Origin: Brumimicrobium salinarum
GTDB taxonomy: Bacteria > Bacteroidota > Bacteroidia > Flavobacteriales_D > Crocinitomicaceae
Assembly: GCF_002844555.1 (NCBI RefSeq)
Contig: NZ_PJNI01000005.1
Coordinates: 62,001 to 126,000, forward strand
Length of the DNA stretch: 64,000 bases
Direction of reading: 5' to 3'
Below, piece after piece: positions 1 to 64,000 of the stretch (position 1 is the first letter of the stretch; every line of letters begins with the position of its first letter). The notes beneath the pieces were generated by a model. The model was not told the DNA's origin. It ran no database searches and was given only the letters and a program-made list of their open reading frames with translations. The position numbers were made by a program, and so were the translations under genes.

Positions 1-517
1 CAGTTTTGGAATTACTGTTCATTCCTTCCGCATTGGCAATCATTTTTTCTGTGGCATCACGGTAATCAATAATTCCGGTACATGGAACCCAAATTCCGCC
101 GATACCTTCTACGAAAGGTTCATGTTCCTTAATTTGGTCGGCATTAATTTTCTCAATTCCTTCGGTATTATTGGCAATTCCATTATCGAAAATCTTGTCC
201 ATAAATGGCAGTTCACTTTGCTTTGTTGCCACTACAACTTTCCCACATACATCATGCGGCACCTTGTTTTCTTTGGCAAAATCAACCAATTCATGTCGAC
301 CTTTTACGCAGTTTTCCGCTTTTAAAGAACCAGGTTTGTAGTACAATCCCGAGTGAATCACACCAGAATTGTTTCCTGTTTGGTGATCTGCAAAACGCTT
401 TTCCTTTTCAATGAGAATGATGTTCAACTCAGGATTGCGTTTTTGAAGCTTATAAAATGTTGCGGCTCCAACGATTCCTCCTCCAATTATTGCGATGTCG
501 TAAACTTGATTTTCCAC
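1..517 (-). CDS. lhgO: L-2-hydroxyglutarate oxidase-like FAD oxidoreductase (C-terminus beyond window)
   Basis: An N-terminal dinucleotide-binding motif, IIGGGIVGAAT, follows a short start region, and the family-typical stretch NNSGVIHSGLYY comes about 45 residues later; both fit the DAO/LhgO family, which oxidises L-2-hydroxyglutarate to 2-oxoglutarate with FAD. No ATG is available: an in-frame TAA lies five codons upstream, so I place the start at the GTG at 517. About 172 residues are visible; the rest of the gene lies left of the window. It is transcribed away from atoE. The family is clear, but substrate identity rests on similarity only. Confidence 0.8.
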   Translation of the reverse strand, partial: MENQVYDIAIIGGGIVGAATFYKLQKRNPELNIILIEKEKRFADHQTGNNSGVIHSGLYYKPGSLKAENCVKGRHELVDFAKENKVPHDVCGKVVVATKQSELPFMDKIFDNGIANNTEGIEKINADQIKEHEPFVEGIGGIWVPCTGIIDYRDATEKMIANAEGMNSNSKT

Positions 518-548
518 GTAAATGATTTTTTACAAAAGTAACTATTTC

Positions 549-581
549 GCAATTGATAATCGTTAATTAGCAATTGATAAT
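549..581. repeat. 12-bp direct repeat in intergenic spacer
   Basis: GCAATTGATAAT occurs at 549-560 and again at 570-581, separated by 9 bp, in the spacer between lhgO and atoE. It resembles in style the AATTCGTAATT arrays further along the window (37.8-38.2 kb). The rest of the spacer (518-784) shows no gene and no clear promoter. Confidence 0.4.
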
Positions 582-784
582 TGGAGTTTGTCTGGAATGT
601 GGCTGGATTTCCGATTAGTTTAGAATATGTTATTGGACTGTTGTTGTTCATTCCTCTCCCAACTACGCTCTATTCGCTAAAATCAGACTAGAACAAAAAT
701 AATAATAATCAAAGCATCTAACTCGCCTATAAATCCACATTTTTTTCAGTACTTTCACCTCACTTTTACTTCGAAATCAAAGGC

Positions 785-2194
785 ATGAATAATTCAGAAA
801 AACAATCACATAAAGCTGTGGAAATTTTTAAACGGATTTTACCAAGTCCATTTACCATTGCAATTTTATTGACGATTCTCACCTTGTTGATTGCTCAGGT
901 TTTCACTAAACCAAGCGAGACTTCTCATGGTCAATATTTTATGCAATTGATGCTCGATTGGGAGCAAGGACTTTGGGATGATTCGGGTGGTGGATTGTAT
1001 TTTGCTTTTCAAATGATGCTGATCTTGGTTTTGGGTCATATTTTGGCCTTGACTCCAGCTGTTGATGGACTGATTCAGCGATTAATTAAATACTGTACTT
1101 CTACCTCATCAAGTGTGGTTATCGTTTCTCTGGGTGCTATCACCATGGGATTATTGAACTGGGGATTAGGCTTAATTTTCGGGGCAATTATCGCACGAAA
1201 AGTTGGAGAAAAATTTGCCTTCGAAAACAAGGCGATTAATTATGGTTTGGTGGGTGCTGCAGGATATGCAACAATGATGGTTTGGCATGCTGGATTATCG
1301 GGAAGCGCCACCACGAAGTCTATGGAGGAAGGTTACATTCCTGCGTTGATGCAAGAAATGGATATCGCCGGAGACTTTCCCAACAGTATTCCTTTTGAAG
1401 CCACAATTGGATCTGGATTAAACATTACGATGATTGTCAGTTGTCTGATTGTGATTCCTTTGTTTTTATATTGGTTGTCAAAAAAAGTAAAATCTGAAGC
1501 TGTCCCACAATTCAATACAACAACTCAAAAAGAAGAGAAAACTGCCAAAAACACATTAAAAGGAGCTGAAAAACTAGATTTCAGTAAGATTTTAGGAATG
1601 GGACTAGGGATTGGTATTTTGCTAGTCGGTGTTTTTAAAGCTTTTACTTATACTGGACAAAGCTCCTTGGGTTTTATTCAGCTGAATTTCATCAACTTGA
1701 TGTTTTTGGGATTGGCCTTAACTCTGCATCAAACGATTAGCAATTTTAGTAAAGCATTGCAGGAAGCCATTGGAGATATTTCTGGAATTTTAATTCAATT
1801 TCCATTCTATTTTGGAATTCTCGCCTTGATGAAAAGCAGCGGATTAATCGTACTTTTTTCTGATGGAATAACGTCTGTTGCCAACGCTTATACTTTGCCT
1901 CTGTTTACTTTTATCAGTGCCGGAGTAGTCAACTTCTTTGTTCCTAGCGGTGGCGGACAATGGGCAATTCAAGGACCAATCATTATTGAAACGGTTCAAC
2001 AACTAGGCGGGAGTTTACCCAAAACAATTTTGGCCATGGCGTATGGAGATCAATTGACCAACATGCTACAACCCTTTTGGGCCTTACCGCTGTTGGGAAT
2101 CACGCAATTGAAACCGCAACAACTTCTCCCCTATACTTTTCTACTATTCATTGTTGGCGTGATTATCTTCGGAATTGGATTATTGATTTTTTAA
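785..2194 (+). CDS. atoE: Short-chain fatty acid transporter, AtoE family
   Basis: This is a 469-residue polytopic inner-membrane protein with about ten to twelve hydrophobic segments. Family-typical motifs are visible: LVLGHILALTP near residue 85, LLNWGLGLIFGAIIARKVGE near 125, and FFVPSGGGQWAIQGP near 380, the last being the best-conserved signature of AtoE-type short-chain fatty acid permeases. The family takes up acetoacetate, butyrate and related acids. It starts at ATG 785 and stands alone on the plus strand, convergent with the kynA-like gene. The exact substrate cannot be read from sequence. Confidence 0.88.
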   Translation: MNNSEKQSHKAVEIFKRILPSPFTIAILLTILTLLIAQVFTKPSETSHGQYFMQLMLDWEQGLWDDSGGGLYFAFQMMLILVLGHILALTPAVDGLIQRLIKYCTSTSSSVVIVSLGAITMGLLNWGLGLIFGAIIARKVGEKFAFENKAINYGLVGAAGYATMMVWHAGLSGSATTKSMEEGYIPALMQEMDIAGDFPNSIPFEATIGSGLNITMIVSCLIVIPLFLYWLSKKVKSEAVPQFNTTTQKEEKTAKNTLKGAEKLDFSKILGMGLGIGILLVGVFKAFTYTGQSSLGFIQLNFINLMFLGLALTLHQTISNFSKALQEAIGDISGILIQFPFYFGILALMKSSGLIVLFSDGITSVANAYTLPLFTFISAGVVNFFVPSGGGQWAIQGPIIIETVQQLGGSLPKTILAMAYGDQLTNMLQPFWALPLLGITQLKPQQLLPYTFLLFIVGVIIFGIGLLIF

Positions 2195-2267
2195 AAACAA
2201 TATTTTCACATTGTGATTCACGTCTGTATTCGGCTACTTAAAAAAATTCATCGTTCATCATTCATAA

Positions 2268-3170
2268 TTAATCCTCATAATTATCCTCCCATATCTCAGG
2301 GAAAAACTTACGTTGTTGAAATTTCGGATGTAAATATTTTTTCCATTCGCTTCCACCGGTAGCTGCTTGGTTTTCTCCTTTTTTATCGAGGTAATGCTGT
2401 GCTGTTTCGAGGTGAACCATTGGCCATTTTACGTTGTATAACTGATCAAATTCTTGCAGGATTTCAACTAATTCTTTGGATGGGGATTTCATCTTCTCGA
2501 ACTTTTCCTGAAGCGTTCTTCCTTTTACTTCATCGGCTTTCTTGATTAAATCATCCATGTATTTGTCTTCAAACATTCTTAAGGTCAATGTCTTTTCGCC
2601 AGTTTTTCTATTTAGACCAGCATCTTTCCAATAAATATGCTCGAAATAATCTGCTGTAGTTGGATTTTCGGGAATACGTTTTCTTCCTTTTTCGTTCAAT
2701 AGATTTTTCAATTGTGTACAGTAAATCTCCACATATCTAAAGGAAACAGATTGAAAACCACTTGCTGGAGCCAATGTCTTTCGGAATGTATTGTAATCAT
2801 CGTAATCCATTCCGTGACTCATCACACTGAAAGAGTTGATTAACATTTCCGTATAGCGATTGAGTCGATTAATTTTATCGATCCAAACAGCGTCTGATAA
2901 ATCCTCATTGACCAATTGCTTGAGTTCGTGCATCATCATTCCTAACACTAATTCTGTGACTTGATGATACATAATAAAGATTTTCTCGTCTTTAAAATCG
3001 GTACGCGTTTTTTGCAAAGAGAAAAGCGCATCAACTTCAATATAATCCCAATATGAAATTGGTTTTGCTTGCAGTAAACCTTCTAAATAGGTGTTTGGAT
3101 TTTCTCCTAAATCGCTATATTTTTTGGTGATTTTTTCAACTAGTTCTTTGGTTTTATCTTCTTCACTCAT
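2268..3170 (-). CDS. kynA: Tryptophan 2,3-dioxygenase family protein
   Basis: This 300-residue haem dioxygenase would open the indole ring of tryptophan to N-formylkynurenine, the first kynurenine-pathway step. Visible family features are DYIEVDALFSLQ, FIMYHQVTELVLGMMMHELKQL (shown here in part as HQ..EL and HEL), SGFQSVSFRYVEIY, and the C-terminal ATGGSEWKKYL followed by FFPEIW. Most homologues have GTGGS-x-G at that loop, so the binding loop is slightly divergent. It is the last gene of a tight minus-strand run: only 8 bp separate it from the membrane protein upstream. An oxygen-using enzyme downstream of an FNR-like site is unexpected. Confidence 0.85.
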   Translation of the reverse strand: MSEEDKTKELVEKITKKYSDLGENPNTYLEGLLQAKPISYWDYIEVDALFSLQKTRTDFKDEKIFIMYHQVTELVLGMMMHELKQLVNEDLSDAVWIDKINRLNRYTEMLINSFSVMSHGMDYDDYNTFRKTLAPASGFQSVSFRYVEIYCTQLKNLLNEKGRKRIPENPTTADYFEHIYWKDAGLNRKTGEKTLTLRMFEDKYMDDLIKKADEVKGRTLQEKFEKMKSPSKELVEILQEFDQLYNVKWPMVHLETAQHYLDKKGENQAATGGSEWKKYLHPKFQQRKFFPEIWEDNYED

Positions 3171-3178
3171 GGTCTTCT

Positions 3179-3601
3179 TTATAAATTGAATAACTGGTAT
3201 CCTATACCTGCTAAAATAACAACTTTAATTAATTCAAAAATAACGTAATAAAAATGAATGTATGATTTTTTTGCAACTTTTCCTTCGATTCTTAGTGCTG
3301 CCATGGCTTTTAATTTTGGGAGCAAAACAAAAGTTTGAGCTGCCAAAATGAGCAAACAAACCGCAAGAAGAATATTTAAGTAAGTAGAAACAACTGCTGT
3401 ATTTATTAATAAATTGATAAGTATAACTGCAGCCAAGGTCCACTCTACTTTATTCAGAGCAGAAAATACCAATTGACCGATTCCTAAACCGATTTCTAAA
3501 CTAACTCCAGGTGCACGAAATTTCAACCATGCCTCCATAAAACTAATCGCACAAACAAAACCTACCCATAGATAGGTAGCGATAATAACCAATTCCAACA
3601 T
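3179..3601 (-). CDS. Four-helix membrane protein of unknown function
   Basis: The 140-residue product is highly hydrophobic, with predicted membrane segments near residues 3-22, 45-65, 70-92 and 115-137 and a basic loop (LRIEGKVAKKSY) between the third and fourth. I do not recognise a named family. It lies 6 bp after a second small membrane gene and 8 bp before the tryptophan dioxygenase gene, so the three are probably one transcript. Its position next to RIC and an Rrf2 regulator, and an FNR-like site upstream of the run, suggest a role under low oxygen or NO stress; that is inference. Confidence 0.75.
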   Translation of the reverse strand: MLELVIIATYLWVGFVCAISFMEAWLKFRAPGVSLEIGLGIGQLVFSALNKVEWTLAAVILINLLINTAVVSTYLNILLAVCLLILAAQTFVLLPKLKAMAALRIEGKVAKKSYIHFYYVIFELIKVVILAGIGYQLFNL

Positions 3602-3607
3602 GATTTC

Positions 3608-3883
3608 CTATAAGAATATGAGAATAAACAAAGTAGCCAATGCATTTAAAGCTACGCTAATATAAAAAGTAATAATACAGGTTTTTGCATCTGCTTGAGC
3701 AATAAACATAGCGTTTGAAGCCATTGTAATCACTGCAATTACACTCACCAATGCCCATAAATCATTTTGCATACTTAGCATTGCTGCAACCGACCCCAAA
3801 CAACTTTGAAAAGTTAGCATTGCCGTCATTGCTCCAAATCTGTTTTTCTCGAAATTCGCTTCTTGTTTTGTTAACCATCCCAT
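3608..3883 (-). CDS. Small membrane protein of unknown function
   Basis: A 91-residue protein with a charged N-terminus (KQEANFEKNRFG) and three hydrophobic segments near residues 17-37, 40-60 and 68-91. No domain was recognised. It is the first gene of a minus-strand run with the 140-residue membrane protein and the tryptophan dioxygenase gene. A good TTTG-N19-TAnnTTcG promoter and an FNR-like palindrome lie 60-110 bp upstream. The two membrane genes look like partners of one small complex because they are adjacent and both hydrophobic. Confidence 0.75.
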   Translation of the reverse strand: MGWLTKQEANFEKNRFGAMTAMLTFQSCLGSVAAMLSMQNDLWALVSVIAVITMASNAMFIAQADAKTCIITFYISVALNALATLFILIFL

Positions 3884-3940
3884 CTCTCTATAGTTTTAAT
3901 TCACATTAAGAATAAAAGAGTCTTTTATCCTTTTATAGTG

Positions 3941-3991
3941 CGAATGTAGAAAAATTTCGAAAAACATCAAAAAAATATGAGCTAAATCATT
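3941..3991 (-). promoter_or_regulatory. Promoter with FNR/CRP-like site for the 3883 operon
   Basis: Read on the minus strand, TTTG (3971-3968) and TACATTCG (3948-3941) are 19 bp apart, one mismatch from the Bacteroidota consensus TTG-N17-23-TAnnTTTG. Just upstream, TATGAG-CTAA-ATCATT at 3976-3991 (plus-strand reading) differs at two positions from the perfect palindrome TATGAT-N4-ATCATA in the nos control region. Its centre lies 35.5 bp from the TA of the -7 element; the corresponding distance at nos is 56.5 bp, a difference of 21 bp or about two helical turns. Confidence 0.45.
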
Positions 3992-4086
3992 TTATTTAGA
4001 TATCAGAAATGGAAAAGACACACTAGTATAGGGTTTCTAGCTAATCATAACTTCTAAAGTGAAACTATACACAGTATTGATTTTCG

Positions 4087-4524
4087 TTACCTCTTAAGAA
4101 AAGTTAAACCTGAATCTAATCCGTTTGCCAATTCTAAAAGTGAGGTTTTGGTTAGCATTTCAGCTAATTCGTCTCGAATCAATTTGAATTTATCATGAAC
4201 AGGACATGGCTTGTCTGCATTACATTGATCCAATCCCAAACCACATCCTTTATAGATATGATCACCGTCAATAGCTTCAACGATTTCGCTCAACATTATT
4301 TTGTCAAGCTCTTCCTTAGGTATAAAAAATCCTCCAGATGGACCTTTAGCCGACTTTACAATCTTCTTTTTGGTCAAAATCTGCATAATTTTAGCCGTAA
4401 ATGCCTCAGGTGAGTTAATTTCCTTGGCAATATCTTTTACACCAATTTTTTTCTCACTGTGCAAAGCTTGCTCTGAAATATAGAGCGTAGCTTTTATACC
4501 GTATTCACATGCCTTAGAAAACAT
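4087..4524 (-). CDS. Rrf2 family transcriptional regulator, NsrR/IscR-like with three cysteines
   Basis: The protein opens with FSKACEYGIKA, the usual Rrf2 start, so I take ATG 4524 rather than a TTG nine codons upstream. It has an N-terminal winged helix (residues 1-80; GPSGGF wing) and cysteines C94, C101 and C107 spaced as in the Fe-S-binding loop of NsrR and IscR, giving 145 residues. Such regulators sense NO or Fe-S status. It follows ric with about 29 bp between the genes and likely shares its transcript. Its neighbours (RIC, nosZ) argue for NO sensing, but IscR-type sensing is possible. Confidence 0.85.
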   Translation of the reverse strand: MFSKACEYGIKATLYISEQALHSEKKIGVKDIAKEINSPEAFTAKIMQILTKKKIVKSAKGPSGGFFIPKEELDKIMLSEIVEAIDGDHIYKGCGLGLDQCNADKPCPVHDKFKLIRDELAEMLTKTSLLELANGLDSGLTFLKR

Positions 4525-4553
4525 TCGTTTGCTTTTATTTATTAGATTCAAAC

Positions 4554-5279
4554 CTACGAAGTTACTTTATTTTTTTCTAACTCCACAGTTTTAGGAAAGA
4601 GGATATTGTTTTCCAAATGCAAATGATGTTGTAAATCACAATCTAAACATTTCATTTTCAATACAATATTTTCACATTCTGAATTCATATCAGATTCAAT
4701 TTTATAATCATTGAAAAGCTTTCTTATTTCCACTAACAACTGAAAAGCAGTATCATGCTCATGAATCATCATATCAATAGGTTTTTGCACAGTTCCAAAT
4801 CTAGGCGCCTCTAATTCTTTTCTTGCGCTGACCATCTTTCGGATAAAAGGAAATAAAATTAGTTCTTCCTTCTTCATGTGTCCACCCAATTCCTTGGCCA
4901 ATAAGTTCAATTTGACTTTAAAATCTACAATTGTCATTTTTTGGTCTCCACTACTGTCAGCTATAAAAGCATCAACTTTATCTTTTAATTCTACTAAAGC
5001 TTCCTCAGTGAACTTATGATGTGTTTTCTGAATATAATCAGCCAAAAGATCAAGTGGCCAATTCTCAATGTCTACACTATAATTCAAGGCATCTTGCTTG
5101 TTTATCTCCTCAATTTGACTTAGGATTTCTTTTTGGTCTAAATCGGATTTTTTAATGGCTTCTTCTAAAGATAAATTTCCTTCACAATAAAAGTCAATTT
5201 GATGTTCAATAAAGAACTGAAGAATTGCAAAGTTTTTGACAGCCAGATCACTTACTTTTTGATTCAATATATGTTTCAT
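4554..5279 (-). CDS. ric: RIC/ScdA/YtfE iron-sulfur cluster repair di-iron protein
   Basis: The 241-residue protein has an N-terminal ScdA-N-like segment (IDFYCEGNLSLEEAI near residue 28; most relatives have IDFCCGG) and a hemerythrin-like four-helix domain. Candidate di-iron ligands are H87/H88, HMKKEE with H134 and E138, HEHD with H175, and HHLHLENN with H219/H221 and E223. RIC proteins repair Fe-S clusters damaged by NO or oxidants in the cytoplasm. It is transcribed divergently from the nos operon and probably with the Rrf2 regulator behind it, a common NO-stress pairing. Confidence 0.92.
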   Translation of the reverse strand: MKHILNQKVSDLAVKNFAILQFFIEHQIDFYCEGNLSLEEAIKKSDLDQKEILSQIEEINKQDALNYSVDIENWPLDLLADYIQKTHHKFTEEALVELKDKVDAFIADSSGDQKMTIVDFKVKLNLLAKELGGHMKKEELILFPFIRKMVSARKELEAPRFGTVQKPIDMMIHEHDTAFQLLVEIRKLFNDYKIESDMNSECENIVLKMKCLDCDLQHHLHLENNILFPKTVELEKNKVTS

Positions 5280-5344
5280 AATTTGTATTATTAAATTGCT
5301 TTCCCAAAATTAAAATCGGTTTTTCTTCTTTCTAGAATGTTGTA

Positions 5345-5361
5345 TAAATGTAGATATACGT
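5345..5361 (-). promoter_or_regulatory. Candidate operator over the ric promoter
   Basis: On the minus strand ACGTATATC is followed directly by TACATTTA, a weak TAnnTTTG-like -7 element. The same arrangement, ACGTACGTC followed by TATTTTTG, occurs at the nos promoter on the other strand. A shared sequence abutting both -7 elements would suit a repressor such as the neighbouring Rrf2 protein. Similarity of 9 in 11 bases could arise by chance in a spacer of this size, so this is tentative. Confidence 0.25.
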
Positions 5362-5443
5362 CCGTTTTCAACATATTTAAAAGTAAAAACCATTCACAAA
5401 CATGGGATTGAATCAGTAAATGTAAAAGACTTTAAGGTCTTTA

Positions 5444-5459
5444 TATGATTTTTATCATA
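5444..5459. promoter_or_regulatory. FNR/DNR-like palindrome in the ric-nos divergent region
   Basis: TATGAT-TTTT-ATCATA is a perfect 6+4+6 palindrome, close to the FNR/CRP-family consensus TTGAT-N4-ATCAA. Its centre, 5451.5, is about 30 bp upstream of the -33 element of the nos promoter and 172 bp from the ric start codon. FNR/DNR/NnrR-type activation of nos genes is established in other denitrifiers; the regulator gene itself is not in this window. Confidence 0.65.
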
Positions 5460-5480
5460 AATCCCATTGTTTTTCGTTAT

Positions 5481-5515
5481 TTTGCAATTGTATGAGTTAC
5501 GTACGTCTATTTTTG
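5481..5515 (+). promoter_or_regulatory. nos operon promoter
   Basis: TTTG at 5481-5484 and TATTTTTG at 5508-5515 are 23 bp apart and match the Bacteroidota consensus TTG-N17-23-TAnnTTTG. The -7 element ends 32 bp before the cytochrome start codon. The palindromic ACGTACGT at its upstream edge may be part of an operator. Confidence 0.6.
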
Positions 5516-5547
5516 TATTAATTAATTAAAACTAAAAAGAACAAGTT

Positions 5548-6087
5548 ATGAAGAATTACTTTAAACTCGGATTGTTAATCTTAGCTGTATCATTATACAG
5601 TTGTGGTGGCGGTGAAGGAGAGACAGAAGGCCAAAAAGAAGAAAAGGCTCTTGTTAATCCTAACAACCCAAACAATCCAAACAACACCGCTTCATCTGAA
5701 TCAAATGAAGAAGAAGCAGCAGAAGAAGAAATCCCTGCATCTCAGCGTGTGGATTTAGAAAATAAAGGAGTAGGACCTGTTACAGATGTAACTATTCCAG
5801 AAACGATTGATGAAGAATTGGCTGCGAAAGGACAAGAAGTATATGAGAAAAACTGTACTGCATGTCACAAACCAGACAAGAAACACATCGGTCCAGCGCC
5901 AAAAGATATTCTTGAGCGTAGAACACCAGAATGGGTAATGAACATGATCATTAATCCTGACAAAATGGTGCAAGAAGATCCTTTAGCAAAAGATTTATTA
6001 ATTGAATTTAACGGATCACCAATGTCAAACCAAGGAATTACTGAAGATGAGGCACGTGCCATCTTAGAGTATATCCGTACATTATAA
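5548..6087 (+). CDS. Mono-haem c-type cytochrome lipoprotein of the nos cluster
   Basis: The 179-residue protein has a lipobox (LYSC, Cys19), a low-complexity linker with NPNNPNNPNN and many Glu residues to about residue 65, then a class I cytochrome c domain with CTACH (C103, C106, H107) and a likely Met ligand in SPMSNQG (M159). It would be anchored by lipid and carry electrons to NosZ, replacing the NosR route missing here. It is the first gene of the nos operon, 39 bp before nosZ. The long flexible linker suits reach between membrane donors and NosZ. Confidence 0.9.
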   Translation: MKNYFKLGLLILAVSLYSCGGGEGETEGQKEEKALVNPNNPNNPNNTASSESNEEEAAEEEIPASQRVDLENKGVGPVTDVTIPETIDEELAAKGQEVYEKNCTACHKPDKKHIGPAPKDILERRTPEWVMNMIINPDKMVQEDPLAKDLLIEFNGSPMSNQGITEDEARAILEYIRTL

Positions 6088-6126
6088 TAGCATACAAAAA
6101 TATAGTAACCATTAAAAAATAGACGT

Positions 6127-8097
6127 ATGAAAATTCTAAGATTAGGAGTCGGATTATTGGCGGCAGCATCGCTAATGACCAGTTGTGGAAACTCCGGCAC
6201 AAAAAACAAAAACGGCACTGAAGGTGCTCTGACAAAAAATGCTGCTGAACAGGTTTACATTGCACCAGGAGAGCATGATGATTATTATGCATTCATCTCT
6301 GGTGGATACAGTGGTAACTTACTTGTTTACGGACTACCTTCAGGCCGTATGTTTAAAGAAATCCCAGTTTTTAGTCAATTCCCAACTTCGGGATATGGAT
6401 ATTCTGAGGAAACAAAACCGATGTTCAATACATCTTATGGATTTATTCCATGGGGTGATGCTCACCACCCAGACATTTCACAAACAAATGGTGTAATGGA
6501 TGGTCGTTGGGTTTTCATCAACGAAAATAATACTCCGCGTATTGCAAGAGTTGACTTAACAACTTTTGAAACTGCTGAAATCATTGAGGTTCCAAACAGT
6601 GCGGGTAACCACAGTTCATCTTTCATTACTGAAAACACTGAGTATGTTGTTGCAGGAACTCGTTTCTCTGTACCCGTTCCTCAAAGAGACATCAGTATTA
6701 AAGACTACAAAGGTGAATTTAAAGGTGCTTTATCTTTCATTGGTGTAGATCAAGAAACAGGTAGAATGGAAATTGATTTTCAATTGTTAATGCCAGGGTT
6801 CAACTACGATTTATCTCACCCAGGTCGTGATAAGTCACATGGTTGGTTCTTCTTTACAACATACAACACTGAGGAAGCTAACACTTTATTAGAGGTGAAC
6901 GCATCACAAAATGATAAAGACTTTATTGCAGCGGTAAACTGGAAGAAAATCGAAGAATATGTGAAAAACGGTGGTGGTAAAATGATGCCTGCTGAATACG
7001 CGCATAATGTTTACGATCATCATACACATACTGCAACTTCTACAATGAAAAACGAGGTTCGTGTAATCGATCCTACTGAAGTTCCAGGTGCTGTATACTT
7101 CTTACCTACTCCAAAATCTCCTCACGGATGTGATGTTTCTCCAGATGGTGAATACATTGTTGGAAATGGTAAATTATCTACTGATTTAACGGTTCACTCT
7201 TTTACTAAAATGATCGATGCAATTGAAAATAAAAAATTCGATGGTGAAGCTTATGGTATTCCAATCTTAAACTTCGATGACATTCACGCAGGTTCTGTGA
7301 AGAAAGCAGGTCTTGGACCATTGCACACTGAGTTTGATGACAAAGGAAATGCGTATACTACTTTCTTTATCTCATCTGAGGTAGTGAAATGGGAATTAGG
7401 AACTTGGGAAGTAAAAGACAGAAAACCAACTTACTATTCTGTTGGTCACTTAACTATCCCAGGAGGTAACTCAAGAGAACCAGACGGAAAATACATGTTC
7501 GCAATGAACAAGATTACAAAAGACCGTTACTTACCTGTAGGTCCAGAATTAGAGCACTCTGCTCAGTTGTACGACATTTCAGGAGAGAAAATGGAATTGA
7601 TCTTAGATTTCCCAACACACGGTGAACCTCACTACGCAGCTGCAATTAAAGCAGATGTTGTTAAAGGAAACTCACTTGAGATTTATGACCTTGAAGATAA
7701 CAAGCACGAATATGCCATAAAATCAGAAGGTGAAGCGCGTGTAGAAAGAAACGGAAACGAAGTACATATCTATATGTCAACAATCCGTAGTCACTTTGCA
7801 CCAGATAACATTGAAGGAATTAAAGTTGGAGACAAGGTTTACTTCCACGTAACTAACTTAGAACAAGACTTTGATGTACCTCACGGTTTCGCAATGATTG
7901 GTCAAAACAACTCTGAGCTATTGATTATGCCAGGGCAAACAAAAACAACTACTTGGAATCCTAAGAAAGTTGGTGTTTGGCCATTCTACTGTACAGACTT
8001 CTGTTCAGCATTGCACCAAGAGATGCAAGGATACATTCGCGTTTCTCCAAAAGATTCAGACATTGAGTTGACTTGGTCTTTGGGAGATGACGAATAA
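6127..8097 (+). CDS. nosZ: Nitrous oxide reductase, clade II (Sec-type)
   Basis: NosZ reduces N2O to N2 in the periplasm using the CuA and CuZ copper centres. The 656-residue protein has an N-terminal seven-bladed propeller rich in conserved His (DHHTHTA near 299, DIHAG, GPLHTEFD, GEPHYAA) and a C-terminal cupredoxin with the CuA site YCTDFCSALHQEMQGY (C622, C626, H630, M633). The signal peptide lacks a twin-arginine motif and ends in a lipobox-like MTSC (Cys20), as in clade II enzymes, exported unfolded by Sec. Length and motifs are complete. A strong hairpin follows the gene. Confidence 0.98.
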   Translation: MKILRLGVGLLAAASLMTSCGNSGTKNKNGTEGALTKNAAEQVYIAPGEHDDYYAFISGGYSGNLLVYGLPSGRMFKEIPVFSQFPTSGYGYSEETKPMFNTSYGFIPWGDAHHPDISQTNGVMDGRWVFINENNTPRIARVDLTTFETAEIIEVPNSAGNHSSSFITENTEYVVAGTRFSVPVPQRDISIKDYKGEFKGALSFIGVDQETGRMEIDFQLLMPGFNYDLSHPGRDKSHGWFFFTTYNTEEANTLLEVNASQNDKDFIAAVNWKKIEEYVKNGGGKMMPAEYAHNVYDHHTHTATSTMKNEVRVIDPTEVPGAVYFLPTPKSPHGCDVSPDGEYIVGNGKLSTDLTVHSFTKMIDAIENKKFDGEAYGIPILNFDDIHAGSVKKAGLGPLHTEFDDKGNAYTTFFISSEVVKWELGTWEVKDRKPTYYSVGHLTIPGGNSREPDGKYMFAMNKITKDRYLPVGPELEHSAQLYDISGEKMELILDFPTHGEPHYAAAIKADVVKGNSLEIYDLEDNKHEYAIKSEGEARVERNGNEVHIYMSTIRSHFAPDNIEGIKVGDKVYFHVTNLEQDFDVPHGFAMIGQNNSELLIMPGQTKTTTWNPKKVGVWPFYCTDFCSALHQEMQGYIRVSPKDSDIELTWSLGDDE

Positions 8098-8157
8098 GTC
8101 CAATCGCGAACAGTAATGTTCAAAGAATAAGGTAAATTTTAGTTTACAATTAGATAT

Positions 8158-8198
8158 AAAAAGGATGAGCACTACTTTAAAAAAGGCTCATCCTTTTT
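8158..8198 (+). terminator. Intrinsic terminator/attenuator after nosZ
   Basis: A perfect 13-bp inverted repeat, AAAAAGGATGAGC (8158-8170) and GCTCATCCTTTTT (8186-8198), encloses a 15-base loop and ends in a T run. It sits inside the nos cluster, 60 bp after the nosZ stop and 15 bp before the next start codon. It may act as a partial terminator or mRNA 3'-end stabiliser that makes the cyt c-nosZ message more abundant than the accessory genes. Confidence 0.8.
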
Positions 8199-8213
8199 CA
8201 TAAAAAAAGTGTT

Positions 8214-8828
8214 ATGAAGTTAGCAAGTACAATAATGGTAATTGGTTCAGCACTACTCCTTGGGTTATTTATTTACCCATTGTGGCACGTTGAACTAGAG
8301 GCTCCTCAGTATCCTCGAGGTCTCGGAATGAACATTCATTTGGATGGAATCGTAGGATATACAAAACACGACATTAGAAACATCGATGGGTTAAATCACT
8401 ACATCGGAATGAAAACCCTTCCTAAAAAGGGAGACATGTGGGAATTTACTGTGTTCCCATTAGTAGTTGGCGGTATGTCAGTACTGGGAATTATTATTGG
8501 TCTATTCGGTTTTTTCAAAAGATCCGCATACAAATGGTTTATGGCATGGTTTGTCTTAATGACCGTTTTGGGGATTCTCGGGATGATTGATTTCAATGCA
8601 TGGATGACGGATTACGGAACCAACCTAGACCCTAATGCAATTATGAAAATGACGGATGACTTCGGAAATCCGCTAAGTTATAAACCTCCTCTTTTCGGTA
8701 GTAAAGACATCCTTAACTTTACAGCAGTTTCCTACCCTTCTCTCGGAGGAATATTATTGGGTATCGGAATGGCATTAACTTTTATTTCCTATTTCGTAGG
8801 TAAAAAATTAAGCAAAAAAAGTAACTAA
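8214..8828 (+). CDS. Membrane protein of the nos cluster, unknown function
   Basis: This 204-residue protein has an N-terminal membrane anchor (residues 3-22), a periplasmic loop of about 60 residues, two close helices (about 82-102 and 107-128), a second outside loop containing DFNAWMTDYGTNLDP, and a final helix (178-198) with a basic tail. I do not recognise a named domain. It lies between nosZ and nosL, where clade II nos clusters often have a small integral membrane protein (NosB-like position). It may help electron transfer or NosZ maturation; that is inference from position. Confidence 0.8.
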   Translation: MKLASTIMVIGSALLLGLFIYPLWHVELEAPQYPRGLGMNIHLDGIVGYTKHDIRNIDGLNHYIGMKTLPKKGDMWEFTVFPLVVGGMSVLGIIIGLFGFFKRSAYKWFMAWFVLMTVLGILGMIDFNAWMTDYGTNLDPNAIMKMTDDFGNPLSYKPPLFGSKDILNFTAVSYPSLGGILLGIGMALTFISYFVGKKLSKKSN

Positions 8829-8842
8829 TTAATTTTATAGCA

Positions 8843-9274
8843 ATGAAAAAAGTTTTTCTATTTGTTTTCGCATCAATTTTAATATCAAGTTGTAGCATAG
8901 AGTCTAAACCGATTAATTATGGAACAGACGCTTGCGATTTCTGTAAAATGTCAATTGTGGATCAAATCCATGGCGCTGAAATCGTAACGAGCAAAGGAAA
9001 AGTCTATAAATTCGATGCTATAGAATGCATGATTAACTATAGTAATGAAATGAGTAAGGAACAGCCACAGTTGTTCCTTACCAATCATTATCACACACCA
9101 AAAGAATTAATTAATGCCGAAACCGCTTCGTTTTTAATCAGTGAAAATCTACCGAGTCCAATGGGAGAATTTATCACTGCTTTTGAAAATGAGTCTTTGG
9201 CTCAAGAAGCACAAAAGAAACACGACGGAAAAGTTTATACTTGGAAAGCGTTAGTTGAACAACAAAGCAAATAA
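8843..9274 (+). CDS. nosL: NosL copper chaperone lipoprotein
   Basis: NosL delivers Cu(I) to apo-NosZ at the outer face of the membrane. The 143-residue protein has a lipobox (ISSC, Cys17), the hallmark CDFCKM (C31, C34, M36), the FDAIECM motif with C62/M63, and the conserved SPMGEFITAF near residue 113. It starts at ATG 8843, 14 bp after the preceding membrane gene and 3 bp before nosD, in the order usual for nosL-nosD-nosF-nosY clusters. Confidence 0.95.
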   Translation: MKKVFLFVFASILISSCSIESKPINYGTDACDFCKMSIVDQIHGAEIVTSKGKVYKFDAIECMINYSNEMSKEQPQLFLTNHYHTPKELINAETASFLISENLPSPMGEFITAFENESLAQEAQKKHDGKVYTWKALVEQQSK

Positions 9275-9277
9275 CAA

Positions 9278-10522
9278 ATGCAAAAAGCAGCTCAATATTC
9301 TTTATTGCTTTTGTTTGTTTTCTCTTCTCACTTCTCTTCAGTTTTCTCACAAATTGAAGTTTGCAAAACTTGTCCTATAAAGACAATTAAAGAAGGAATA
9401 AAACAAGCAAAACCGCATCAAAAAGTGACGGTAAAAGCAGGGGTTTACAAAGAACACATGATTCTTATTGATAAACCAATTACCCTTTTCACCAATGAAA
9501 AAGTAACCATAGACGGCGAAGACAAAGACGATATTATTCAGGTTTTAGCCGATAGTGTTACCATCGACGGATTTAAAATCATAAATGTAGGTTCGAGTCA
9601 CGTTACAGATTATTCTGCCATTCGTGTAGATCGATCAAAACACTTCCTGATTCAAAACATAGAATTGCGCAACATTTTCTTTGGAATTATGCTTGCCAAA
9701 GCTAAACATGGAACCATTCGAAATGTAAATGTTTACGGAGATGCTGTTCATCAACACAGTTCGGGAAATGCAATTCATTTATGGCATTCAAATCATATTC
9801 TCATCGAGCACAACACACTAGTAAAATCTCGCGATGGAATTTACTTGGAGTTTTCAGATGACTGTATTATATCCAACAATTTAAGTAAAGATAATTTGCG
9901 CTACGGCTTACATTTTATGTTTTCTAATCGCGATGAATACAGAAACAACACATTCGAAAACAACGGCGCTGGGGTTGCGGTGATGTTTTCTAAAGAAATT
10001 CAGATGCACGACAATCATTTTCAGTTCAATTGGGGATCGGCATCTTATGGATTATTACTCAAAGAAATAAATGATGCAGATATCGTTGGAAATACCTTTG
10101 AACAAAATACCATTGGGATTAACGTAGAAGGAACAAATCGCATCAATTACAAAAACAATACCTTTAAAAGAAACGGTTGGGCCATAAAAGTAAACGGAGC
10201 ATGTTATGAAAATGTATTTACGCAAAACAACTTTCTATACAATTCCTTCGATGTGAGCTACAACAGTAAAATGAACAACAATTCATTCAACGAAAATTTC
10301 TGGAGTGGTTACACAGGCTATGATTTAGACGATAATGGATTTGGAGATATTCCTTACCGTCCTGTCAAACTATTCAGTTATGTAGTCAACAGAACGCCCA
10401 ACACCATTATTCTAATGCGTAGTTTATTTGTGGATATAATTGATTTTTCTGAAAGTGTCTCACCGGCGTTTACTCCTGATAATTTAATGGACGAACGACC
10501 CTTAATGAAGCAAGTGAAATGA
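9278..10522 (+). CDS. nosD: NosD periplasmic copper-maturation protein
   Basis: The 414-residue exported protein has an N-terminal signal sequence (residues 1-24, ending in FSQ) and then right-handed parallel beta-helix repeats, seen as recurring NTF/NNTFKRNG and I-x-x-N patterns between residues 60 and 330. NosD works with NosF and NosY in assembling the CuZ site of NosZ. CKTCP at residues 29-33 is a possible metal or disulfide site. Its stop overlaps the nosF start by 4 bp, indicating translational coupling. Confidence 0.94.
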   Translation: MQKAAQYSLLLLFVFSSHFSSVFSQIEVCKTCPIKTIKEGIKQAKPHQKVTVKAGVYKEHMILIDKPITLFTNEKVTIDGEDKDDIIQVLADSVTIDGFKIINVGSSHVTDYSAIRVDRSKHFLIQNIELRNIFFGIMLAKAKHGTIRNVNVYGDAVHQHSSGNAIHLWHSNHILIEHNTLVKSRDGIYLEFSDDCIISNNLSKDNLRYGLHFMFSNRDEYRNNTFENNGAGVAVMFSKEIQMHDNHFQFNWGSASYGLLLKEINDADIVGNTFEQNTIGINVEGTNRINYKNNTFKRNGWAIKVNGACYENVFTQNNFLYNSFDVSYNSKMNNNSFNENFWSGYTGYDLDDNGFGDIPYRPVKLFSYVVNRTPNTIILMRSLFVDIIDFSESVSPAFTPDNLMDERPLMKQVK

Positions 10523-11226
10523 TTAAAATAGACAATTTACATAAGAAATACGGTAAAAATAAAATCCTCACTGGTGTAGATTTAGAGATACCCGAAAAAG
10601 GAATTTTTGCCATTCTAGGTCCAAACGGATCAGGAAAAACAACAATGATTAAATCTATCTTAGGAATGGTTGTTCCAGAGAAAGGAGATATTTTCATTGA
10701 TGGTCAAAAGACACATTCCAACGGATTATACCGTAAAAACATTGATTATTTACCACAAATCGCCAATTTCCCGGGCAACTTAGGCGTAAAGGAATTGATT
10801 AAAATGATCAAAGACCTCCGAGATACAAAAGCCGATGAAAATGCATTGATCCAGCGATTTGGCTTGACTCCTTTTTTGGATAAAAAATTGAGTAATCTAT
10901 CTGGAGGGACTAAACAAAAAGTGAATCTCGTATTGACTTTTATGTTTGACAGTCAAATTATCATTTTAGATGAACCTACAACTGGACTAGATCCAGTAGC
11001 TTTATTGAATTTAAAGGAATTAATCGCAGAAGAAAAAGCCAAAGGAAAAACCATCTTGGTTACTTCTCACATCATGAGTTTCGTTGAAGGAATTGCAGAT
11101 GAAATTGTGTTTTTATTAGAAGGGAAAATCTATTTCAAAGGCAGCATTCAACAATTGAGAGAAAAAACTAACGAAGTAGATTTAGAACATGCGATTGCAA
11201 ACATTTTAAAAGAGAACAATGCTTAA
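10519..11226 (+). CDS. nosF: NosF ABC transporter ATPase
   Basis: A 235-residue ABC ATPase with Walker A GPNGSGKT (residues 34-41), a Q-loop near YLPQ (78-81), the signature LSGGTKQK (127-134) and Walker B IIILDEPTTGLDP (147-159, Glu152 catalytic). It powers the NosFY complex that, with NosD, supplies the sulfur species or other factor needed for CuZ assembly. It overlaps nosD by 4 bp and nosY by 8 bp. Confidence 0.95.
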   Translation: MIKIDNLHKKYGKNKILTGVDLEIPEKGIFAILGPNGSGKTTMIKSILGMVVPEKGDIFIDGQKTHSNGLYRKNIDYLPQIANFPGNLGVKELIKMIKDLRDTKADENALIQRFGLTPFLDKKLSNLSGGTKQKVNLVLTFMFDSQIIILDEPTTGLDPVALLNLKELIAEEKAKGKTILVTSHIMSFVEGIADEIVFLLEGKIYFKGSIQQLREKTNEVDLEHAIANILKENNA

Positions 11227-12001
11227 AATATTAAAATACAGCTTTTACGATTTAATCAGAAGTAGATGGAGTTATGTGTATTTACTGTTCTATCTCATTC
11301 TTGGATTTGTACTGCTTTTCTTAAACAATGATTTAAGCAAAGCCGTAATTACCTTAATGAATGTAATCATTATTCTCGTCCCATTAATCGGGACAATATT
11401 TGGCGTCATGTACTATTATAACTCCAAAGAATTCACAGAATTACTGCTTGCACAACCCATAAAACGATCTTCCATATTTATCGGTCAATACTTAGGAGTT
11501 GCGCTTTCTTTGGTGATGAGTTTAGTCATCGGATTAGGCTTGCCCTTTGTTCTTTATGGCTTGTTTGAATCTTCCGCCATTTGGGATTTTTCATTGTTGT
11601 TAATCACAGGCGCCATGCTCACAATGATTTTCACAGCATTGGCATTTAACATTGCTTTATACAACGAAAACAAGATTAAAGGATTTAGCTATGCCATTTT
11701 ACTTTGGCTCTTCTTAGCGGTAATTTATGATGGATTGTTTCTTTTATCTTTAATCATTTTCGAAACCTATCCTTTAGATAAATTCACTTTAATTGCTACA
11801 GTATTTAATCCAATCGATCTTTCGCGGATTTTAATTCTATTGAAATTAGACATTTCCGCTTTACTGGGATACACTGGAGCAATCTTTAATCAATTTTTTG
11901 GAACGAGCATTGGTCTGTTTTCTGCCTTAGGAATGTTACTTTTGTGGATAATACTTCCTGTTTGGAACATTAAAAGAAAAGCACAGAAAAAAGATTTTTA
12001 A
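11219..12001 (+). CDS. nosY: NosY ABC transporter permease
   Basis: The 260-residue protein has six hydrophobic helices in the ABC-2-type permease pattern, beginning KYSFYDLIRSRWSYVYL, with the cytoplasmic motif YYNSKEFTELLLAQPIKRS near residue 66, typical of NosY. It forms the membrane part of NosFY. It overlaps nosF by 8 bp and is followed after 6 bp by one more membrane gene, so the operon does not end here. Confidence 0.93.
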   Translation: MLKILKYSFYDLIRSRWSYVYLLFYLILGFVLLFLNNDLSKAVITLMNVIIILVPLIGTIFGVMYYYNSKEFTELLLAQPIKRSSIFIGQYLGVALSLVMSLVIGLGLPFVLYGLFESSAIWDFSLLLITGAMLTMIFTALAFNIALYNENKIKGFSYAILLWLFLAVIYDGLFLLSLIIFETYPLDKFTLIATVFNPIDLSRILILLKLDISALLGYTGAIFNQFFGTSIGLFSALGMLLLWIILPVWNIKRKAQKKDF

Positions 12002-12007
12002 AATTCA

Positions 12008-13222
12008 ATGATACCGTTTAAAAAACATGCAAAAATTGCCCTTATACTATTCTTAGCGGCAGCCTCACTAGGACTATTGCTGCGTTTTTTTGCTGTTTCA
12101 TCAATAGAATTTGAATACCGATATGTTGTGCATGCCCATTCCCACGTAGCTTTATTGGGTTGGGTTTATTTCGCACTCATTACTTTAATCGGATATTTTT
12201 TTCTTAAAAGCCACATTCCAAAAAAGGTATATCGAAACATTTTTGCTTTCACCACAATTACGGTACTTGGAATGATGGTCACTTTTCCTTTTACAGGATA
12301 CGCCTTGTTTTCGATTATTTTCTCAACGCTTTTCTTAATTGCGAGTTACTTTTATGTATGGGCATTTTTCAAATACATTCCAAAGGAAAAGCGTTCAACT
12401 CCTGCCTATACAACTGTGAAATATGCTTTAATGTACATGGCAATCTCAAGTATTGGTCCATGGACAATTGGAGCAGTTATGGCAACTTTGGGACCAGGAT
12501 CTGTTTGGTACAGAACATCAATTTACTTCTATCTCCACTTCCAATACAATGCATGGATGGTTTTAGGTGTATTAGGAATCTTTCTAAAAATATTGGAAAA
12601 TCATGATTTAAAAATAAATCAATCCCTGTTTAAACGCTTTTTAATCACCTTTCATATTGGAGTTAATTTAACTTTCTTTTTATCGATCTTATTTACAAAG
12701 CCCCACATTAGCGTTTATGGTTTATCCATTGTTGGTGCATTAATACAGCTTCTTTCATTTAAATATTTCTTTCAATTTGTACGAAGCAAATACAGAAAAA
12801 TAGGAAATATTTTTGGTAAGATTCCTTGGCAGTTATTACGATGGATGTTCCTTTTACTTTTCATTAAAATGCTGATGCAATTCTTAGGTTCATTCCCTTA
12901 TACGGCCGCACTTGTGAGTAACAATACATTTTTAACCATAGGTTTTTTACATTGGGTTTTCTTGGGGGTTGTCACGATGGGATTATTGGCTTTACTCAAC
13001 ACGTCTTCACTTATACAATTGAATGCCGCCAGCATAAGATTTTACATTTTCGGATTCATTCTTACTGAATTTATCATCTTTTACAAACCTGCTGAAATCA
13101 TTCTCAACTTCCCTACCCTCCCCTATTATCATTGGTTACTCTTTGTAGCAAGTCTTTTGTTATTTATTGGAATCACAGCAATTTTAATTAGTCAGAGAAA
13201 AAGAAAAAACCGGTCTTCTTAA
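12008..13222 (+). CDS. Polytopic membrane protein with haem-copper-oxidase/NnrS-like histidines
   Basis: This 404-residue protein has about eleven or twelve hydrophobic helices. Histidines fall in patterns reminiscent of haem-copper oxidase subunit I or NnrS: VHAHSHVALLGW (H42, H44, H46), YLHFQYNAW (H177) and FLHWVFLG (H315). I see no full set of CuB/FeB ligands, so it may bind haem without being a classical oxidase. It is the last gene of the nos run, 6 bp after nosY, which suggests a role in electron supply to NosZ or NO handling. Its stop overlaps the convergent GT2 gene. Confidence 0.7.
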   Translation: MIPFKKHAKIALILFLAAASLGLLLRFFAVSSIEFEYRYVVHAHSHVALLGWVYFALITLIGYFFLKSHIPKKVYRNIFAFTTITVLGMMVTFPFTGYALFSIIFSTLFLIASYFYVWAFFKYIPKEKRSTPAYTTVKYALMYMAISSIGPWTIGAVMATLGPGSVWYRTSIYFYLHFQYNAWMVLGVLGIFLKILENHDLKINQSLFKRFLITFHIGVNLTFFLSILFTKPHISVYGLSIVGALIQLLSFKYFFQFVRSKYRKIGNIFGKIPWQLLRWMFLLLFIKMLMQFLGSFPYTAALVSNNTFLTIGFLHWVFLGVVTMGLLALLNTSSLIQLNAASIRFYIFGFILTEFIIFYKPAEIILNFPTLPYYHWLLFVASLLLFIGITAILISQRKRKNRSS

Positions 13223-14301
13223 ATGCGACGCTTCTTCCAAGTAGGTTTGTAGAATATTGAACCAATAAGCACCATCAAAAACAAGAAAGGATAAACAATC
13301 TGAAACAAAGGCAAAATGAATACAATTTTCGTTTGTCTTAAGGTTTGTGCATAATTTATCAATACAAAAGCATCTAATAAAAATCGCAAGACCAAAACAG
13401 TCAAAACACCAATCCAATTTAATTGAATAACTTCATAAATCAGCACAATAATTCCACCAAAGAAATACACAGGTATAAAAGCTCCAATGACTAAATCTGT
13501 CCAATTCACTTTCAATTTACCTTTGCTTAACCAACGGATTCTTTGCTGCAAATAAGAAGAAAGATCTCGCGGTGATTCGGTAGTTGCTGATAAATTAAAA
13601 TCATTATTTATCGCAATAGGAATTCCTTTTTTTCGGGCATGTTGAAGTAAAAAGTAATCATCTCCAGAAGCAATGTGTTCGTGTTCTTTTAACTGCGCAT
13701 TATAATCAATTTGGGAAGTATCAATTAATAAGTTGGCGCCACTTAAAGAAATGGGCCAAACAGCAGAAATTAAGTAATTAAAAGCATTAAAGAAAAGATG
13801 TTCTGCCTTAATAATTTGACCAAAACCATTGCAGGATTCCATGATTACAGGAAGCCCAATAATTGTATTAGAAGATAAATAAGCTAAGGTCTCAAAATAG
13901 TTTGAAGACAATTTTACATCTGCATCCAATGTAAGTACATATCGCGTTTCAAGTTCAGCTATCCCTTTCTTTAATGCCGACTTCTTTCCTGTTTTATCTT
14001 CTGATAAATGAAGCAACTTTATATTTGACAATTTACTCTGATAAGCCTGAATAATTGAAACAGAATAATCAGAAGAATGGTCATTTACAAAAATGAGGTA
14101 TTCCGGCTGAACGGTTTGATTGTATAATGATTCTAATAATTGTGGTAAATTCTTTTCTTCATCTCTAAAAGGAACAAGCAGAGTTAGTTCCTTCAAATTC
14201 ACGTTTTGTAAAGATATTTTCTTTCTGTAAATGTCAAAAAGTTTCAACATAATCATCAAAAGAAAAAAAGCCAACAGAAACAAAAGGTATAAATTAAGCA
14301 T
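13219..14301 (-). CDS. Family 2 glycosyltransferase
   Basis: The protein has an N-terminal helix, a GT-A domain with VPFRDEEKNLPQLLESL, the metal-binding LTLDADVKL and a GDDYFLL motif, then QQRIRW (the QxxRW motif of processive GT2 enzymes) and three C-terminal helices. I choose ATG 14301 (361 residues): the longer reading would run through the end of the upstream gene. The start overlaps the upstream flippase-like gene by 8 bp. It probably transfers sugar to a lipid or polysaccharide in the inner membrane. Its stop codon overlaps that of the nos operon's last gene. Confidence 0.88.
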   Translation of the reverse strand: MLNLYLLFLLAFFLLMIMLKLFDIYRKKISLQNVNLKELTLLVPFRDEEKNLPQLLESLYNQTVQPEYLIFVNDHSSDYSVSIIQAYQSKLSNIKLLHLSEDKTGKKSALKKGIAELETRYVLTLDADVKLSSNYFETLAYLSSNTIIGLPVIMESCNGFGQIIKAEHLFFNAFNYLISAVWPISLSGANLLIDTSQIDYNAQLKEHEHIASGDDYFLLQHARKKGIPIAINNDFNLSATTESPRDLSSYLQQRIRWLSKGKLKVNWTDLVIGAFIPVYFFGGIIVLIYEVIQLNWIGVLTVLVLRFLLDAFVLINYAQTLRQTKIVFILPLFQIVYPFLFLMVLIGSIFYKPTWKKRRI

Positions 14302-15256
14302 TGGCGAGCGATTTATGTCTAAACAAATAAACCATGCCCAGCAAAGAAGGAATCCCCAAATTGATAATCCACAGCAGTAAAGAAGAAAAAACAATGATAA
14401 TTGTTTGATCTACAAAATGACTTAAAACAAAAATTGCAGCGCTTTCTCTTACAATGATTTTACTAAAGAAAATAGAAGGCGTTAAGGTGCTCAATAAATA
14501 AACAAGGAAGATTCCTGAGATCAAAGAAAAGCTTAAATCTACACCAAAAGCGATTAAAATCAATGCATATTGACTCACAAACACAAGGAATCGAACTAAG
14601 CTTAAAAATAAAAGAGGAAAAGTTATCCCTTTACATAAGTCTTGAAATTGAACAAGGATATTCTGTTTAGCATTAAAGAATCGAACTTTTTGTATTGGGA
14701 AAAAGGGAACTAAAAAATAAAAGAGAAGACAAAGAGTAAATAGAAAGATGAATGTAATGGAAATAGAATTAGAATTAGAATTAGAATTAGACAATGAAGC
14801 TATTTCATTTCCGATTAGCAGGATTCCAATACAGCCAAAGATAAGGGTTGACAAAAACTGAGCAAAATTACCGTATAAAGTTCCCAAGATTAAATTGGCT
14901 CTTTGTTTACCCTTAAAAAATAAGGAGCGACCAATGAAGTTTCCAATTCTATTTGGTGTAATTAAGCCTGTGCTTATGCCAGAAAGTAAAGACTTAAAAA
15001 GACTAGACAAATTGTAATTGCTGGACGTTATCCTAAGTATAGACTTCCATTTTAGCATTTCTAATCCCCAATTTAAAGGAAGAAGCAACACACAAAACAG
15101 AAAGAATAAGGGATTTTTGATTTGAGCAGATTGAATAGCGTTCCAATCAACGGAAAGAAGTTGTTGAATAAAAATAATACATAAACCAAGAAACAAGGTG
15201 AGTTTTAGAAACCACACCAAAGACTTTCGTACCTTTATGTTTTTAAAATTGCTCAA
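14294..15256 (-). CDS. Lysylphosphatidylglycerol synthetase/flippase-like membrane protein
   Basis: About 320 residues with eight or so helices and the family motif SGISTGLITPNRIGNFIGR near residue 92 place this in the LPG_synthase_TM / UPF0104 flippase-like family. No ATG is present near the start; TTG 15256 or GTG 15217 must be used. Residues around 157-165 are an alternating Ser-Asn run encoded by a hexanucleotide repeat. It overlaps the GT2 gene, so the pair may make and move a glycolipid. The start lies 8 bp from the divergent ruvC start. Confidence 0.8.
   Translation of the reverse strand: MSNFKNIKVRKSLVWFLKLTLFLGLCIIFIQQLLSVDWNAIQSAQIKNPLFFLFCVLLLPLNWGLEMLKWKSILRITSSNYNLSSLFKSLLSGISTGLITPNRIGNFIGRSLFFKGKQRANLILGTLYGNFAQFLSTLIFGCIGILLIGNEIASLSNSNSNSNSISITFIFLFTLCLLFYFLVPFFPIQKVRFFNAKQNILVQFQDLCKGITFPLLFLSLVRFLVFVSQYALILIAFGVDLSFSLISGIFLVYLLSTLTPSIFFSKIIVRESAAIFVLSHFVDQTIIIVFSSLLLWIINLGIPSLLGMVYLFRHKSLANA
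14764..14791. repeat. Hexanucleotide microsatellite within the flippase-like gene
   Basis: The unit TAGAAT repeats about 4.7 times in register and encodes alternating Asn-Ser in the minus-strand gene. Because the unit is six bases, copy changes would lengthen or shorten a loop without shifting the frame. Confidence 0.8.
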
Positions 15257-15264
15257 AACAAATA

Positions 15265-15831
15265 ATGGTTGAAGATAAAATAATTCTTGGAATTGATCCT
15301 GGTACCACCATCATGGGATACGGAATTATACACATCAAAGGTAAGCAAATGCATTTGATAAATTTTGGTGTTATCCATTTATCAAAATTAGCCACACATC
15401 CCGATAAATTAAAACGCATTTTTGAACGAGTTGACGCCATCATACAAGAATACAAGCCTGATGAAATGGCGATTGAAGCACCTTTCTTTGGAAAGAACGT
15501 ACAATCCATGTTGAAATTGGGAAGAGCACAAGGCGTTTGTATAGCGGCATCACTTAACAGAAACATTCCTTTCGAGGAATATGCTCCACGTCGAATTAAA
15601 CAAGCCATTACAGGTAAAGGATCAGCAAGTAAAGAACAAGTAGCTGGAATGTTACAAAGTCTGTTTAATTTGAAGGAAATTCCTAAGAACCTAGATGCAA
15701 CGGATGGACTAGCGGCAGCGGTTTGTCATTATTACTCAAAAGGACGAGGTGAACATAATAAAACAAAGGCCTCCAATTGGAAAGCCTTCGTTAATCAAAA
15801 TCCTAACAGAAATAAAAATTCAAAAAAGTAA
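15265..15831 (+). CDS. ruvC: Crossover junction endodeoxyribonuclease RuvC
   Basis: RuvC resolves Holliday junctions with RuvAB. The 188-residue protein carries the four acidic catalytic residues in order: D11 in LGIDPGTT, E71 in AIEAPFFG, and D144 and D147 in NLDATDGLAAAVCH. The C-terminal 28 residues are basic and Asn-rich. The start codon is 8 bp from that of the divergent flippase-like gene, so its promoter must overlap that coding region. It is convergent with the HIT gene. Confidence 0.96.
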   Translation: MVEDKIILGIDPGTTIMGYGIIHIKGKQMHLINFGVIHLSKLATHPDKLKRIFERVDAIIQEYKPDEMAIEAPFFGKNVQSMLKLGRAQGVCIAASLNRNIPFEEYAPRRIKQAITGKGSASKEQVAGMLQSLFNLKEIPKNLDATDGLAAAVCHYYSKGRGEHNKTKASNWKAFVNQNPNRNKNSKK

Positions 15832-15843
15832 AGTATCTTTTGC

Positions 15844-16233
15844 TTACGCTTCTTGAATTGATTTAGCAATAGCTTGCATTTCTTCTTTGGATAACTCAAG
15901 TTTCTCTTTGTTAAAATCCATATCGGCAATACCATTTATTGGCATCAAATGAATATGAGCATGTGGAACTTCCAATCCTATTACAGTCATACCTATGCGT
16001 TCGCAATCAAAAACCTTATCCATTTTTTTAGCAACAGATTTAGCGAAACTCATCATTTCACCTAATTCCTTTTCTTCGATATCAAAAATGTAATCTGTCT
16101 CTTTTTTAGGAATCACCAAAAGATGTCCTTTTACAATCGGTTGAATATCCAAAAAAGCTAAGAAATCATCATTTTCTGCAACTTTATAACTTGGAATTTC
16201 TCCATTAATAATCTTTGTGAAAATTGTACTCAT
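15844..16233 (-). CDS. HIT family nucleotide-binding protein
   Basis: The 129-residue protein has the histidine triad VPHAHIHLMPI (H91, H93, H95) and the N-terminal FTKIINGEIPSYKV typical of HinT-type nucleoside phosphoramidases, which hydrolyse AMP-linked phosphoramidates. Its ATG overlaps the greA stop by 4 bp (ATGA-type junction on the minus strand), so the pair is translationally coupled, a frequent greA-HIT arrangement in Bacteroidota. Confidence 0.93.
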   Translation of the reverse strand: MSTIFTKIINGEIPSYKVAENDDFLAFLDIQPIVKGHLLVIPKKETDYIFDIEEKELGEMMSFAKSVAKKMDKVFDCERIGMTVIGLEVPHAHIHLMPINGIADMDFNKEKLELSKEEMQAIAKSIQEA

Positions 16234-16706
16234 GACCTTGTAATTTCTAAAATTTCAAATTGAATTACACCACTTGGTGTTTCAACGTCGGCAACATCTC
16301 CAACAGACTTCCCTAACAATCCTTTTCCAATAGGAGATTCAACAGATATCTTTTTCTGTTTTAGATCAGCTTCATTTTCTGCAACCAAGGTATAAGTTAC
16401 CTCTGCATTGTTTTTAAGGTTTTTAATTCTAACATTTGAAAGAATCAATGCCCTAGAAGTATCTAATTCAGATTCATCTATTAAACGCGCATTAGATAAA
16501 ACAGTTTTTAATTTAGAAATCTTCATTTCCAAAATACCTTGAGCTTCTTTCGCTGCATCGTATTCTGCATTCTCTGATAAATCACCTTTATCAATAGCTT
16601 CTCCTATTTGAGCAGAAATCTTAGGACGCTGAACAGTCTCCATTTCATGAAGCTCTGCTTTTAACTTTTTAAGTCCTTCTTCTGTATAATAATTAATTTT
16701 TGACAT
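16230..16706 (-). CDS. greA: Transcription elongation factor GreA
   Basis: GreA stimulates RNA cleavage by backtracked RNA polymerase. The 158-residue protein has the N-terminal coiled coil with YYTEEGLKKLKAELHEME and IGEAIDKGDLSENAEYDAAKE, which carries the acidic tip residues (D, E) entering the secondary channel, and a C-terminal FKBP-like domain with SPIGKGLLGKSVGD. It is the first gene of a two-gene unit with the HIT gene. Confidence 0.96.
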   Translation of the reverse strand: MSKINYYTEEGLKKLKAELHEMETVQRPKISAQIGEAIDKGDLSENAEYDAAKEAQGILEMKISKLKTVLSNARLIDESELDTSRALILSNVRIKNLKNNAEVTYTLVAENEADLKQKKISVESPIGKGLLGKSVGDVADVETPSGVIQFEILEITRS

Positions 16707-16733
16707 AACTTATATTGTGTAAATAAAAAAACA

Positions 16734-16754
16734 AGAGAGCCATATCGGCTCTCT
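16734..16754 (-). terminator. Terminator of the TonB receptor-T9SS cargo-PorV operon
   Basis: The 8-bp repeat AGAGAGCC (16734-16741) and GGCTCTCT (16747-16754) with a 5-base loop is followed, on the minus strand, by TTGTTTTTTT. It lies between the PorV-like stop and greA. Confidence 0.75.
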
Positions 16755-16782
16755 CGCTTTAACAAATATAATAAAAAAGATA

Positions 16783-17847
16783 TTATTTCAAACTAAGGGT
16801 TACTCCAAAAGTATTTATCACACCGAAAGGATTAGATAAACGCATTCCGTATTCGAAACCTAAAGGTATTTTCTTTTCTCCTAAAAGCGCATCAACAGAT
16901 ACACCAGCAGTTAAACCCGTTAAACTAGTTGTAGACTCTTCTCTATCAAAGATAGCTTTTTCACCAACGAAACCTGCTCTAACGTTAACAGCCGCCTTTT
17001 CAAAAGCCATACCATAATCAAGACCTATATTGAATTGATCATTTGTAAACGAGTTTGCATGAAAGGCTGCTGCAGCAGTTAGCTTATTATTTTCATCAAA
17101 GATAAAATCATAAGCAAAACCTAACGCAAGTAATGAAGGCAATTCGAATGAAGCTCCTCGTTGAACCATAGTTGCATTACCTCCAGTTCCTTGATAGAAT
17201 ATTTCTTGCGAAAGTCCATCACCTTCAAACTTCATTGGTGTTCCAACATTCTTCAAGGTTATACCGAATTTAATGTGATCTTGTTCACCAGTTACATATC
17301 TAATACCGGCATCAAAAGCAACCCCAGAAGCTTTGAGGTTGGCAATATTTTCGTTGATTATCTTAACATTTAATCCAGCGTAAATTGAATTTGAAAATTC
17401 TCTTGCGAACCCTAAATTGATAATGTTTTTACGGGGAGAGAATTGTCCTATCCCTCCTTCAGGTAAATCAACTGTTGTGATATCAATATCACCGTATCCA
17501 AAAGCTTGAAGCGATAAAGCAATTACAGTTTGGTCTCCTACTCTTTGAGCAATACCAGCAGAGTTAAGAGAAATATTTGCATCACCCAACCAATTTGTGT
17601 AATTGAATTTTATTTGAGTTTGATCAGTAAAAGCCAATCCAGCGATATTACTGAACTGTGCTTCTAAACCATTAGTTGATGCTACACCAGCACTACCAAA
17701 AGCGCTAGATCTTGCCCATGGGTTCACGAGCATCTCACTTCCTCCTGCAGACCCAATTCGATCTTCATTTCCGGCTATTGACTCAAAACCAATTGAGAAA
17801 GTACTAATGATTAGCGCGCCGTTTATTATAGTTTTAAAAATATTCAT
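16783..17847 (-). CDS. PorV/PorQ family outer-membrane beta-barrel protein
   Basis: The 354-residue protein has a signal sequence (about residues 1-25), then the PorV/PorQ-type opening GGSEMLVNPWARSSAFGSAGVAST, in which an early Asn/Ala-rich hatch is followed by alternating beta strands, ending TFGVTLSLK. PorV-like FadL-fold barrels bind T9SS cargo C-terminal domains at the outer membrane and pass them to the attachment complex. It directly follows a 1395-residue T9SS cargo gene (27 bp), suggesting that it serves that cargo rather than being the cell's main PorV. Confidence 0.8.
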   Translation of the reverse strand: MNIFKTIINGALIISTFSIGFESIAGNEDRIGSAGGSEMLVNPWARSSAFGSAGVASTNGLEAQFSNIAGLAFTDQTQIKFNYTNWLGDANISLNSAGIAQRVGDQTVIALSLQAFGYGDIDITTVDLPEGGIGQFSPRKNIINLGFAREFSNSIYAGLNVKIINENIANLKASGVAFDAGIRYVTGEQDHIKFGITLKNVGTPMKFEGDGLSQEIFYQGTGGNATMVQRGASFELPSLLALGFAYDFIFDENNKLTAAAAFHANSFTNDQFNIGLDYGMAFEKAAVNVRAGFVGEKAIFDREESTTSLTGLTAGVSVDALLGEKKIPLGFEYGMRLSNPFGVINTFGVTLSLK

Positions 17848-17874
17848 GTTATGCTAAAGTTTTAGTGTCCTTAA

Positions 17875-20800
17875 TTATAAATTTTCTAAATCTGGTTGAC
17901 GAAGTCCTCCAAAGAATTTAACAACTCTTTGACCTATTCCTTCTACATCAACGTGAATTAAATAAACGCCACCAGCAACTGGAATATTCTCTCCGTTCTT
18001 CAAGTCCCAATCAATAGAAGTAATAGGACTATCTTTATCGAAAGATCGAATTAATTTACCTGATGTATTGTAGATTCTTACTTTACATCTTTCTGGAAGA
18101 TTGGTAATCTTTACACGTGTATCTAATTTTGATCTTTCATATTCTGAATAAGAATAATAAGGATTTGGTACAACATTGATCATATCAAGTACTTCAGAAA
18201 GTGTTTCAGCATCATCTTTTACAGTTCTGAAACCATCCATTGACCACTCATAAGTTGGTTTCCCTCCGAATGCACCAGTTTGTACATGGTCTTCATAAGC
18301 TTGATTAATACGTAATCGAATTCGTACATCAGTTTCTAGTAACGTAGAACCTTCGTTCAATAAAGGATTTAACACCCATGATAAACCACCGTATGCTTCT
18401 CTGAATTCTGATGATTTTTCTTGCGATAAAAGGTTATGAACATATTCACCTTCATCATAATTTGGAATATCATCATCAATGTTACCATAAACATAAACTA
18501 CATGTTGCCCACCTAATAGCGGATTATTAGTAGCACTAGAAATGTTTTCAGTAGGATTCCAAACCATGTCTGCACCATTTTCACCAACTAAGAAAGAATT
18601 TTCACCATAAGCCATATTCAATCTTCTTCCAGTTTCAACATCAATTGCGTACCCTGGGAACCAACCCATTCCAGTCGGTGTAGCACCTGATGGATTAGCC
18701 TCATTGGCAACATAACCAGGATCTCCTAATTGGTTTCCATTTTTATCGATAGAAGGACTTTGTCTTAACAATCCAGGCTTACCACCTAAAACGTTAAGGT
18801 TTGGATCAATACCTAATTCTATTACAGGACAACGAGTCCATTTAGATTTATCATTAGTAACTATAATATCAACACTTGTTTGATTAATAGAAGACATTTT
18901 ATTAGCTTGTAATGAAGAGAATGAATTTGTCGTCATACCCGCATATCCTGGAGCGGTAATAGGTGAATAACCACAATCATTTACTCGAGCCAATTGTGCT
19001 AAAGAAACAGTACCTTCAATAAGAGAATTAAATCGTTTATCCGGATCTAAAGCGGACAAGTCTTTGTAACAACATGGATTATATACTCCAGCAGCAGGAT
19101 CACAATCTGACGGATCATCAGTTCCTGCAGCTATCCAGTTTTCAGGTGTATATGAATCAACGTCTTCAACACCAGATAACCATATTTTTGAACTATCTGC
19201 AAATTCAATAGTTGACTCTATCGGCTCAGCGTATCTAGCGTTTGGTGCACAACCATCTCCAGTAATACATGGATATGGATCTCTAAAAATGTTTACAGAT
19301 ATACCCCATTCTGGAATAAGTTGTTCATTATTGTTATTTATAGTTCGTTTAGATGTTACGGAACCTAATAACTGACCACCTTTTGAATCGTAACGATTTA
19401 AAGTCCAACTTGCAGTATCAATATTTGAGTAATTATCAAAAGAAAGAAGGAAATAACCGTCAACTAAGTTTAATGGATCAACAACTTTGACATCAATTGG
19501 CCCAAACCCTTTTTGATAGGTAGGCGTATCAATTGAACCGTTTTTAACAATAAAGTTTTCGCTTTGTTGCGTCAATTCAACAACATTATTTCCATTCCCT
19601 CTACCGTCTAACGTGGTAATCTGAGGAGAAGATCCATAAGGCAAATTAACAATTGTTCCGTCAAAACGCGGCTTTGGAGAATGAGGTATTCCAGCAACAG
19701 CTTTTATGGCAGAACCATCAGCAGCTAAACGTGAACTTAAATAAGGAGTTTTTTGACCGTCTAACTTATCAGGATCAGTTGGATCATACTCAGCATATTC
19801 ATTGTGTGCATAAGCAATTGCAATGTAATAATATGTTTTGTGATTAACCAATGCTCCATTACTAAACGCATCCTCGGTAATTTTAAAAGAGTGACGTATT
19901 CCACGATTTTCTCCGTCAACTTTTTTAACGGGCGATGCAAAACCAAGTGCCTCATTAAATTCAAAGTTTATAATTCTAGAAATATCGTTTTTAATATCAC
20001 ATTGAGCTACTAATCTTGCTTTGTCTTGGTTTCCAATTTCACTCACACCAGCTTCTTCGTCTTTCATCTGATAAATTTGATATCCTTCGAAAGTATATAC
20101 TTTATCAATTTGTGAACCATCAATAGGGTCTGGAATATTCACGTTATCTTCTTCAGCAAATGATTCATCAACGTTATTTCCAAATGGATTATCTAACATT
20201 AAAACTAATTCATTTTCTAACTCTACAATCTCTAAAACAGGAGCTGTAGGAGGATCCATAATTTCAAAACAGTTATCAAACAAAGCTTGTGCTTTGGTAT
20301 CGTTTGCTTTTAATACATTAATAGAAGCAGAAGCATCACCTTCAAACGCACGACCATATACAACACCAACAGTCAAGTTGTTTATTGCACCAGGCGTTAA
20401 GGTAAACGGACCAGCTGATTGTAAGAAACGTCTATCACTTGCTGTGTTAGAGTTATTATTACCATCAATATTAGTTTCTGTCCAATCCCAACCCATATCA
20501 ACACCGTCAGTACCAAAGTTATAAGGATCAGAATCTCCAGGATAAGTATAATCAGCAGGCTGATTAGTTCCACCATTACTTCCTGCATAACCAGTACCTC
20601 CATAAATAATTTGAGAGTTATCTAACCAATATCCTGTCATGTAATTATAAAAACCACTTGGAGAAGAAGGGTCAATTGTAGCAGGTGTTCCAAGATCTTC
20701 TCGGTTATAATAGTTAAACCTACGCATACCGAATCTTTCGTTATCAATAATTCCATCACTATATCCAATTCCAATACCTTCATAAACAATTCCTTTTCCA

Positions 20801-22062
20801 GCGATTGCTTCGTTAACAGTAGGAACAACATATTGTAAAGTATCATTAACTAATTCTAAGCGTGGACCTACGTTATCTAAATTATCCGCATCTTGATAGG
20901 GACCTTCAAAAAAGTCAACCCCAACTGCAGGAGGATTATCACCGTAACCAGGCGAACCACTTTGCCCAGGATCATTATTTGGTCCATTGTATGCAAAACC
21001 TAAACCTCTAGAAACATCACAACCAACGTAATCATCTTCAGAAAAACCAACATCAGAATCCACATACTGCGTAAAGTATGTATCATATAATGTCTGTGTA
21101 CTACGATTTATCATTTCATAGTTGTAGAATGTCATTCTGTTTACTTCATCATTTGTTGCAAAAGAAAATGCTTGTGCGCGAATTTCCATACCAATTGGGT
21201 CTGCACCAGTTTCCGTATGAATATTTCCTTTATCATTAAATACCCACCAGTTGGTTTTATCACCAAACAAAGTTACACGTCTATCAAATCCACATTTAAC
21301 ATCATCACGACCTAAAATATCATCAAACCAAGGAATATCACCTTGAGAAGGATCATAAACTCCATCTCCTGCACCATTCTGAGATGGATAATCGTAAAAT
21401 GGAGCTAAATAATAATCTTGACCTCTAGACACATCACCATGTGCAGGCCATGTATTAATTCTTTGAATAGCTGCATTACTAATTGGAAAATCCTCATCAC
21501 AATCCGGATTTAAATCACATTCAAATGCAAGTGTATAATTAATTACATCTGCTTTTGACATTGGGAAGAATTTGTCATACTCTAGACAAACATCTGGGTC
21601 GATTGTTGCTGCACCGAAATCACGAGTTGCATCATCTCCAACTGGTTGAGAAGGATCATAAGTTCCTGTCCCTACAGTTTGAGAAAGTGGACCTGTCCAA
21701 AAATCGTTTCCTTGTTGTCTAAATTTAACAGCAGCAAGTTTAAGCTGACCATTCACGTCATTACCCCCCATCCAAATAGAACCGGAGTAAATCACATGGT
21801 TACCACCACCAACAGGAACTTCATAAGAAGCGGATGAATTTTGACGATTCTGCCATAACGAACCTCCAGCCTCAACTAAAGCTCTTACGTCGTTGAAATC
21901 CATAAAGAGTTTTGCATCTGAAGGCGGACAATTTGCTTTCAAATAGTTATCACTCTGTCCGGTGGGTTTAGTATTTGTCTTTTGCTTTGCAGTTGGATCT
22001 TGCATTGCGTTAACCTCATATATAGAGGTTAAGAGAATTAAAATTATTAAAAATATTTTCAT
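17875..22062 (-). CDS. Large secreted protein with T9SS-type C-terminal sorting domain
   Basis: The 1395-residue protein has a signal peptide (1-19), a long extracellular region with many Asp/Gly/Asn-rich turns and Cys pairs (for example ECDLNPDCDED and CDPAAGVYNPCCY), and a C-terminal sorting domain beginning about residue 1300 (NVVPNPYYSYSEYE, VRIYNTSGKLIRSF, VAGGVYLIHVDV, VVKFFGGLRQP). I recognise no enzyme domain. Cargo of this architecture usually sits with a TonB receptor and a PorV-like gene, as here. It is the middle gene of the three. Confidence 0.85.
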   Translation of the reverse strand: MKIFLIILILLTSIYEVNAMQDPTAKQKTNTKPTGQSDNYLKANCPPSDAKLFMDFNDVRALVEAGGSLWQNRQNSSASYEVPVGGGNHVIYSGSIWMGGNDVNGQLKLAAVKFRQQGNDFWTGPLSQTVGTGTYDPSQPVGDDATRDFGAATIDPDVCLEYDKFFPMSKADVINYTLAFECDLNPDCDEDFPISNAAIQRINTWPAHGDVSRGQDYYLAPFYDYPSQNGAGDGVYDPSQGDIPWFDDILGRDDVKCGFDRRVTLFGDKTNWWVFNDKGNIHTETGADPIGMEIRAQAFSFATNDEVNRMTFYNYEMINRSTQTLYDTYFTQYVDSDVGFSEDDYVGCDVSRGLGFAYNGPNNDPGQSGSPGYGDNPPAVGVDFFEGPYQDADNLDNVGPRLELVNDTLQYVVPTVNEAIAGKGIVYEGIGIGYSDGIIDNERFGMRRFNYYNREDLGTPATIDPSSPSGFYNYMTGYWLDNSQIIYGGTGYAGSNGGTNQPADYTYPGDSDPYNFGTDGVDMGWDWTETNIDGNNNSNTASDRRFLQSAGPFTLTPGAINNLTVGVVYGRAFEGDASASINVLKANDTKAQALFDNCFEIMDPPTAPVLEIVELENELVLMLDNPFGNNVDESFAEEDNVNIPDPIDGSQIDKVYTFEGYQIYQMKDEEAGVSEIGNQDKARLVAQCDIKNDISRIINFEFNEALGFASPVKKVDGENRGIRHSFKITEDAFSNGALVNHKTYYYIAIAYAHNEYAEYDPTDPDKLDGQKTPYLSSRLAADGSAIKAVAGIPHSPKPRFDGTIVNLPYGSSPQITTLDGRGNGNNVVELTQQSENFIVKNGSIDTPTYQKGFGPIDVKVVDPLNLVDGYFLLSFDNYSNIDTASWTLNRYDSKGGQLLGSVTSKRTINNNNEQLIPEWGISVNIFRDPYPCITGDGCAPNARYAEPIESTIEFADSSKIWLSGVEDVDSYTPENWIAAGTDDPSDCDPAAGVYNPCCYKDLSALDPDKRFNSLIEGTVSLAQLARVNDCGYSPITAPGYAGMTTNSFSSLQANKMSSINQTSVDIIVTNDKSKWTRCPVIELGIDPNLNVLGGKPGLLRQSPSIDKNGNQLGDPGYVANEANPSGATPTGMGWFPGYAIDVETGRRLNMAYGENSFLVGENGADMVWNPTENISSATNNPLLGGQHVVYVYGNIDDDIPNYDEGEYVHNLLSQEKSSEFREAYGGLSWVLNPLLNEGSTLLETDVRIRLRINQAYEDHVQTGAFGGKPTYEWSMDGFRTVKDDAETLSEVLDMINVVPNPYYSYSEYERSKLDTRVKITNLPERCKVRIYNTSGKLIRSFDKDSPITSIDWDLKNGENIPVAGGVYLIHVDVEGIGQRVVKFFGGLRQPDLENL

Positions 22063-22082
22063 AACTACTGAATTTATATCTA

Positions 22083-25000
22083 TTAAAAGTCAAATTTTAC
22101 ACCTAGTCTAATTGTTCTTGGACGACTTATGTTAAATGGATTATTCATTGCCATTCGGTATAAATCTCTGTAAGATTGTTCATCTAACTTACTTTGAATG
22201 GTGTTTTGCCATTCTGCAGCAGCCAAGTAACCATCGTCATCAGCAACTCCTGTTGCACGGTATACATTGATAACGTTAAATTGATTTAAAAGGTTGGTAA
22301 CTCTTAAATAAACATTTAGATAAGCACGTTTTTTCTTTTCGTTTTCTTTTCCGAACTCTAAATCAAAAGAACGGTCAACTTGAAAGTCTAAACTATAAGT
22401 CCATGGTTTACGCGACCCGTTTAAACCACCAGTTAACTGTGGAGTACCTGAGTTGATTGCCGCAGGAGTAATATTCTTTTGACGAGAATAAGGAGTACCT
22501 GAATTTACCAAAGTAATAATGTTTACACCTGTATTCTCTAACAATTTAACATCCTTAATAACAGGACCATTGTAGTCTTTTCCAGATCCATATCTGTAAT
22601 CAATAGTAAATGCGAATGCATGTCTTTGATCGTATGAGAACGGATAAACTGTTCTTAAATCAGGTTGATTTGAGTTTACAAATGACAAAGCAGAATTTGC
22701 ATCCGACCCTGTTCCTTCAGCAAATTGCAGGGTATAATTCGCAGTAATTCTGATGTTACCCGTTCTTCTCAAATCATACTCAACTGTCAATCCTTTTACA
22801 GTACCAAAATCTCTGTTACCATAAGTTTTATAAGTCGCAGGATAAGCTTCAAAAACATTTCGAATTTGAACCTGATCTCTTTGCTCACGATAGAAAGCAC
22901 TCAACTTTAAAGAAGAAGTTCTTGTTAATACTTGTTGGAAACCAAAAGAATAATCAATTGTCTTTTCAGGTCTCAGATTAGCATTATTAATTGTTGTATT
23001 AGATCGTGCAGTAATAAATTGATAATCTATTGGATCAAATCTCAAACCTGTACTAGGTCTTCTAGTTAAGATGTCATAATTAGCAAAGAAACTAGCTTCA
23101 TCAGAAATAGGGAATGAGAATGCAATTCGAGGCATAACATTTATTGCAACTTTGTAATCCTCAAACGCATCAGCAGTTGGAGTACTTTGACCAGGATTTA
23201 ACAACCATGGAGCAATACCAGCACTACCTTGTAATGTCGATGGATCTTGTGTAACTGTACCGTTAGCATCAAACCAGTTTTCACCATTTCTAAATCCATT
23301 TATCTGAGTTGGATTGTCAACATTATTAACATACACTACATAATCATCTCCAATACTTTGAGGAATATTAACCCAATCATAAGTATTTGGATCTTGTTCT
23401 TTTAAAGAACGTGCTTCCGCAGCTGAACGAGCATTAAAAAACAAATAAGGATCTTTTAACTTTGGTTGATTCGCATCAAATACATCAACACGCAAACCAA
23501 CGTTAAAAACGATATCATCAAATGAAAATTTATCCATAATATAACCAGAAACATAAGTTGGTTGGAAAGCGCCTACAAAACGTTCATAATTTCCATTTTC
23601 ATCAGTATCATTAAAATAAGAATTAATATCTGTAGTTCCGTTCACTCTTTCACCTGTATGGTCATAACCATAGTATGAAATGTAACTTTGTCCTTGATTA
23701 AATAATTCATCTGGTGAAAACATACCCAAATTAAACATATTTGGATCATACTCGTCGATATCAACAAAGTCATTTCCAGCTGGATCTAATCCAAGCGCTT
23801 TTCTGAAGTTGTAATCAAAGAAGTATTGTTCGTCGTTATTAGCCGCTCCACCATACTGACCATTCCCTGCATTTGCAGCATATCCAGTATTCAATCGATC
23901 ATAAGTCACACGTGGGTAGGTACCATAAAAATCATAAGTCGGTGAATTAACATCTAATTCTTGAATATGGTAATTCATGTATTGTCTTGCAATTGTCCAA
24001 ATACCAACCGGTCCTTCACCAGAATTTGTAAAGAAGTTTCCAGCACCCCATCCACGGTCCCATCTTTGCTCATACTCTACTCCCAAAGAAATGTTGTGAC
24101 CACCAATTACAATAGAGGCAGATCCAGTAATACGCAATTGTTCTTCTTCTGATTTAAAATATCTTTCATAAGGCGTACCTAAACTTTCCCAAACTCCATA
24201 GACGTTTGCAGGGCGATCTCCGTTTCTTAACGCTCCGTTTTTGTTAATCTGGTCAAGGTTTTGATAATTTCCTGTTGGTCCGTTTGCTAATTCATAATAT
24301 TGAGAGGTAATGGCAGATAAAGTTGGATTAATATCAGATGGTGTAAAGTCAACCACTACTGATTCAAAACCATTATGGATTAAACTGTCATTAGCACCAT
24401 TAAATCCATACGTTCTTCTTCTTGTCGTGTTAAAATAACCAACGTGTCCATAATTGAAAATGTTGTATTCATGCTCTTCATCGAAAAATTTTTCATTTGA
24501 TTTAGAGTAATCCACCATTAAGTTATAGTAAAAGCTTTTTACTTTAGAACTCGAACCTTCGGTATCATTTCTGAAGCTTTGTCTAAAACGCCCATAGACT
24601 CTCCAATCTAAAATATTTCTATTACCGTAATTTTCAAAGTTGTACAATGAATTTCTATAATTATATAATTTCCCTCCACTGTAATTCATAGAACCTCCAA
24701 AAGAAAGGTTTACTGTTGGTCCCGTGTTTACATCAATCTTTCCTGATGCTGTTAATGTTGTTCTTCGTGAATTCATGCGGTAATCCGTTTTTTCAAAATC
24801 ACTTTCACGCAAGAAGTTTGAATTTGCGAAATATCCTTCCCCATCTGATGACGGACGTAAAGGGTTATCGATCAACTCTTGACGTGCTTCTTTCTTAATT
24901 CTCCATGAACCACCCGCAAAAGGACGATAATCAGCTCGATCATTGAAAGAGGCAGAAAGCAAGAAACCTAAAAGCGGCTCTGTTTTTTTCCCTGTCGAAT

Positions 25001-25853
25001 CTTTTCTCATCAATAGCGGACCTGAAATCATTCCTTCTACTAAATTATATCCAAATTGGTCTAATCCAATAACCTTACTATCGTAACCTAATTCATCTTC
25101 ACCGTGAAAATAAAAGCCAGAAGTCACTGCTTCTGCACTACCAAAGTAACGTGCGGAAGGACCTCTAGTTGTAACAGAAATGATACCTCCTGTTGCATCA
25201 CCATAGTTTGCAGGAACACCACCTGTAATAACCTGCACCTCCTCAAGTGCGGACTTTGGTAGATTAGACGAACCTCTAACTTTAATACCATCAATATAGT
25301 AATAAGAAGCACCTTCACGAGATCCTCTTACACTAATTTCTCCAGATCCTTCAGATTCATTTACACCTCCTACAGTAGCTGCAACTCCAGAAGCAGAACG
25401 AACAGGAAGTTTTGAAATATCTTCTCGCGTTACAGTTTGACCTTGCGCTCCACCATCTTTATTAATCAAAGGGACTTTATAAGCAACAATTCTCACCTCT
25501 TCCATTTGTTGAACATCTTCCGGCTTTGTCATCTTAGTTTTATCTAAGAAGGTAATTCTTTCCGCAGACACCGCAACGTTTTCAATTTTCATCGCTTGGT
25601 ATTCCTGCGAACGAAATTCAACATCATACGTACCTGATGTAATAGAAGGGAATTCAAACTTCCCATCAAAATCAGTTTCAGTCCCCCCTTTAATTATACC
25701 TCCTTGGTACAAGACCACTTTGGCAAACGGAATTGGTTCTTCGGTCTCTCCATCTATTACAGACCCTTTAATTGTACCATTACCTGCCTGTCCGTATACG
25801 GTGGCTACTGATAACGTGATGCTTAAAAACAAAAAGTAGAGTTTTCGTATCAT
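22083..25853 (-). CDS. TonB-dependent receptor with carboxypeptidase-regulatory-like N-terminus
   Basis: The 1256-residue outer-membrane protein has a signal peptide (1-21), a carboxypeptidase-D regulatory-like beta-sandwich (24-110; GTIKGSVIDGETEEPIPFA), a plug domain (about 120-235; ISVRGSREGASYYYIDGI, GGVPANYGDATGGIISVTTRG) and a large barrel ending IRLGVKFDF. It leads an operon with a T9SS cargo and a PorV-like protein. A missing SusD partner argues against a standard glycan-uptake pair; a peptide or structural surface role is equally possible. Confidence 0.9.
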   Translation of the reverse strand: MIRKLYFLFLSITLSVATVYGQAGNGTIKGSVIDGETEEPIPFAKVVLYQGGIIKGGTETDFDGKFEFPSITSGTYDVEFRSQEYQAMKIENVAVSAERITFLDKTKMTKPEDVQQMEEVRIVAYKVPLINKDGGAQGQTVTREDISKLPVRSASGVAATVGGVNESEGSGEISVRGSREGASYYYIDGIKVRGSSNLPKSALEEVQVITGGVPANYGDATGGIISVTTRGPSARYFGSAEAVTSGFYFHGEDELGYDSKVIGLDQFGYNLVEGMISGPLLMRKDSTGKKTEPLLGFLLSASFNDRADYRPFAGGSWRIKKEARQELIDNPLRPSSDGEGYFANSNFLRESDFEKTDYRMNSRRTTLTASGKIDVNTGPTVNLSFGGSMNYSGGKLYNYRNSLYNFENYGNRNILDWRVYGRFRQSFRNDTEGSSSKVKSFYYNLMVDYSKSNEKFFDEEHEYNIFNYGHVGYFNTTRRRTYGFNGANDSLIHNGFESVVVDFTPSDINPTLSAITSQYYELANGPTGNYQNLDQINKNGALRNGDRPANVYGVWESLGTPYERYFKSEEEQLRITGSASIVIGGHNISLGVEYEQRWDRGWGAGNFFTNSGEGPVGIWTIARQYMNYHIQELDVNSPTYDFYGTYPRVTYDRLNTGYAANAGNGQYGGAANNDEQYFFDYNFRKALGLDPAGNDFVDIDEYDPNMFNLGMFSPDELFNQGQSYISYYGYDHTGERVNGTTDINSYFNDTDENGNYERFVGAFQPTYVSGYIMDKFSFDDIVFNVGLRVDVFDANQPKLKDPYLFFNARSAAEARSLKEQDPNTYDWVNIPQSIGDDYVVYVNNVDNPTQINGFRNGENWFDANGTVTQDPSTLQGSAGIAPWLLNPGQSTPTADAFEDYKVAINVMPRIAFSFPISDEASFFANYDILTRRPSTGLRFDPIDYQFITARSNTTINNANLRPEKTIDYSFGFQQVLTRTSSLKLSAFYREQRDQVQIRNVFEAYPATYKTYGNRDFGTVKGLTVEYDLRRTGNIRITANYTLQFAEGTGSDANSALSFVNSNQPDLRTVYPFSYDQRHAFAFTIDYRYGSGKDYNGPVIKDVKLLENTGVNIITLVNSGTPYSRQKNITPAAINSGTPQLTGGLNGSRKPWTYSLDFQVDRSFDLEFGKENEKKKRAYLNVYLRVTNLLNQFNVINVYRATGVADDDGYLAAAEWQNTIQSKLDEQSYRDLYRMAMNNPFNISRPRTIRLGVKFDF

Positions 25854-26039
25854 AAGTTATATTTATTTATTCTTACTTATTTATTCAAAAAGTGTAAATA
25901 TAGAAAAAATTCATTTAGAAAAATTAACAAGCTGTAAAAAATATATTTAATCTATACACATTCATGATTAACAAATGTAATACTAGTTGAGATATATAAT
26001 TTATGTTAAATCAGAAAATATAATTTAAAATATACAAGT

Positions 26040-26564
26040 CTATTCATTCTCGTTTGCAAACCACCCTGAATACACTGTGTAATTTTTAGCAATTCTTTTA
26101 ACTTCTGCATTAAACTGTTTGTCTGATAAGGCTTTTACTTTCCTAGCAGGGACACCCGCATATATGCTGTTTGATTCTAATACAGTATTTTCTAAAACAA
26201 CAGATCCAGCGGCAATCAAAACGTTAGATTTTACCAAGACACTATCCATAACAATGGCTCCCATCCCCACTAAAACATTACTTTCAATAGTACAACCGTG
26301 CACTATAGCATTGTGTCCAATAGAAACATTGTCTCCAATAGTAGCTTTTGTTTTCTCATAAGTGCAGTGAATTACAGCACCGTCTTGAACGTTACAATAA
26401 TTGCCTAAAGTAATGGAGTTGACATCACCTCTGACAACTGCAGAAAACCAAACCGAACAATGATTTCCCATTTTTACATCACCCACAATCGTTGCATTTT
26501 CAGCAAACCAACAACTCTCTCCAAAATCTGGAGATTTCCCACGACATGATTTAATTAAGGCCAT
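26040..26564 (-). CDS. Gamma-carbonic anhydrase family protein
   Basis: The 174-residue left-handed beta-helix protein has hexapeptide repeats throughout and the three zinc-binding histidines in DGAVIHCT (H66) and SIGHNAIVHGC (H84, H89), as in gamma-carbonic anhydrases/YrdA. R45 and D47 of VVRGDV are also conserved. It may hydrate CO2 or act as an acyltransferase-like scaffold; many homologues show no measured activity. It starts 2 bp upstream of the murI gene's stop region on the minus strand, so it ends the murI transcript. Confidence 0.9.
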   Translation of the reverse strand: MALIKSCRGKSPDFGESCWFAENATIVGDVKMGNHCSVWFSAVVRGDVNSITLGNYCNVQDGAVIHCTYEKTKATIGDNVSIGHNAIVHGCTIESNVLVGMGAIVMDSVLVKSNVLIAAGSVVLENTVLESNSIYAGVPARKVKALSDKQFNAEVKRIAKNYTVYSGWFANENE

Positions 26565-26566
26565 AT

Positions 26567-27388
26567 TTAAAGTATAATATTTTTTGCTTTGATCTTCTCT
26601 TCGAGAATCATTGAAGCATGCGTTTCAAACTGATCTTTTTCCCCTGTTGTTAAGTATTCAATTGTTGAACCTTTGGAGAGTTTTGTTTTCATCCATCCAT
26701 GTCTCTCTAAATAAGACATAAGGGATATGGCAACTATACTTCCCTGACTAATAACTTTCACATTAGTAGGCACTTGTTCTTCAATTATATCTTGAATAAT
26801 GGGATAGTGAGTGCAACCTAAAAGAATAACATCTCCTGATGGCAAACTTTTTAAAGCCCTCTCTACATCTTTGACAATCTGTTGCTTTCCTTCTTCGGTT
26901 GAATATTTTTGAGCTTCTATTAATGGAACCCATTCAGGACAGGCTTGTTGCCAAACATCGATTTCTGGACTAATATGCGCAAACTCTTCTAGGTAGGTTG
27001 ATGAATCAATTGTGCCTTGCGTACCTAAAATAATAAGCTTTTTGGTTATGCTGTAATCTCCAACGATCTCTGCGCTCGGTCGAATTACTCCCAAAACTCT
27101 TTTTCCAGGAAAATTCTTTAAATCATTTTGTTGAATTTTCCGGAGTGCTTTAGCTGATGCAGTATTGCAAGCCAATATAACAAGGTCACAGCCTTTTTTA
27201 AAAAGATTTTGAACACACTCCCAAGTATATTCATAAACTTCTTTAGAAGATTTATTTCCATAGGGCGCTCTATCGTTATCACCTAAGTACAGATAATCGT
27301 AGTCAGGAAGCAAACTACGTACTTCTTTCAGTACTGTTAAGCCGCCAAAACCAGAATCAAAAAAACCTATAGGTGCGTATTTATTCAT
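26567..27388 (-). CDS. murI: Glutamate racemase
   Basis: MurI makes D-glutamate for peptidoglycan. With the start at ATG 27388 (a TTG two codons upstream is less likely) the protein has 273 residues. The catalytic cysteines are in LACNTASA (C74) and LLGCTHYP (C192), and the N-terminal FFDSGFGGLTVL and DNDRAPYG motifs are intact. It follows a hairpin terminator after the OmpH genes, so it probably has its own promoter, and is followed by the carbonic anhydrase gene. Confidence 0.95.
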   Translation of the reverse strand: MNKYAPIGFFDSGFGGLTVLKEVRSLLPDYDYLYLGDNDRAPYGNKSSKEVYEYTWECVQNLFKKGCDLVILACNTASAKALRKIQQNDLKNFPGKRVLGVIRPSAEIVGDYSITKKLIILGTQGTIDSSTYLEEFAHISPEIDVWQQACPEWVPLIEAQKYSTEEGKQQIVKDVERALKSLPSGDVILLGCTHYPIIQDIIEEQVPTNVKVISQGSIVAISLMSYLERHGWMKTKLSKGSTIEYLTTGEKDQFETHASMILEEKIKAKNIIL

Positions 27389-27405
27389 ATTCAAATATAA
27401 AAAAA

Positions 27406-27427
27406 GCTGTTATAGAATCATAACAGC
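27406..27427 (-). terminator. Terminator after the bamA-ompH genes
   Basis: The 8-bp repeat GCTGTTAT (27406-27413) and ATAACAGC (27420-27427) with a 6-base loop is followed on the minus strand by TTTTTTT. It separates the second OmpH gene from murI. Confidence 0.8.
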
Positions 27428-27451
27428 CTTTTAAATAATGTAAAACCTATC

Positions 27452-27982
27452 TTAGTTATTTTCTGCTTCTTTGGTGGCGGCATTTTTTTCCATTTCTAAT
27501 ACTTTCACGATAACTGCTTGGGTAATATCTTTACCTCCACTATAGAGTAGTGACGATTCGTCGATCACGTAATCAATTTTCTGATCTTCGCACACCTTTT
27601 TAACAGCCTTTTGAACAAGCTCTAAAATTGGTGCATTCAATTCTTGAGATAAAATTTGAATTTGTTGATCTAACTCTTGTTGACGAGTTTGAAATTCTTG
27701 AGACTTTTTCATTAAACGCTCCTCTTCAAACTTAAACGCTGTTGGACTCATCGTTTTTTGCTCTTGTTGCAATTTCCCGTAATCGGCTTGTAGCTTTTGT
27801 TGCGTTTCTTGTAATTCTTTAACAGCTCTTTTCTCAAAACTTTCCAATTCTTTCATAGCACTTTTACGAGAAGGCATTGTATCTAACACCTTTTGTGTAT
27901 TAACATGTGCAACTGAAGATTGTGCCTTTACAGTTCCAAAAGTAGTAACTGCGATTAAAAATATTAACATTAATTTTTTCAT
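27452..27982 (-). CDS. OmpH/Skp family periplasmic chaperone
   Basis: The 176-residue protein has a signal peptide (1-20, cut after VKAQ), the OmpH opening SSVAHVNTQKVLDTMPS, a long coiled coil rich in Gln, Glu and Lys (about 40-115), and the ending LNAPILELVQKAVKKVCEDQKIDYVIDES. Skp-like trimers hold unfolded outer-membrane proteins for BamA. It is the second of two tandem OmpH genes after bamA. Confidence 0.92.
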   Translation of the reverse strand: MKKLMLIFLIAVTTFGTVKAQSSVAHVNTQKVLDTMPSRKSAMKELESFEKRAVKELQETQQKLQADYGKLQQEQKTMSPTAFKFEEERLMKKSQEFQTRQQELDQQIQILSQELNAPILELVQKAVKKVCEDQKIDYVIDESSLLYSGGKDITQAVIVKVLEMEKNAATKEAENN

Positions 27983-28017
27983 GGTTTTATTTTTTCTTTT
28001 TTATTAAACAATTTAAT

Positions 28018-28536
28018 TTATCGGGCATTAATTCCCATTTCTCTAAGTACCATTTTACTGATATCGTATTTAGGATCAGCAAATATAAGATTTGATTGAT
28101 TGGCTTTGTCAAAAACAAATGCAAAATTTCGTTTACTGGCCACTTTTTCTAAAGCTTCAAAGACTTCATCTTGAATCGGCTCGATTAACTCTCTTCTTTT
28201 AGCAAACAAATCCCCACTAACTCCAAATCTTACTTGCTGCATTTCAAGCGCTTCAGACTCCATGGTTTCAATTTCTTCTTTTCTTTTCTCTCTTTCTTCC
28301 TCGGGGAGTATTGCTTCAACCCTTAGAAATTCATCTTTTCGTTTTTTTATTTGCTTATATAAATTATCGATTTCTTTTTGCCACCGTGTTGCATATTTAT
28401 CTAATTCTTCTTTCGCATCATTATATGTTGGCATACTTTCTAGAATGTAATCAGAATCTATATAAGCATATTTTTGAGCAGTTGAGACAAAAGTCGTACC
28501 AAACAAAATTAAAACCATTAAAATTAAATTTCTCAT
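28018..28536 (-). CDS. OmpH/Skp family periplasmic chaperone
   Basis: A 172-residue relative of the next gene: signal peptide (1-20, STAQ), the start KYAYIDSDYILESMPTY, a charged coiled coil (about 40-110) and a C-terminal FAFVFDKANQSNLIFADP. The tandem pair probably arose by duplication and has diverged. It lies about 70 bp after bamA on the same strand, the usual Bacteroidota order bamA-ompH-ompH. Confidence 0.92.
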   Translation of the reverse strand: MRNLILMVLILFGTTFVSTAQKYAYIDSDYILESMPTYNDAKEELDKYATRWQKEIDNLYKQIKKRKDEFLRVEAILPEEEREKRKEEIETMESEALEMQQVRFGVSGDLFAKRRELIEPIQDEVFEALEKVASKRNFAFVFDKANQSNLIFADPKYDISKMVLREMGINAR

Positions 28537-28604
28537 TTCTTTTATTTTTAGTTATGCTTCAATATTTCTACCCAGAAAAAGAAAACGACATTTCATTCAA
28601 ATTA

Positions 28605-31112
28605 TTATAAATCACCAAGATTTGCACCTATTATAAACTGGAAAGCTCCTATTGGTTTACCTCCCATACGTGAAATATCATTTCCACTGCCTGCACCTTT
28701 ACTATGAGGATCTAAAGGATCAAAGCCCCAACCATAGTCAAACCCTAACAAACCAAACATTGGTAAATAGATTCTAACTCCACCTCCAAGACTACGTTTT
28801 ACATTGAATGGGTTAAAGTTATCAAATCCTGTGTATGTGTTTCCAGCTTCAGCAAATGCAAGAACGAAGAAAGTAGCGGAAGGGTTTAGCGAAATCGGAT
28901 AGCGTAATTCTAGACTATACCTGGTGATAATAGGATCTCCCGTTCTAGAGGAAATTTCTTGTTCCTCATAACCTCTTAAAGAAATTAACTCACGACCATC
29001 CAAACGTTGAACACCCGTTAATGCATTTCCTCCTAAATAAAATCGTTCAAAAGGTGAGAGTCCTTTATCTGAAGAATAACTTCCCATGAATCCAAAACCT
29101 ATTTTAGGCGTTAAAATCAACTTTTTATCTGGCGTTAAAGGTAGATACCATTCACCAGTTAATTTCAACTTATAATATTCTGCATATTTAAATCGTTCTT
29201 GATCTGTTAAACCACTATAATCGGTTCTATTGTCAAATTGTGAGTAAGGCAAGGTACCTTTTGCTGTAAAAGAAATACGTGATCCACTTGTTGGGTAAAT
29301 TGGTGCATCAACAGAGTTTCTAGCCAAAACATATTTTAAAGCAATATCATTCGAATATCCATTATCAAATGCAAAAGAAGAATAGTTTGTAATATCATAA
29401 TAACTATATGACAATTCATAATAAGCACTAAAATAGTCATCAGGAATTTTTTTTCTTCTTTGCAAACCAACTCCTGCTCCAGTTATTGACACATTATAAT
29501 AGTTTTCATTCCCAGTATCGAAACCACTTCCGTATTTAGAATGATTCATCCAAACAGAAAATGCGTTTGGTTTTTTCCCACCTAACCATGGTTCTGTAAA
29601 AGAAAGATTATATGCTTGATAAAACTTTCCGTTGGTTTGTGCACGAACAGAAAAAGTTTGACCATCTCCAGTTGGTAAGGGTTGCCAAGCTTCTTTATTA
29701 AACATATTCTGAATAGAGAAGTTATTAAAAGTCAATCCTAAAGTTCCAATTATTCGACCTGCACCATATCCTCCAGATAATTCAATTTGATCAGATGATT
29801 TTTCCGTTACAACGTATTCAATATCTACTGTTCCATCCGCTGGATTTGGCAAAGGGTTAATTTCAAATGCTTGTTCGTCAAAATATCCTAATTGCGCGAG
29901 CTCTCTTTGGGTTCTAATTATATCATTTCGATTAAAGAGATCACCTGGTTTAGTTCTAATTTCTCTACGAATAACATAATCATTTGTTTTATAGTTACCC
30001 TTAATAATAATATCTTTAATTCTAGCTTCTTTCCCTTCAATCAATCTTATCTCATAATCAATATGATGGTCGTTCACACTAACCTCTACAGGAGTTGCTT
30101 GGAAAAAAAGATGACCTTTATCCATATATAAAGACGTGATATCTCTACCGTCCATACTTTGGAAAAGTCGTGTCTCTAATAAGGTTTGATTATATAAATC
30201 ACCATGTTTTATCCCCAACACAGTATCTAAAAATCCAGAGGAATATTTAGCATTTCCCACCCATGAAATATCCCCAAAATAATATTTTTCACCTTCATCA
30301 ATATAAATATCTACAATCAAATTTTTCTCATCTCTGGCATAGACGGAATCCTTGATGATTGTAGCATCTCGCAAACCAATTTCTTTAAATTCTTGTAGCA
30401 TTAACTTTTTATCACGCGCATAAGCTGACTCTGTAAACTTAGAACGCTTAAAGAATCTCCAAAAAGCTTTTTGTTTAGTGTCTTTCATTTTACGACGCAG
30501 CTTACCATCTTTTATAGACTCGGCGCCATAGAAATTAATTTCTGCAATTCTAACCGATTTTCCTCTATCAATATTAATAATGAATATTTCTGAGTTATTC
30601 ATTAAAGAATCATTTACGCGATCAATGTTAACTTTTACATTATAAAAGCCTTTCTCACGATAAAAACCAATAACTTTTGCCCGTGTATTAAATATTAAGT
30701 TTTCAGTAATATTTTTACCCGAAAACAAATTTATTTCTTCCCTAATTTTATCAGCCTCTTTTTTCTTTGCTCCTATAAATTTGAACCGTGAAAGTTTCGG
30801 TCGAGGCTTTAAGTTAATAGCCAGATATGCAACATCACCTAATACTTTTTCCAATTGAATTTGAACATCAGAAAACAATCCTTCATCCCACAGGTTATTG
30901 ATTGCTTTAGTAATTTCTTCTCCTGGAATTTTAACCTTACTCCCTTGTTTCAGTCCAGATATAAGTTTAATTGCCTGATGATCAAAGTTATCTACACCAT
31001 TTACCGTTATTGGTCCAATTTCATAGGTTTTTGGGTTTTCATAATCTATTTTTTGCCCAAACAAAAGATGGGAAAAACAAATCATTAGAAATAAAATCGT
31101 GTAATGTTTCAT
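28605..31112 (-). CDS. bamA: Outer membrane protein assembly factor BamA
   Basis: BamA inserts beta-barrel proteins into the outer membrane. The 835-residue protein has a signal peptide (1-19), five POTRA domains over about residues 25-440 (repeating patterns such as IAEINFYGAESIKDGKLRR and IIIKGNYKTNDYVIRREIRT), and a 16-strand Omp85 barrel containing the conserved loop segments around RGYEEQEISSRTGDP and a final GVRIYLP...FIIGANLGDL. It starts 1 bp after the uppS stop, so its translation may be coupled to uppS. Confidence 0.95.
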   Translation of the reverse strand: MKHYTILFLMICFSHLLFGQKIDYENPKTYEIGPITVNGVDNFDHQAIKLISGLKQGSKVKIPGEEITKAINNLWDEGLFSDVQIQLEKVLGDVAYLAINLKPRPKLSRFKFIGAKKKEADKIREEINLFSGKNITENLIFNTRAKVIGFYREKGFYNVKVNIDRVNDSLMNNSEIFIINIDRGKSVRIAEINFYGAESIKDGKLRRKMKDTKQKAFWRFFKRSKFTESAYARDKKLMLQEFKEIGLRDATIIKDSVYARDEKNLIVDIYIDEGEKYYFGDISWVGNAKYSSGFLDTVLGIKHGDLYNQTLLETRLFQSMDGRDITSLYMDKGHLFFQATPVEVSVNDHHIDYEIRLIEGKEARIKDIIIKGNYKTNDYVIRREIRTKPGDLFNRNDIIRTQRELAQLGYFDEQAFEINPLPNPADGTVDIEYVVTEKSSDQIELSGGYGAGRIIGTLGLTFNNFSIQNMFNKEAWQPLPTGDGQTFSVRAQTNGKFYQAYNLSFTEPWLGGKKPNAFSVWMNHSKYGSGFDTGNENYYNVSITGAGVGLQRRKKIPDDYFSAYYELSYSYYDITNYSSFAFDNGYSNDIALKYVLARNSVDAPIYPTSGSRISFTAKGTLPYSQFDNRTDYSGLTDQERFKYAEYYKLKLTGEWYLPLTPDKKLILTPKIGFGFMGSYSSDKGLSPFERFYLGGNALTGVQRLDGRELISLRGYEEQEISSRTGDPIITRYSLELRYPISLNPSATFFVLAFAEAGNTYTGFDNFNPFNVKRSLGGGVRIYLPMFGLLGFDYGWGFDPLDPHSKGAGSGNDISRMGGKPIGAFQFIIGANLGDL

Positions 31113-31113
31113 A

Positions 31114-31856
31114 CTAACTTTTCAATTGTTCAGATACTTGACCGAAACGTCTTTCTCTATTTTGATAATCAATAATAGCTTCGTGCAAGTCTTCTTTTTT
31201 GAAATCTGGCCATAATTTATTGGTGAAATACAGTTCTGAGTAGGCAATTTGCCACAGCATAAAATTACTTAACCTACATTCACCAGATGTTCGAATTAGC
31301 AATTCTGGATCTGGCAGATCATTCAAGCACATTTGTTGGCTTAATAATTCTTCGTTGATTTCATCAATTTCAAGTTCCTTATTCTTAACTAGGCTTGCTA
31401 TTTTTTTGTTGCGTTAGTTATTTCCCATCTTGCACTGTAATTCAAAGCCAAAATCAAATCTAAAGCGTCATTTTCTTTTGTCTCCTCCTTCGCCTTATTT
31501 AGCTCTATATTACAATCGACTGGGAGTCTTGAACTATCACCTATACTTCTAAGCCGAATATTATTATCATTTAATTCTGAAACTTCATTTGCTATCGTTT
31601 CAACCATTAGATTCATCAGTCCGTCAACTTCTTCTTTCGGTCTGTTCCAATTCTCAGTTGAAAAAGCATACAGGGTTAGGTAACGCACCCCCAAATCCAC
31701 ACAAGCTTTAAGTACTTCACGCACTGCCTCGACTCCTGAGGAATGCCCAAATAAACGCACCTCGCCATGTTGTTGTGCCCAACGGCCGTTACCATCCATT
31801 ATGATAGCGATGTGTTCGGGGCATTTACTGCGATTTATTTGATCTACTAGACTCAT
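31114..31856 (-). CDS. uppS: Isoprenyl transferase UppS, reading frame split by a -1 shift
   Basis: UppS makes the C55 undecaprenyl diphosphate carrier for cell-wall synthesis. The first part (31856-31398, 152 residues) has IAIIMDGNGRWAQQHG (catalytic D21) and LTLYAFSTENWNRP, and ends NATKK-stop. The second part (to 31114) has LIRTSGECRLSNFMLWQIAYSELYF. A -1 shift at A AAA AAA (minus strand, complement of 31401-31407), immediately before UAG, joins them into a normal 247-residue protein. Causes could be recoding, mutation or a base-call error. The gene is otherwise intact. Confidence 0.85.
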
Positions 31857-31937
31857 TTTTTTTACTTAGTCGACGAATTTACAATAACAATTAGAATTTT
31901 ACATCATAAAGTTAAACTTACTTAACCTTGTTTAACA

Positions 31938-31971
31938 GAAAAAGGGAATTGTTATTACAACTCCCTTTTTC
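31938..31971 (-). terminator. Terminator after atpC
   Basis: GAAAAAGGGA (31938-31947) pairs with TCCCTTTTTC (31962-31971), with further pairing in the 14-base loop region. It lies between the atpC stop and the uppS start on the minus strand. Confidence 0.7.
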
Positions 31972-31987
31972 GAAAAATATTATTTAC

Positions 31988-32278
31988 TTAGTCTGCAAGA
32001 ACAATTATTTTATCATTTTGCATTTCCATTACTCCGCCTTTTATTGCCAAACGAATGACTCTAGAGCTAGTTGAATCTGTTTCAAAAGAACCTGAAAACT
32101 CATCATAATCTCTGTCATCGTTTTTCAGATCAACCTTTACCTTTCCTTCAGTAAGTGCTGAAATGATAGGAGCGTGACCTTTCAAGACTTGAAATGATCC
32201 ATCGATACCTGGAAATCGAACTGCATCGACTTCTCCTTCAAACATTTTCTTTTCTGGAGTAATTATTTCTAAATTCAT
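31988..32278 (-). CDS. atpC: ATP synthase F1 subunit epsilon
   Basis: The 96-residue protein covers the N-terminal beta-sandwich (LEIITPEKKMFEGEVDAVRFPGIDGSFQVLKGHAPIISAL) and lacks the C-terminal helical hairpin that inhibits the enzyme in many bacteria. Short epsilon subunits are common in Bacteroidota. It follows atpD by 11 bp; the rest of the ATP synthase genes are elsewhere. Confidence 0.93.
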   Translation of the reverse strand: MNLEIITPEKKMFEGEVDAVRFPGIDGSFQVLKGHAPIISALTEGKVKVDLKNDDRDYDEFSGSFETDSTSSRVIRLAIKGGVMEMQNDKIIVLAD

Positions 32279-32289
32279 CTTATCAAAAA

Positions 32290-33837
<1,548 letters not shown>

Positions 33838-33934
33838 TTATTTCTTATCAAGAATATAATAACTGTATTTTTTCAACAATACTGTTTTTATTGTTAATTA
33901 GTTTTTTCATTCCTTATAAATAGATATAAGCAAA

Positions 33935-34279
33935 TCAATCATGTCCTCCTGGCTGACAACATGCTGGCAAAGCTTTTTGAGCCGATTCTACAGCTTTAAC
34001 CTCATCTGCATCATAACCAATTTCAGCAATTGTTTGTTTAATTTTCGCAAGTGTTGTTGATCGGGTATTGTATTTGACTTCTACAATTTTCGTATCCAAA
34101 TCTAAATTGGCATAAATGATTCCTTTCTCATAATTTAAAACATCCCCAATTCGATCTTTACAGTCACCACATTGTGCATTAGTTTGAATACTTCCTGTTT
34201 TCTTTTTTGCACCTCCTTCTTTTGAAGTTGCACAACTTGTCAATATAGCGATAATCGCTATTAATACTGTTATTCTCAT
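33935..34279 (-). CDS. Heavy-metal-associated (HMA) domain lipoprotein
   Basis: The 114-residue protein has a lipobox (LTSC, Cys16), a charged linker, and an HMA fold with the metal-site pair CGDC (C37, C40) followed by VLNYEKGIIYANLDLDTKIVEVKYN. The C-terminus adds a possible second site, ACCQPGGHD (C107, C108, H113). It probably binds Cu(I) or a similar soft metal in the periplasm. It directly follows a TonB receptor gene (30 bp) and ends the three-gene metal module. Confidence 0.88.
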   Translation of the reverse strand: MRITVLIAIIAILTSCATSKEGGAKKKTGSIQTNAQCGDCKDRIGDVLNYEKGIIYANLDLDTKIVEVKYNTRSTTLAKIKQTIAEIGYDADEVKAVESAQKALPACCQPGGHD

Positions 34280-34309
34280 TTTGTAATTTTTTTTTAATTA
34301 ATATTTGTT

Positions 34310-36547
34310 TTAATCTAAACTAAATCTAAATCCAGCATAAACATTTACACCAAAAATAGAGCTATACACCCTTGTTGCATCAAACCTTTCTCCGAATGGA
34401 TTTTCAGCTTCAATAATAGGATTTTTCAGTCGATAATCAAGGATGTTCTCACCCCCTAAATATACCTCGAAATGTTTAAATCGATGGGTTATTTGAGCAG
34501 ACATCATTGGAACCACCTCGCTACTATTATCCTGTGTAAAAGTTCCATCAGAACGCATTACCATAGGTAAACGTTGCGCTCCAAAAACAGAAAGTGTTAA
34601 ATCATATAGCCAGCGGTTATTTCTTGACTCATAGGCAAAATTAACAAACCCTCGATGAGTTGGCACCATTAACACCGCGCTCAACTCTCCTCCAGTTGTT
34701 GCACGTACATCTAACCATTTATATGCGGCTTTAATTTCAAACCTATTCAACGGCTCAAACTTGATATCCGTTTGAAAAACGTTAGAAAATGATGATCCAT
34801 CCAGGTTTCCCATTCGAATATAATCTGTTGACTCATCCCTATCTACCACTAATTGGTTTTCAAAAAGGGTATGATAAAAATCGGCTGTCCACGTTGCCTT
34901 TCTATTGAATAATTTAAAATCCCACATCCAACTACCTCCAAAATTCCAAGAGACTTCTGGAGCGATATCATTATCAACAACCCAGGGTAAGTTTGTCGCC
35001 ATCAAAGACAAATTATCGGTAACATAATTGGAAACTCTAAATCCCCTTCCAGCAGTTAAACGAATATCCATATTTTCGGTTAAATCAAACTTATAATTTG
35101 CTCGAGGCGTAAATTGCCATTCATAAAGATTATGATGATCCGCCCTCGCTCCTAGCACTAGTATCGATCGAACACCAGTGTAGGTATATTCTGTAAAAGC
35201 ACCTGGAACAACTTCTAATCGATTATACACTCTTGTTGTGGTATCTGTTGGCAGCACATCATTCATCGTTTGCTCTAAGTCATCATACACAATACTTAAT
35301 CCAGATTTCAGTTTATGATTTGTATTTCCTAAAATTGTTTCATACATCCCATTAATATATCCTCTTTTTTCAGTCGCATTCAAAGTACGATTCCCAAAAA
35401 CAGTATTCAGTTCATTATATTTCATATAATAGACCACTCCTATAGAACTAAATATGTCCTCTTCGAAGAGAAAACCAGTTTTACCGAATAACTCAACATT
35501 AGTATTTCGAATTCCTACACCATAAAGACCTTGGTTATTTTGATTTTGGTAACGATCAAACCCAATTTGTCCACCTTGCTGATCCGTATGACTTGCTTTA
35601 ATCCCGATTTGACCACGAAATAGCTCAGAGGCATACTTCCATCGATTCATAACGATTATATTATCACCCAACGGCATGTCCCGAAATCCATCATTATTCC
35701 TATCATTTTCTGCTTTCAAGCTTGCACCATGAATAAAGTATGCAGTACTCCATTTATCTCCAATTTTCTTACTGCCATGAAGATTGAGTTCAGCACGACC
35801 TTGAATACTTCCATAGCCATTCACAAATAGCTTTTCCATATTATCCGGCTTCATGTATTCAAGATTAATGAGTCCAGCCATTGATTCATATCCATTCGCA
35901 ACAGTTCCAGCACCCTTAGTAATTTGTATTGATTGAATCCAAGTGCCTGGAACAGAAGCCAAACCAAAAGCTTGATCAAGATTGTGCATAAACGGAATAT
36001 TTTCAAATTGAAGTTGGGTATACCTTCCATTTAAGCCCATCATTTGAATTCGTTTTGATCCAGAAACACCATCTGCTAAACTTACATCAACAGTAGCGTT
36101 GGTTTCAAAAGATTCAGACAAGTTACAACATGCAGCCTTTCGCAATTCTCCTTGAGAAAGGTTTTCAACGTTTCTTGGGTCTAAACGCAAAATACTAGAA
36201 TTGTCTCTTTTGGCTTTTATCACTACTTCTTCCGTTACAAATTCAGGATAAAGCGTAATTTGCAAATTTACAGAACCGTTAGCGTTGATTATTGCAGTAT
36301 CCGAGTAATATCCAGAAGCTCTAATTATTAATGTGTCTGGCAATTGTACTTTTGATTGGATACTAAAACTTCCTTTTTCATCAGTTATATCACCTGTTTT
36401 GGCATTTTTTAAAAACACGTCAGCCCCAAATAAAGGCTCGGTATTTTTACCATCTATATAGCTATTGACCGCACCACGAATGCTTATTTTTTGACCCAAC
36501 AAAAAACTTGCAAACAGCACAGTAGCTAAAGTTAAATATATTTTCAT
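34310..36547 (-). CDS. TonB-dependent receptor of a metal (probably copper) uptake module
   Basis: The 745-residue receptor has a signal peptide, a carboxypeptidase-regulatory-like domain (about 20-105), a plug with AACCNLSESFETNATVDV (a Cys pair near residue 140) and GVSGSKRIQMMGLNGRYTQL, and a barrel ending VNVYAGFRFSLD. The CC in the plug is typical of the receptors found beside HMA and HYC_CC_PP proteins. Copper is my inference: the neighbours are Cys/His-rich and the organism needs copper for NosZ. A siderophore or other metal chelate cannot be excluded. Confidence 0.85.
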   Translation of the reverse strand: MKIYLTLATVLFASFLLGQKISIRGAVNSYIDGKNTEPLFGADVFLKNAKTGDITDEKGSFSIQSKVQLPDTLIIRASGYYSDTAIINANGSVNLQITLYPEFVTEEVVIKAKRDNSSILRLDPRNVENLSQGELRKAACCNLSESFETNATVDVSLADGVSGSKRIQMMGLNGRYTQLQFENIPFMHNLDQAFGLASVPGTWIQSIQITKGAGTVANGYESMAGLINLEYMKPDNMEKLFVNGYGSIQGRAELNLHGSKKIGDKWSTAYFIHGASLKAENDRNNDGFRDMPLGDNIIVMNRWKYASELFRGQIGIKASHTDQQGGQIGFDRYQNQNNQGLYGVGIRNTNVELFGKTGFLFEEDIFSSIGVVYYMKYNELNTVFGNRTLNATEKRGYINGMYETILGNTNHKLKSGLSIVYDDLEQTMNDVLPTDTTTRVYNRLEVVPGAFTEYTYTGVRSILVLGARADHHNLYEWQFTPRANYKFDLTENMDIRLTAGRGFRVSNYVTDNLSLMATNLPWVVDNDIAPEVSWNFGGSWMWDFKLFNRKATWTADFYHTLFENQLVVDRDESTDYIRMGNLDGSSFSNVFQTDIKFEPLNRFEIKAAYKWLDVRATTGGELSAVLMVPTHRGFVNFAYESRNNRWLYDLTLSVFGAQRLPMVMRSDGTFTQDNSSEVVPMMSAQITHRFKHFEVYLGGENILDYRLKNPIIEAENPFGERFDATRVYSSIFGVNVYAGFRFSLD

Positions 36548-36634
36548 GTAATTATTATTTGAATTATTTGTTAAACACTTTTTACACGCAAGTCAACAAT
36601 TATTGACACTACGCTTCTATTTGTAAATAACAAT

Positions 36635-37072
36635 CTAAATCAAATAACGTTGGAAAAAGGATAAACGCTTTAAAGTTGGAAGAGCGGGAGGAGATTTATT
36701 CAAAAATTTAGAATCTTCCACTTGAATAATTGCAAATAATGGAAGAACATTAAACGTTGTAGAAAAGTGGTTTTTAAAGTCAATAGAATTGTCATGGGTA
36801 GCTAGATCTGTATCTAACTGATAAACCTTAACATCACTAGTACAACAATCGGTCTCGAATTGATTTTGCCCTTCAATTTCGATGGCACAACATGAATGAT
36901 CAGATTCGTCTTTATCATGGGAGTTTGGCTGACACTCGTGTTCAACATCAACAAAAACACCATAATACGCTCCATCATGACTACAATAATGCTTGTACAC
37001 TGTCACTCCCGTTGTACTCAAAAAAAATACAACCGCAAAAAGAAAAAGAAGTATGTTCGGTTTTTGCTTCAC
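36635..37072 (-). CDS. HYC_CC_PP-type membrane-anchored Cys/His-rich protein
   Basis: From the likely GTG start at 37072 the protein has about 145 residues: an N-terminal hydrophobic anchor, then HYCSH (H28, C30, H32), HEC (H45, C47), H59-SCC (C61, C62), DCC (C76, C77) and a Pro pair in KSPPALP. These are the motifs that name the HYC_CC_PP family. A TTG six codons upstream is an alternative start. It leads the run with the TonB receptor and HMA lipoprotein. The Cys/His pattern suggests metal binding. Confidence 0.75.
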   Translation of the reverse strand: MKQKPNILLFLFAVVFFLSTTGVTVYKHYCSHDGAYYGVFVDVEHECQPNSHDKDESDHSCCAIEIEGQNQFETDCCTSDVKVYQLDTDLATHDNSIDFKNHFSTTFNVLPLFAIIQVEDSKFLNKSPPALPTLKRLSFFQRYLI

Positions 37073-37206
37073 ACCACAAAAATAAATCAATTCATTTAAT
37101 TAGAGAAAAATTAACATAATAATAATTATAAACGCGAATTATAGTACAAAAAGTAAGCGAAATGCATTTCTTCAAATAAAACTTATTTTATTCGTGATAT
37201 ACTTCA

Positions 37207-37214
37207 TAACTTTG
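37207..37214 (+). promoter_or_regulatory. Candidate -7 element of the nfu promoter
   Basis: TAACTTTG matches TAnnTTTG and lies 19 bp before the nfu start codon. No clear TTTG -33 partner is seen at the expected spacing, so the call is weak. Confidence 0.35.
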
Positions 37215-37233
37215 TAAAATAAAATATAAAGAT

Positions 37234-37836
37234 ATGTCTAAAATACCCGTTACCATATATGCTGAAATGACACCGAATCCAAACACAATGAAATTTGTGG
37301 CCAATAACTATTTAATTGATCCGTCAAAAACTGCAGAGTTCAAAAACCAACAAGAAACCAAAGGTTTTTCACCGATGGCAGACGAGCTATTTAACTTTCC
37401 ATTTGTAAAAGAGGTCTATATTGCAAATAATTTTGTGTCTATAACCAAAGACGACACCTTAGCTTGGGACTTTGTAACAACAGAATTAAGAGATTACGTA
37501 AGAAACTATATTGCAGAAGGCAAACAAGTGGTTACAAAAATACCAGAAGAAAGACCTGTAGCTAAATCAGAAGACAAAACGATTGATACTTCTAATTACA
37601 CACCATCCGAGTTTGATGAAGCTATTATTGGTTTACTTGACCAATATGTAAAACCAGCAGTAGAAGGTGATGGAGGAGCTATAGAGTTTCGAAATTTTGA
37701 CAATGGTATAGTAACGGTTGTCCTAAAAGGTGCATGCTCTGGTTGTCCATCTTCAACGAATACACTCAAAGGCGGTATTGAACAAATACTTAAACAACAC
37801 ATACCTGAAGTTAAGGAGGTTGTTGCTGAATCTTAA
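37234..37836 (+). CDS. NifU family Fe-S carrier protein (Nfu)
   Basis: The 200-residue protein has an N-terminal Nfu-N-type domain (MTPNPNTMKFVAN near residue 12; FPFVKEVYIANNFVSITK) and a C-terminal NifU-like domain with YVKPAVEGDGGAIEF and the cluster ligands CSGC (C168, C171). It carries and hands on [4Fe-4S] clusters in the cytoplasm. It stands alone on the plus strand and converges on the LptF/G-like gene across a repeat-rich spacer. Confidence 0.94.
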   Translation: MSKIPVTIYAEMTPNPNTMKFVANNYLIDPSKTAEFKNQQETKGFSPMADELFNFPFVKEVYIANNFVSITKDDTLAWDFVTTELRDYVRNYIAEGKQVVTKIPEERPVAKSEDKTIDTSNYTPSEFDEAIIGLLDQYVKPAVEGDGGAIEFRNFDNGIVTVVLKGACSGCPSSTNTLKGGIEQILKQHIPEVKEVVAES

Positions 37837-37845
37837 TTAATTACG

Positions 37846-37890
37846 AATTGAAGAATTACGGATTGGAGAATTACGGATTGGAGAATTACG
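37846..37890. repeat. Three tandem 15-bp units (left array)
   Basis: The unit GATTGGAGAATTACG is present exactly at 37861-37875 and 37876-37890 and with two changes at 37846-37860. A further exact copy lies at 38149-38163. The array sits in the 399-bp spacer between the convergent nfu and LptF/G-like genes; I see no gene in that spacer. Confidence 0.85.
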
Positions 37891-38185
37891 AATTACAAAG
37901 CTAGGTTGTTAACTTCTTAAGGTGAACAAGAGACCTAAATTCTAGTATTTATCAATAATCTTGATAACTAATTTGTAAAGCTTAAAATTCGTTGGTTATA
38001 AAGAAAAGTTAAGTCGTTGCAAGGAGAGTATCTTCCCTAGCCTGAACTGCTTTTCGAGTTATCAAACAATTCCAATAAGATTTCTCGGCACCCCAATAAA
38101 TTGGAGATTTGTCCTTCATATGTTTATTAATGGCTAAACTTGGTATCCGATTGGAGAATTACGAATTATTAAAAGTTAAACGAAC

Positions 38186-38230
38186 AATTCGTAAGTGATA
38201 AATTCGTAATTGATTAATTCGTAATTGATT
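38186..38230. repeat. Three tandem 15-bp units in inverted orientation (right array)
   Basis: The unit AATTCGTAATTGATT is exact at 38201-38215 and 38216-38230 and diverged at 38186-38200. Its reverse complement matches the left-array unit at 11 of 15 positions when aligned on AATTACG, so the two arrays form an inverted pair around 38149-38163 and about 260 bp of unique sequence. Confidence 0.85.
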
Positions 38231-38235
38231 AATTC

Positions 38236-39324
38236 TTATTTCGGTGCTAACCTGTAGAGAATCAGTCCTAATATTGCAAAGATTATATTTGGAATCCAAA
38301 CAGCGATCATAGCGGGAAAGCCAACATTTTCTGCTGCCACAGAAGTTACTTTCATTGCAAAAATATAAATGAAAGCTAATAACAACCCCACAGCAATATT
38401 CACTCCGATTCCTCCTCGAGACTTTCTAGAAGACACGGACATACCAATTAATGTAAGAACATAGGTAGCAAAAGGAAAAGAGGTTCTTTGATAAAGTTCA
38501 ATCTCATAAAAAGGCACATAAGGAGATCCTTTTTCTTTTTCACTTGAAATAAAATCTTTTAATTCGTAAAACCCCATGGTTTGAACCACTGTCTCTCTTT
38601 GCGCCATTTCACTTAATTGAAAAGGAAAAACAGTATCGAGACGATGACCACTATTGGGCGGAAACACCAATTCATCATGAGGTTCACCAACATACCTTAT
38701 ATGGTAATCAATTAACTGCCATTGCTCTGTACTATCAGGATTTATAGCTTGGTTGGCTTTTAAAATTGACACCAATTCACCTTTTTCGTTTCGGTTTTCC
38801 ATAACAAAACCAAGTGCCCTACTCTTATCAGATCGATAAGAATCAAAATACACCACTTTTTTCCCAGGAAACTCAGCAAAATAGTTAGCTACTGTTCGAA
38901 TGTTCCGATAATAATCTTCCTCAAATTGCAACCGAACTTTATTTGATTCTGGAAGAACTATGTGATTCAAAGCCAAAGAAATAAGCATTAAGATAGTTGC
39001 CCCAATCATGTACGGTCTAAGAATTCTACGAAAAGGTCTTCCACTATTCAACATCGGAATAATCTCCGTATTTTGCGCCATTTTAGCAGTAAACCAAATA
39101 ACAGCAACAAAGACAATTAGCGGTGAAAATAAATTACCAAAATAGATGACAAAATTTAAGTAATAATCAAAAATGATTGCGCTAATGGGGGCTTCTTTTT
39201 CAATAAACTCACCCAAACGTTCAGCAAGATCAAAAACCATAGCTAAAATCATGATCACTCCCAACATAAAAAAGAAGGTAATCAAGTATTTTTTTATGAT
39301 ATATCGATCTATAATTTTTAGCAT
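38236..39324 (-). CDS. LptF/LptG family permease (YjgP/YjgQ)
   Basis: The 362-residue protein has the LptF/G plan: two N-terminal helices (13-35, 58-80), a third near 100-122, a periplasmic beta-jellyroll (about 125-260), and three C-terminal helices ending LGLILYRLAPK. It begins LKIIDRYIIKKYLITFFF, a typical opening. With LptB it would extract lipopolysaccharide from the inner membrane. It follows tgt by 7 bp on the minus strand, an order often seen in Bacteroidota. Confidence 0.92.
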   Translation of the reverse strand: MLKIIDRYIIKKYLITFFFMLGVIMILAMVFDLAERLGEFIEKEAPISAIIFDYYLNFVIYFGNLFSPLIVFVAVIWFTAKMAQNTEIIPMLNSGRPFRRILRPYMIGATILMLISLALNHIVLPESNKVRLQFEEDYYRNIRTVANYFAEFPGKKVVYFDSYRSDKSRALGFVMENRNEKGELVSILKANQAINPDSTEQWQLIDYHIRYVGEPHDELVFPPNSGHRLDTVFPFQLSEMAQRETVVQTMGFYELKDFISSEKEKGSPYVPFYEIELYQRTSFPFATYVLTLIGMSVSSRKSRGGIGVNIAVGLLLAFIYIFAMKVTSVAAENVGFPAMIAVWIPNIIFAILGLILYRLAPK

Positions 39325-39331
39325 AACTCTA

Positions 39332-40462
39332 TCAAAGTCTTTGTCCTAACTTTTTCACCATCTCATCTTTCCATTCTAAAAACGTTCCTTCCATGATTTT
39401 TACGCGCGCTTCTTTAATTAACGCCAAATAAAAGGCTAAATTATGAATAGATGCTATTTGTACACCTAAATATTCTTTTGTTTTAATTAAATGACGCAGG
39501 TAGGCTTTGGTATAAAAGCTATCCACAGAAGAGGTTCCGTTAGGATCTATCGGTGAAAAATCCTTTTCCCATTTTTTATTCTTTATATTAATTGTTCCCT
39601 CACTGGTAAACAATAATCCATGTCTAGCATTTCGTGTTGGCATAACACAATCAAACATATCAATACCTAAGGCAATACATTCTAGAAGGTTTATTGGTGT
39701 CCCCACTCCCATTAAATACCTTGGTTTTTCTGAAGGTAAGATATCCGTTACTACTTCTGTCATTTCATAAAGCTCCTCTGCTGGTTCGCCAACAGATAAA
39801 CCACCAATAGCGTTTCCTAAAGAATCAGTATCTGCAATATATTTGGCTGATTCTTGTCGTAAATCTTTATAAACACTCCCTTGAACGATAGGAAACAATG
39901 CTTGTTCATACCCATATTTCCCAGGTGTTTTATTAAATTGAGCAAAACACCGATCAAGCCAGCGGTGTGTCATTTTCATTGAGTTTTTGGCGTATTGATA
40001 ATCACATGGGTAAGGTGTACATTCATCAAAGGCCATAATAATATCTGCACCAATAGACTTTTGTATGTCAATCGCTCTTTCAGGTGTAAAAAAATGATAA
40101 GTCCCATCAATATGTGATTGAAACTTGACACCTTCCTCGGTAATCTTCCGACTTCCCGACAAGGAATAAACTTGATATCCACCACTATCTGTTAGAATAG
40201 GTCGATTATAATTAATAAACTTATGAAGTCCACCAGCAGCCTCAATTACTTCAGTACCTGGTCGTAAAAACAAATGATATGTGTTTCCTAGAATAATTTG
40301 AGCTTGAATTTCATTTTCAATTTCATATTGATGAATTCCTTTCACTGTACCCGCTGTACCAACAGGCATAAATATAGGAGTTTCAATCTCACCATGGTCT
40401 GTGTGTAGTTTTCCTACCCGAGCTTTAGTGTCTTTATCTTGATGTAATAATTCGAAGTGCAT
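39332..40462 (-). CDS. tgt: Queuine/preQ1 tRNA-ribosyltransferase Tgt, zinc cysteines absent
   Basis: Tgt swaps guanine-34 for the queuosine precursor in tRNAs. I choose ATG 40462 (376 residues) because it matches the usual MHFELLH opening. Present are the base-binding LTDSGGYQVYSLS (D92), the nucleophile in DMFDCVMPTRNARHG (D271) and GVGTP. The zinc site CxCxxC is replaced by DPNGTSSVDSFYTKAYLRH (about 306-324), although SIHN (H340) remains. From memory, this loss is shared by other Bacteroidota Tgt proteins. It precedes the LptF/G gene. Confidence 0.93.
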   Translation of the reverse strand: MHFELLHQDKDTKARVGKLHTDHGEIETPIFMPVGTAGTVKGIHQYEIENEIQAQIILGNTYHLFLRPGTEVIEAAGGLHKFINYNRPILTDSGGYQVYSLSGSRKITEEGVKFQSHIDGTYHFFTPERAIDIQKSIGADIIMAFDECTPYPCDYQYAKNSMKMTHRWLDRCFAQFNKTPGKYGYEQALFPIVQGSVYKDLRQESAKYIADTDSLGNAIGGLSVGEPAEELYEMTEVVTDILPSEKPRYLMGVGTPINLLECIALGIDMFDCVMPTRNARHGLLFTSEGTINIKNKKWEKDFSPIDPNGTSSVDSFYTKAYLRHLIKTKEYLGVQIASIHNLAFYLALIKEARVKIMEGTFLEWKDEMVKKLGQRL

Positions 40463-40537
40463 AACAATGTTGAAAAATAAAAGCAACAAAGATAATTGTA
40501 TTTAAACAAGTGTGCCATATTTGTAAAAACTAAATAA

Positions 40538-41671
40538 ATGAAATTCTTACCAGAAATAGAAAATACAGTTGAATGGATTGTCAATATTTGCTTCTGGACA
40601 ATTGGACTTATTCATTTATTTTGGATAGCATTTTTTTATATACGTATTGCTTTTCATCGGGAGAAAAAGAAAACGAAAAGTACTGCACCAGTGAGTATTA
40701 TTATTTGCGCAAGAAATGAAGCCGTAAATTTATCGCTATTTCTGCCAAAAGTATTGGAACAAAATTACCCTGAATTTGAAGTCATTGTTGTCAATCATCA
40801 GTCTACAGACGACACTGAATATATAATCAATACGTTAAAAAAAACTCATGCTCATCTAAAGAGTATAAAGATTGAAAAAAATAATCACTTGGCATTTGGT
40901 AAAAAGTTACCATTAACTATAGGAATTAAAGGTGCAAAATATGACAAAATTTTACTTACAGATGCAGATTGTGCACCACTTAGCGAAAATTGGCTTCAAA
41001 ACATGTCAGACCAATTCACTGAAAAGAAAAAAATTGTTCTTGGATACGCTCCAATGTTAAAAGAAAAAGGAATTCTCAATAAAATTATAAGACTGGACAC
41101 ATCATTTATTGCCTTGAACTACCTTTCTTACGCAAAATCCGGTATTCCATATATGGGAGTAGGTAGAAACTTAGCTTATACGAAAGAATTATTTCTTGAA
41201 AACAAAGGTTTTAAGTCACATTACGCTTTAAAATCAGGAGATGATGATTTATTTATTCAAGAAGTGGCTAAAAGAAACAATTATACGATTTGCTTAAATC
41301 CGGACACATTTTGCTACTCTGAAGCAAAGAAAACCTGGAAAGATTGGATTAATCAAAAGTCTAGACACTTCACTACATCAGCACGCTATCCACTTTTCAA
41401 AAAGCTTATGTTAGGAATATATCCGTTAACCCTCCTATTGTTATTCATAAGTTTTGTTACTTTGTTATTTAGTGGATGGATGAATTGGTTTTCATTCAGT
41501 GTATTTGCATTTATAATGATGACCAAGTGGGTTGTCCTCGGCCTATCTTTTAAAAAATTAGCCGAACCTTCATTTATTGTAGGTATTTTATTTTGGGATT
41601 TATTATATGCAATTATAGCGCCAATAATATACTACGCTACAGAACAATCAACAGCAGCAAAATGGAAATAG
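40538..41671 (+). CDS. Family 2 glycosyltransferase
   Basis: The 377-residue protein has an N-terminal membrane helix (12-35), a GT-A domain with SIIICARNEAVNLSLFLPKV, LLTDADCAPLSENW and SGDDDLFIQEV, a QKSRHF motif (QxxRW-like), and two or three C-terminal helices. It resembles the other GT2 in this window in plan but not closely in sequence. It probably acts in envelope polysaccharide or lipid synthesis. Its last 10 bp overlap the sigma-factor gene, so the two are co-translated. Confidence 0.87.
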   Translation: MKFLPEIENTVEWIVNICFWTIGLIHLFWIAFFYIRIAFHREKKKTKSTAPVSIIICARNEAVNLSLFLPKVLEQNYPEFEVIVVNHQSTDDTEYIINTLKKTHAHLKSIKIEKNNHLAFGKKLPLTIGIKGAKYDKILLTDADCAPLSENWLQNMSDQFTEKKKIVLGYAPMLKEKGILNKIIRLDTSFIALNYLSYAKSGIPYMGVGRNLAYTKELFLENKGFKSHYALKSGDDDLFIQEVAKRNNYTICLNPDTFCYSEAKKTWKDWINQKSRHFTTSARYPLFKKLMLGIYPLTLLLLFISFVTLLFSGWMNWFSFSVFAFIMMTKWVVLGLSFKKLAEPSFIVGILFWDLLYAIIAPIIYYATEQSTAAKWK

Positions 41672-42270
41672 AAAACAAAAATCTATCAGAGAAAGGGAGA
41701 CGTGATTTAACACTTGTTGAAAAGGCTAAATCTGGCGATCAATCAGCTTTCGCAGAACTTTTAAATAGATATAGAGAGCCCGTTTACTTCATGCTGCTTA
41801 AAATGATCAAGAATAATGACGATGCCGAAGACCTCACAATTGAGGCTTTTGGCAAGGCATTTAATCGCATAGAGCAATACACACCCAATTATGCTTTTAG
41901 TACGTGGCTTTTTAAAATTGCTTCTAATAATTGCATTGATTTTATTCGAAAGAAAAGAGTTCACCTTACTTCAATGGACCATGCTTATACGGATGAAAAC
42001 GGTAAGGGTGTTGCCATGGAAGTTGATGGAGGTTCACCAGACCCAGAGGAAGTTTATATGAAACAACAAAAGGTAAAAGCAATGAGAGAGGTTGTTGATA
42101 AACTAAAGCCGCATTATAGAACACTCATTATCAAAAGATACTTTAAAGAAATGAGTTATGATGAAATCGCTACAGAACTAGATCTTCCTTTAGGAACTGT
42201 TAAAGCACAATTGTTTAGAGCTAGAGAATTTTTGGCCAATTTAATGGAGAAAACAAAAGACACCATTTAG
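41662..42270 (+). CDS. RNA polymerase sigma factor, sigma-70/ECF type
   Basis: The product has 202 residues from ATG 41662, which overlaps the GT2 gene by 10 bp and gives the usual ECF start. Region 2 contains LLNRYREPVYFMLLKMIKNNDDAEDLTIEAFGKAF and FSTWLFKIASNNCIDFIRK; region 4 contains YRTLIIKRYFKEMSYDEIATELDLPLGTVKAQLFRARE. No anti-sigma gene follows. Linkage to a glycosyltransferase is common for this broad ECF family in Bacteroidota and gives little guide to its regulon. Confidence 0.92.
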   Translation: MEIENKNLSEKGRRDLTLVEKAKSGDQSAFAELLNRYREPVYFMLLKMIKNNDDAEDLTIEAFGKAFNRIEQYTPNYAFSTWLFKIASNNCIDFIRKKRVHLTSMDHAYTDENGKGVAMEVDGGSPDPEEVYMKQQKVKAMREVVDKLKPHYRTLIIKRYFKEMSYDEIATELDLPLGTVKAQLFRAREFLANLMEKTKDTI

Positions 42271-42356
42271 ACTTTTTACAAATGAAAGGAAGGTTCCTAT
42301 TCAGCATATTTTACATTCTAAATGAAATGTCAAACGGATATTACTAAATTTGTATC

Positions 42357-42980
42357 ATGAATGAAATTTTAAAATATTTTCCGAATTTGAATCAAGATCA
42401 GATTCAGAAATTTGAACAATTAGACGCCTTATATCGTGAATGGAATAGTCAAATAAACGTGATTAGTAGGAAGGATATGGACTCTTTTTACACGCATCAT
42501 GTCTTACATTCCTTGGCTATCGCAAAAATAATTCGTTTTAACCCTGGAACGACGATACTTGATGTTGGAACAGGAGGTGGATTCCCTGGAATTCCTTTAG
42601 CTATATTATTTCCAGAATGTGATTTTCATCTCGTGGATTCGATTGGAAAAAAAATAAAAGTAGTTAAAGCGGTTTGTGAAGCCTTAGATTTAAAAAATGT
42701 AAAAGCAAGTCATTCTCGTGTAGAACAAATTCAAGGAAAATACGATTTCATAATCAGTAGGGCAGTTACCCAGATGCCTCAATTTATATCGTGGGTAAGA
42801 AAGAAAATCAATAAAAAACATATTAACGCTTTACCAAACGGTATTTTATATCTTAAGGGTGGAGACCTCACCAAAGAGATGAGTTCTGTTCAAACTTTCA
42901 ATACAACTTATCCTATTGCAGACTATTTTAATAATCCTTTCTTTGAAACGAAAAAAGTTGTTTACGTACAATTGTACTAA
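42357..42980 (+). CDS. rsmG: 16S rRNA (guanine527-N7)-methyltransferase RsmG
   Basis: RsmG methylates G527 of 16S rRNA using S-adenosylmethionine. The 207-residue protein has NVISRKDMDSFYTHHVLHSL, the SAM-binding ILDVGTGGGFPGIPLAILFP (near residue 62), and the family segment VKASHSRVEQI with FIISRAVTQMP. TAAATTTG, a possible -7 element, lies only 5 bp before the start, so a leaderless message is possible. A bidirectional terminator follows. Confidence 0.95.
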   Translation: MNEILKYFPNLNQDQIQKFEQLDALYREWNSQINVISRKDMDSFYTHHVLHSLAIAKIIRFNPGTTILDVGTGGGFPGIPLAILFPECDFHLVDSIGKKIKVVKAVCEALDLKNVKASHSRVEQIQGKYDFIISRAVTQMPQFISWVRKKINKKHINALPNGILYLKGGDLTKEMSSVQTFNTTYPIADYFNNPFFETKKVVYVQLY

Positions 42981-43020
42981 TATTTAATTTATGCTAGGGA
43001 AAAGGAATAAAGAAAATCAT

Positions 43021-43057
43021 AAAAAAAGAGCAACTATTTAATAATTGCTCTTTTTTT
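43021..43057. terminator. Bidirectional terminator between rsmG and the 43075 gene
   Basis: AAAAAAAGAGCAA (43021-43033) and TTGCTCTTTTTTT (43045-43057) form a perfect 13-bp stem with an 11-base loop, serving both convergent genes. Confidence 0.85.
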
Positions 43058-43074
43058 GTTAAAATTCAATTTTT

Positions 43075-43521
43075 TTAAAGATCATCTGGAACACTCATGC
43101 GTTGTAACGATTTTCTTTTTGGTTTTAATTTATCAATAAATACCACTCTAAATTTTTCCCTATCAGCATTAATTATCATTTCAGAAATCCCATTTGAAAT
43201 GGTAGGTGGTTCATTGTTTAAGTTATGAAACTTTTTATCGTAAAGTTCTTCAGTATTATCATCATAATAATAAAAGATAGCACTTACATATCCATTTTCA
43301 ACCCTCACTTTACCTCTAACACAGAATACTTCGTCGCCTTCAAAAAATGAAATCATTACATTTCGATAAATGTTATCTGAAATAGTGTAAGATCCACGAT
43401 CTTTGAATGCGTTTTCATAACGTTCGAAACAGTTTAATTCTTTTTTTCCTTTTTGTGCATAGGAAAACTCTGCCCCGATAAATAAAAAGCTGGTAATTGC
43501 AATTAATAAAAATTTTCTCAT
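43075..43521 (-). CDS. Exported protein of unknown function
   Basis: The 148-residue protein has a signal peptide (1-22, FSYAQ) and a mainly beta-rich mature part with two Cys (ELNCFERY, VFCVRGKV) that could pair. The C-terminus is basic (KLKPKRKSLQRM). No domain was recognised. CAAATATA at 43557-43564 (TATATTTG on the minus strand) is a possible -7 element. It stands alone, divergent from gmhA. Confidence 0.7.
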   Translation of the reverse strand: MRKFLLIAITSFLFIGAEFSYAQKGKKELNCFERYENAFKDRGSYTISDNIYRNVMISFFEGDEVFCVRGKVRVENGYVSAIFYYYDDNTEELYDKKFHNLNNEPPTISNGISEMIINADREKFRVVFIDKLKPKRKSLQRMSVPDDL

Positions 43522-43632
43522 AATGTTTAGTTTAGCACAGTTTTCGTCTAGGAGGTCAAATATAACAAAATGCTTGAAATCCTCAGAAAATTCTGTTTAA
43601 ATTTTTAAATTTGATTTTTTAATTTTCACATC

Positions 43633-44196
43633 ATGAAGCAAATTACAGACCAATTTAATGAAGCACTTTCGATTTTGAAAGAATTCAGTACACCAGATAA
43701 TTTTAAAAAGATTGAAGAAGCGGGAAAAACGCTTGTCTCTAGTCTAAATAACAACGGCAAAATTATTAGTTGCGGAAATGGTGGATCTATGTGTGATGCT
43801 ATGCATTTTGCAGAAGAGTTAACGGGTCGCTATAGAAACGACCGGCCAGCAATTGGTGCGATTTCTATTTCTGATCCCTCACACCTTTCATGTGTTTCAA
43901 ACGATTACGGATATGAACATGTATTTTCAAGATTTGTTGAAGGGGTGGGAAGAAAAGGTGATGTCTTGTTGGCAATTTCAACAAGCGGAAACTCGGCAAA
44001 TGTCATTAATGCAATCAAATCTGCTAGTAGTAAAGGAATGAAAGTCATTGGTCTGACAGGAAAAGATGGCGGAATGATGGCAGATTTATGCGATGTAGAA
44101 ATTAGAGCTCCGTTTTCAAAATATGCAGATCGTGCACAAGAAATACATATTAAAGTAATTCATAATCTAATTGATTACGTTGAGCGTCATCTTTAA
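43633..44196 (+). CDS. gmhA: Sedoheptulose-7-phosphate isomerase GmhA (SIS domain)
   Basis: The 187-residue protein has the SIS fold with [27 protein letters not shown] near residue 46, [14 protein letters not shown] near 116, and the C-terminal catalytic [13 protein letters not shown]. GmhA makes heptose-7-phosphate for the LPS inner core. Its length and both phosphate loops are normal. A hairpin follows. No other heptose gene is next to it. Confidence 0.93.
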
Positions 44197-44200
44197 AAAG

Positions 44201-44228
44201 ATACAAGCCGCTCAAAAGCCGCTTGTAT
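44201..44228 (+). terminator. Candidate terminator after gmhA
   Basis: ATACAAGC (44201-44208) and GCTTGTAT (44221-44228) form an 8-bp stem with a 12-base loop; the following T run is short (TGAAATTTT). It lies between gmhA and the convergent small gene. Confidence 0.5.
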
Positions 44229-44243
44229 TGAAATTTTAACGAT

Positions 44244-44504
44244 CTATTTTGAAGCAGCCCATTTACGAATCTCAGTTCTAAACCACTCATCTGCTGCATC
44301 TGTCCATTTATAATTATCTCTAACATAAGCAACAGTATCTTTTTCGATATCGGTATAAGAATTACCATCTTTTACGGCATCAAAGAGCTGTCCAGCATCT
44401 TCCTTTGACAACCTCCCATCTCCAGCTCCTTCAGTCAATTTGTCTGCTAGCTCAAGAAGTTCAGCATCATACTTTTTCCCATTTATTGTTTTGTAATATC
44501 CCAT
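44244..44504 (-). CDS. Small acidic protein of unknown function (86 residues)
   Basis: The sequence is soluble and helical, with YDAELLELADKLTEGAGDGRLSKEDAGQLFDAV near residue 12 and NYKWTDAADEWFRTEIRKWAA at the end. GDGRLSKED (28-36) resembles an EF-hand loop but has only part of the usual acidic ligands. I recall similar proteins in diverse bacteria, none with a known role. The strong amino-acid pattern and clean start argue that it is real. It stands alone. Confidence 0.75.
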   Translation of the reverse strand: MGYYKTINGKKYDAELLELADKLTEGAGDGRLSKEDAGQLFDAVKDGNSYTDIEKDTVAYVRDNYKWTDAADEWFRTEIRKWAASK

Positions 44505-44775
44505 ATCATTAATTTTTTTAAATGTTTATTCATTAAAAATAAAGATTCCTTAGAGATATAACAACCTAAAAGAGATGAAATTAAAAATAAACTCATGAAT
44601 TACGATTGTGGACTTAATTCGGCCTAATGCTACAACAAGTGTGTTAAGCTCAAACAAATCAAGACTTAAAAGAATGCTCTTCTCTACATTTGAAAAAACT
44701 TTTTTAAAAAAATCATTTTTGGAAATCATTTTTTTCACTATCTTAATTTAGAATAATTTAAAAACCTAAATCAAA

Positions 44776-46314
44776 ATGTTAGTCAAATCTTTTGGAAGTG
44801 CCGTATTCGGCATTGAAGCAACCACAATTACAATCGAAGTAAATATCGATAAAGGCGTTAGTTTTATTCTCGTAGGACTACCAGATAGTGCCGTAAAAGA
44901 AAGTCAACAACGTATTAAAGCTGCATTATCAAATAACGGCTATAAATACCCGATGAAAGAAATAACAGTAAACATGGCTCCAGCAGATATCCGTAAAGAG
45001 GGTTCCACCTTTGATTTGCCAATTGGAATTGGAATTATGGCTGCTAGTGAACAAGTGAAAACAGATGCCCTAGAAGACTATATTCTTTTGGGTGAACTAT
45101 CTCTGGATGGAAGTTTGCAACCTATGAAAGGCGTTCTTCCTATTGCTCTTAAAGCAAAAGAGGAAGGTTTTAAAGGCATTATCTTACCGAAAGAAAATGT
45201 AAGAGAAGCAGCAATTGTTGATGGTCTCGAAGTATATGGAGCAACCAATATCAACGAAGTAGTAAGCTTCTTAAATGAAGGCATAGGTTTAACCCCAACA
45301 ACCATTGATATTCGCCAAGAGTTTTATAATAAGCTCAACGAGTTTGAAGTTGATTTCAGAGATGTAAAGGGACAACAAAACATCAAAAGAGCATTTGAAA
45401 TTGCAGCTTCAGGAGGACATAATGTTGTCTTAATTGGACCTCCTGGGGCAGGAAAGTCGATGCTTGCTAAAAGACTTCCTTCCATTCTACCACCAATGAG
45501 TATAAATGAATCTTTGGAGACAACAAAAATACATTCGGTAGCTGGTAAGGTAAATGCTGGCGCTGGATTAGTAACAGAACGCCCATTTCGAAAGCCACAT
45601 CATACGATTTCAGATGTTGCCTTGGTTGGTGGAGGCGGATATCCACAACCTGGCGAAATATCCCTTGCTCATAACGGTGTTTTGTTTTTAGACGAATTAC
45701 CTGAGTATAAACGCTCCGTACTTGAGGTGATGCGTCAACCCATTGAAGATCGATTTGTTACTATTTCTCGGGCTAAGTTCACAGTAGAATATCCCGCAGG
45801 CTTTATGCTTGTAGCCGCTATGAATCCATGTCCATGCGGCTATTTCAATCATCCTGAAAAAGATTGTGTTTGTGCTCCTGGTATTGTCCAAAATTACTTG
45901 AATAAAATCAGTGGACCATTATTGGATCGAATAGATTTACATGTTGAAGTTACTCCTGTTAGTTTTGATGAATTGGCCTACCACCAACCTGAGGAGGGAA
46001 GTAAAGATATTAGAAAAAGAGTTGTGGAAGCACGACTAATTCAAGAAGAACGCTTTAAAGAATCGGAAGAAACACATTGTAATGCACAGATGAGCAGCAA
46101 AGAACTGCGCAAGTTTTGTAAAATAGATGAAGCGTGTAACGCAATCTTAAAACAGGCCATGGATAAACTGGGACTTTCTGCAAGAGCTTATGATCGTATT
46201 TTAAAAGTTGCAAGAACCATTGCTGATTTAGAACAAAATGTTGAAATAAACACATCTCACATTTCAGAAGCCATACAATTCAGGAGTTTGGACAGGGAAG
46301 ATTGGGCGAGGTAA
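44776..46314 (+). CDS. YifB/ComM family Mg chelatase-like AAA+ ATPase
   Basis: The 512-residue protein has an N-terminal ChlI-like domain (residues 1-180; [18 protein letters not shown]), an AAA+ domain with Walker A GPPGAGKS (221-228) and Walker [10 protein letters not shown], the Cys-rich [17 protein letters not shown] typical of the family near residue 355, and a C-terminal helical domain ([19 protein letters not shown]). ComM, its best-studied relative, is a hexameric helicase that drives branch migration in natural transformation. It has no linked competence genes here. Confidence 0.93.
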
Positions 46315-46431
46315 TCAATTGTTAATACATAATAAAATTAGTATCTAATTGAAGCCTTGACTAAATAATGAAGAAATTCTGAATAGTATTTAATTATTTT
46401 TTCTTATTCTTGTATACACAACAACTATTTT

Positions 46432-46887
46432 ATGATGCTAAAACTTGTTTTTTTTTCCACATTTTTATGCTTGATAACAACTTATGTAAGCGGTCAAGAT
46501 AATCAGGCTGCAATTAAAGTTTGGCAACAGCAAAATCCAAATGTTTTATTTGTTTCTTATGAAAGATTTGAATTAATGAGTCCTGAGGAGCGAGTACGCT
46601 TAAAAAGCTTGAAGGTTATATTCTATCACCAAAACATCAATATGGATGACATATATGCCTTTGATCATTCTACAAAAACATATGAAGACGCCAATTCACC
46701 TCATGCAGATGAAATCAAAAGATGGCTTGGTGTTAATCAAGATCTAAAATTGATTAAACAATCTACCTTCATAAACGCTCCGGCCTCCAGCCAAACCGAA
46801 TACATGGAGTGTTTAAGGTGTCTTGTTTTAATCGGTGAGCTTATTACAATGGAAGATATATTAAATTTCGAATCAGAAAACAATTAA
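46432..46887 (+). CDS. Exported protein of unknown function
   Basis: The 151-residue protein has a signal peptide (1-21, YVSGQ) and a mature part with KVWQQQNPNVLFVSYERFELMSPEERVRL, a paired CLRC near residue 129 and an acidic tail. No known domain is seen. It ends 3 bp before the T9SS cargo gene, so the two are co-transcribed and may work together. Confidence 0.75.
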   Translation: MMLKLVFFSTFLCLITTYVSGQDNQAAIKVWQQQNPNVLFVSYERFELMSPEERVRLKSLKVIFYHQNINMDDIYAFDHSTKTYEDANSPHADEIKRWLGVNQDLKLIKQSTFINAPASSQTEYMECLRCLVLIGELITMEDILNFESENN

Positions 46888-46890
46888 GGT

Positions 46891-48324
46891 ATGAAGAATC
46901 TAACATTGATGCTTTTTATATTAACTTTTCCTTACCTCTATAGTCAACCCTCTAATGATGAGTGTTCAGGAGCGATAAGTGTTCCTGTAAACCCAGATCT
47001 TTTATGCGGCTCAATAACACCAGGATCTATTGCAAGCGCCACTAACTCCCCTCAACCAAACGGTTGTAGCGGAACAGCCAATGATGATGTATGGTATTCT
47101 TTTACGGCAACCAACTCAGCTCACACAATTGATTTATTAAATGTTTCAGGTTCTACAACTGATTTATATCACTCAGTCTACAATAATAATTGCGGAGCCT
47201 TAGGCACAGCACTGGAATGTAGTGATATGAACAACAGCACTTTGACAGGACTAACCCCCGGAAATTCATACTTAGTCAGGGTATATAGTTGGTCAAGTTC
47301 TAGTGGCGCCACAACAACTTTTGATTTGTGTATTGGTACACTGCCACCGCCTCCTAGCAATACAACATGTGCGGCTATGGAACCTATTTGTTCTGGTTCA
47401 ACTATTTCTTTTCAAGCTTCAGGAGCTGGTGGATCCGCACCAATTGGAAATGATTATGGATGTTTAAGTACACAACCAAATCCAACATGGTTTTTTCTAG
47501 AAATTAGTAATCCTGGAACACTTTCTATTGACATTACTGCTGGAGCGGATATAGATTATGCTATATGGGGACCTTTTCCCAACCTAACAGACGCACAGAA
47601 TAATTGCTCAAGCTACGGACCTCCAGTTGATTGTAGTTATTCAACATCGTCAATAGAGCAAGCTAATATTTCGGGAGTAAATAGTGGAGAAGTTTATGTT
47701 TTATTAGTTACCAACTATGCAAGTGTTATTCAATCAATTGTTGTAAACGAAGCAGCTTCAAACTCAGCGTCAACTGATTGTACGATTCTCCCAATACAAC
47801 TTATTAGTTTTGAAGCGACCGCAAACTCAAGAGAGGTAAATTTAAAATGGGGAACCGCAACAGAGACACAATGTGATTATTATGAAATACAACGTTCTCA
47901 GAACGGTCTATTTTGGGAAACTATAGGATTTGAAAAAGGAAGCGGAACTTCCAACATAGAGAGTTCTTATTATAAAATTGATAAAAAACCTTATCGAGGT
48001 ATTTCTTATTATCGTTTGAAGCAAGTAGATTTTAATGGACAATTTGAACTTCTTCCTATTAGATCTGTAGAATTCTCTACAAACAAAAGAGAAATTAATT
48101 TGTCACCCAACCCGACAAAAGACTGGTTCAACATTAGTGCTAATAATTCTAAAATAAAAGAGGTCTCTATAAAAGATAACAATGGAAAAGAAGTCATTCA
48201 TCTAACTGATTACAATAATGCGACGGTTTTTATTAACTGCGAAAGTTTAACACCTGGTGTCTATATTGTTGAAATTTCCACTACAGACCATCAAGTTTAT
48301 TATAAACGTATTGTTATTTACTAA
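46891..48324 (+). CDS. Secreted protein with type A T9SS sorting domain
   Basis: The 477-residue protein has a signal peptide, a PPC-like beta-sandwich (NDDVWYSFTA to YLVRVYSW, about 65-135) with Cys pairs, a second similar domain (about 155-275), a short fibronectin-like region with VNLKWGTATETQCDYYEIQRSQNG and a C-terminal sorting domain (LSPNPTKDWFNIS, TPGVYIVEIS, YYKRIVIY). It would be carried to the cell surface by the T9SS. No catalytic motif is seen. Confidence 0.85.
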   Translation: MKNLTLMLFILTFPYLYSQPSNDECSGAISVPVNPDLLCGSITPGSIASATNSPQPNGCSGTANDDVWYSFTATNSAHTIDLLNVSGSTTDLYHSVYNNNCGALGTALECSDMNNSTLTGLTPGNSYLVRVYSWSSSSGATTTFDLCIGTLPPPPSNTTCAAMEPICSGSTISFQASGAGGSAPIGNDYGCLSTQPNPTWFFLEISNPGTLSIDITAGADIDYAIWGPFPNLTDAQNNCSSYGPPVDCSYSTSSIEQANISGVNSGEVYVLLVTNYASVIQSIVVNEAASNSASTDCTILPIQLISFEATANSREVNLKWGTATETQCDYYEIQRSQNGLFWETIGFEKGSGTSNIESSYYKIDKKPYRGISYYRLKQVDFNGQFELLPIRSVEFSTNKREINLSPNPTKDWFNISANNSKIKEVSIKDNNGKEVIHLTDYNNATVFINCESLTPGVYIVEISTTDHQVYYKRIVIY

Positions 48325-48348
48325 ATTCAAAAAAAACAGTCCTTGAGT

Positions 48349-48386
48349 AAAAAACACTAAATAGTAATCTCTATTTAGTGTTTTTT
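48349..48386 (+). terminator. Terminator after the 46.4-48.3 kb gene pair
   Basis: A 16-bp perfect stem, AAAAAACACTAAATAG (48349-48364) and CTATTTAGTGTTTTTT (48371-48386), with a 6-base loop and a T8 tail. Confidence 0.9.
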
Positions 48387-48486
48387 TTAACGATATTAAA
48401 GTAATTTATTTTTACAATCATTTCATTAATGAATCGAACCCATTCTTTGGTTTGTTGTACAAGTATAAAAATTAAAACAAATCATT

Positions 48487-49392
48487 ATGAAAGAGCTATT
48501 ATTATCTGGGTTGCTTGCAACGCTGTTTATTGGAAATATTAACGCGCAATACAATGCAGTAGCAAAACAAAATGTAATTACTGAAGATGTTAACGTAGAG
48601 GTATACGACGAGTCTACTCAACAAACACGCATTGTCAAACAAGAACGCGAAGTTGCAGCTGATAACTTTGGGAATGCTGAAGGAAACCAATATGATTTAG
48701 CAGTTGATGGCGCTTTTGAAGGTCAAACCATTGCAGTTTTACACTTGTACACTGGAGAAGGATTTGATTTTTCTTTACCGAATATGGCATTAAAAGAAAA
48801 AGGGTTTTCTGTTTATCGCTGGCTCAACAATCCACCTTCTCCTGAAGCTTTAGATTCTGCCTTAGCAAAATCTTGTCAATTGTGGATTATTTCTTCAAGT
48901 GTAAGAAAACTAAATGAGGAACACGCGAAAGTAATTAAAAAGTATTTTGACAGCGGAAAGGGTGTATATATCTGGGGCGACAATTTGCCTTACTATGCTG
49001 ATGCAAATTACATTGCGGAGTACCTCATTGGAAATAAAATGGAAGGAAATATTATGGGCGACCAAACTGTAGGTTTATTAAGAGACGGCAGCAAATCTGG
49101 AATTATGCCTAATCATTTAATTACGACAGGCCTTCAAAATATTTACGAAGGAATTACTATAGCAACAATTGCTACGCATTCAGAACTCACTCCTATAATC
49201 TATGGCTCTCAAGGTAATTTAGTTACCGCAGCCTACGAAAAAGAGGGAAAACGTTTATTAATCGATGGAGGTTTTACACGTTTATTTATAAAATGGGATA
49301 CTGCTGGAACAGTCCGCTACGTTAAAAATGCTGCTGCTTGGTTGGTTAATTATGAACGCTTTGGTGATGCTGTTTTGGCTGATGAAAATTAA
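48487..49392 (+). CDS. Exported protein with a GATase1-like fold, unknown function
   Basis: The 301-residue protein has a signal peptide (1-20, NINAQ) and a domain resembling class I glutamine-amidotransferase folds: IAVLHLYTGEGFDF, a helix, CQLWIISSSVRKLN, KKYFDSGKGVYIWGDNLPYY, and KRLLIDGGFTRLF near the end. The catalytic Cys-His pair is not evident (SSSV stands where the nucleophile elbow would be), so it may be a binding protein. It stands alone between two good terminators. Fold assignment is by pattern only. Confidence 0.7.
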   Translation: MKELLLSGLLATLFIGNINAQYNAVAKQNVITEDVNVEVYDESTQQTRIVKQEREVAADNFGNAEGNQYDLAVDGAFEGQTIAVLHLYTGEGFDFSLPNMALKEKGFSVYRWLNNPPSPEALDSALAKSCQLWIISSSVRKLNEEHAKVIKKYFDSGKGVYIWGDNLPYYADANYIAEYLIGNKMEGNIMGDQTVGLLRDGSKSGIMPNHLITTGLQNIYEGITIATIATHSELTPIIYGSQGNLVTAAYEKEGKRLLIDGGFTRLFIKWDTAGTVRYVKNAAAWLVNYERFGDAVLADEN

Positions 49393-49413
49393 AAACAATT
49401 TGTTTGTTGATTA

Positions 49414-49444
49414 AAAAAAGAGAGCTATGTGAGCTCTCTTTTTT
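49414..49444. terminator. Bidirectional terminator at 49.4 kb
   Basis: AAAAAAGAGAGCT (49414-49426) and AGCTCTCTTTTTT (49432-49444) form a 13-bp stem with a 5-base loop, between the convergent exported-protein gene and the large T9SS cargo gene. Confidence 0.9.
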
Positions 49445-49460
49445 GACTTTATTTTAATTG

Positions 49461-52400
49461 TTAATTCACTATAACTCGAATCGGTTTCAATTCTGTATTT
49501 GAAAATACAACAATATAAGTTCCGGACTGAACATCTGCCCTTTCTATATAAAACTGAGCAACTCCCTTATTGATTTCCACATCTCGAAGCTCAATTATTC
49601 TTCCTGTCATATCTAACACTTGTAATTGAGAGTTCACTGTATCTTCACCCCAAGTCACTTCTACAGAGAAACTACCATTCGAAGGGTTTGGATAAACAAC
49701 CACCTTGTTATTATATGGTTCACAAGAAGCGCTAATTGCATTGAACACTTCAGACGTTCCATTGTAATCAACCTGTTTCAAACGATAATAAAAGATCCCG
49801 CTGCCTGGGTTTTCGTCCACCAAAGTGTAGTGTATAATATCACTTGAATTCCCCGCTGCTTCAAGCTCACCAACAGTTGACCAACTGATCATATCACGAC
49901 TTTTCTCAACTATAAAATGCGTGGAATTAGACTCACTTGAGGTACTCCAATTTATTCTTGCGCTTTCCTCAAAACAATTAACCTCAAATGAAGTTAAAGT
50001 TACCGGCAATGGGTTGATATCATAAACACTCCCAAAACCAAAGTTTGACCATCCAGAAACTCCTTCACGAGAAACTGTCGGCATTAAAATTGTTCCTGTT
50101 GGTGGCAAATGAACCGCCGGACAAAACCAATCTGGACTATTCAACACCACACGTTTTAACAAAGTCAACTTAGACAAATCAGTAATAGTAGTATAGCCTT
50201 CGCCAGTACAAGAAATTGTGTATAAACCATCTATCAACTTCCCAACCTCATTATCAATTTTCCAATACCCTTGGTCTTCTGTTGTAGTAACATCAAATAA
50301 AGCTCCTCCTGTGTTGGCCGCTGGAATAGTCAAACCGGCTGGCCCCATCGGAACATTAATGTACTCCACCGTTAAATGTCCACCATCTGTTGATGCCGTT
50401 GTAAATTCAATTTTTGTATTTCTATTTTTCAAACCTCCATCATCATATCCCATTGGATACAATCCCGTTTGATCACCTAAGTTAGTACCATCAAACCAAC
50501 GTCTCATTCTTCCCACTACATAGCCGTTACTATGGTTTAAGATTCCTTTTTGTATTGTTGACAACCCTAATTCCAATAAATTTGCATTGGTAAAAATATG
50601 TCCCTGTGTCATCACCAATTCATTTTGCGCTTGTAAATCTCTATTTAGCAACACATTTCCTGAAGGCTTATTGACGGTCATTTTATAAAAATCAATTACA
50701 CCTGCGCCAGAAACGGTTTGGTCTGTTATTCCTGTAAAACGGAAAACCCTTTCTGTTGTACCTGACAAAACACTTAAAGTTCCATCAACGAGCAGGTCTC
50801 CTTTTAATTCAAAACCAGTTCCAAATTCTGTTGTTGCTGTATTGTAATTGACTAAACCAGAGCCATTATCAACATGCATATTTCCATAAATCAACATGGG
50901 TTGCACATTGAAATTCGCATTACTTACCAAACAAGTAGAACTACCTGTTACTCCAATGTCGAAATCTCCTTTTACTGTTGCAAACCCTGTACTTCCATTA
51001 AAAGAGTTAAAGTTTCCTCCAAAAGAATATGCAGTAGCCGTAGTATTTTCAAATGATAGATTCGGATAAAAGAAGTCAATTGTCCCTACAGTTGGATCAC
51101 CGTCATTATTAAATCGGTAAATCCAACCTGCTGTTGCTGGAATATTAGCCATTCCACCTTCGTATACATCTCTATAGAAGTCAACATCACTTTCGTTACT
51201 TTTTATTACAGTACCGTTAGCACCCAGTTCCCAAGTAGCACCAGTAACGAAAACCATTACATTCGTTGCGTTTGTCCTATCGAATAATGTTCCGTTTACT
51301 ATAAAATCTGAAGCGGCAACGCTATTATTTACGGTTAACTGAGCATTGGCTTCAATTTCTAAAGTCCCTGTATTTTCAATAGTTACCTTATCAATCGTCA
51401 CATCATCAGTTCCAGTCAAATCCAAACGAATATACGTTCCTGCTTGAATAATTACTTCTGAAGAGTTTATGTCTCTTGGATAGGTACACGCTGGAACATA
51501 AGTAATATAATCGAAAGACATTTCCCAATTGGTGTAATCTGACCAAACTCCATTTGACCCCGCTACAGAACGATAAATCGGACGAGAATCTGTGTTAAAT
51601 TGTGCAGCATCTGAAGCAGATGAACATCCTGACTCTGAAACTTCACAATAGAACTGAAAGTCTTCCATAAAAGCAAGATCACCAGTGATAGATAAGTTAG
51701 AAGTTGTTTCGCCCGTAATTGTTACTCCTGGTAAATTTGTAGAGTTAACAGTTAACCACGTATTTGTTGTTGGATCGTTAAATTTCCAAGAATAAGTCAC
51801 TCCAGGAGTTGTTGAAGTAACAGACATATTTAATGAACATCCGCTAACATCAGTTGGTGAAGTAACATCAATATTCGTTGCAGGAGGTAGGGTAAAAACA
51901 CCTAAATCGGAGCAATCATTACTACCTGTTGTCCAACCCACGGTAGGATAAACATCAGAAGGAGCGACTCCTGAAGGATTAATATCTCTCATAATCGTAT
52001 AACCAGTATTATTTGGAGTAGAAACATCATCTACCACTGTTCCATTTTTCACTAAACGAATTCTGTCATTTTCATTAATCCCCCATTCTCCCGGTGTCTG
52101 AAAATCAACCGAAAGACCAGAGCAAGTCACATCTGAATGCAATTGAATTACAAAAACACTCATGGGTGGAACCGTTCCAACTAAGTCAATCAAATTATGA
52201 CTTCCTGTTAAATTCAACTCTCCATATCTTTCAATTTGATATACTCCTGTAAGTACAATTGGAGAACTCGTTGGATTGTATAACTCTAAATACCAGCCAT
52301 TTCCAGGTGAGTGATCATAAACCTCAGACATAAACAAATCTGTATAACCAGGATATGCTGAGCAAGTCCCACTTGAAGTTGTCAAACTATAGGTGTCAAC

Positions 52401-54095
52401 ACTCACCTCTTCACAAGCACTTGCATCAAAGACAGAGATCGTTTCGCTGTTTCCAATTCCTGCAGGTACTTCAGCAGTAATCGTGTTATCATCAACAATT
52501 GTAAAACTAGTAGCATCCACCGTTCCAAACTTCACCTCTGTTGTTCCTGTAAAACCTGAACCTGTAATGCTAATTATTGTTCCCGCCGGACCAGAATTAG
52601 GGAGGAAAGAAGTGATGGATGCTATGGGTGTGCACACAACAATCGGTTCACAAATAATTTCAACATTTCCTATATGGACTCTTTTACCTGAGACAGTACT
52701 AAATTCAATAATCGGATCTGCTGGAACTGATGTAAAGGTTAACACCACTTCATCAAAAGAAGTGGACAGAGAAGTTACTAATTGCGAAGTTCCATTTACT
52801 GTAACCGTTACTTCTGTTTCAGAAGCACTCCAACCTTTTGCTCTAAACTTTAATGTAATGTCACCAGCGGTAACACCAGTTGCAGTTGTTGAAATAGAAC
52901 CTGCAGTACTGCCCGAAGCCAACCTAATTGTATTTGTAGGGGAACCACCAGAATCGGTATGTCCTGAAGATGTATATCCAGACGTATTAGGAAAATCAGG
53001 TCCATTCATTGAAAAACAAGGTCCAACATAAACATCCCACTGTGCATACAGCGTCACATCTGTGCCACCCATTGTATACGCATCGTTATCTGCATAAACT
53101 ACAGCGCCACTTGCAGAGGTTGACCAACCAGCAAAGACATAACCTGTTCTCGTAAATGTATTTGAGTTTAAGTTTGCCGTAGCTCCTGAAACAATAGTTT
53201 GATTAGGCATGGTTCCTGTTCCTCCGTTTGAATTAAAGATGATGTCATAAGCTTCGTAGACCTCACCTGAAAGACTAACGACTGGTTCATTTGCGGAAGG
53301 AACACCTCCACCGGCAATTAAGATCATATCATTATAATTTCCCACAATTAAACCAGCCTTTAATCGCACGTAAATTGTTTGTGAAACAGAAGTTAAAAGT
53401 CCTAAGTCTATATAATCCGAAAATGAGATGTTATCAGATGAAATTTCAAACTCAGTACCTGTCAGTAATTCTATGGCATCTGTTCCATTAAGATTTGAGC
53501 CTGTCAACTCAAAAGTTTGCACAGCAGAAGGGCCAGAGCCTAAATTGTAATCTAATCCAGCTAAAGACGTTGGTGTAGCAACTAAAGTAGGCCCAACAGG
53601 AGGAGTTGCTTCTAATATTAAGTTTTGTAACCGAATTCCTCTTCCTGATGTTGCATTATGGGAAATTCTTAAGACAACTTGATTGGAAACACTTGACAAA
53701 GAAAAGGAATGGGTAACATAACCACCGGTTGTAACAGGTGAGGTATAAGTCTGGGTAAAAGTTGTTCCACCATCATACGAAACTTCTACTATTGCACTTC
53801 CGTGTGAACCAGAACCAAATGATTCAATATTGAATGAAAATTCTGCCGATCCATAAGCGCTTAAATCATAGCTTGCTGTGGTAATTACATCTGAAGGGTT
53901 TCCAGCATCCACCAAATAATAACTCCCTCTATCAATATTATTTGTCGTAACATTATTAACTCCACTCCATCCAGCAGGAAATGCACCTCCTCCTGCTTCT
54001 GAAAAAATAGTTGTCTGTGCAAGAAATGCATTCCAATTTATTTGTACTAGCAAAGAAACAAACAAGAGAAGCAAACTAAATATTCTATTTTTCAT
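49461..54095 (-). CDS. Very large multidomain T9SS-secreted surface protein
   Basis: The 1544-residue protein has a signal peptide, a jelly-roll-like domain (about 30-165), a choice-of-anchor/Ig-like region, an InlB B-repeat (about 280-350; IIFNSNGGTGTMPNQTIV, GYVFAGWS, LYAQWDV), an IPT/TIG domain (ITSFLPNSGPAGTIISITG, near 490), a lamin-tail-like LTD domain (about 580-700), a repeat region with VNNSVAASDFIVNGTL, and a C-terminal type A sorting domain (VVYPNPSNGSFSVEV, QSGTYIVVF). A probable adhesin or surface scaffold. A 212-codon antisense reading frame inside it (52393-53031) is a shadow. Confidence 0.88.
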   Translation of the reverse strand: MKNRIFSLLLLFVSLLVQINWNAFLAQTTIFSEAGGGAFPAGWSGVNNVTTNNIDRGSYYLVDAGNPSDVITTASYDLSAYGSAEFSFNIESFGSGSHGSAIVEVSYDGGTTFTQTYTSPVTTGGYVTHSFSLSSVSNQVVLRISHNATSGRGIRLQNLILEATPPVGPTLVATPTSLAGLDYNLGSGPSAVQTFELTGSNLNGTDAIELLTGTEFEISSDNISFSDYIDLGLLTSVSQTIYVRLKAGLIVGNYNDMILIAGGGVPSANEPVVSLSGEVYEAYDIIFNSNGGTGTMPNQTIVSGATANLNSNTFTRTGYVFAGWSTSASGAVVYADNDAYTMGGTDVTLYAQWDVYVGPCFSMNGPDFPNTSGYTSSGHTDSGGSPTNTIRLASGSTAGSISTTATGVTAGDITLKFRAKGWSASETEVTVTVNGTSQLVTSLSTSFDEVVLTFTSVPADPIIEFSTVSGKRVHIGNVEIICEPIVVCTPIASITSFLPNSGPAGTIISITGSGFTGTTEVKFGTVDATSFTIVDDNTITAEVPAGIGNSETISVFDASACEEVSVDTYSLTTSSGTCSAYPGYTDLFMSEVYDHSPGNGWYLELYNPTSSPIVLTGVYQIERYGELNLTGSHNLIDLVGTVPPMSVFVIQLHSDVTCSGLSVDFQTPGEWGINENDRIRLVKNGTVVDDVSTPNNTGYTIMRDINPSGVAPSDVYPTVGWTTGSNDCSDLGVFTLPPATNIDVTSPTDVSGCSLNMSVTSTTPGVTYSWKFNDPTTNTWLTVNSTNLPGVTITGETTSNLSITGDLAFMEDFQFYCEVSESGCSSASDAAQFNTDSRPIYRSVAGSNGVWSDYTNWEMSFDYITYVPACTYPRDINSSEVIIQAGTYIRLDLTGTDDVTIDKVTIENTGTLEIEANAQLTVNNSVAASDFIVNGTLFDRTNATNVMVFVTGATWELGANGTVIKSNESDVDFYRDVYEGGMANIPATAGWIYRFNNDGDPTVGTIDFFYPNLSFENTTATAYSFGGNFNSFNGSTGFATVKGDFDIGVTGSSTCLVSNANFNVQPMLIYGNMHVDNGSGLVNYNTATTEFGTGFELKGDLLVDGTLSVLSGTTERVFRFTGITDQTVSGAGVIDFYKMTVNKPSGNVLLNRDLQAQNELVMTQGHIFTNANLLELGLSTIQKGILNHSNGYVVGRMRRWFDGTNLGDQTGLYPMGYDDGGLKNRNTKIEFTTASTDGGHLTVEYINVPMGPAGLTIPAANTGGALFDVTTTEDQGYWKIDNEVGKLIDGLYTISCTGEGYTTITDLSKLTLLKRVVLNSPDWFCPAVHLPPTGTILMPTVSREGVSGWSNFGFGSVYDINPLPVTLTSFEVNCFEESARINWSTSSESNSTHFIVEKSRDMISWSTVGELEAAGNSSDIIHYTLVDENPGSGIFYYRLKQVDYNGTSEVFNAISASCEPYNNKVVVYPNPSNGSFSVEVTWGEDTVNSQLQVLDMTGRIIELRDVEINKGVAQFYIERADVQSGTYIVVFSNTELKPIRVIVN

Positions 54096-54279
54096 AAGGG
54101 TGTATTTGAAGAATTCATTTCATTAAAATTCCAATACGAATCTAGTGGAAAAAAAATAAAAGAATATAATCTAACTTCATTTTTCTGTATTAAATAATTA
54201 TTAATCTGGACAAATCCCTTATTCTTTCTCCATTAATCAAACGCTCAAAAGAATTTCTTTAACTTAGCTGCCTAGCAAT

Positions 54280-55203
54280 ATGAAAGCAAATTGGATAAAT
54301 CAAAAGAACATTGATCGTGAACAATGGGATAAATTGGTGCAACAAACACCTAAGGTTTCCATATATGTTCTCTCATTCTACCTTGATGCTACAGCAATTG
54401 ATTGGGAAGCTTACATCGCCGAGGACTTTTCTTTCGCTATTCCCGTGGGTGTGGTCCGTAAAGGAGGAATTTCTAGAGTTTATCCTCCCCTATTCCAAAG
54501 ATACATTGAACCCATTGGCGATGTTTCAAAAATTGATTGGGAAAAATTTCAAACATCTTTATTAGAACGTTACGCAAAGGGAGATTTAAGTTTTAAAACT
54601 ACTATTCCTACGCTTGAAAAAAACAAAACCATTCGTCTCTCGAAACATATTCATCAAGTTGTAGACGCAGATCAACTCAAATTGAAAACACAAGCCAAAC
54701 GAATGATTAAGCGTTTTTCAAAAACCGATTATGAAATTCGTGAAGTGCATATTGACACTGATGAATTGTCGAAGTTAATAGCTAAAGAACTCGCTAAAAA
54801 ACTACCGATATACGCTACCTCGGATGTTCATTTTTTATTTGATGTCATAAAAAAAGCAGAAAAAGAAGGTTATATCTACAAAGTTGGAGTATTTGAAGAC
54901 AATATCTTAAAAGGTGGATTGATCGGATTAAAGTTCAACAACACGTTACTTTATTTAAAAGGTACAGCTATGGAAAAACTTCAACAAGAAGGTGCAATGT
55001 ATGCTTTAATGAATCATTTTATACAATATGGCTTTAAAGAAAATTGCGGGATAGACTTTGGTGGTTCTCGTGTAAAAGGAATTCAATTTTTTAACCAACG
55101 TTTTAATGGACAAGACACCGAATATTTCAATTATTCTTGGGATAATTCTCCGTTTTGGTTTAAATGGATGTATAAAATATATTCAAAAGTAAAAAGAAAG
55201 TAA
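54280..55203 (+). CDS. FemAB/GNAT-like acyltransferase domain protein
   Basis: The 307-residue protein resembles two-lobed FemAB-type GNAT proteins: RVYPPLFQRYIEP near residue 65, a central basic helix (KTQAKRMIKRFSKTDY), and the C-terminal lobe with GVFEDNILKGGLIGLKFNNTLLYLKGTA, YALMNHFIQYGFKENCGIDFGGSRVKGIQFFNQRF. Such proteins transfer aminoacyl or acyl groups in the cytoplasm. It is a monocistronic plus-strand gene. The reaction is not known. Confidence 0.72.
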   Translation: MKANWINQKNIDREQWDKLVQQTPKVSIYVLSFYLDATAIDWEAYIAEDFSFAIPVGVVRKGGISRVYPPLFQRYIEPIGDVSKIDWEKFQTSLLERYAKGDLSFKTTIPTLEKNKTIRLSKHIHQVVDADQLKLKTQAKRMIKRFSKTDYEIREVHIDTDELSKLIAKELAKKLPIYATSDVHFLFDVIKKAEKEGYIYKVGVFEDNILKGGLIGLKFNNTLLYLKGTAMEKLQQEGAMYALMNHFIQYGFKENCGIDFGGSRVKGIQFFNQRFNGQDTEYFNYSWDNSPFWFKWMYKIYSKVKRK

Positions 55204-55229
55204 ACAGGTTTCACTTTTGAGAATATTCA

Positions 55230-55261
55230 TTGGTTCAAAACATATTATATTACTACCTTTG
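55230..55261 (+). promoter_or_regulatory. Promoter of the 55283 membrane gene and SPFH operon
   Basis: TTG at 55230-55232 and TACCTTTG at 55254-55261 are 21 bp apart, a full match to TTG-N17-23-TAnnTTTG, ending 21 bp before the start codon. Confidence 0.6.
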
Positions 55262-55282
55262 CATCTCTTAATTAAATAATTA

Positions 55283-55483
55283 ATGAATATTCGAAATAGA
55301 CAAATCTTCAGAATCATTCTAGGATCAATCATAATTGGGGGTTCACTTTATGTTTCATTTAGGTATTTGTTTAAATCTCCACCCTTTTTTAAAATTCTAG
55401 TTTTAATTGCTTTGGTGGCGATCATATATTTAACTATTGATTATATCGTAAAAAAAGGAAAACAAGATAGATATGGAAACTAA
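55283..55483 (+). CDS. Small two-helix membrane protein
   Basis: The 66-residue protein has hydrophobic segments near residues 11-29 and 37-53 with a basic cytoplasmic tail (KKGKQDRYGN). No family is recognised. Its last 11 bp overlap the start of the SPFH gene, so the two are translationally coupled and probably form a complex. It has a good promoter directly upstream. Confidence 0.7.
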   Translation: MNIRNRQIFRIILGSIIIGGSLYVSFRYLFKSPPFFKILVLIALVAIIYLTIDYIVKKGKQDRYGN

Positions 55484-56312
55484 AAAAATGGTAAGGTTGG
55501 TTGCAATTGGAGCAGTAGCACTGATTGCATTAGTAATATTTTTAAATTCATGGGTAGATGTAAAACCTGGAGAACGTGGTTTCGTTTTTAAACCCTTCAA
55601 TTCACCAAGTATTGATACAAATGACGTTTATATGGAAGGTACGTATTTTATCCTTCCTTGGAACCAAATGATCAATTACGAAGTAGTAAACAAATCTAAA
55701 CAGTATGTTCAAAAAGTAATGGACATCAATGGTACAGATGTAACTGTAGAGGTTTCTGTTAACTATAACATCATCCCAACAGCTGTTGCTAATTTGCACA
55801 TGAAACATCGTGAAAACTATACGATTTTTATTGATGATAAAGCAAAAGGAGCGATAAAAGATGTTATTGGACGCTATACGTATGAACAGGTATACGCTTC
55901 AAAACGTGAGGCATTAGAAGGGGAAATTGAAGATATTTTAGAACGTGATTTCGATGGAAACTTTCTTCATCTTAACTATGTAGAAATTGCAGATGTAAAT
56001 CTTCCAGAAAACATTGCAGCACAAATCGAGGAAAAAGAAACACAGAAACAAAGAAACCTTACAGCAAAAGAAAAGCAAAAGGAACAAGAGTATCTTGCTA
56101 ATGCCAGAATTGAGAAGGCGCGAGGGGATTCTTCTTTAATTATTTCTGCAAAATTTAAAGCGGAAGCAATTCGATTGGAGGCAGAACAAATTGCAAGAAA
56201 CCCGCAATACATCGAATTGAAAAAATGGGAAAAATGGGAAGGCGGAGGCTCTCCTTACGGAACTAACAACGTATTTGGAGATAAAGCAATTAGTATTCTT
56301 AAGTCAAATTAA
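55473..56312 (+). CDS. SPFH/Band 7 (prohibitin-like) membrane protein
   Basis: The 279-residue protein has a membrane helix (about 8-27), an SPFH domain (VDVKPGERGFVFKPFNSPS through VTVEVSVNYNIIPTAV and YEQVYASKREALEGEIEDIL) and a C-terminal coiled coil rich in Glu, Lys and Ala (about 180-240). Such proteins form rings that organise membrane proteins and proteases. It follows a 66-residue membrane protein with an 11-bp overlap. Confidence 0.9.
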   Translation: METKKMVRLVAIGAVALIALVIFLNSWVDVKPGERGFVFKPFNSPSIDTNDVYMEGTYFILPWNQMINYEVVNKSKQYVQKVMDINGTDVTVEVSVNYNIIPTAVANLHMKHRENYTIFIDDKAKGAIKDVIGRYTYEQVYASKREALEGEIEDILERDFDGNFLHLNYVEIADVNLPENIAAQIEEKETQKQRNLTAKEKQKEQEYLANARIEKARGDSSLIISAKFKAEAIRLEAEQIARNPQYIELKKWEKWEGGGSPYGTNNVFGDKAISILKSN

Positions 56313-56342
56313 GACCTAAAAAAGAATAAATGTTAGTATGAG

Positions 56343-56370
56343 AAAGCGGTTTATCAATGTAGACCGCTTT
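56343..56370 (+). terminator. Terminator after the SPFH gene
   Basis: AAAGCGGT (56343-56350) and ACCGCTTT (56363-56370) form an 8-bp stem followed by a T run. Confidence 0.85.
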
Positions 56371-56459
56371 TTTTTATGGAGCAAACTATTTTACGTAATA
56401 ACTGTTACTCATACATTAGTTGAATTAACTTAAATTTACCGATATATCAAATTAAACAC

Positions 56460-57347
56460 ATGGACAAATACATAGATTTATTTGTAATGACGTATATAGG
56501 TTACGCTAATTATTTATGGAAAACGATAAAAGAACCTTTCCTTGAAGGGGATTTCAATTTTTTTTATTTCGTTATTGTAATCTCTTTGGTGGTATGGGGA
56601 TTGGAGTTAATTATTCCATGGCGAAAAGACCAAAAAGCATTCAGAAAAGACTTTTGGCTAGACACTTTTTATATGTTTTTTAACTTCTTTATTTTTAATC
56701 TATTATTGTACATTGCCTTATCCTCGGTTACAGTGGAGCTTTTAAACAATTTACTCGCGCCTTTAGGGTATCAAGGCGGTCACTTAATTGACTTGTCAAA
56801 CTTACACTGGGGAATACAGCTTTTCTTATTTTTTATTATTGCAGATTTCGTGCAATGGTGTGTTCACATTCTACTGCATCGCATACCTTTTTTATGGAAA
56901 ATCCACAAGGTTCATCATTCGGTGAAAGAAATGGGATTCGCAGCACACATGCGCTATCATTTTGGTGAAACCTTTGTTTATAATTCCATAAAATACATTT
57001 CACTTTCTATGATTTTTGGATTTCAATTAGAAATGGCATTTATTGTATACACAATAGCAATCACGATTGGCCATTTGAATCATGCGAACTTAGGATGGGA
57101 TTATGGTCCTTTGAGATACATCTTAAACAATCCAAAAATGCACATTTGGCACCATTCCAAAGCGTTACCTAAAGAACATCCCTACGGAATGAATTACGGA
57201 ATATCTTTAAGCATTTGGGATTATATTTTTAGAACAAATTACATTCCTCATGACGGTAGAGATATTGAACTAGGCTTTCATGATGATGAAAATTATGCGT
57301 CAGGATTTTTCGAACAACTCATTGCTCCCTTTCGAAAGGAAAAATAA
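56460..57347 (+). CDS. Sterol desaturase/fatty acid hydroxylase family protein
   Basis: The 295-residue membrane protein has the eight-histidine di-iron pattern of the fatty-acid-hydroxylase superfamily: H136 and H140 (VHILLH), H149 and H152/153 (IHKVHHS), H205 and H208 (HLNH), H228 and H231/232 (MHIWHHS), with hydrophobic helices at about 35-52, 68-95 and 118-135. It would hydroxylate or desaturate a lipid using O2. It is followed after 36 bp by a small gene. Substrate unknown. Confidence 0.9.
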   Translation: MDKYIDLFVMTYIGYANYLWKTIKEPFLEGDFNFFYFVIVISLVVWGLELIIPWRKDQKAFRKDFWLDTFYMFFNFFIFNLLLYIALSSVTVELLNNLLAPLGYQGGHLIDLSNLHWGIQLFLFFIIADFVQWCVHILLHRIPFLWKIHKVHHSVKEMGFAAHMRYHFGETFVYNSIKYISLSMIFGFQLEMAFIVYTIAITIGHLNHANLGWDYGPLRYILNNPKMHIWHHSKALPKEHPYGMNYGISLSIWDYIFRTNYIPHDGRDIELGFHDDENYASGFFEQLIAPFRKEK

Positions 57348-57383
57348 TACCTGTAAGAAAAATCGGATAAACTTTAAAAAACA

Positions 57384-57593
57384 ATGAAAAAAAACAACAT
57401 TCTTCTGGCTTTAGTTGCTTCGTTAACATTAGGATTAGCGCCATTTACTCCTGAACCTCATCTTTTTGGCAAAATCCGTTGGGTTATAGGGGGAGCAGAA
57501 GGAATGCAAGTAATGGATTGGTTTGATTTAGTCATGCATGGTGCGCCTTGGATTTGGTTGATTGTGGAATTGGTGAAGCTTTTCAAAAAGTAG
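57384..57593 (+). CDS. Small membrane protein of unknown function (69 residues)
   Basis: The protein has an N-terminal hydrophobic segment (LLALVASLTLGLAPF, residues 6-20), a conserved-looking middle (EPHLFGKIRWVIGGAEGM) and a C-terminal helix (HGAPWIWLIVELVKLFKK). I recall similar small proteins in other Flavobacteriia, without a known role. It follows the hydroxylase gene by 36 bp and probably shares its message. Confidence 0.72.
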   Translation: MKKNNILLALVASLTLGLAPFTPEPHLFGKIRWVIGGAEGMQVMDWFDLVMHGAPWIWLIVELVKLFKK

Positions 57594-57925
57594 GCTCTTC
57601 GTAAAGATTTATTGCAAATAAACATAATCTACTGTGCTCTAAATTCTTTCCCCTCCAGTCCATTTAAATAATTATATTACAATTTCTTTTGACTTCAAAA
57701 AAATAAGCTTTTAATCAAGAAGAACATTTCAAGCACATAAAAGGCAACTAATTAAATATAAGGTTCGTTATAAGATTGTATTAATTTTTAATGAATTCTA
57801 ATCATAATTTGTAATTTTGATTGATCTTAAAATATTCGTTATTAAATATCAAAAAAGATTGAATTAATAAAACAACAGTTTCATCAATTTATACACATTT
57901 CGTAAATTGATTATAAATTAAAAAT
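57594..57925. other. Intergenic spacer without recognised features
   Basis: The spacer between the 69-residue gene and the large T9SS cargo gene is very AT-rich. A TAATTTTG near 57810 could be a -7 element, but no TTG lies at the required spacing. No gene or RNA gene is seen. Confidence 0.6.
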
Positions 57926-60559
57926 ATGAAAAACATACTTTTAAATATTGCTATCATACTATTATTCATTCCTCACAGCTTTTCACAGTGTGGACCTACC
58001 GAGGTAATACCTTCTCCACAAGTAATCGGACACTGTGAAGGCTATCCAGACACAATAAGTTTTACAGCCGATGGTATTTGTAATCGTGATTTCGAATACC
58101 AAGTCCTTAATTCAGCAAATGTAGTTGTTCAACCATGGTCCAATAACGATCAATATATACATACCGGAGATGTCTCAGATACGTATACCGTTAATTCTAG
58201 ATGCAGAGCATGTCCAACGGTAATCGTTAGTGATACTTTTCTAATAGAATCTATAGGTGAGCCCACGATACAAGGAAATGATTTCGTTTGTTACGGATCT
58301 TCTGTAAATTTAACTACTCAAGGGGCCCCCGCAGGTGATATTTCATGGTGGGATAGCGAAACTGGAGGAACACAACTTTCTACGAATGAAATCTATAATG
58401 CGAGCAACCTTACAGAAAGCGATACTGTGTACACAAGAATACAAGGAAACATAAATGTGGGATTAACTCAAGGCTCAATTCTTATAACCGAGGCTGGATT
58501 AGAAGGGTTTCTTAACGAACCAACTGCTGATTACCTTGAGATAACTAATCCATACGGAGTTCCTGTGAATACAACAGGCTGGGTAGTAGCGGTAAGTGAT
58601 TCCTATTCTGACATAAACGATGTAAATACAACATTATGGAATTTACCGAACTCCTTTGCCCCATGTTCCATCTTGTCTAAAACTGATGTTAGATTCACTT
58701 CTAGTTATTGGGGAGAAAATATTTTTTGGAACCCATATAACCCTGGATGGGCAATGATATTAGACGATTCTGGTGAAATTGTAGATTTCGTTGCATGGGG
58801 CTGGTCTGCGGCTGATCTTGCTGGGCTAAACACTGTAATTAATGGATATAATATTACTTTAGGAAGTGAATGGATTGGTCCAGGATGTAACGATAATTGT
58901 GCTGAGGTAAATAATGTACAATATAGCTTATCTCGTGTTGTTAACTCTGATAACAATGATTTGAATGACTTCATTTGTCAACCTACCTCACTTAACGTTA
59001 TCAATCCAGGTCTTAATTGTGGTTGGGTAGCCTCCGATTTCACTTGCGCTTATCCAGCCGCAGTTACCATTGATTCATTACCATCAGCATCAACACCTGA
59101 CACAACTTTTGTAGATTGTTATTCTGCTGTTCCAGCTCCTAACACAAATGTAATTACAAACTTATCCGATGATTACACCATTCCACCGAATGTGCAATTT
59201 ATAAGTGAAACATCAAATAATTCAATTTGCCCTGAAATTTTAACCAGAACCTATCAATTAGCAGATTCATGTAATAATACTGTTGATATAGAGCATATCA
59301 TAGTTATTCATGATACAGTTGCTCCGATATTAGACCCTGCTCCGGCTGATGTTACAGTTGCTTGTTATGCTGATATTCCACCAATGCAATCCTTAAACTG
59401 GACGGATAATTGTTCAGGCAATGGTGTGGTTCAAGGCGTAGAAACATCTAATGGCGAAACTTGTCCAGAAATACTGACCCGAACATGGAGTGTTTCAGAC
59501 ACTTGTGGAAACACAGCTACAGAAACCCAAACGATAATTATCAACGATACGATTTCTCCAAATATGGATTTAGCTCCTGCGGACACCTCATTGCAGTGCC
59601 GATCTGAATTAGAAGCAATGGTTGCTTTAAACTGGACAGATAATTGCGCTGGGAACGGTGTTTTAAACGGTGTTGAAACTGTTGATGGAAATACTTGCCC
59701 TGAAACAATCACGCGTAAATGGGAGATTAGTGATGGTTGTGATAATACTACCGAGCAGACGCAAATTATTGTAATTAATGACGATACACCACCTACCGCA
59801 AGTAATTTACCAACTATACAACTTGCTGAACTACCCGAACCCGACCCTTCGTTAATTACAGATGCTACTGATAATTGTGGAACACCTGTTGTAGAATGGC
59901 TTAAAGACAGTACAGATTATGGCTTTTGTCCTGAAAAAGTTGTTCGTACTTATAGTATAACAGATGATTGTGGGAATGTATCTTACGTTAAGCAAAACTT
60001 TACTATTGGAGATAATGCACCAAAAGCTGATTTCAATGCAGAACCTACCTTATTAGACAACTTTTCTGATGGTGTGGTCGAGTTTTATAATACTACAACT
60101 GGTGCTGTTAGTTATGAATGGGATTTTGGAGATGGCTCACCTTTCAGCTACATAACTAACCCCAACCACGAATACGACATAAGTAAATCAACAAGCTATG
60201 AAGTCTGGTTAAAAGCATTTTCTAAATTTGATTGTAGAGACAGTGCAAATATAACTATTAATGTTTTTCAGGAATTGGTTTACTTTATACCCAATGCTTT
60301 CACACCCAATAACGATGAGAACAATCCTGTATTTACGCCTATATTTGTTGCTGGTTTTGATCCAGGTGATTATCATTTCACGATTTACAATAGATGGGGA
60401 GAAACAATGTTTGAATCATTTAATCCAGATATTGGCTGGGATGGTTCTTACAATAACAAAATAGCCCAAGAAGGTGTTTATGTTTATAAGATAAGTTTTG
60501 GTATGGAAAATACTGATGAGCGTAAGGTGATAACAGGACATTTTTCACTATTGAAGTAA
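57926..60559 (+). CDS. Secreted protein with HYR-like repeats and type B T9SS domain
   Basis: The 877-residue protein has a signal peptide (1-20), an Ig-like/LTD region (QGSILITEAGLEGF, about 180-330), three or four tandem HYR-type repeats of about 85 residues (recurring ICPEILTRTYQL/TCPEILTRTWSVSD, NWTDNCSGNGV, and CGNTATETQTIIINDT; about 395-690), a PKD domain (YEWDFGDGSPFSY near 735) and a type B gliding-motility C-terminal domain (FTPNNDENNPVFTPI, YNRWGETMFES, GWDGSYNNK, GVYVYKI). A likely surface adhesin or motility-associated protein. Confidence 0.9.
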   Translation: MKNILLNIAIILLFIPHSFSQCGPTEVIPSPQVIGHCEGYPDTISFTADGICNRDFEYQVLNSANVVVQPWSNNDQYIHTGDVSDTYTVNSRCRACPTVIVSDTFLIESIGEPTIQGNDFVCYGSSVNLTTQGAPAGDISWWDSETGGTQLSTNEIYNASNLTESDTVYTRIQGNINVGLTQGSILITEAGLEGFLNEPTADYLEITNPYGVPVNTTGWVVAVSDSYSDINDVNTTLWNLPNSFAPCSILSKTDVRFTSSYWGENIFWNPYNPGWAMILDDSGEIVDFVAWGWSAADLAGLNTVINGYNITLGSEWIGPGCNDNCAEVNNVQYSLSRVVNSDNNDLNDFICQPTSLNVINPGLNCGWVASDFTCAYPAAVTIDSLPSASTPDTTFVDCYSAVPAPNTNVITNLSDDYTIPPNVQFISETSNNSICPEILTRTYQLADSCNNTVDIEHIIVIHDTVAPILDPAPADVTVACYADIPPMQSLNWTDNCSGNGVVQGVETSNGETCPEILTRTWSVSDTCGNTATETQTIIINDTISPNMDLAPADTSLQCRSELEAMVALNWTDNCAGNGVLNGVETVDGNTCPETITRKWEISDGCDNTTEQTQIIVINDDTPPTASNLPTIQLAELPEPDPSLITDATDNCGTPVVEWLKDSTDYGFCPEKVVRTYSITDDCGNVSYVKQNFTIGDNAPKADFNAEPTLLDNFSDGVVEFYNTTTGAVSYEWDFGDGSPFSYITNPNHEYDISKSTSYEVWLKAFSKFDCRDSANITINVFQELVYFIPNAFTPNNDENNPVFTPIFVAGFDPGDYHFTIYNRWGETMFESFNPDIGWDGSYNNKIAQEGVYVYKISFGMENTDERKVITGHFSLLK

Positions 60560-60915
60560 TACAAAATCTAAAATTGAAACGACTTAAACAGGTCTTTACA
60601 TCAAAATAAATGTTGTTTTTCAGCATGAATATTCAGCACGATGGTTAATGAATTTAATTATGCTAGATTTTTTTTCAGATTAAAATAAATTTAGATGTAT
60701 TTTCTATAAGCATTCGTTGATTCCACATATTAGGTATCCAACAAAGCATATTACATGCATAAGGATGAGTAGGTTTAATGAATGAATTACTCTTGAAAAA
60801 CTTATAATATAAATTGGTGAGTCTAAAACCCCTCACCAATTGAATATATTCTTGAATATTTATTGATAGAGTTTGAATACTGAGCTTTTCGAATTGAAAA
60901 ACTAACTCAAAAAGC
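60560..60915. other. Intergenic spacer holding one hairpin
   Basis: Apart from the hairpin at 60812-60841 I see no gene or RNA gene in this spacer between the convergent T9SS cargo and glycyl-tRNA synthetase genes. It is AT-rich. Confidence 0.6.
60812..60841 (-). terminator. Candidate terminator of glyS
   Basis: AATTGGTGAG (60812-60821) and CTCACCAATT (60832-60841) form a perfect 10-bp stem with a 10-base loop, about 75 bp after the glyS stop on the minus strand. The T tail is weak. Confidence 0.55.
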
Positions 60916-62457
60916 TTAACCTTGCTTAAGTAATTGCTTCATATTCACTTTTTCATCTATGATTTGATCTAAATCCGTAATTTTAACGCGTTCTTGTTTC
61001 ATTGTATCTCTGTCACGAATAGTAACCGTATTATCTTCTAAAGTTTGATGATCAACCGTTACGTGGAAAGGTGTTCCAATTGCATCCTGTCGACGGTAAC
61101 GTTTACCAATCGAGTCCTTATCATCATATTGACATGTAAAGTCGTATTTTAAATCATCAATGATTGCCATTGCCTTTTCTGGAAGGCCGTCTTTTTTCGT
61201 TAGTGGCATTACCGCAACCTTATATGGTGCCAATGCTGGTGGAATTGATAAAACAACTCTTTCAGAACCATCTTCCAAGGTTTCATTTTTTAAAGATGCG
61301 CTAAAAACAGCTAAGAACATCCTATCTAAACCAACCGAGGTCTCAACAACGTAAGGAACATAGCTTTCTTTCATTTCAGGATCATAAAATTGCAACTTTT
61401 TACCAGAATGTTCTTCATGCTTTTTCAAATCAAAGTCAGTACGCGAATGAATCCCTTCCAATTCTTTAAAGCCCATAGGGAAATCGAACTCAATATCGGA
61501 AGCTGCATTAGCGTAATGCGCCAATTGAATATGATCATGATCTCGATAGAACTCTTCTCCAAGACCTAGAGCTTTATGCCATCTGTTCCTTTTTTCTTTC
61601 CAATGCTCATACCACTTAAGCTCCTCACCAGGTCGAACAAAGTATTGCATTTCCATTTGTTCAAACTCACGCATTCTGAACACAAATTGGCGTGCAACAA
61701 TTTCATTCCTGAAAGCTTTACCTATTTGAGCGATTCCAAAAGGAATCTTCAGTCGTCCTGTTTTTTGAACATTTAAAAAGTTGACAAAAATACCTTGTGC
61801 AGTTTCAGGTCGTAAATATATTTTTGAAGCATCTCCTGCAACAGAACCTAATTCAGTGGAAAACATCAGATTAAATTGACGTACTTCTGTCCAATTTTTA
61901 GAACCAGAAACAGGACAAGCGATGCCTAAATCATCAATCATATCCTTTAAAGCTGGCAAGTCATCATTTTTGAAAATAGATTCTAATTGTGCTTCTAATT
62001 CATCAATTTTAGCTTGATTCCTTTTAACATTGGGATTTGTAGCTAAAAATTGCACCTCATCAAAGTCATCACCAAATCTTTTTCTGCCTTTCTTGACATC
62101 CTTTGCAATTTTATCTCGGTATTTCTCAATGTGTTCTTCTACCAAGACGTCTGCGCGGTAACGTTTTTTTGAATCTTTATTATCAATCATAGGATCGTTA
62201 AAGGCTTCTGTGTGTCCAGAAGCTTCCCATGTTTTCGGGTGCATAAAAATTGCTGCATCCAAACCAACAATTTCCTCATTCATTTGCACCATGGCTTTCC
62301 ACCAATACTGCTTAATGTTGTTTTTCAACTCAACTCCTAATTGACCATAGTCATAAGTTGCAGAAAGTCCATCATAAATTTCTGAGGATGGAAATACATA
62401 TCCATACGCTTTTGCGTGGGAAATAACTTCTTTTAGCTTGTCTTCACTCTTTTTCAT
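60916..62457 (-). CDS. glyS: Glycine--tRNA ligase (dimeric, GlyQS-type)
   Basis: The 513-residue class II aminoacyl-tRNA synthetase is of the eukaryote-like alpha2 type: motif 1 region ending near YYDYGQLGVELKNN, motif 2 FRNEIVARQFVFRMREFEQMEMQYF, motif 3 SVGLDRMFLAVFSAS, and a C-terminal anticodon-binding domain (ALAPYKVAVMPLTKKDGLPEKA). A charged insertion at about 115-175 is usual in this form. It charges tRNA-Gly and stands alone on the minus strand. Confidence 0.97.
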   Translation of the reverse strand: MKKSEDKLKEVISHAKAYGYVFPSSEIYDGLSATYDYGQLGVELKNNIKQYWWKAMVQMNEEIVGLDAAIFMHPKTWEASGHTEAFNDPMIDNKDSKKRYRADVLVEEHIEKYRDKIAKDVKKGRKRFGDDFDEVQFLATNPNVKRNQAKIDELEAQLESIFKNDDLPALKDMIDDLGIACPVSGSKNWTEVRQFNLMFSTELGSVAGDASKIYLRPETAQGIFVNFLNVQKTGRLKIPFGIAQIGKAFRNEIVARQFVFRMREFEQMEMQYFVRPGEELKWYEHWKEKRNRWHKALGLGEEFYRDHDHIQLAHYANAASDIEFDFPMGFKELEGIHSRTDFDLKKHEEHSGKKLQFYDPEMKESYVPYVVETSVGLDRMFLAVFSASLKNETLEDGSERVVLSIPPALAPYKVAVMPLTKKDGLPEKAMAIIDDLKYDFTCQYDDKDSIGKRYRRQDAIGTPFHVTVDHQTLEDNTVTIRDRDTMKQERVKITDLDQIIDEKVNMKQLLKQG

Positions 62458-62570
62458 GGATGCAAATTTAACAAATTTAACTAGGTTTCTTGGATATGTA
62501 CTGCAAGAATTAATAGCAAAGGAACAACAGTGAGAAAATCATTTGAAAGTACAACTTTTTTTCAAAAAAA

Positions 62571-62595
62571 TGAGGAATTCTTTTCGAATTCCTCA
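62571..62595 (-). terminator. Terminator of the first mini-lipoprotein gene
   Basis: TGAGGAATTC (62571-62580) and GAATTCCTCA (62586-62595) form a 10-bp stem followed on the minus strand by TTTTTTT. Confidence 0.85.
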
Positions 62596-62621
62596 TCTAT
62601 AATATATAGTCTAACTAAATT

Positions 62622-62822
62622 TTAATCAGTTGACCACGTTCCTTCAATTACTCCACCTTCACAGTCTGCTTCTTTGTCTTCTGCTTCACTCTTGGTCAAG
62701 TCTTTGTATTCATCTACAATCTTTGTGTCGTTTGGACCTGTATAAGTACATTTGTAATCTTTCTTACAAGATGTTAATGCTAAACCTCCTAATACTAATG
62801 CTCCTAAAAATACTTTTTTCAT
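62622..62822 (-). CDS. Mini-lipoprotein, paralogue 1
   Basis: A 66-residue protein with a lipobox (ALTSC, Cys19), KKDYKCTY, then SKSEAEDKEADCEGG and a short Trp-containing tail (GTWSTD). With the lipid-anchored Cys it has two further Cys that could pair. It is clearly related to the gene at 63031-63234 (shared signal, CKKDYxC, LTKSEAEDKE/LSKSEAKDKE). Each has its own terminator. Function unknown. Confidence 0.75.
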   Translation of the reverse strand: MKKVFLGALVLGGLALTSCKKDYKCTYTGPNDTKIVDEYKDLTKSEAEDKEADCEGGVIEGTWSTD

Positions 62823-62983
62823 AATAGTTTGTAATAATTTTAATTAATAATAATTCGTTGTCATAATATTAGAAAGATTACCTTGAGATGTATGTTAAAA
62901 TCTGAAAAAAAAATAAAATATACGATAACGATTCGCTTCTGAAAGCATTTTTGTTGTAAACCCAATTGGGCTTAAAACAAAAA

Positions 62984-63007
62984 AAAAGAGATCCTAAGAC
63001 CTCTTTT
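62984..63007 (-). terminator. Terminator of the second mini-lipoprotein gene
   Basis: AAAAGAG (62984-62990) and CTCTTTT (63001-63007) form a 7-bp stem followed on the minus strand by a long T run. Confidence 0.65.
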
Positions 63008-63030
63008 AATTTTTTTGTTTTGGAAAGTAA

Positions 63031-63234
63031 TTACTTTTCAGACCATTTTCCGCCACCATTCTCACATTCTTCTTCTTTATCTTTTGCTTCAGACTTAGAA
63101 AGATCTTCAAAAGTTGCCGATGAAGAAGCTGTTTCTCCGTTAACAGTAACAGAAACTTCACACTCATAATCTTTTTTACAAGAAGTTAAAGCCAAAGCTC
63201 CGAAAACCATTCCAACAAATAATACTTTTTTCAT
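63031..63234 (-). CDS. Mini-lipoprotein, paralogue 2
   Basis: A 67-residue protein with the signal LALTSC (Cys19), CKKDYECEVSVTVNGE, FEDLSKSEAKDKEEECENGGGKWSEK. Compared with its tandem paralogue it keeps both Cys spacings and the SKSEA-x-DKE core. The two genes have separate terminators and probably separate promoters, which suggests different regulation after duplication. Function unknown. Confidence 0.75.
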   Translation of the reverse strand: MKKVLFVGMVFGALALTSCKKDYECEVSVTVNGETASSSATFEDLSKSEAKDKEEECENGGGKWSEK

Positions 63235-63408
63235 AACAGTTATATTTAATTAGTTAAATTATAATTAAGGACAAACTTAAATAAAAAATACAATCTATTT
63301 AACATTTTTTTATTTTTTTTCAAAAAAAAATACATTGAAGGAATAAATAACATAAGATTAGCAACTTTTTTTAAATACTTTTTTAGTATTTTCGATTAAA
63401 AAAGTAAT

Positions 63409-64000
63409 ATGTTAGAAAAAATTGACCTAAAGAAAATATTGTTCTTAGACATTGAAACAGTCCCACAAACTTATGATTTTAATGACTTAGACGAGACTAC
63501 AGCTGAACTATTTAATCAAAAAACACGATTTCAACAAAAAGATGGAACCTCAGTGGATGAAATCTATGAACAAAGAGCAGGAATTCTAGCAGAGTTTGGA
63601 AAAATCGTTTGCATTTCCGTGGGTTTTGTCAATGAAACAAACACAGGAAAAGAAATCCGCATGAAGTCGTTTTATCATGATGATGAAGAAACGCTCTTAA
63701 AACAATTCGCAGGTTTATTGAATGACAATTATAATTCTCCCTACCACCTACTTTGTGGTCACAACGGAAAAGAATTCGACTTTCCATACATAGCAAGAAG
63801 AATGCTTATTCATGGATTAAAACTTCCTTACGCATTGGACATTGCGGGTAAGAAACCATGGGAAGTGAATCATCTTGACACCTTAGAATTATGGAAATTT
63901 GGTGATTATAAACACTTCACTTCTCTCCCATTATTGTGTCATATTTTTAAAATTCCGACACCAAAAGATGATATTTCGGGTGCAGATGTTGCAAGAGTTT
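63409..64000 (+). CDS. Predicted 3'-5' exonuclease, DEDD type (PolB-like), C-terminus beyond window
   Basis: About 197 residues are visible. The motif FLDIETVP (D14, E16) is ExoI, the segment LLCGHNGKEFDFPYIARRM contains the ExoII Asp, and a later LDTLELW follows, as in Rv2179c/PolB-exonuclease-like proteins. These act on DNA or RNA 3' ends. TATTTTCG about 20 bp before the start is one mismatch from a -7 element. The gene continues past the right edge. Confidence 0.85.
   Translation, partial: MLEKIDLKKILFLDIETVPQTYDFNDLDETTAELFNQKTRFQQKDGTSVDEIYEQRAGILAEFGKIVCISVGFVNETNTGKEIRMKSFYHDDEETLLKQFAGLLNDNYNSPYHLLCGHNGKEFDFPYIARRMLIHGLKLPYALDIAGKKPWEVNHLDTLELWKFGDYKHFTSLPLLCHIFKIPTPKDDISGADVARV

Follow-up and report, generated by a model that had tools for sequence, protein, structure and literature searches.

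Programmed frameshifting, transcriptional slippage and errors of genome assembly can each account for an open reading frame that is broken at a run of adenines. In dnaX-type programmed −1 frameshifting, an A-rich heptamer lies in register with a stop codon nearby, as it does in the uppS gene described here; unlike dnaX-type sites, the uppS site is not conserved, no nested stimulator structure was seen at it, and the breaks in its genome extend beyond the register open to tandem slippage. Residual errors in long-read assemblies have reportedly been found. Systematic nanopore indels in genome assemblies have been described (PMC8011154). Assembly homopolymer errors leave A and T runs one base short in unrelated genes, essential ones included, are rare in relatives and give rise to false pseudogenes, all as in the genome studied here, in which, however, roughly half of the A8-class runs that were scored are still in frame (29 versus 23 broken). 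According to the GeneTack survey, BLASTp-validated frame breaks confined to a single genome are expected to be sequencing errors (PMC3711429). Like the singleton frameshift genes of that survey, uppS has a homology-validated break in one genome only; unlike them, it is one of many such breaks that share a run length within a single genome. In the same paper, A_AAA_AAA is one of the consensus heptamers listed for predicted frameshift sites, and an A_AAA_AAA test cassette gave 10% frameshifting (PMC3711429). In bacterial transcriptional slippage at A runs (PMC1088944, PMC5574713), one extra A could restore the frame in any register, as it could in uppS; insertions during transcription are described as prevailing at A and T runs, at rates that rise exponentially with run length (PMC5574713). 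The uppS run differs from slippage sites of the kind surveyed in PMC1088944 in that it is 7 bases long and not 9, is not conserved and is known here from DNA alone.

The genome studied (G000) is that of a Brumimicrobium, 3.41 Mb in 86 contigs and 98% complete, and the window, meaning the whole stretch of 64,000 nucleotides that was analysed, contains 46 A/T 7-mers. The uppS gene, for an essential enzyme of the cell wall, lies on the minus strand and reads ..GAA ATA ACT AAC GCA ACA AAA AAA TAG at the break. The original prediction that the frame stops at A AAA AAA followed at once by UAG is borne out by the minus-strand sequence at 31407..31398. The features of the locus are as follows.

31856..31398, minus strand: zero-frame open reading frame of uppS, ending in TAG after 152 codons
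31401..31856, minus strand: first part of uppS (frame 0), from the ATG at 31856 through the A7 run, 152 amino acids, matching PF01255 positions 1-132
31407..31401, minus strand: A7 run, register A AAA AAA, lacking one base relative to the frame of the relatives
C45:93401-93407: the same A7 run in contig coordinates
31400..31398, minus strand: in-frame TAG directly 3′ of the A7 run, whose bases belong to ATA-GCA in the −1 frame
31114..31400, minus strand: second part of uppS in the −1 frame, stop included, matching PF01255 positions 137-219

From the A7 run the −1 frame is open to a stop at about 31114, for a total of 247 residues. A Pfam family search placed the two halves at positions 1-132 and 137-219 of the 219 positions of PF01255; since they cover the family in order, the enzyme is complete across the break, and the NCBIfam uppS models matched both halves in the same order. 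The open frame and the two PF01255 halves also confirm the earlier claim that the −1 frame restores a 247-residue enzyme. The neighbouring genes, named by eye from their translations, are atpC (31988..32278) and bamA (28605..31112). No second uppS copy was found in the G000 genome, nor a second version of the break site or a redundant contig carrying one, and five tiny contigs (L128-L132) had no match to the 1.16 Mb sampled of G000.

We compared uppS with its counterparts in 58 relatives. The gene was unbroken in all 56 with a match (G029 and G047 gave none), including nine of nine genus-mates. In a second set of 80 uppS loci, which overlaps the first by at least three genomes and includes one locus (L019) missed by the motif search at the break codons, both halves lay in one frame in 79 cases, and the 80th lay within one open frame of 254 codons; no conserved frame break was therefore found in the 56 matched relatives or in the 80 further loci. 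Several relatives have Lys-Lys-Ile-Ala at the position of the break. Comparison with close relatives, which the original prediction had called for, showed the frame to be unbroken in those examined; some of them do keep an A7 or A8 run at the same codons, but in frame. An intact A8 stands at the break position in 3 of the 80 loci, and in one of these (L063) it is followed by TAGCA, exactly as in G000 apart from the eighth A. Loss of one A from A8-TAGCA automatically yields A AAA AAA TAG in register, so the immediate stop is no independent evidence of a recoding site. Against eight genus-mates, identity was 63-77% for the downstream half of uppS and 72-82% for the upstream half.

We then looked at homopolymers across the genome, scoring coding potential on both sides of every run in 1.164 Mb of G000 and 1.584 Mb of eight genus-mates. 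The 261 scored coding A7 runs of G000 comprised 233 in frame, 25 with a −1 break and 3 with a +1 shift; the 190 of the genus-mates comprised 187, 3 and 0, respectively (−1 breaks, 25/261 versus 3/190; Fisher p = 0.0003, or 0.0008 without two gene boundaries). These two boundaries, recognized by eye among the 25 calls, are C45b:113628 (Era then Der) and C1:612060 (efflux pump then next gene); the remaining 23 look like real breaks, and the genus-mates' three calls were left unpruned. The uppS run scored too low to pass the scan's threshold and was added by hand wherever the total is 24. When 606 ORFs from eight genus-mates were first used as homology queries, two breaks emerged, in uppS and in a dehydrogenase gene. 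With the queries extended to ORFs from all nine genomes, homology revealed 8 breaks in 167 kb of G000 (uppS included) and 3 in 709 kb of the relatives (rate test, p = 0.0002). None of the relatives' three is at an A run. All eight in G000 are one base short and none is one base long, six of them lying at A7, one at A9 and one at A5. The pattern of many homopolymer breaks in one assembly, rare in its relatives, fits consensus error, as does the indifference of the breaks to codon register and to essentiality, uppS and ligA both being hit.

The 25 A7 breaks are distributed over all three registers, with 12 in A AAA AAA, 9 in AAA AAA A and 4 in AA AAA AA (11, 9 and 3 once the two boundaries are removed). 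A AAA AAA accounts for 12 of 24 breaks (uppS included) and for 14 of 59 in-frame A8 runs when those of G000 and its relatives are pooled (p = 0.035, uncorrected); against the A8 runs of G000 alone the comparison is 12/24 versus 9/29 (p = 0.26). At the same setting, 29 A8 runs in G000 are in frame, compared with 23 broken. In the T sense there were 2 breaks and 8 in-frame T8 runs, compared with 23 and 29 in the A sense (p = 0.18, at thresholds that were not identical); at two fixed settings the p values were 0.23 and 0.14. At the main setting, every run of five to seven G or C in G000 was in frame (73/73 and 22/22); looser settings flagged one G5 run each. The ratio of 8-runs to 7-runs in G000 (523/2591 = 0.20) is the lowest of ten genus genomes, the others having 0.23-0.34. 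Extrapolated by length from the 1.16 Mb sampled, the count of 23 to 27 breaks would correspond to 67 to 79 in the whole of G000, and to more if other breaks escaped the scan as uppS did.

The broken genes are unrelated to one another, and those that bear on the cause are listed here.

C45:56683 = L115:16683-16689: Glu/Leu/Phe/Val dehydrogenase, TCA AAA AAA TGA, A7 then stop as in uppS; found by homology
C5, L124:5892-5898, minus strand: ligA (NAD-dependent DNA ligase), sole copy found; A7 within the HhH (helix-hairpin-helix) region
C1:525195 and C1:525673 (L219): TPR-like gene with two A7 breaks 478 bases apart; named by eye
C1:230528 = L184:10528: ABC transporter, T7 break; both halves in one family
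C12:68379 = L229:8379: MauG-like di-heme protein, T7 break; no match for the upstream half
C1:61461: M28-peptidase-like gene, A5, one base short; homology to relatives, name by eye
C12:25980: MBOAT-like gene, A9, one base short; homology to relatives, name by eye
C12:79395, C3:12544 and C12:84208: homology-supported breaks in register AAA AAA A

The dehydrogenase gene is unbroken in six genus-mates. Looser settings were needed to pick up the two T7 breaks, which were assessed by reading. We prepared 19 broken genes for family searches and searched 13, the names of the others being read from their translations. Both halves fell in one family and in the right order in 10 of the 13, with one weak half in three of these (dehydrogenase, E 0.0025; SurA-like, E 0.0055; Sir2, E 1.6e-6). 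A FolC-like gene matched two consecutive domains, the second weakly, and the upstream halves of the HmgA-like and MauG-like genes had no family match. By eye, an outer-membrane-efflux-like gene at C45:39938 (L114) may also be broken, one base short, at a short A run near an A6 call.

Several other signals proved uninformative. At window positions 55482-55488, an A7 run with an apparent +1 shift is the start of a gene (METKKMVRL..) conserved in the relative G008 and a natural false positive of the scan; it was the one +1 call of the three that we read. Calls of −1 at A6 runs numbered 14 in G000 and 8 in the relatives, and most of the apparent −1 calls at A6 and T6 turned out, by eye, to be gene boundaries or spurious frames. 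Homology searches for in-frame stop sites returned 8 in G000 and 3-17 per relative, with no excess in G000; most probably come from spurious ORF queries, and these sites were not used as evidence. Intergenic run lengths were considered as proof of undercalling and set aside: G000 is short of 8-runs, but G001 and G006 seemingly are too, in small samples. Between same-strand genes, T runs drop sharply in number from length 7 to length 8 in G000, a drop absent from G003 and G005; G001 and G006 resemble G000, again in small samples. This intergenic drop may reflect terminator biology and not error. A separate observation concerns secE at L255:1501 (C6:60035), which has a non-ATG start in G000 and likewise in some genus-mates. 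A marker search is described as having missed SecE in Brumimicrobium glaciale (PMC7214798), to which the non-ATG start is possibly related.

Programmed −1 slippage at the uppS site was one of two readings offered in the original prediction. In its favour, the run conforms to the slippery heptamer pattern X XXY YYZ, as A AAA AAA in the zero frame at 31407..31401, with a stop directly 3′ and a −1 frame that restores the enzyme; the heptamer is one of those listed in PMC3711429, and the 7-A cassette of that paper slipped at 10%. A GGGA seen by eye 15 bases upstream of the run had been offered as a weak candidate stimulator. Downstream of the run, folding at three lengths gave no nested structure beyond that of shuffled sequences (z 0.10, −0.34 and −0.90), no relative examined shares the site, and its layout follows from a single base lost from A8-TAGCA. 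Moreover, the homology-supported breaks at C12:79395, C3:12544 and C12:84208 lie in the AAA AAA A register, in which tandem slippage of two tRNAs would find no good re-pairing; ribosomal slippage is thus not the common cause of the breaks, and the one in uppS needs no cause of its own. At this heptamer, programmed −1 ribosomal frameshifting is accordingly extremely unlikely, and a mechanism specific to uppS is not supported, given the lack of conservation in the relatives examined and the other G000 genes broken in other registers. With similar breaks in all three registers across the genome, the evidence turned to the other possibility named in the original prediction, a base missing at the A run. 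Single-base losses at runs are common mutations, and a true frameshift that has inactivated uppS in this strain, whose lineage might be a mutator or in decay, would draw on them; the A5 break in the M28 peptidase gene could be such a loss, and the downstream half of uppS is slightly less conserved than the upstream half. That half nonetheless contains no further stop or break and matches PF01255 well. UppS and LigA are held to be indispensable, so with the only uppS and the only ligA found both broken, plain loss of function is implausible: a cell that had lost both would not be viable by established knowledge, and we rate this reading as very unlikely.

Two readings remain, undercalling and rescue by RNA polymerase slippage, and under both, breaks one base short are expected at A and T runs whatever the register. 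The second holds that the A7 runs are real, that RNA polymerase adds an A in part of the transcripts, enough for UppS, LigA and other proteins to be made, and that dozens of A8-to-A7 deletions have been tolerated. Breaks that are independent of register, confined to A and T and always deletions are what such slippage could rescue, genes held essential are among those broken, breaks may be less frequent at T than at A runs (p = 0.14 to 0.23), and there is a mild excess of the A AAA AAA register (p = 0.035, uncorrected, against the pooled A8 runs and 0.26 against those of G000 itself). A strict restriction of the breaks to the A sense, which would have opposed sequencing error, is contradicted by the two T7 breaks judged by reading, which show T runs to be affected as well. 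The survey in PMC1088944 mined runs of 9, and insertion rates climb exponentially with length (PMC5574713), whereas the uppS run is 7; yet a 7-A cassette gave 10% frameshifting (PMC3711429), which also counts for rescue. Rescue would be difficult for a gene broken twice and for a break at A5, and none of the eight sampled genus-mates carries an equal burden. We therefore regard slippage rescue as unlikely, and it is somewhat less likely still that a free-living bacterium lives with dozens of real A7 breaks, even in essential genes such as uppS and ligA, by genome-wide slippage, most likely of RNA polymerase.

The deposited sequence is most probably one A short at the uppS run, one of many such homopolymer deletions in the assembly, as the genome-wide pattern favours. 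The organism would then have A8 at uppS, recorded as A7; some 70-80 or more similar deletions would be spread across the assembly, and uppS itself would be an ordinary, intact 247-residue cis-prenyltransferase. The record has an A7 run and a broken frame, the relatives are intact, and G000 carries many one-base-short breaks that are rare in those relatives; from this we infer that the fault arose during sequencing or consensus calling rather than in the cell. Undercalling is favoured by essential genes that are not spared, a gene with two breaks, an affected A5 run, relatives that are nearly free of breaks and the lowest 8/7 ratio. Random undercalls easily explain that uppS and ligA are both broken and that one TPR gene is broken twice. 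Undercalling would be partial, since 29 A8 runs are still in frame. A uniform undercall is harder to accommodate: loss of about 40% of all A/T 8-runs implies an original 8/7 ratio of about 0.4, higher than in any of the nine relatives. Either undercalling is therefore less frequent outside strongly coding sequence, or its rate is overestimated there. Another Brumimicrobium genome, that of B. glaciale, is described as assembled with Unicycler from Illumina reads at a depth of at least 150-fold (PMC7214798); if the G000 assembly were of this deep-Illumina kind, homopolymer errors would be surprising and the artefact reading weakened.

A base missing from the record is a likelier explanation of the uppS break than a new mode of recoding. 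Patterns of a slippery site followed by a stop arise automatically from one lost A. If the breaks are artefacts, about 70-80 or more genes of this assembly, as extrapolated from a third of the genome, are probably mis-called as truncated. Should the A7 runs instead prove real, this genome would offer a system in which to study how a free-living bacterium rescues essential genes by slippage.
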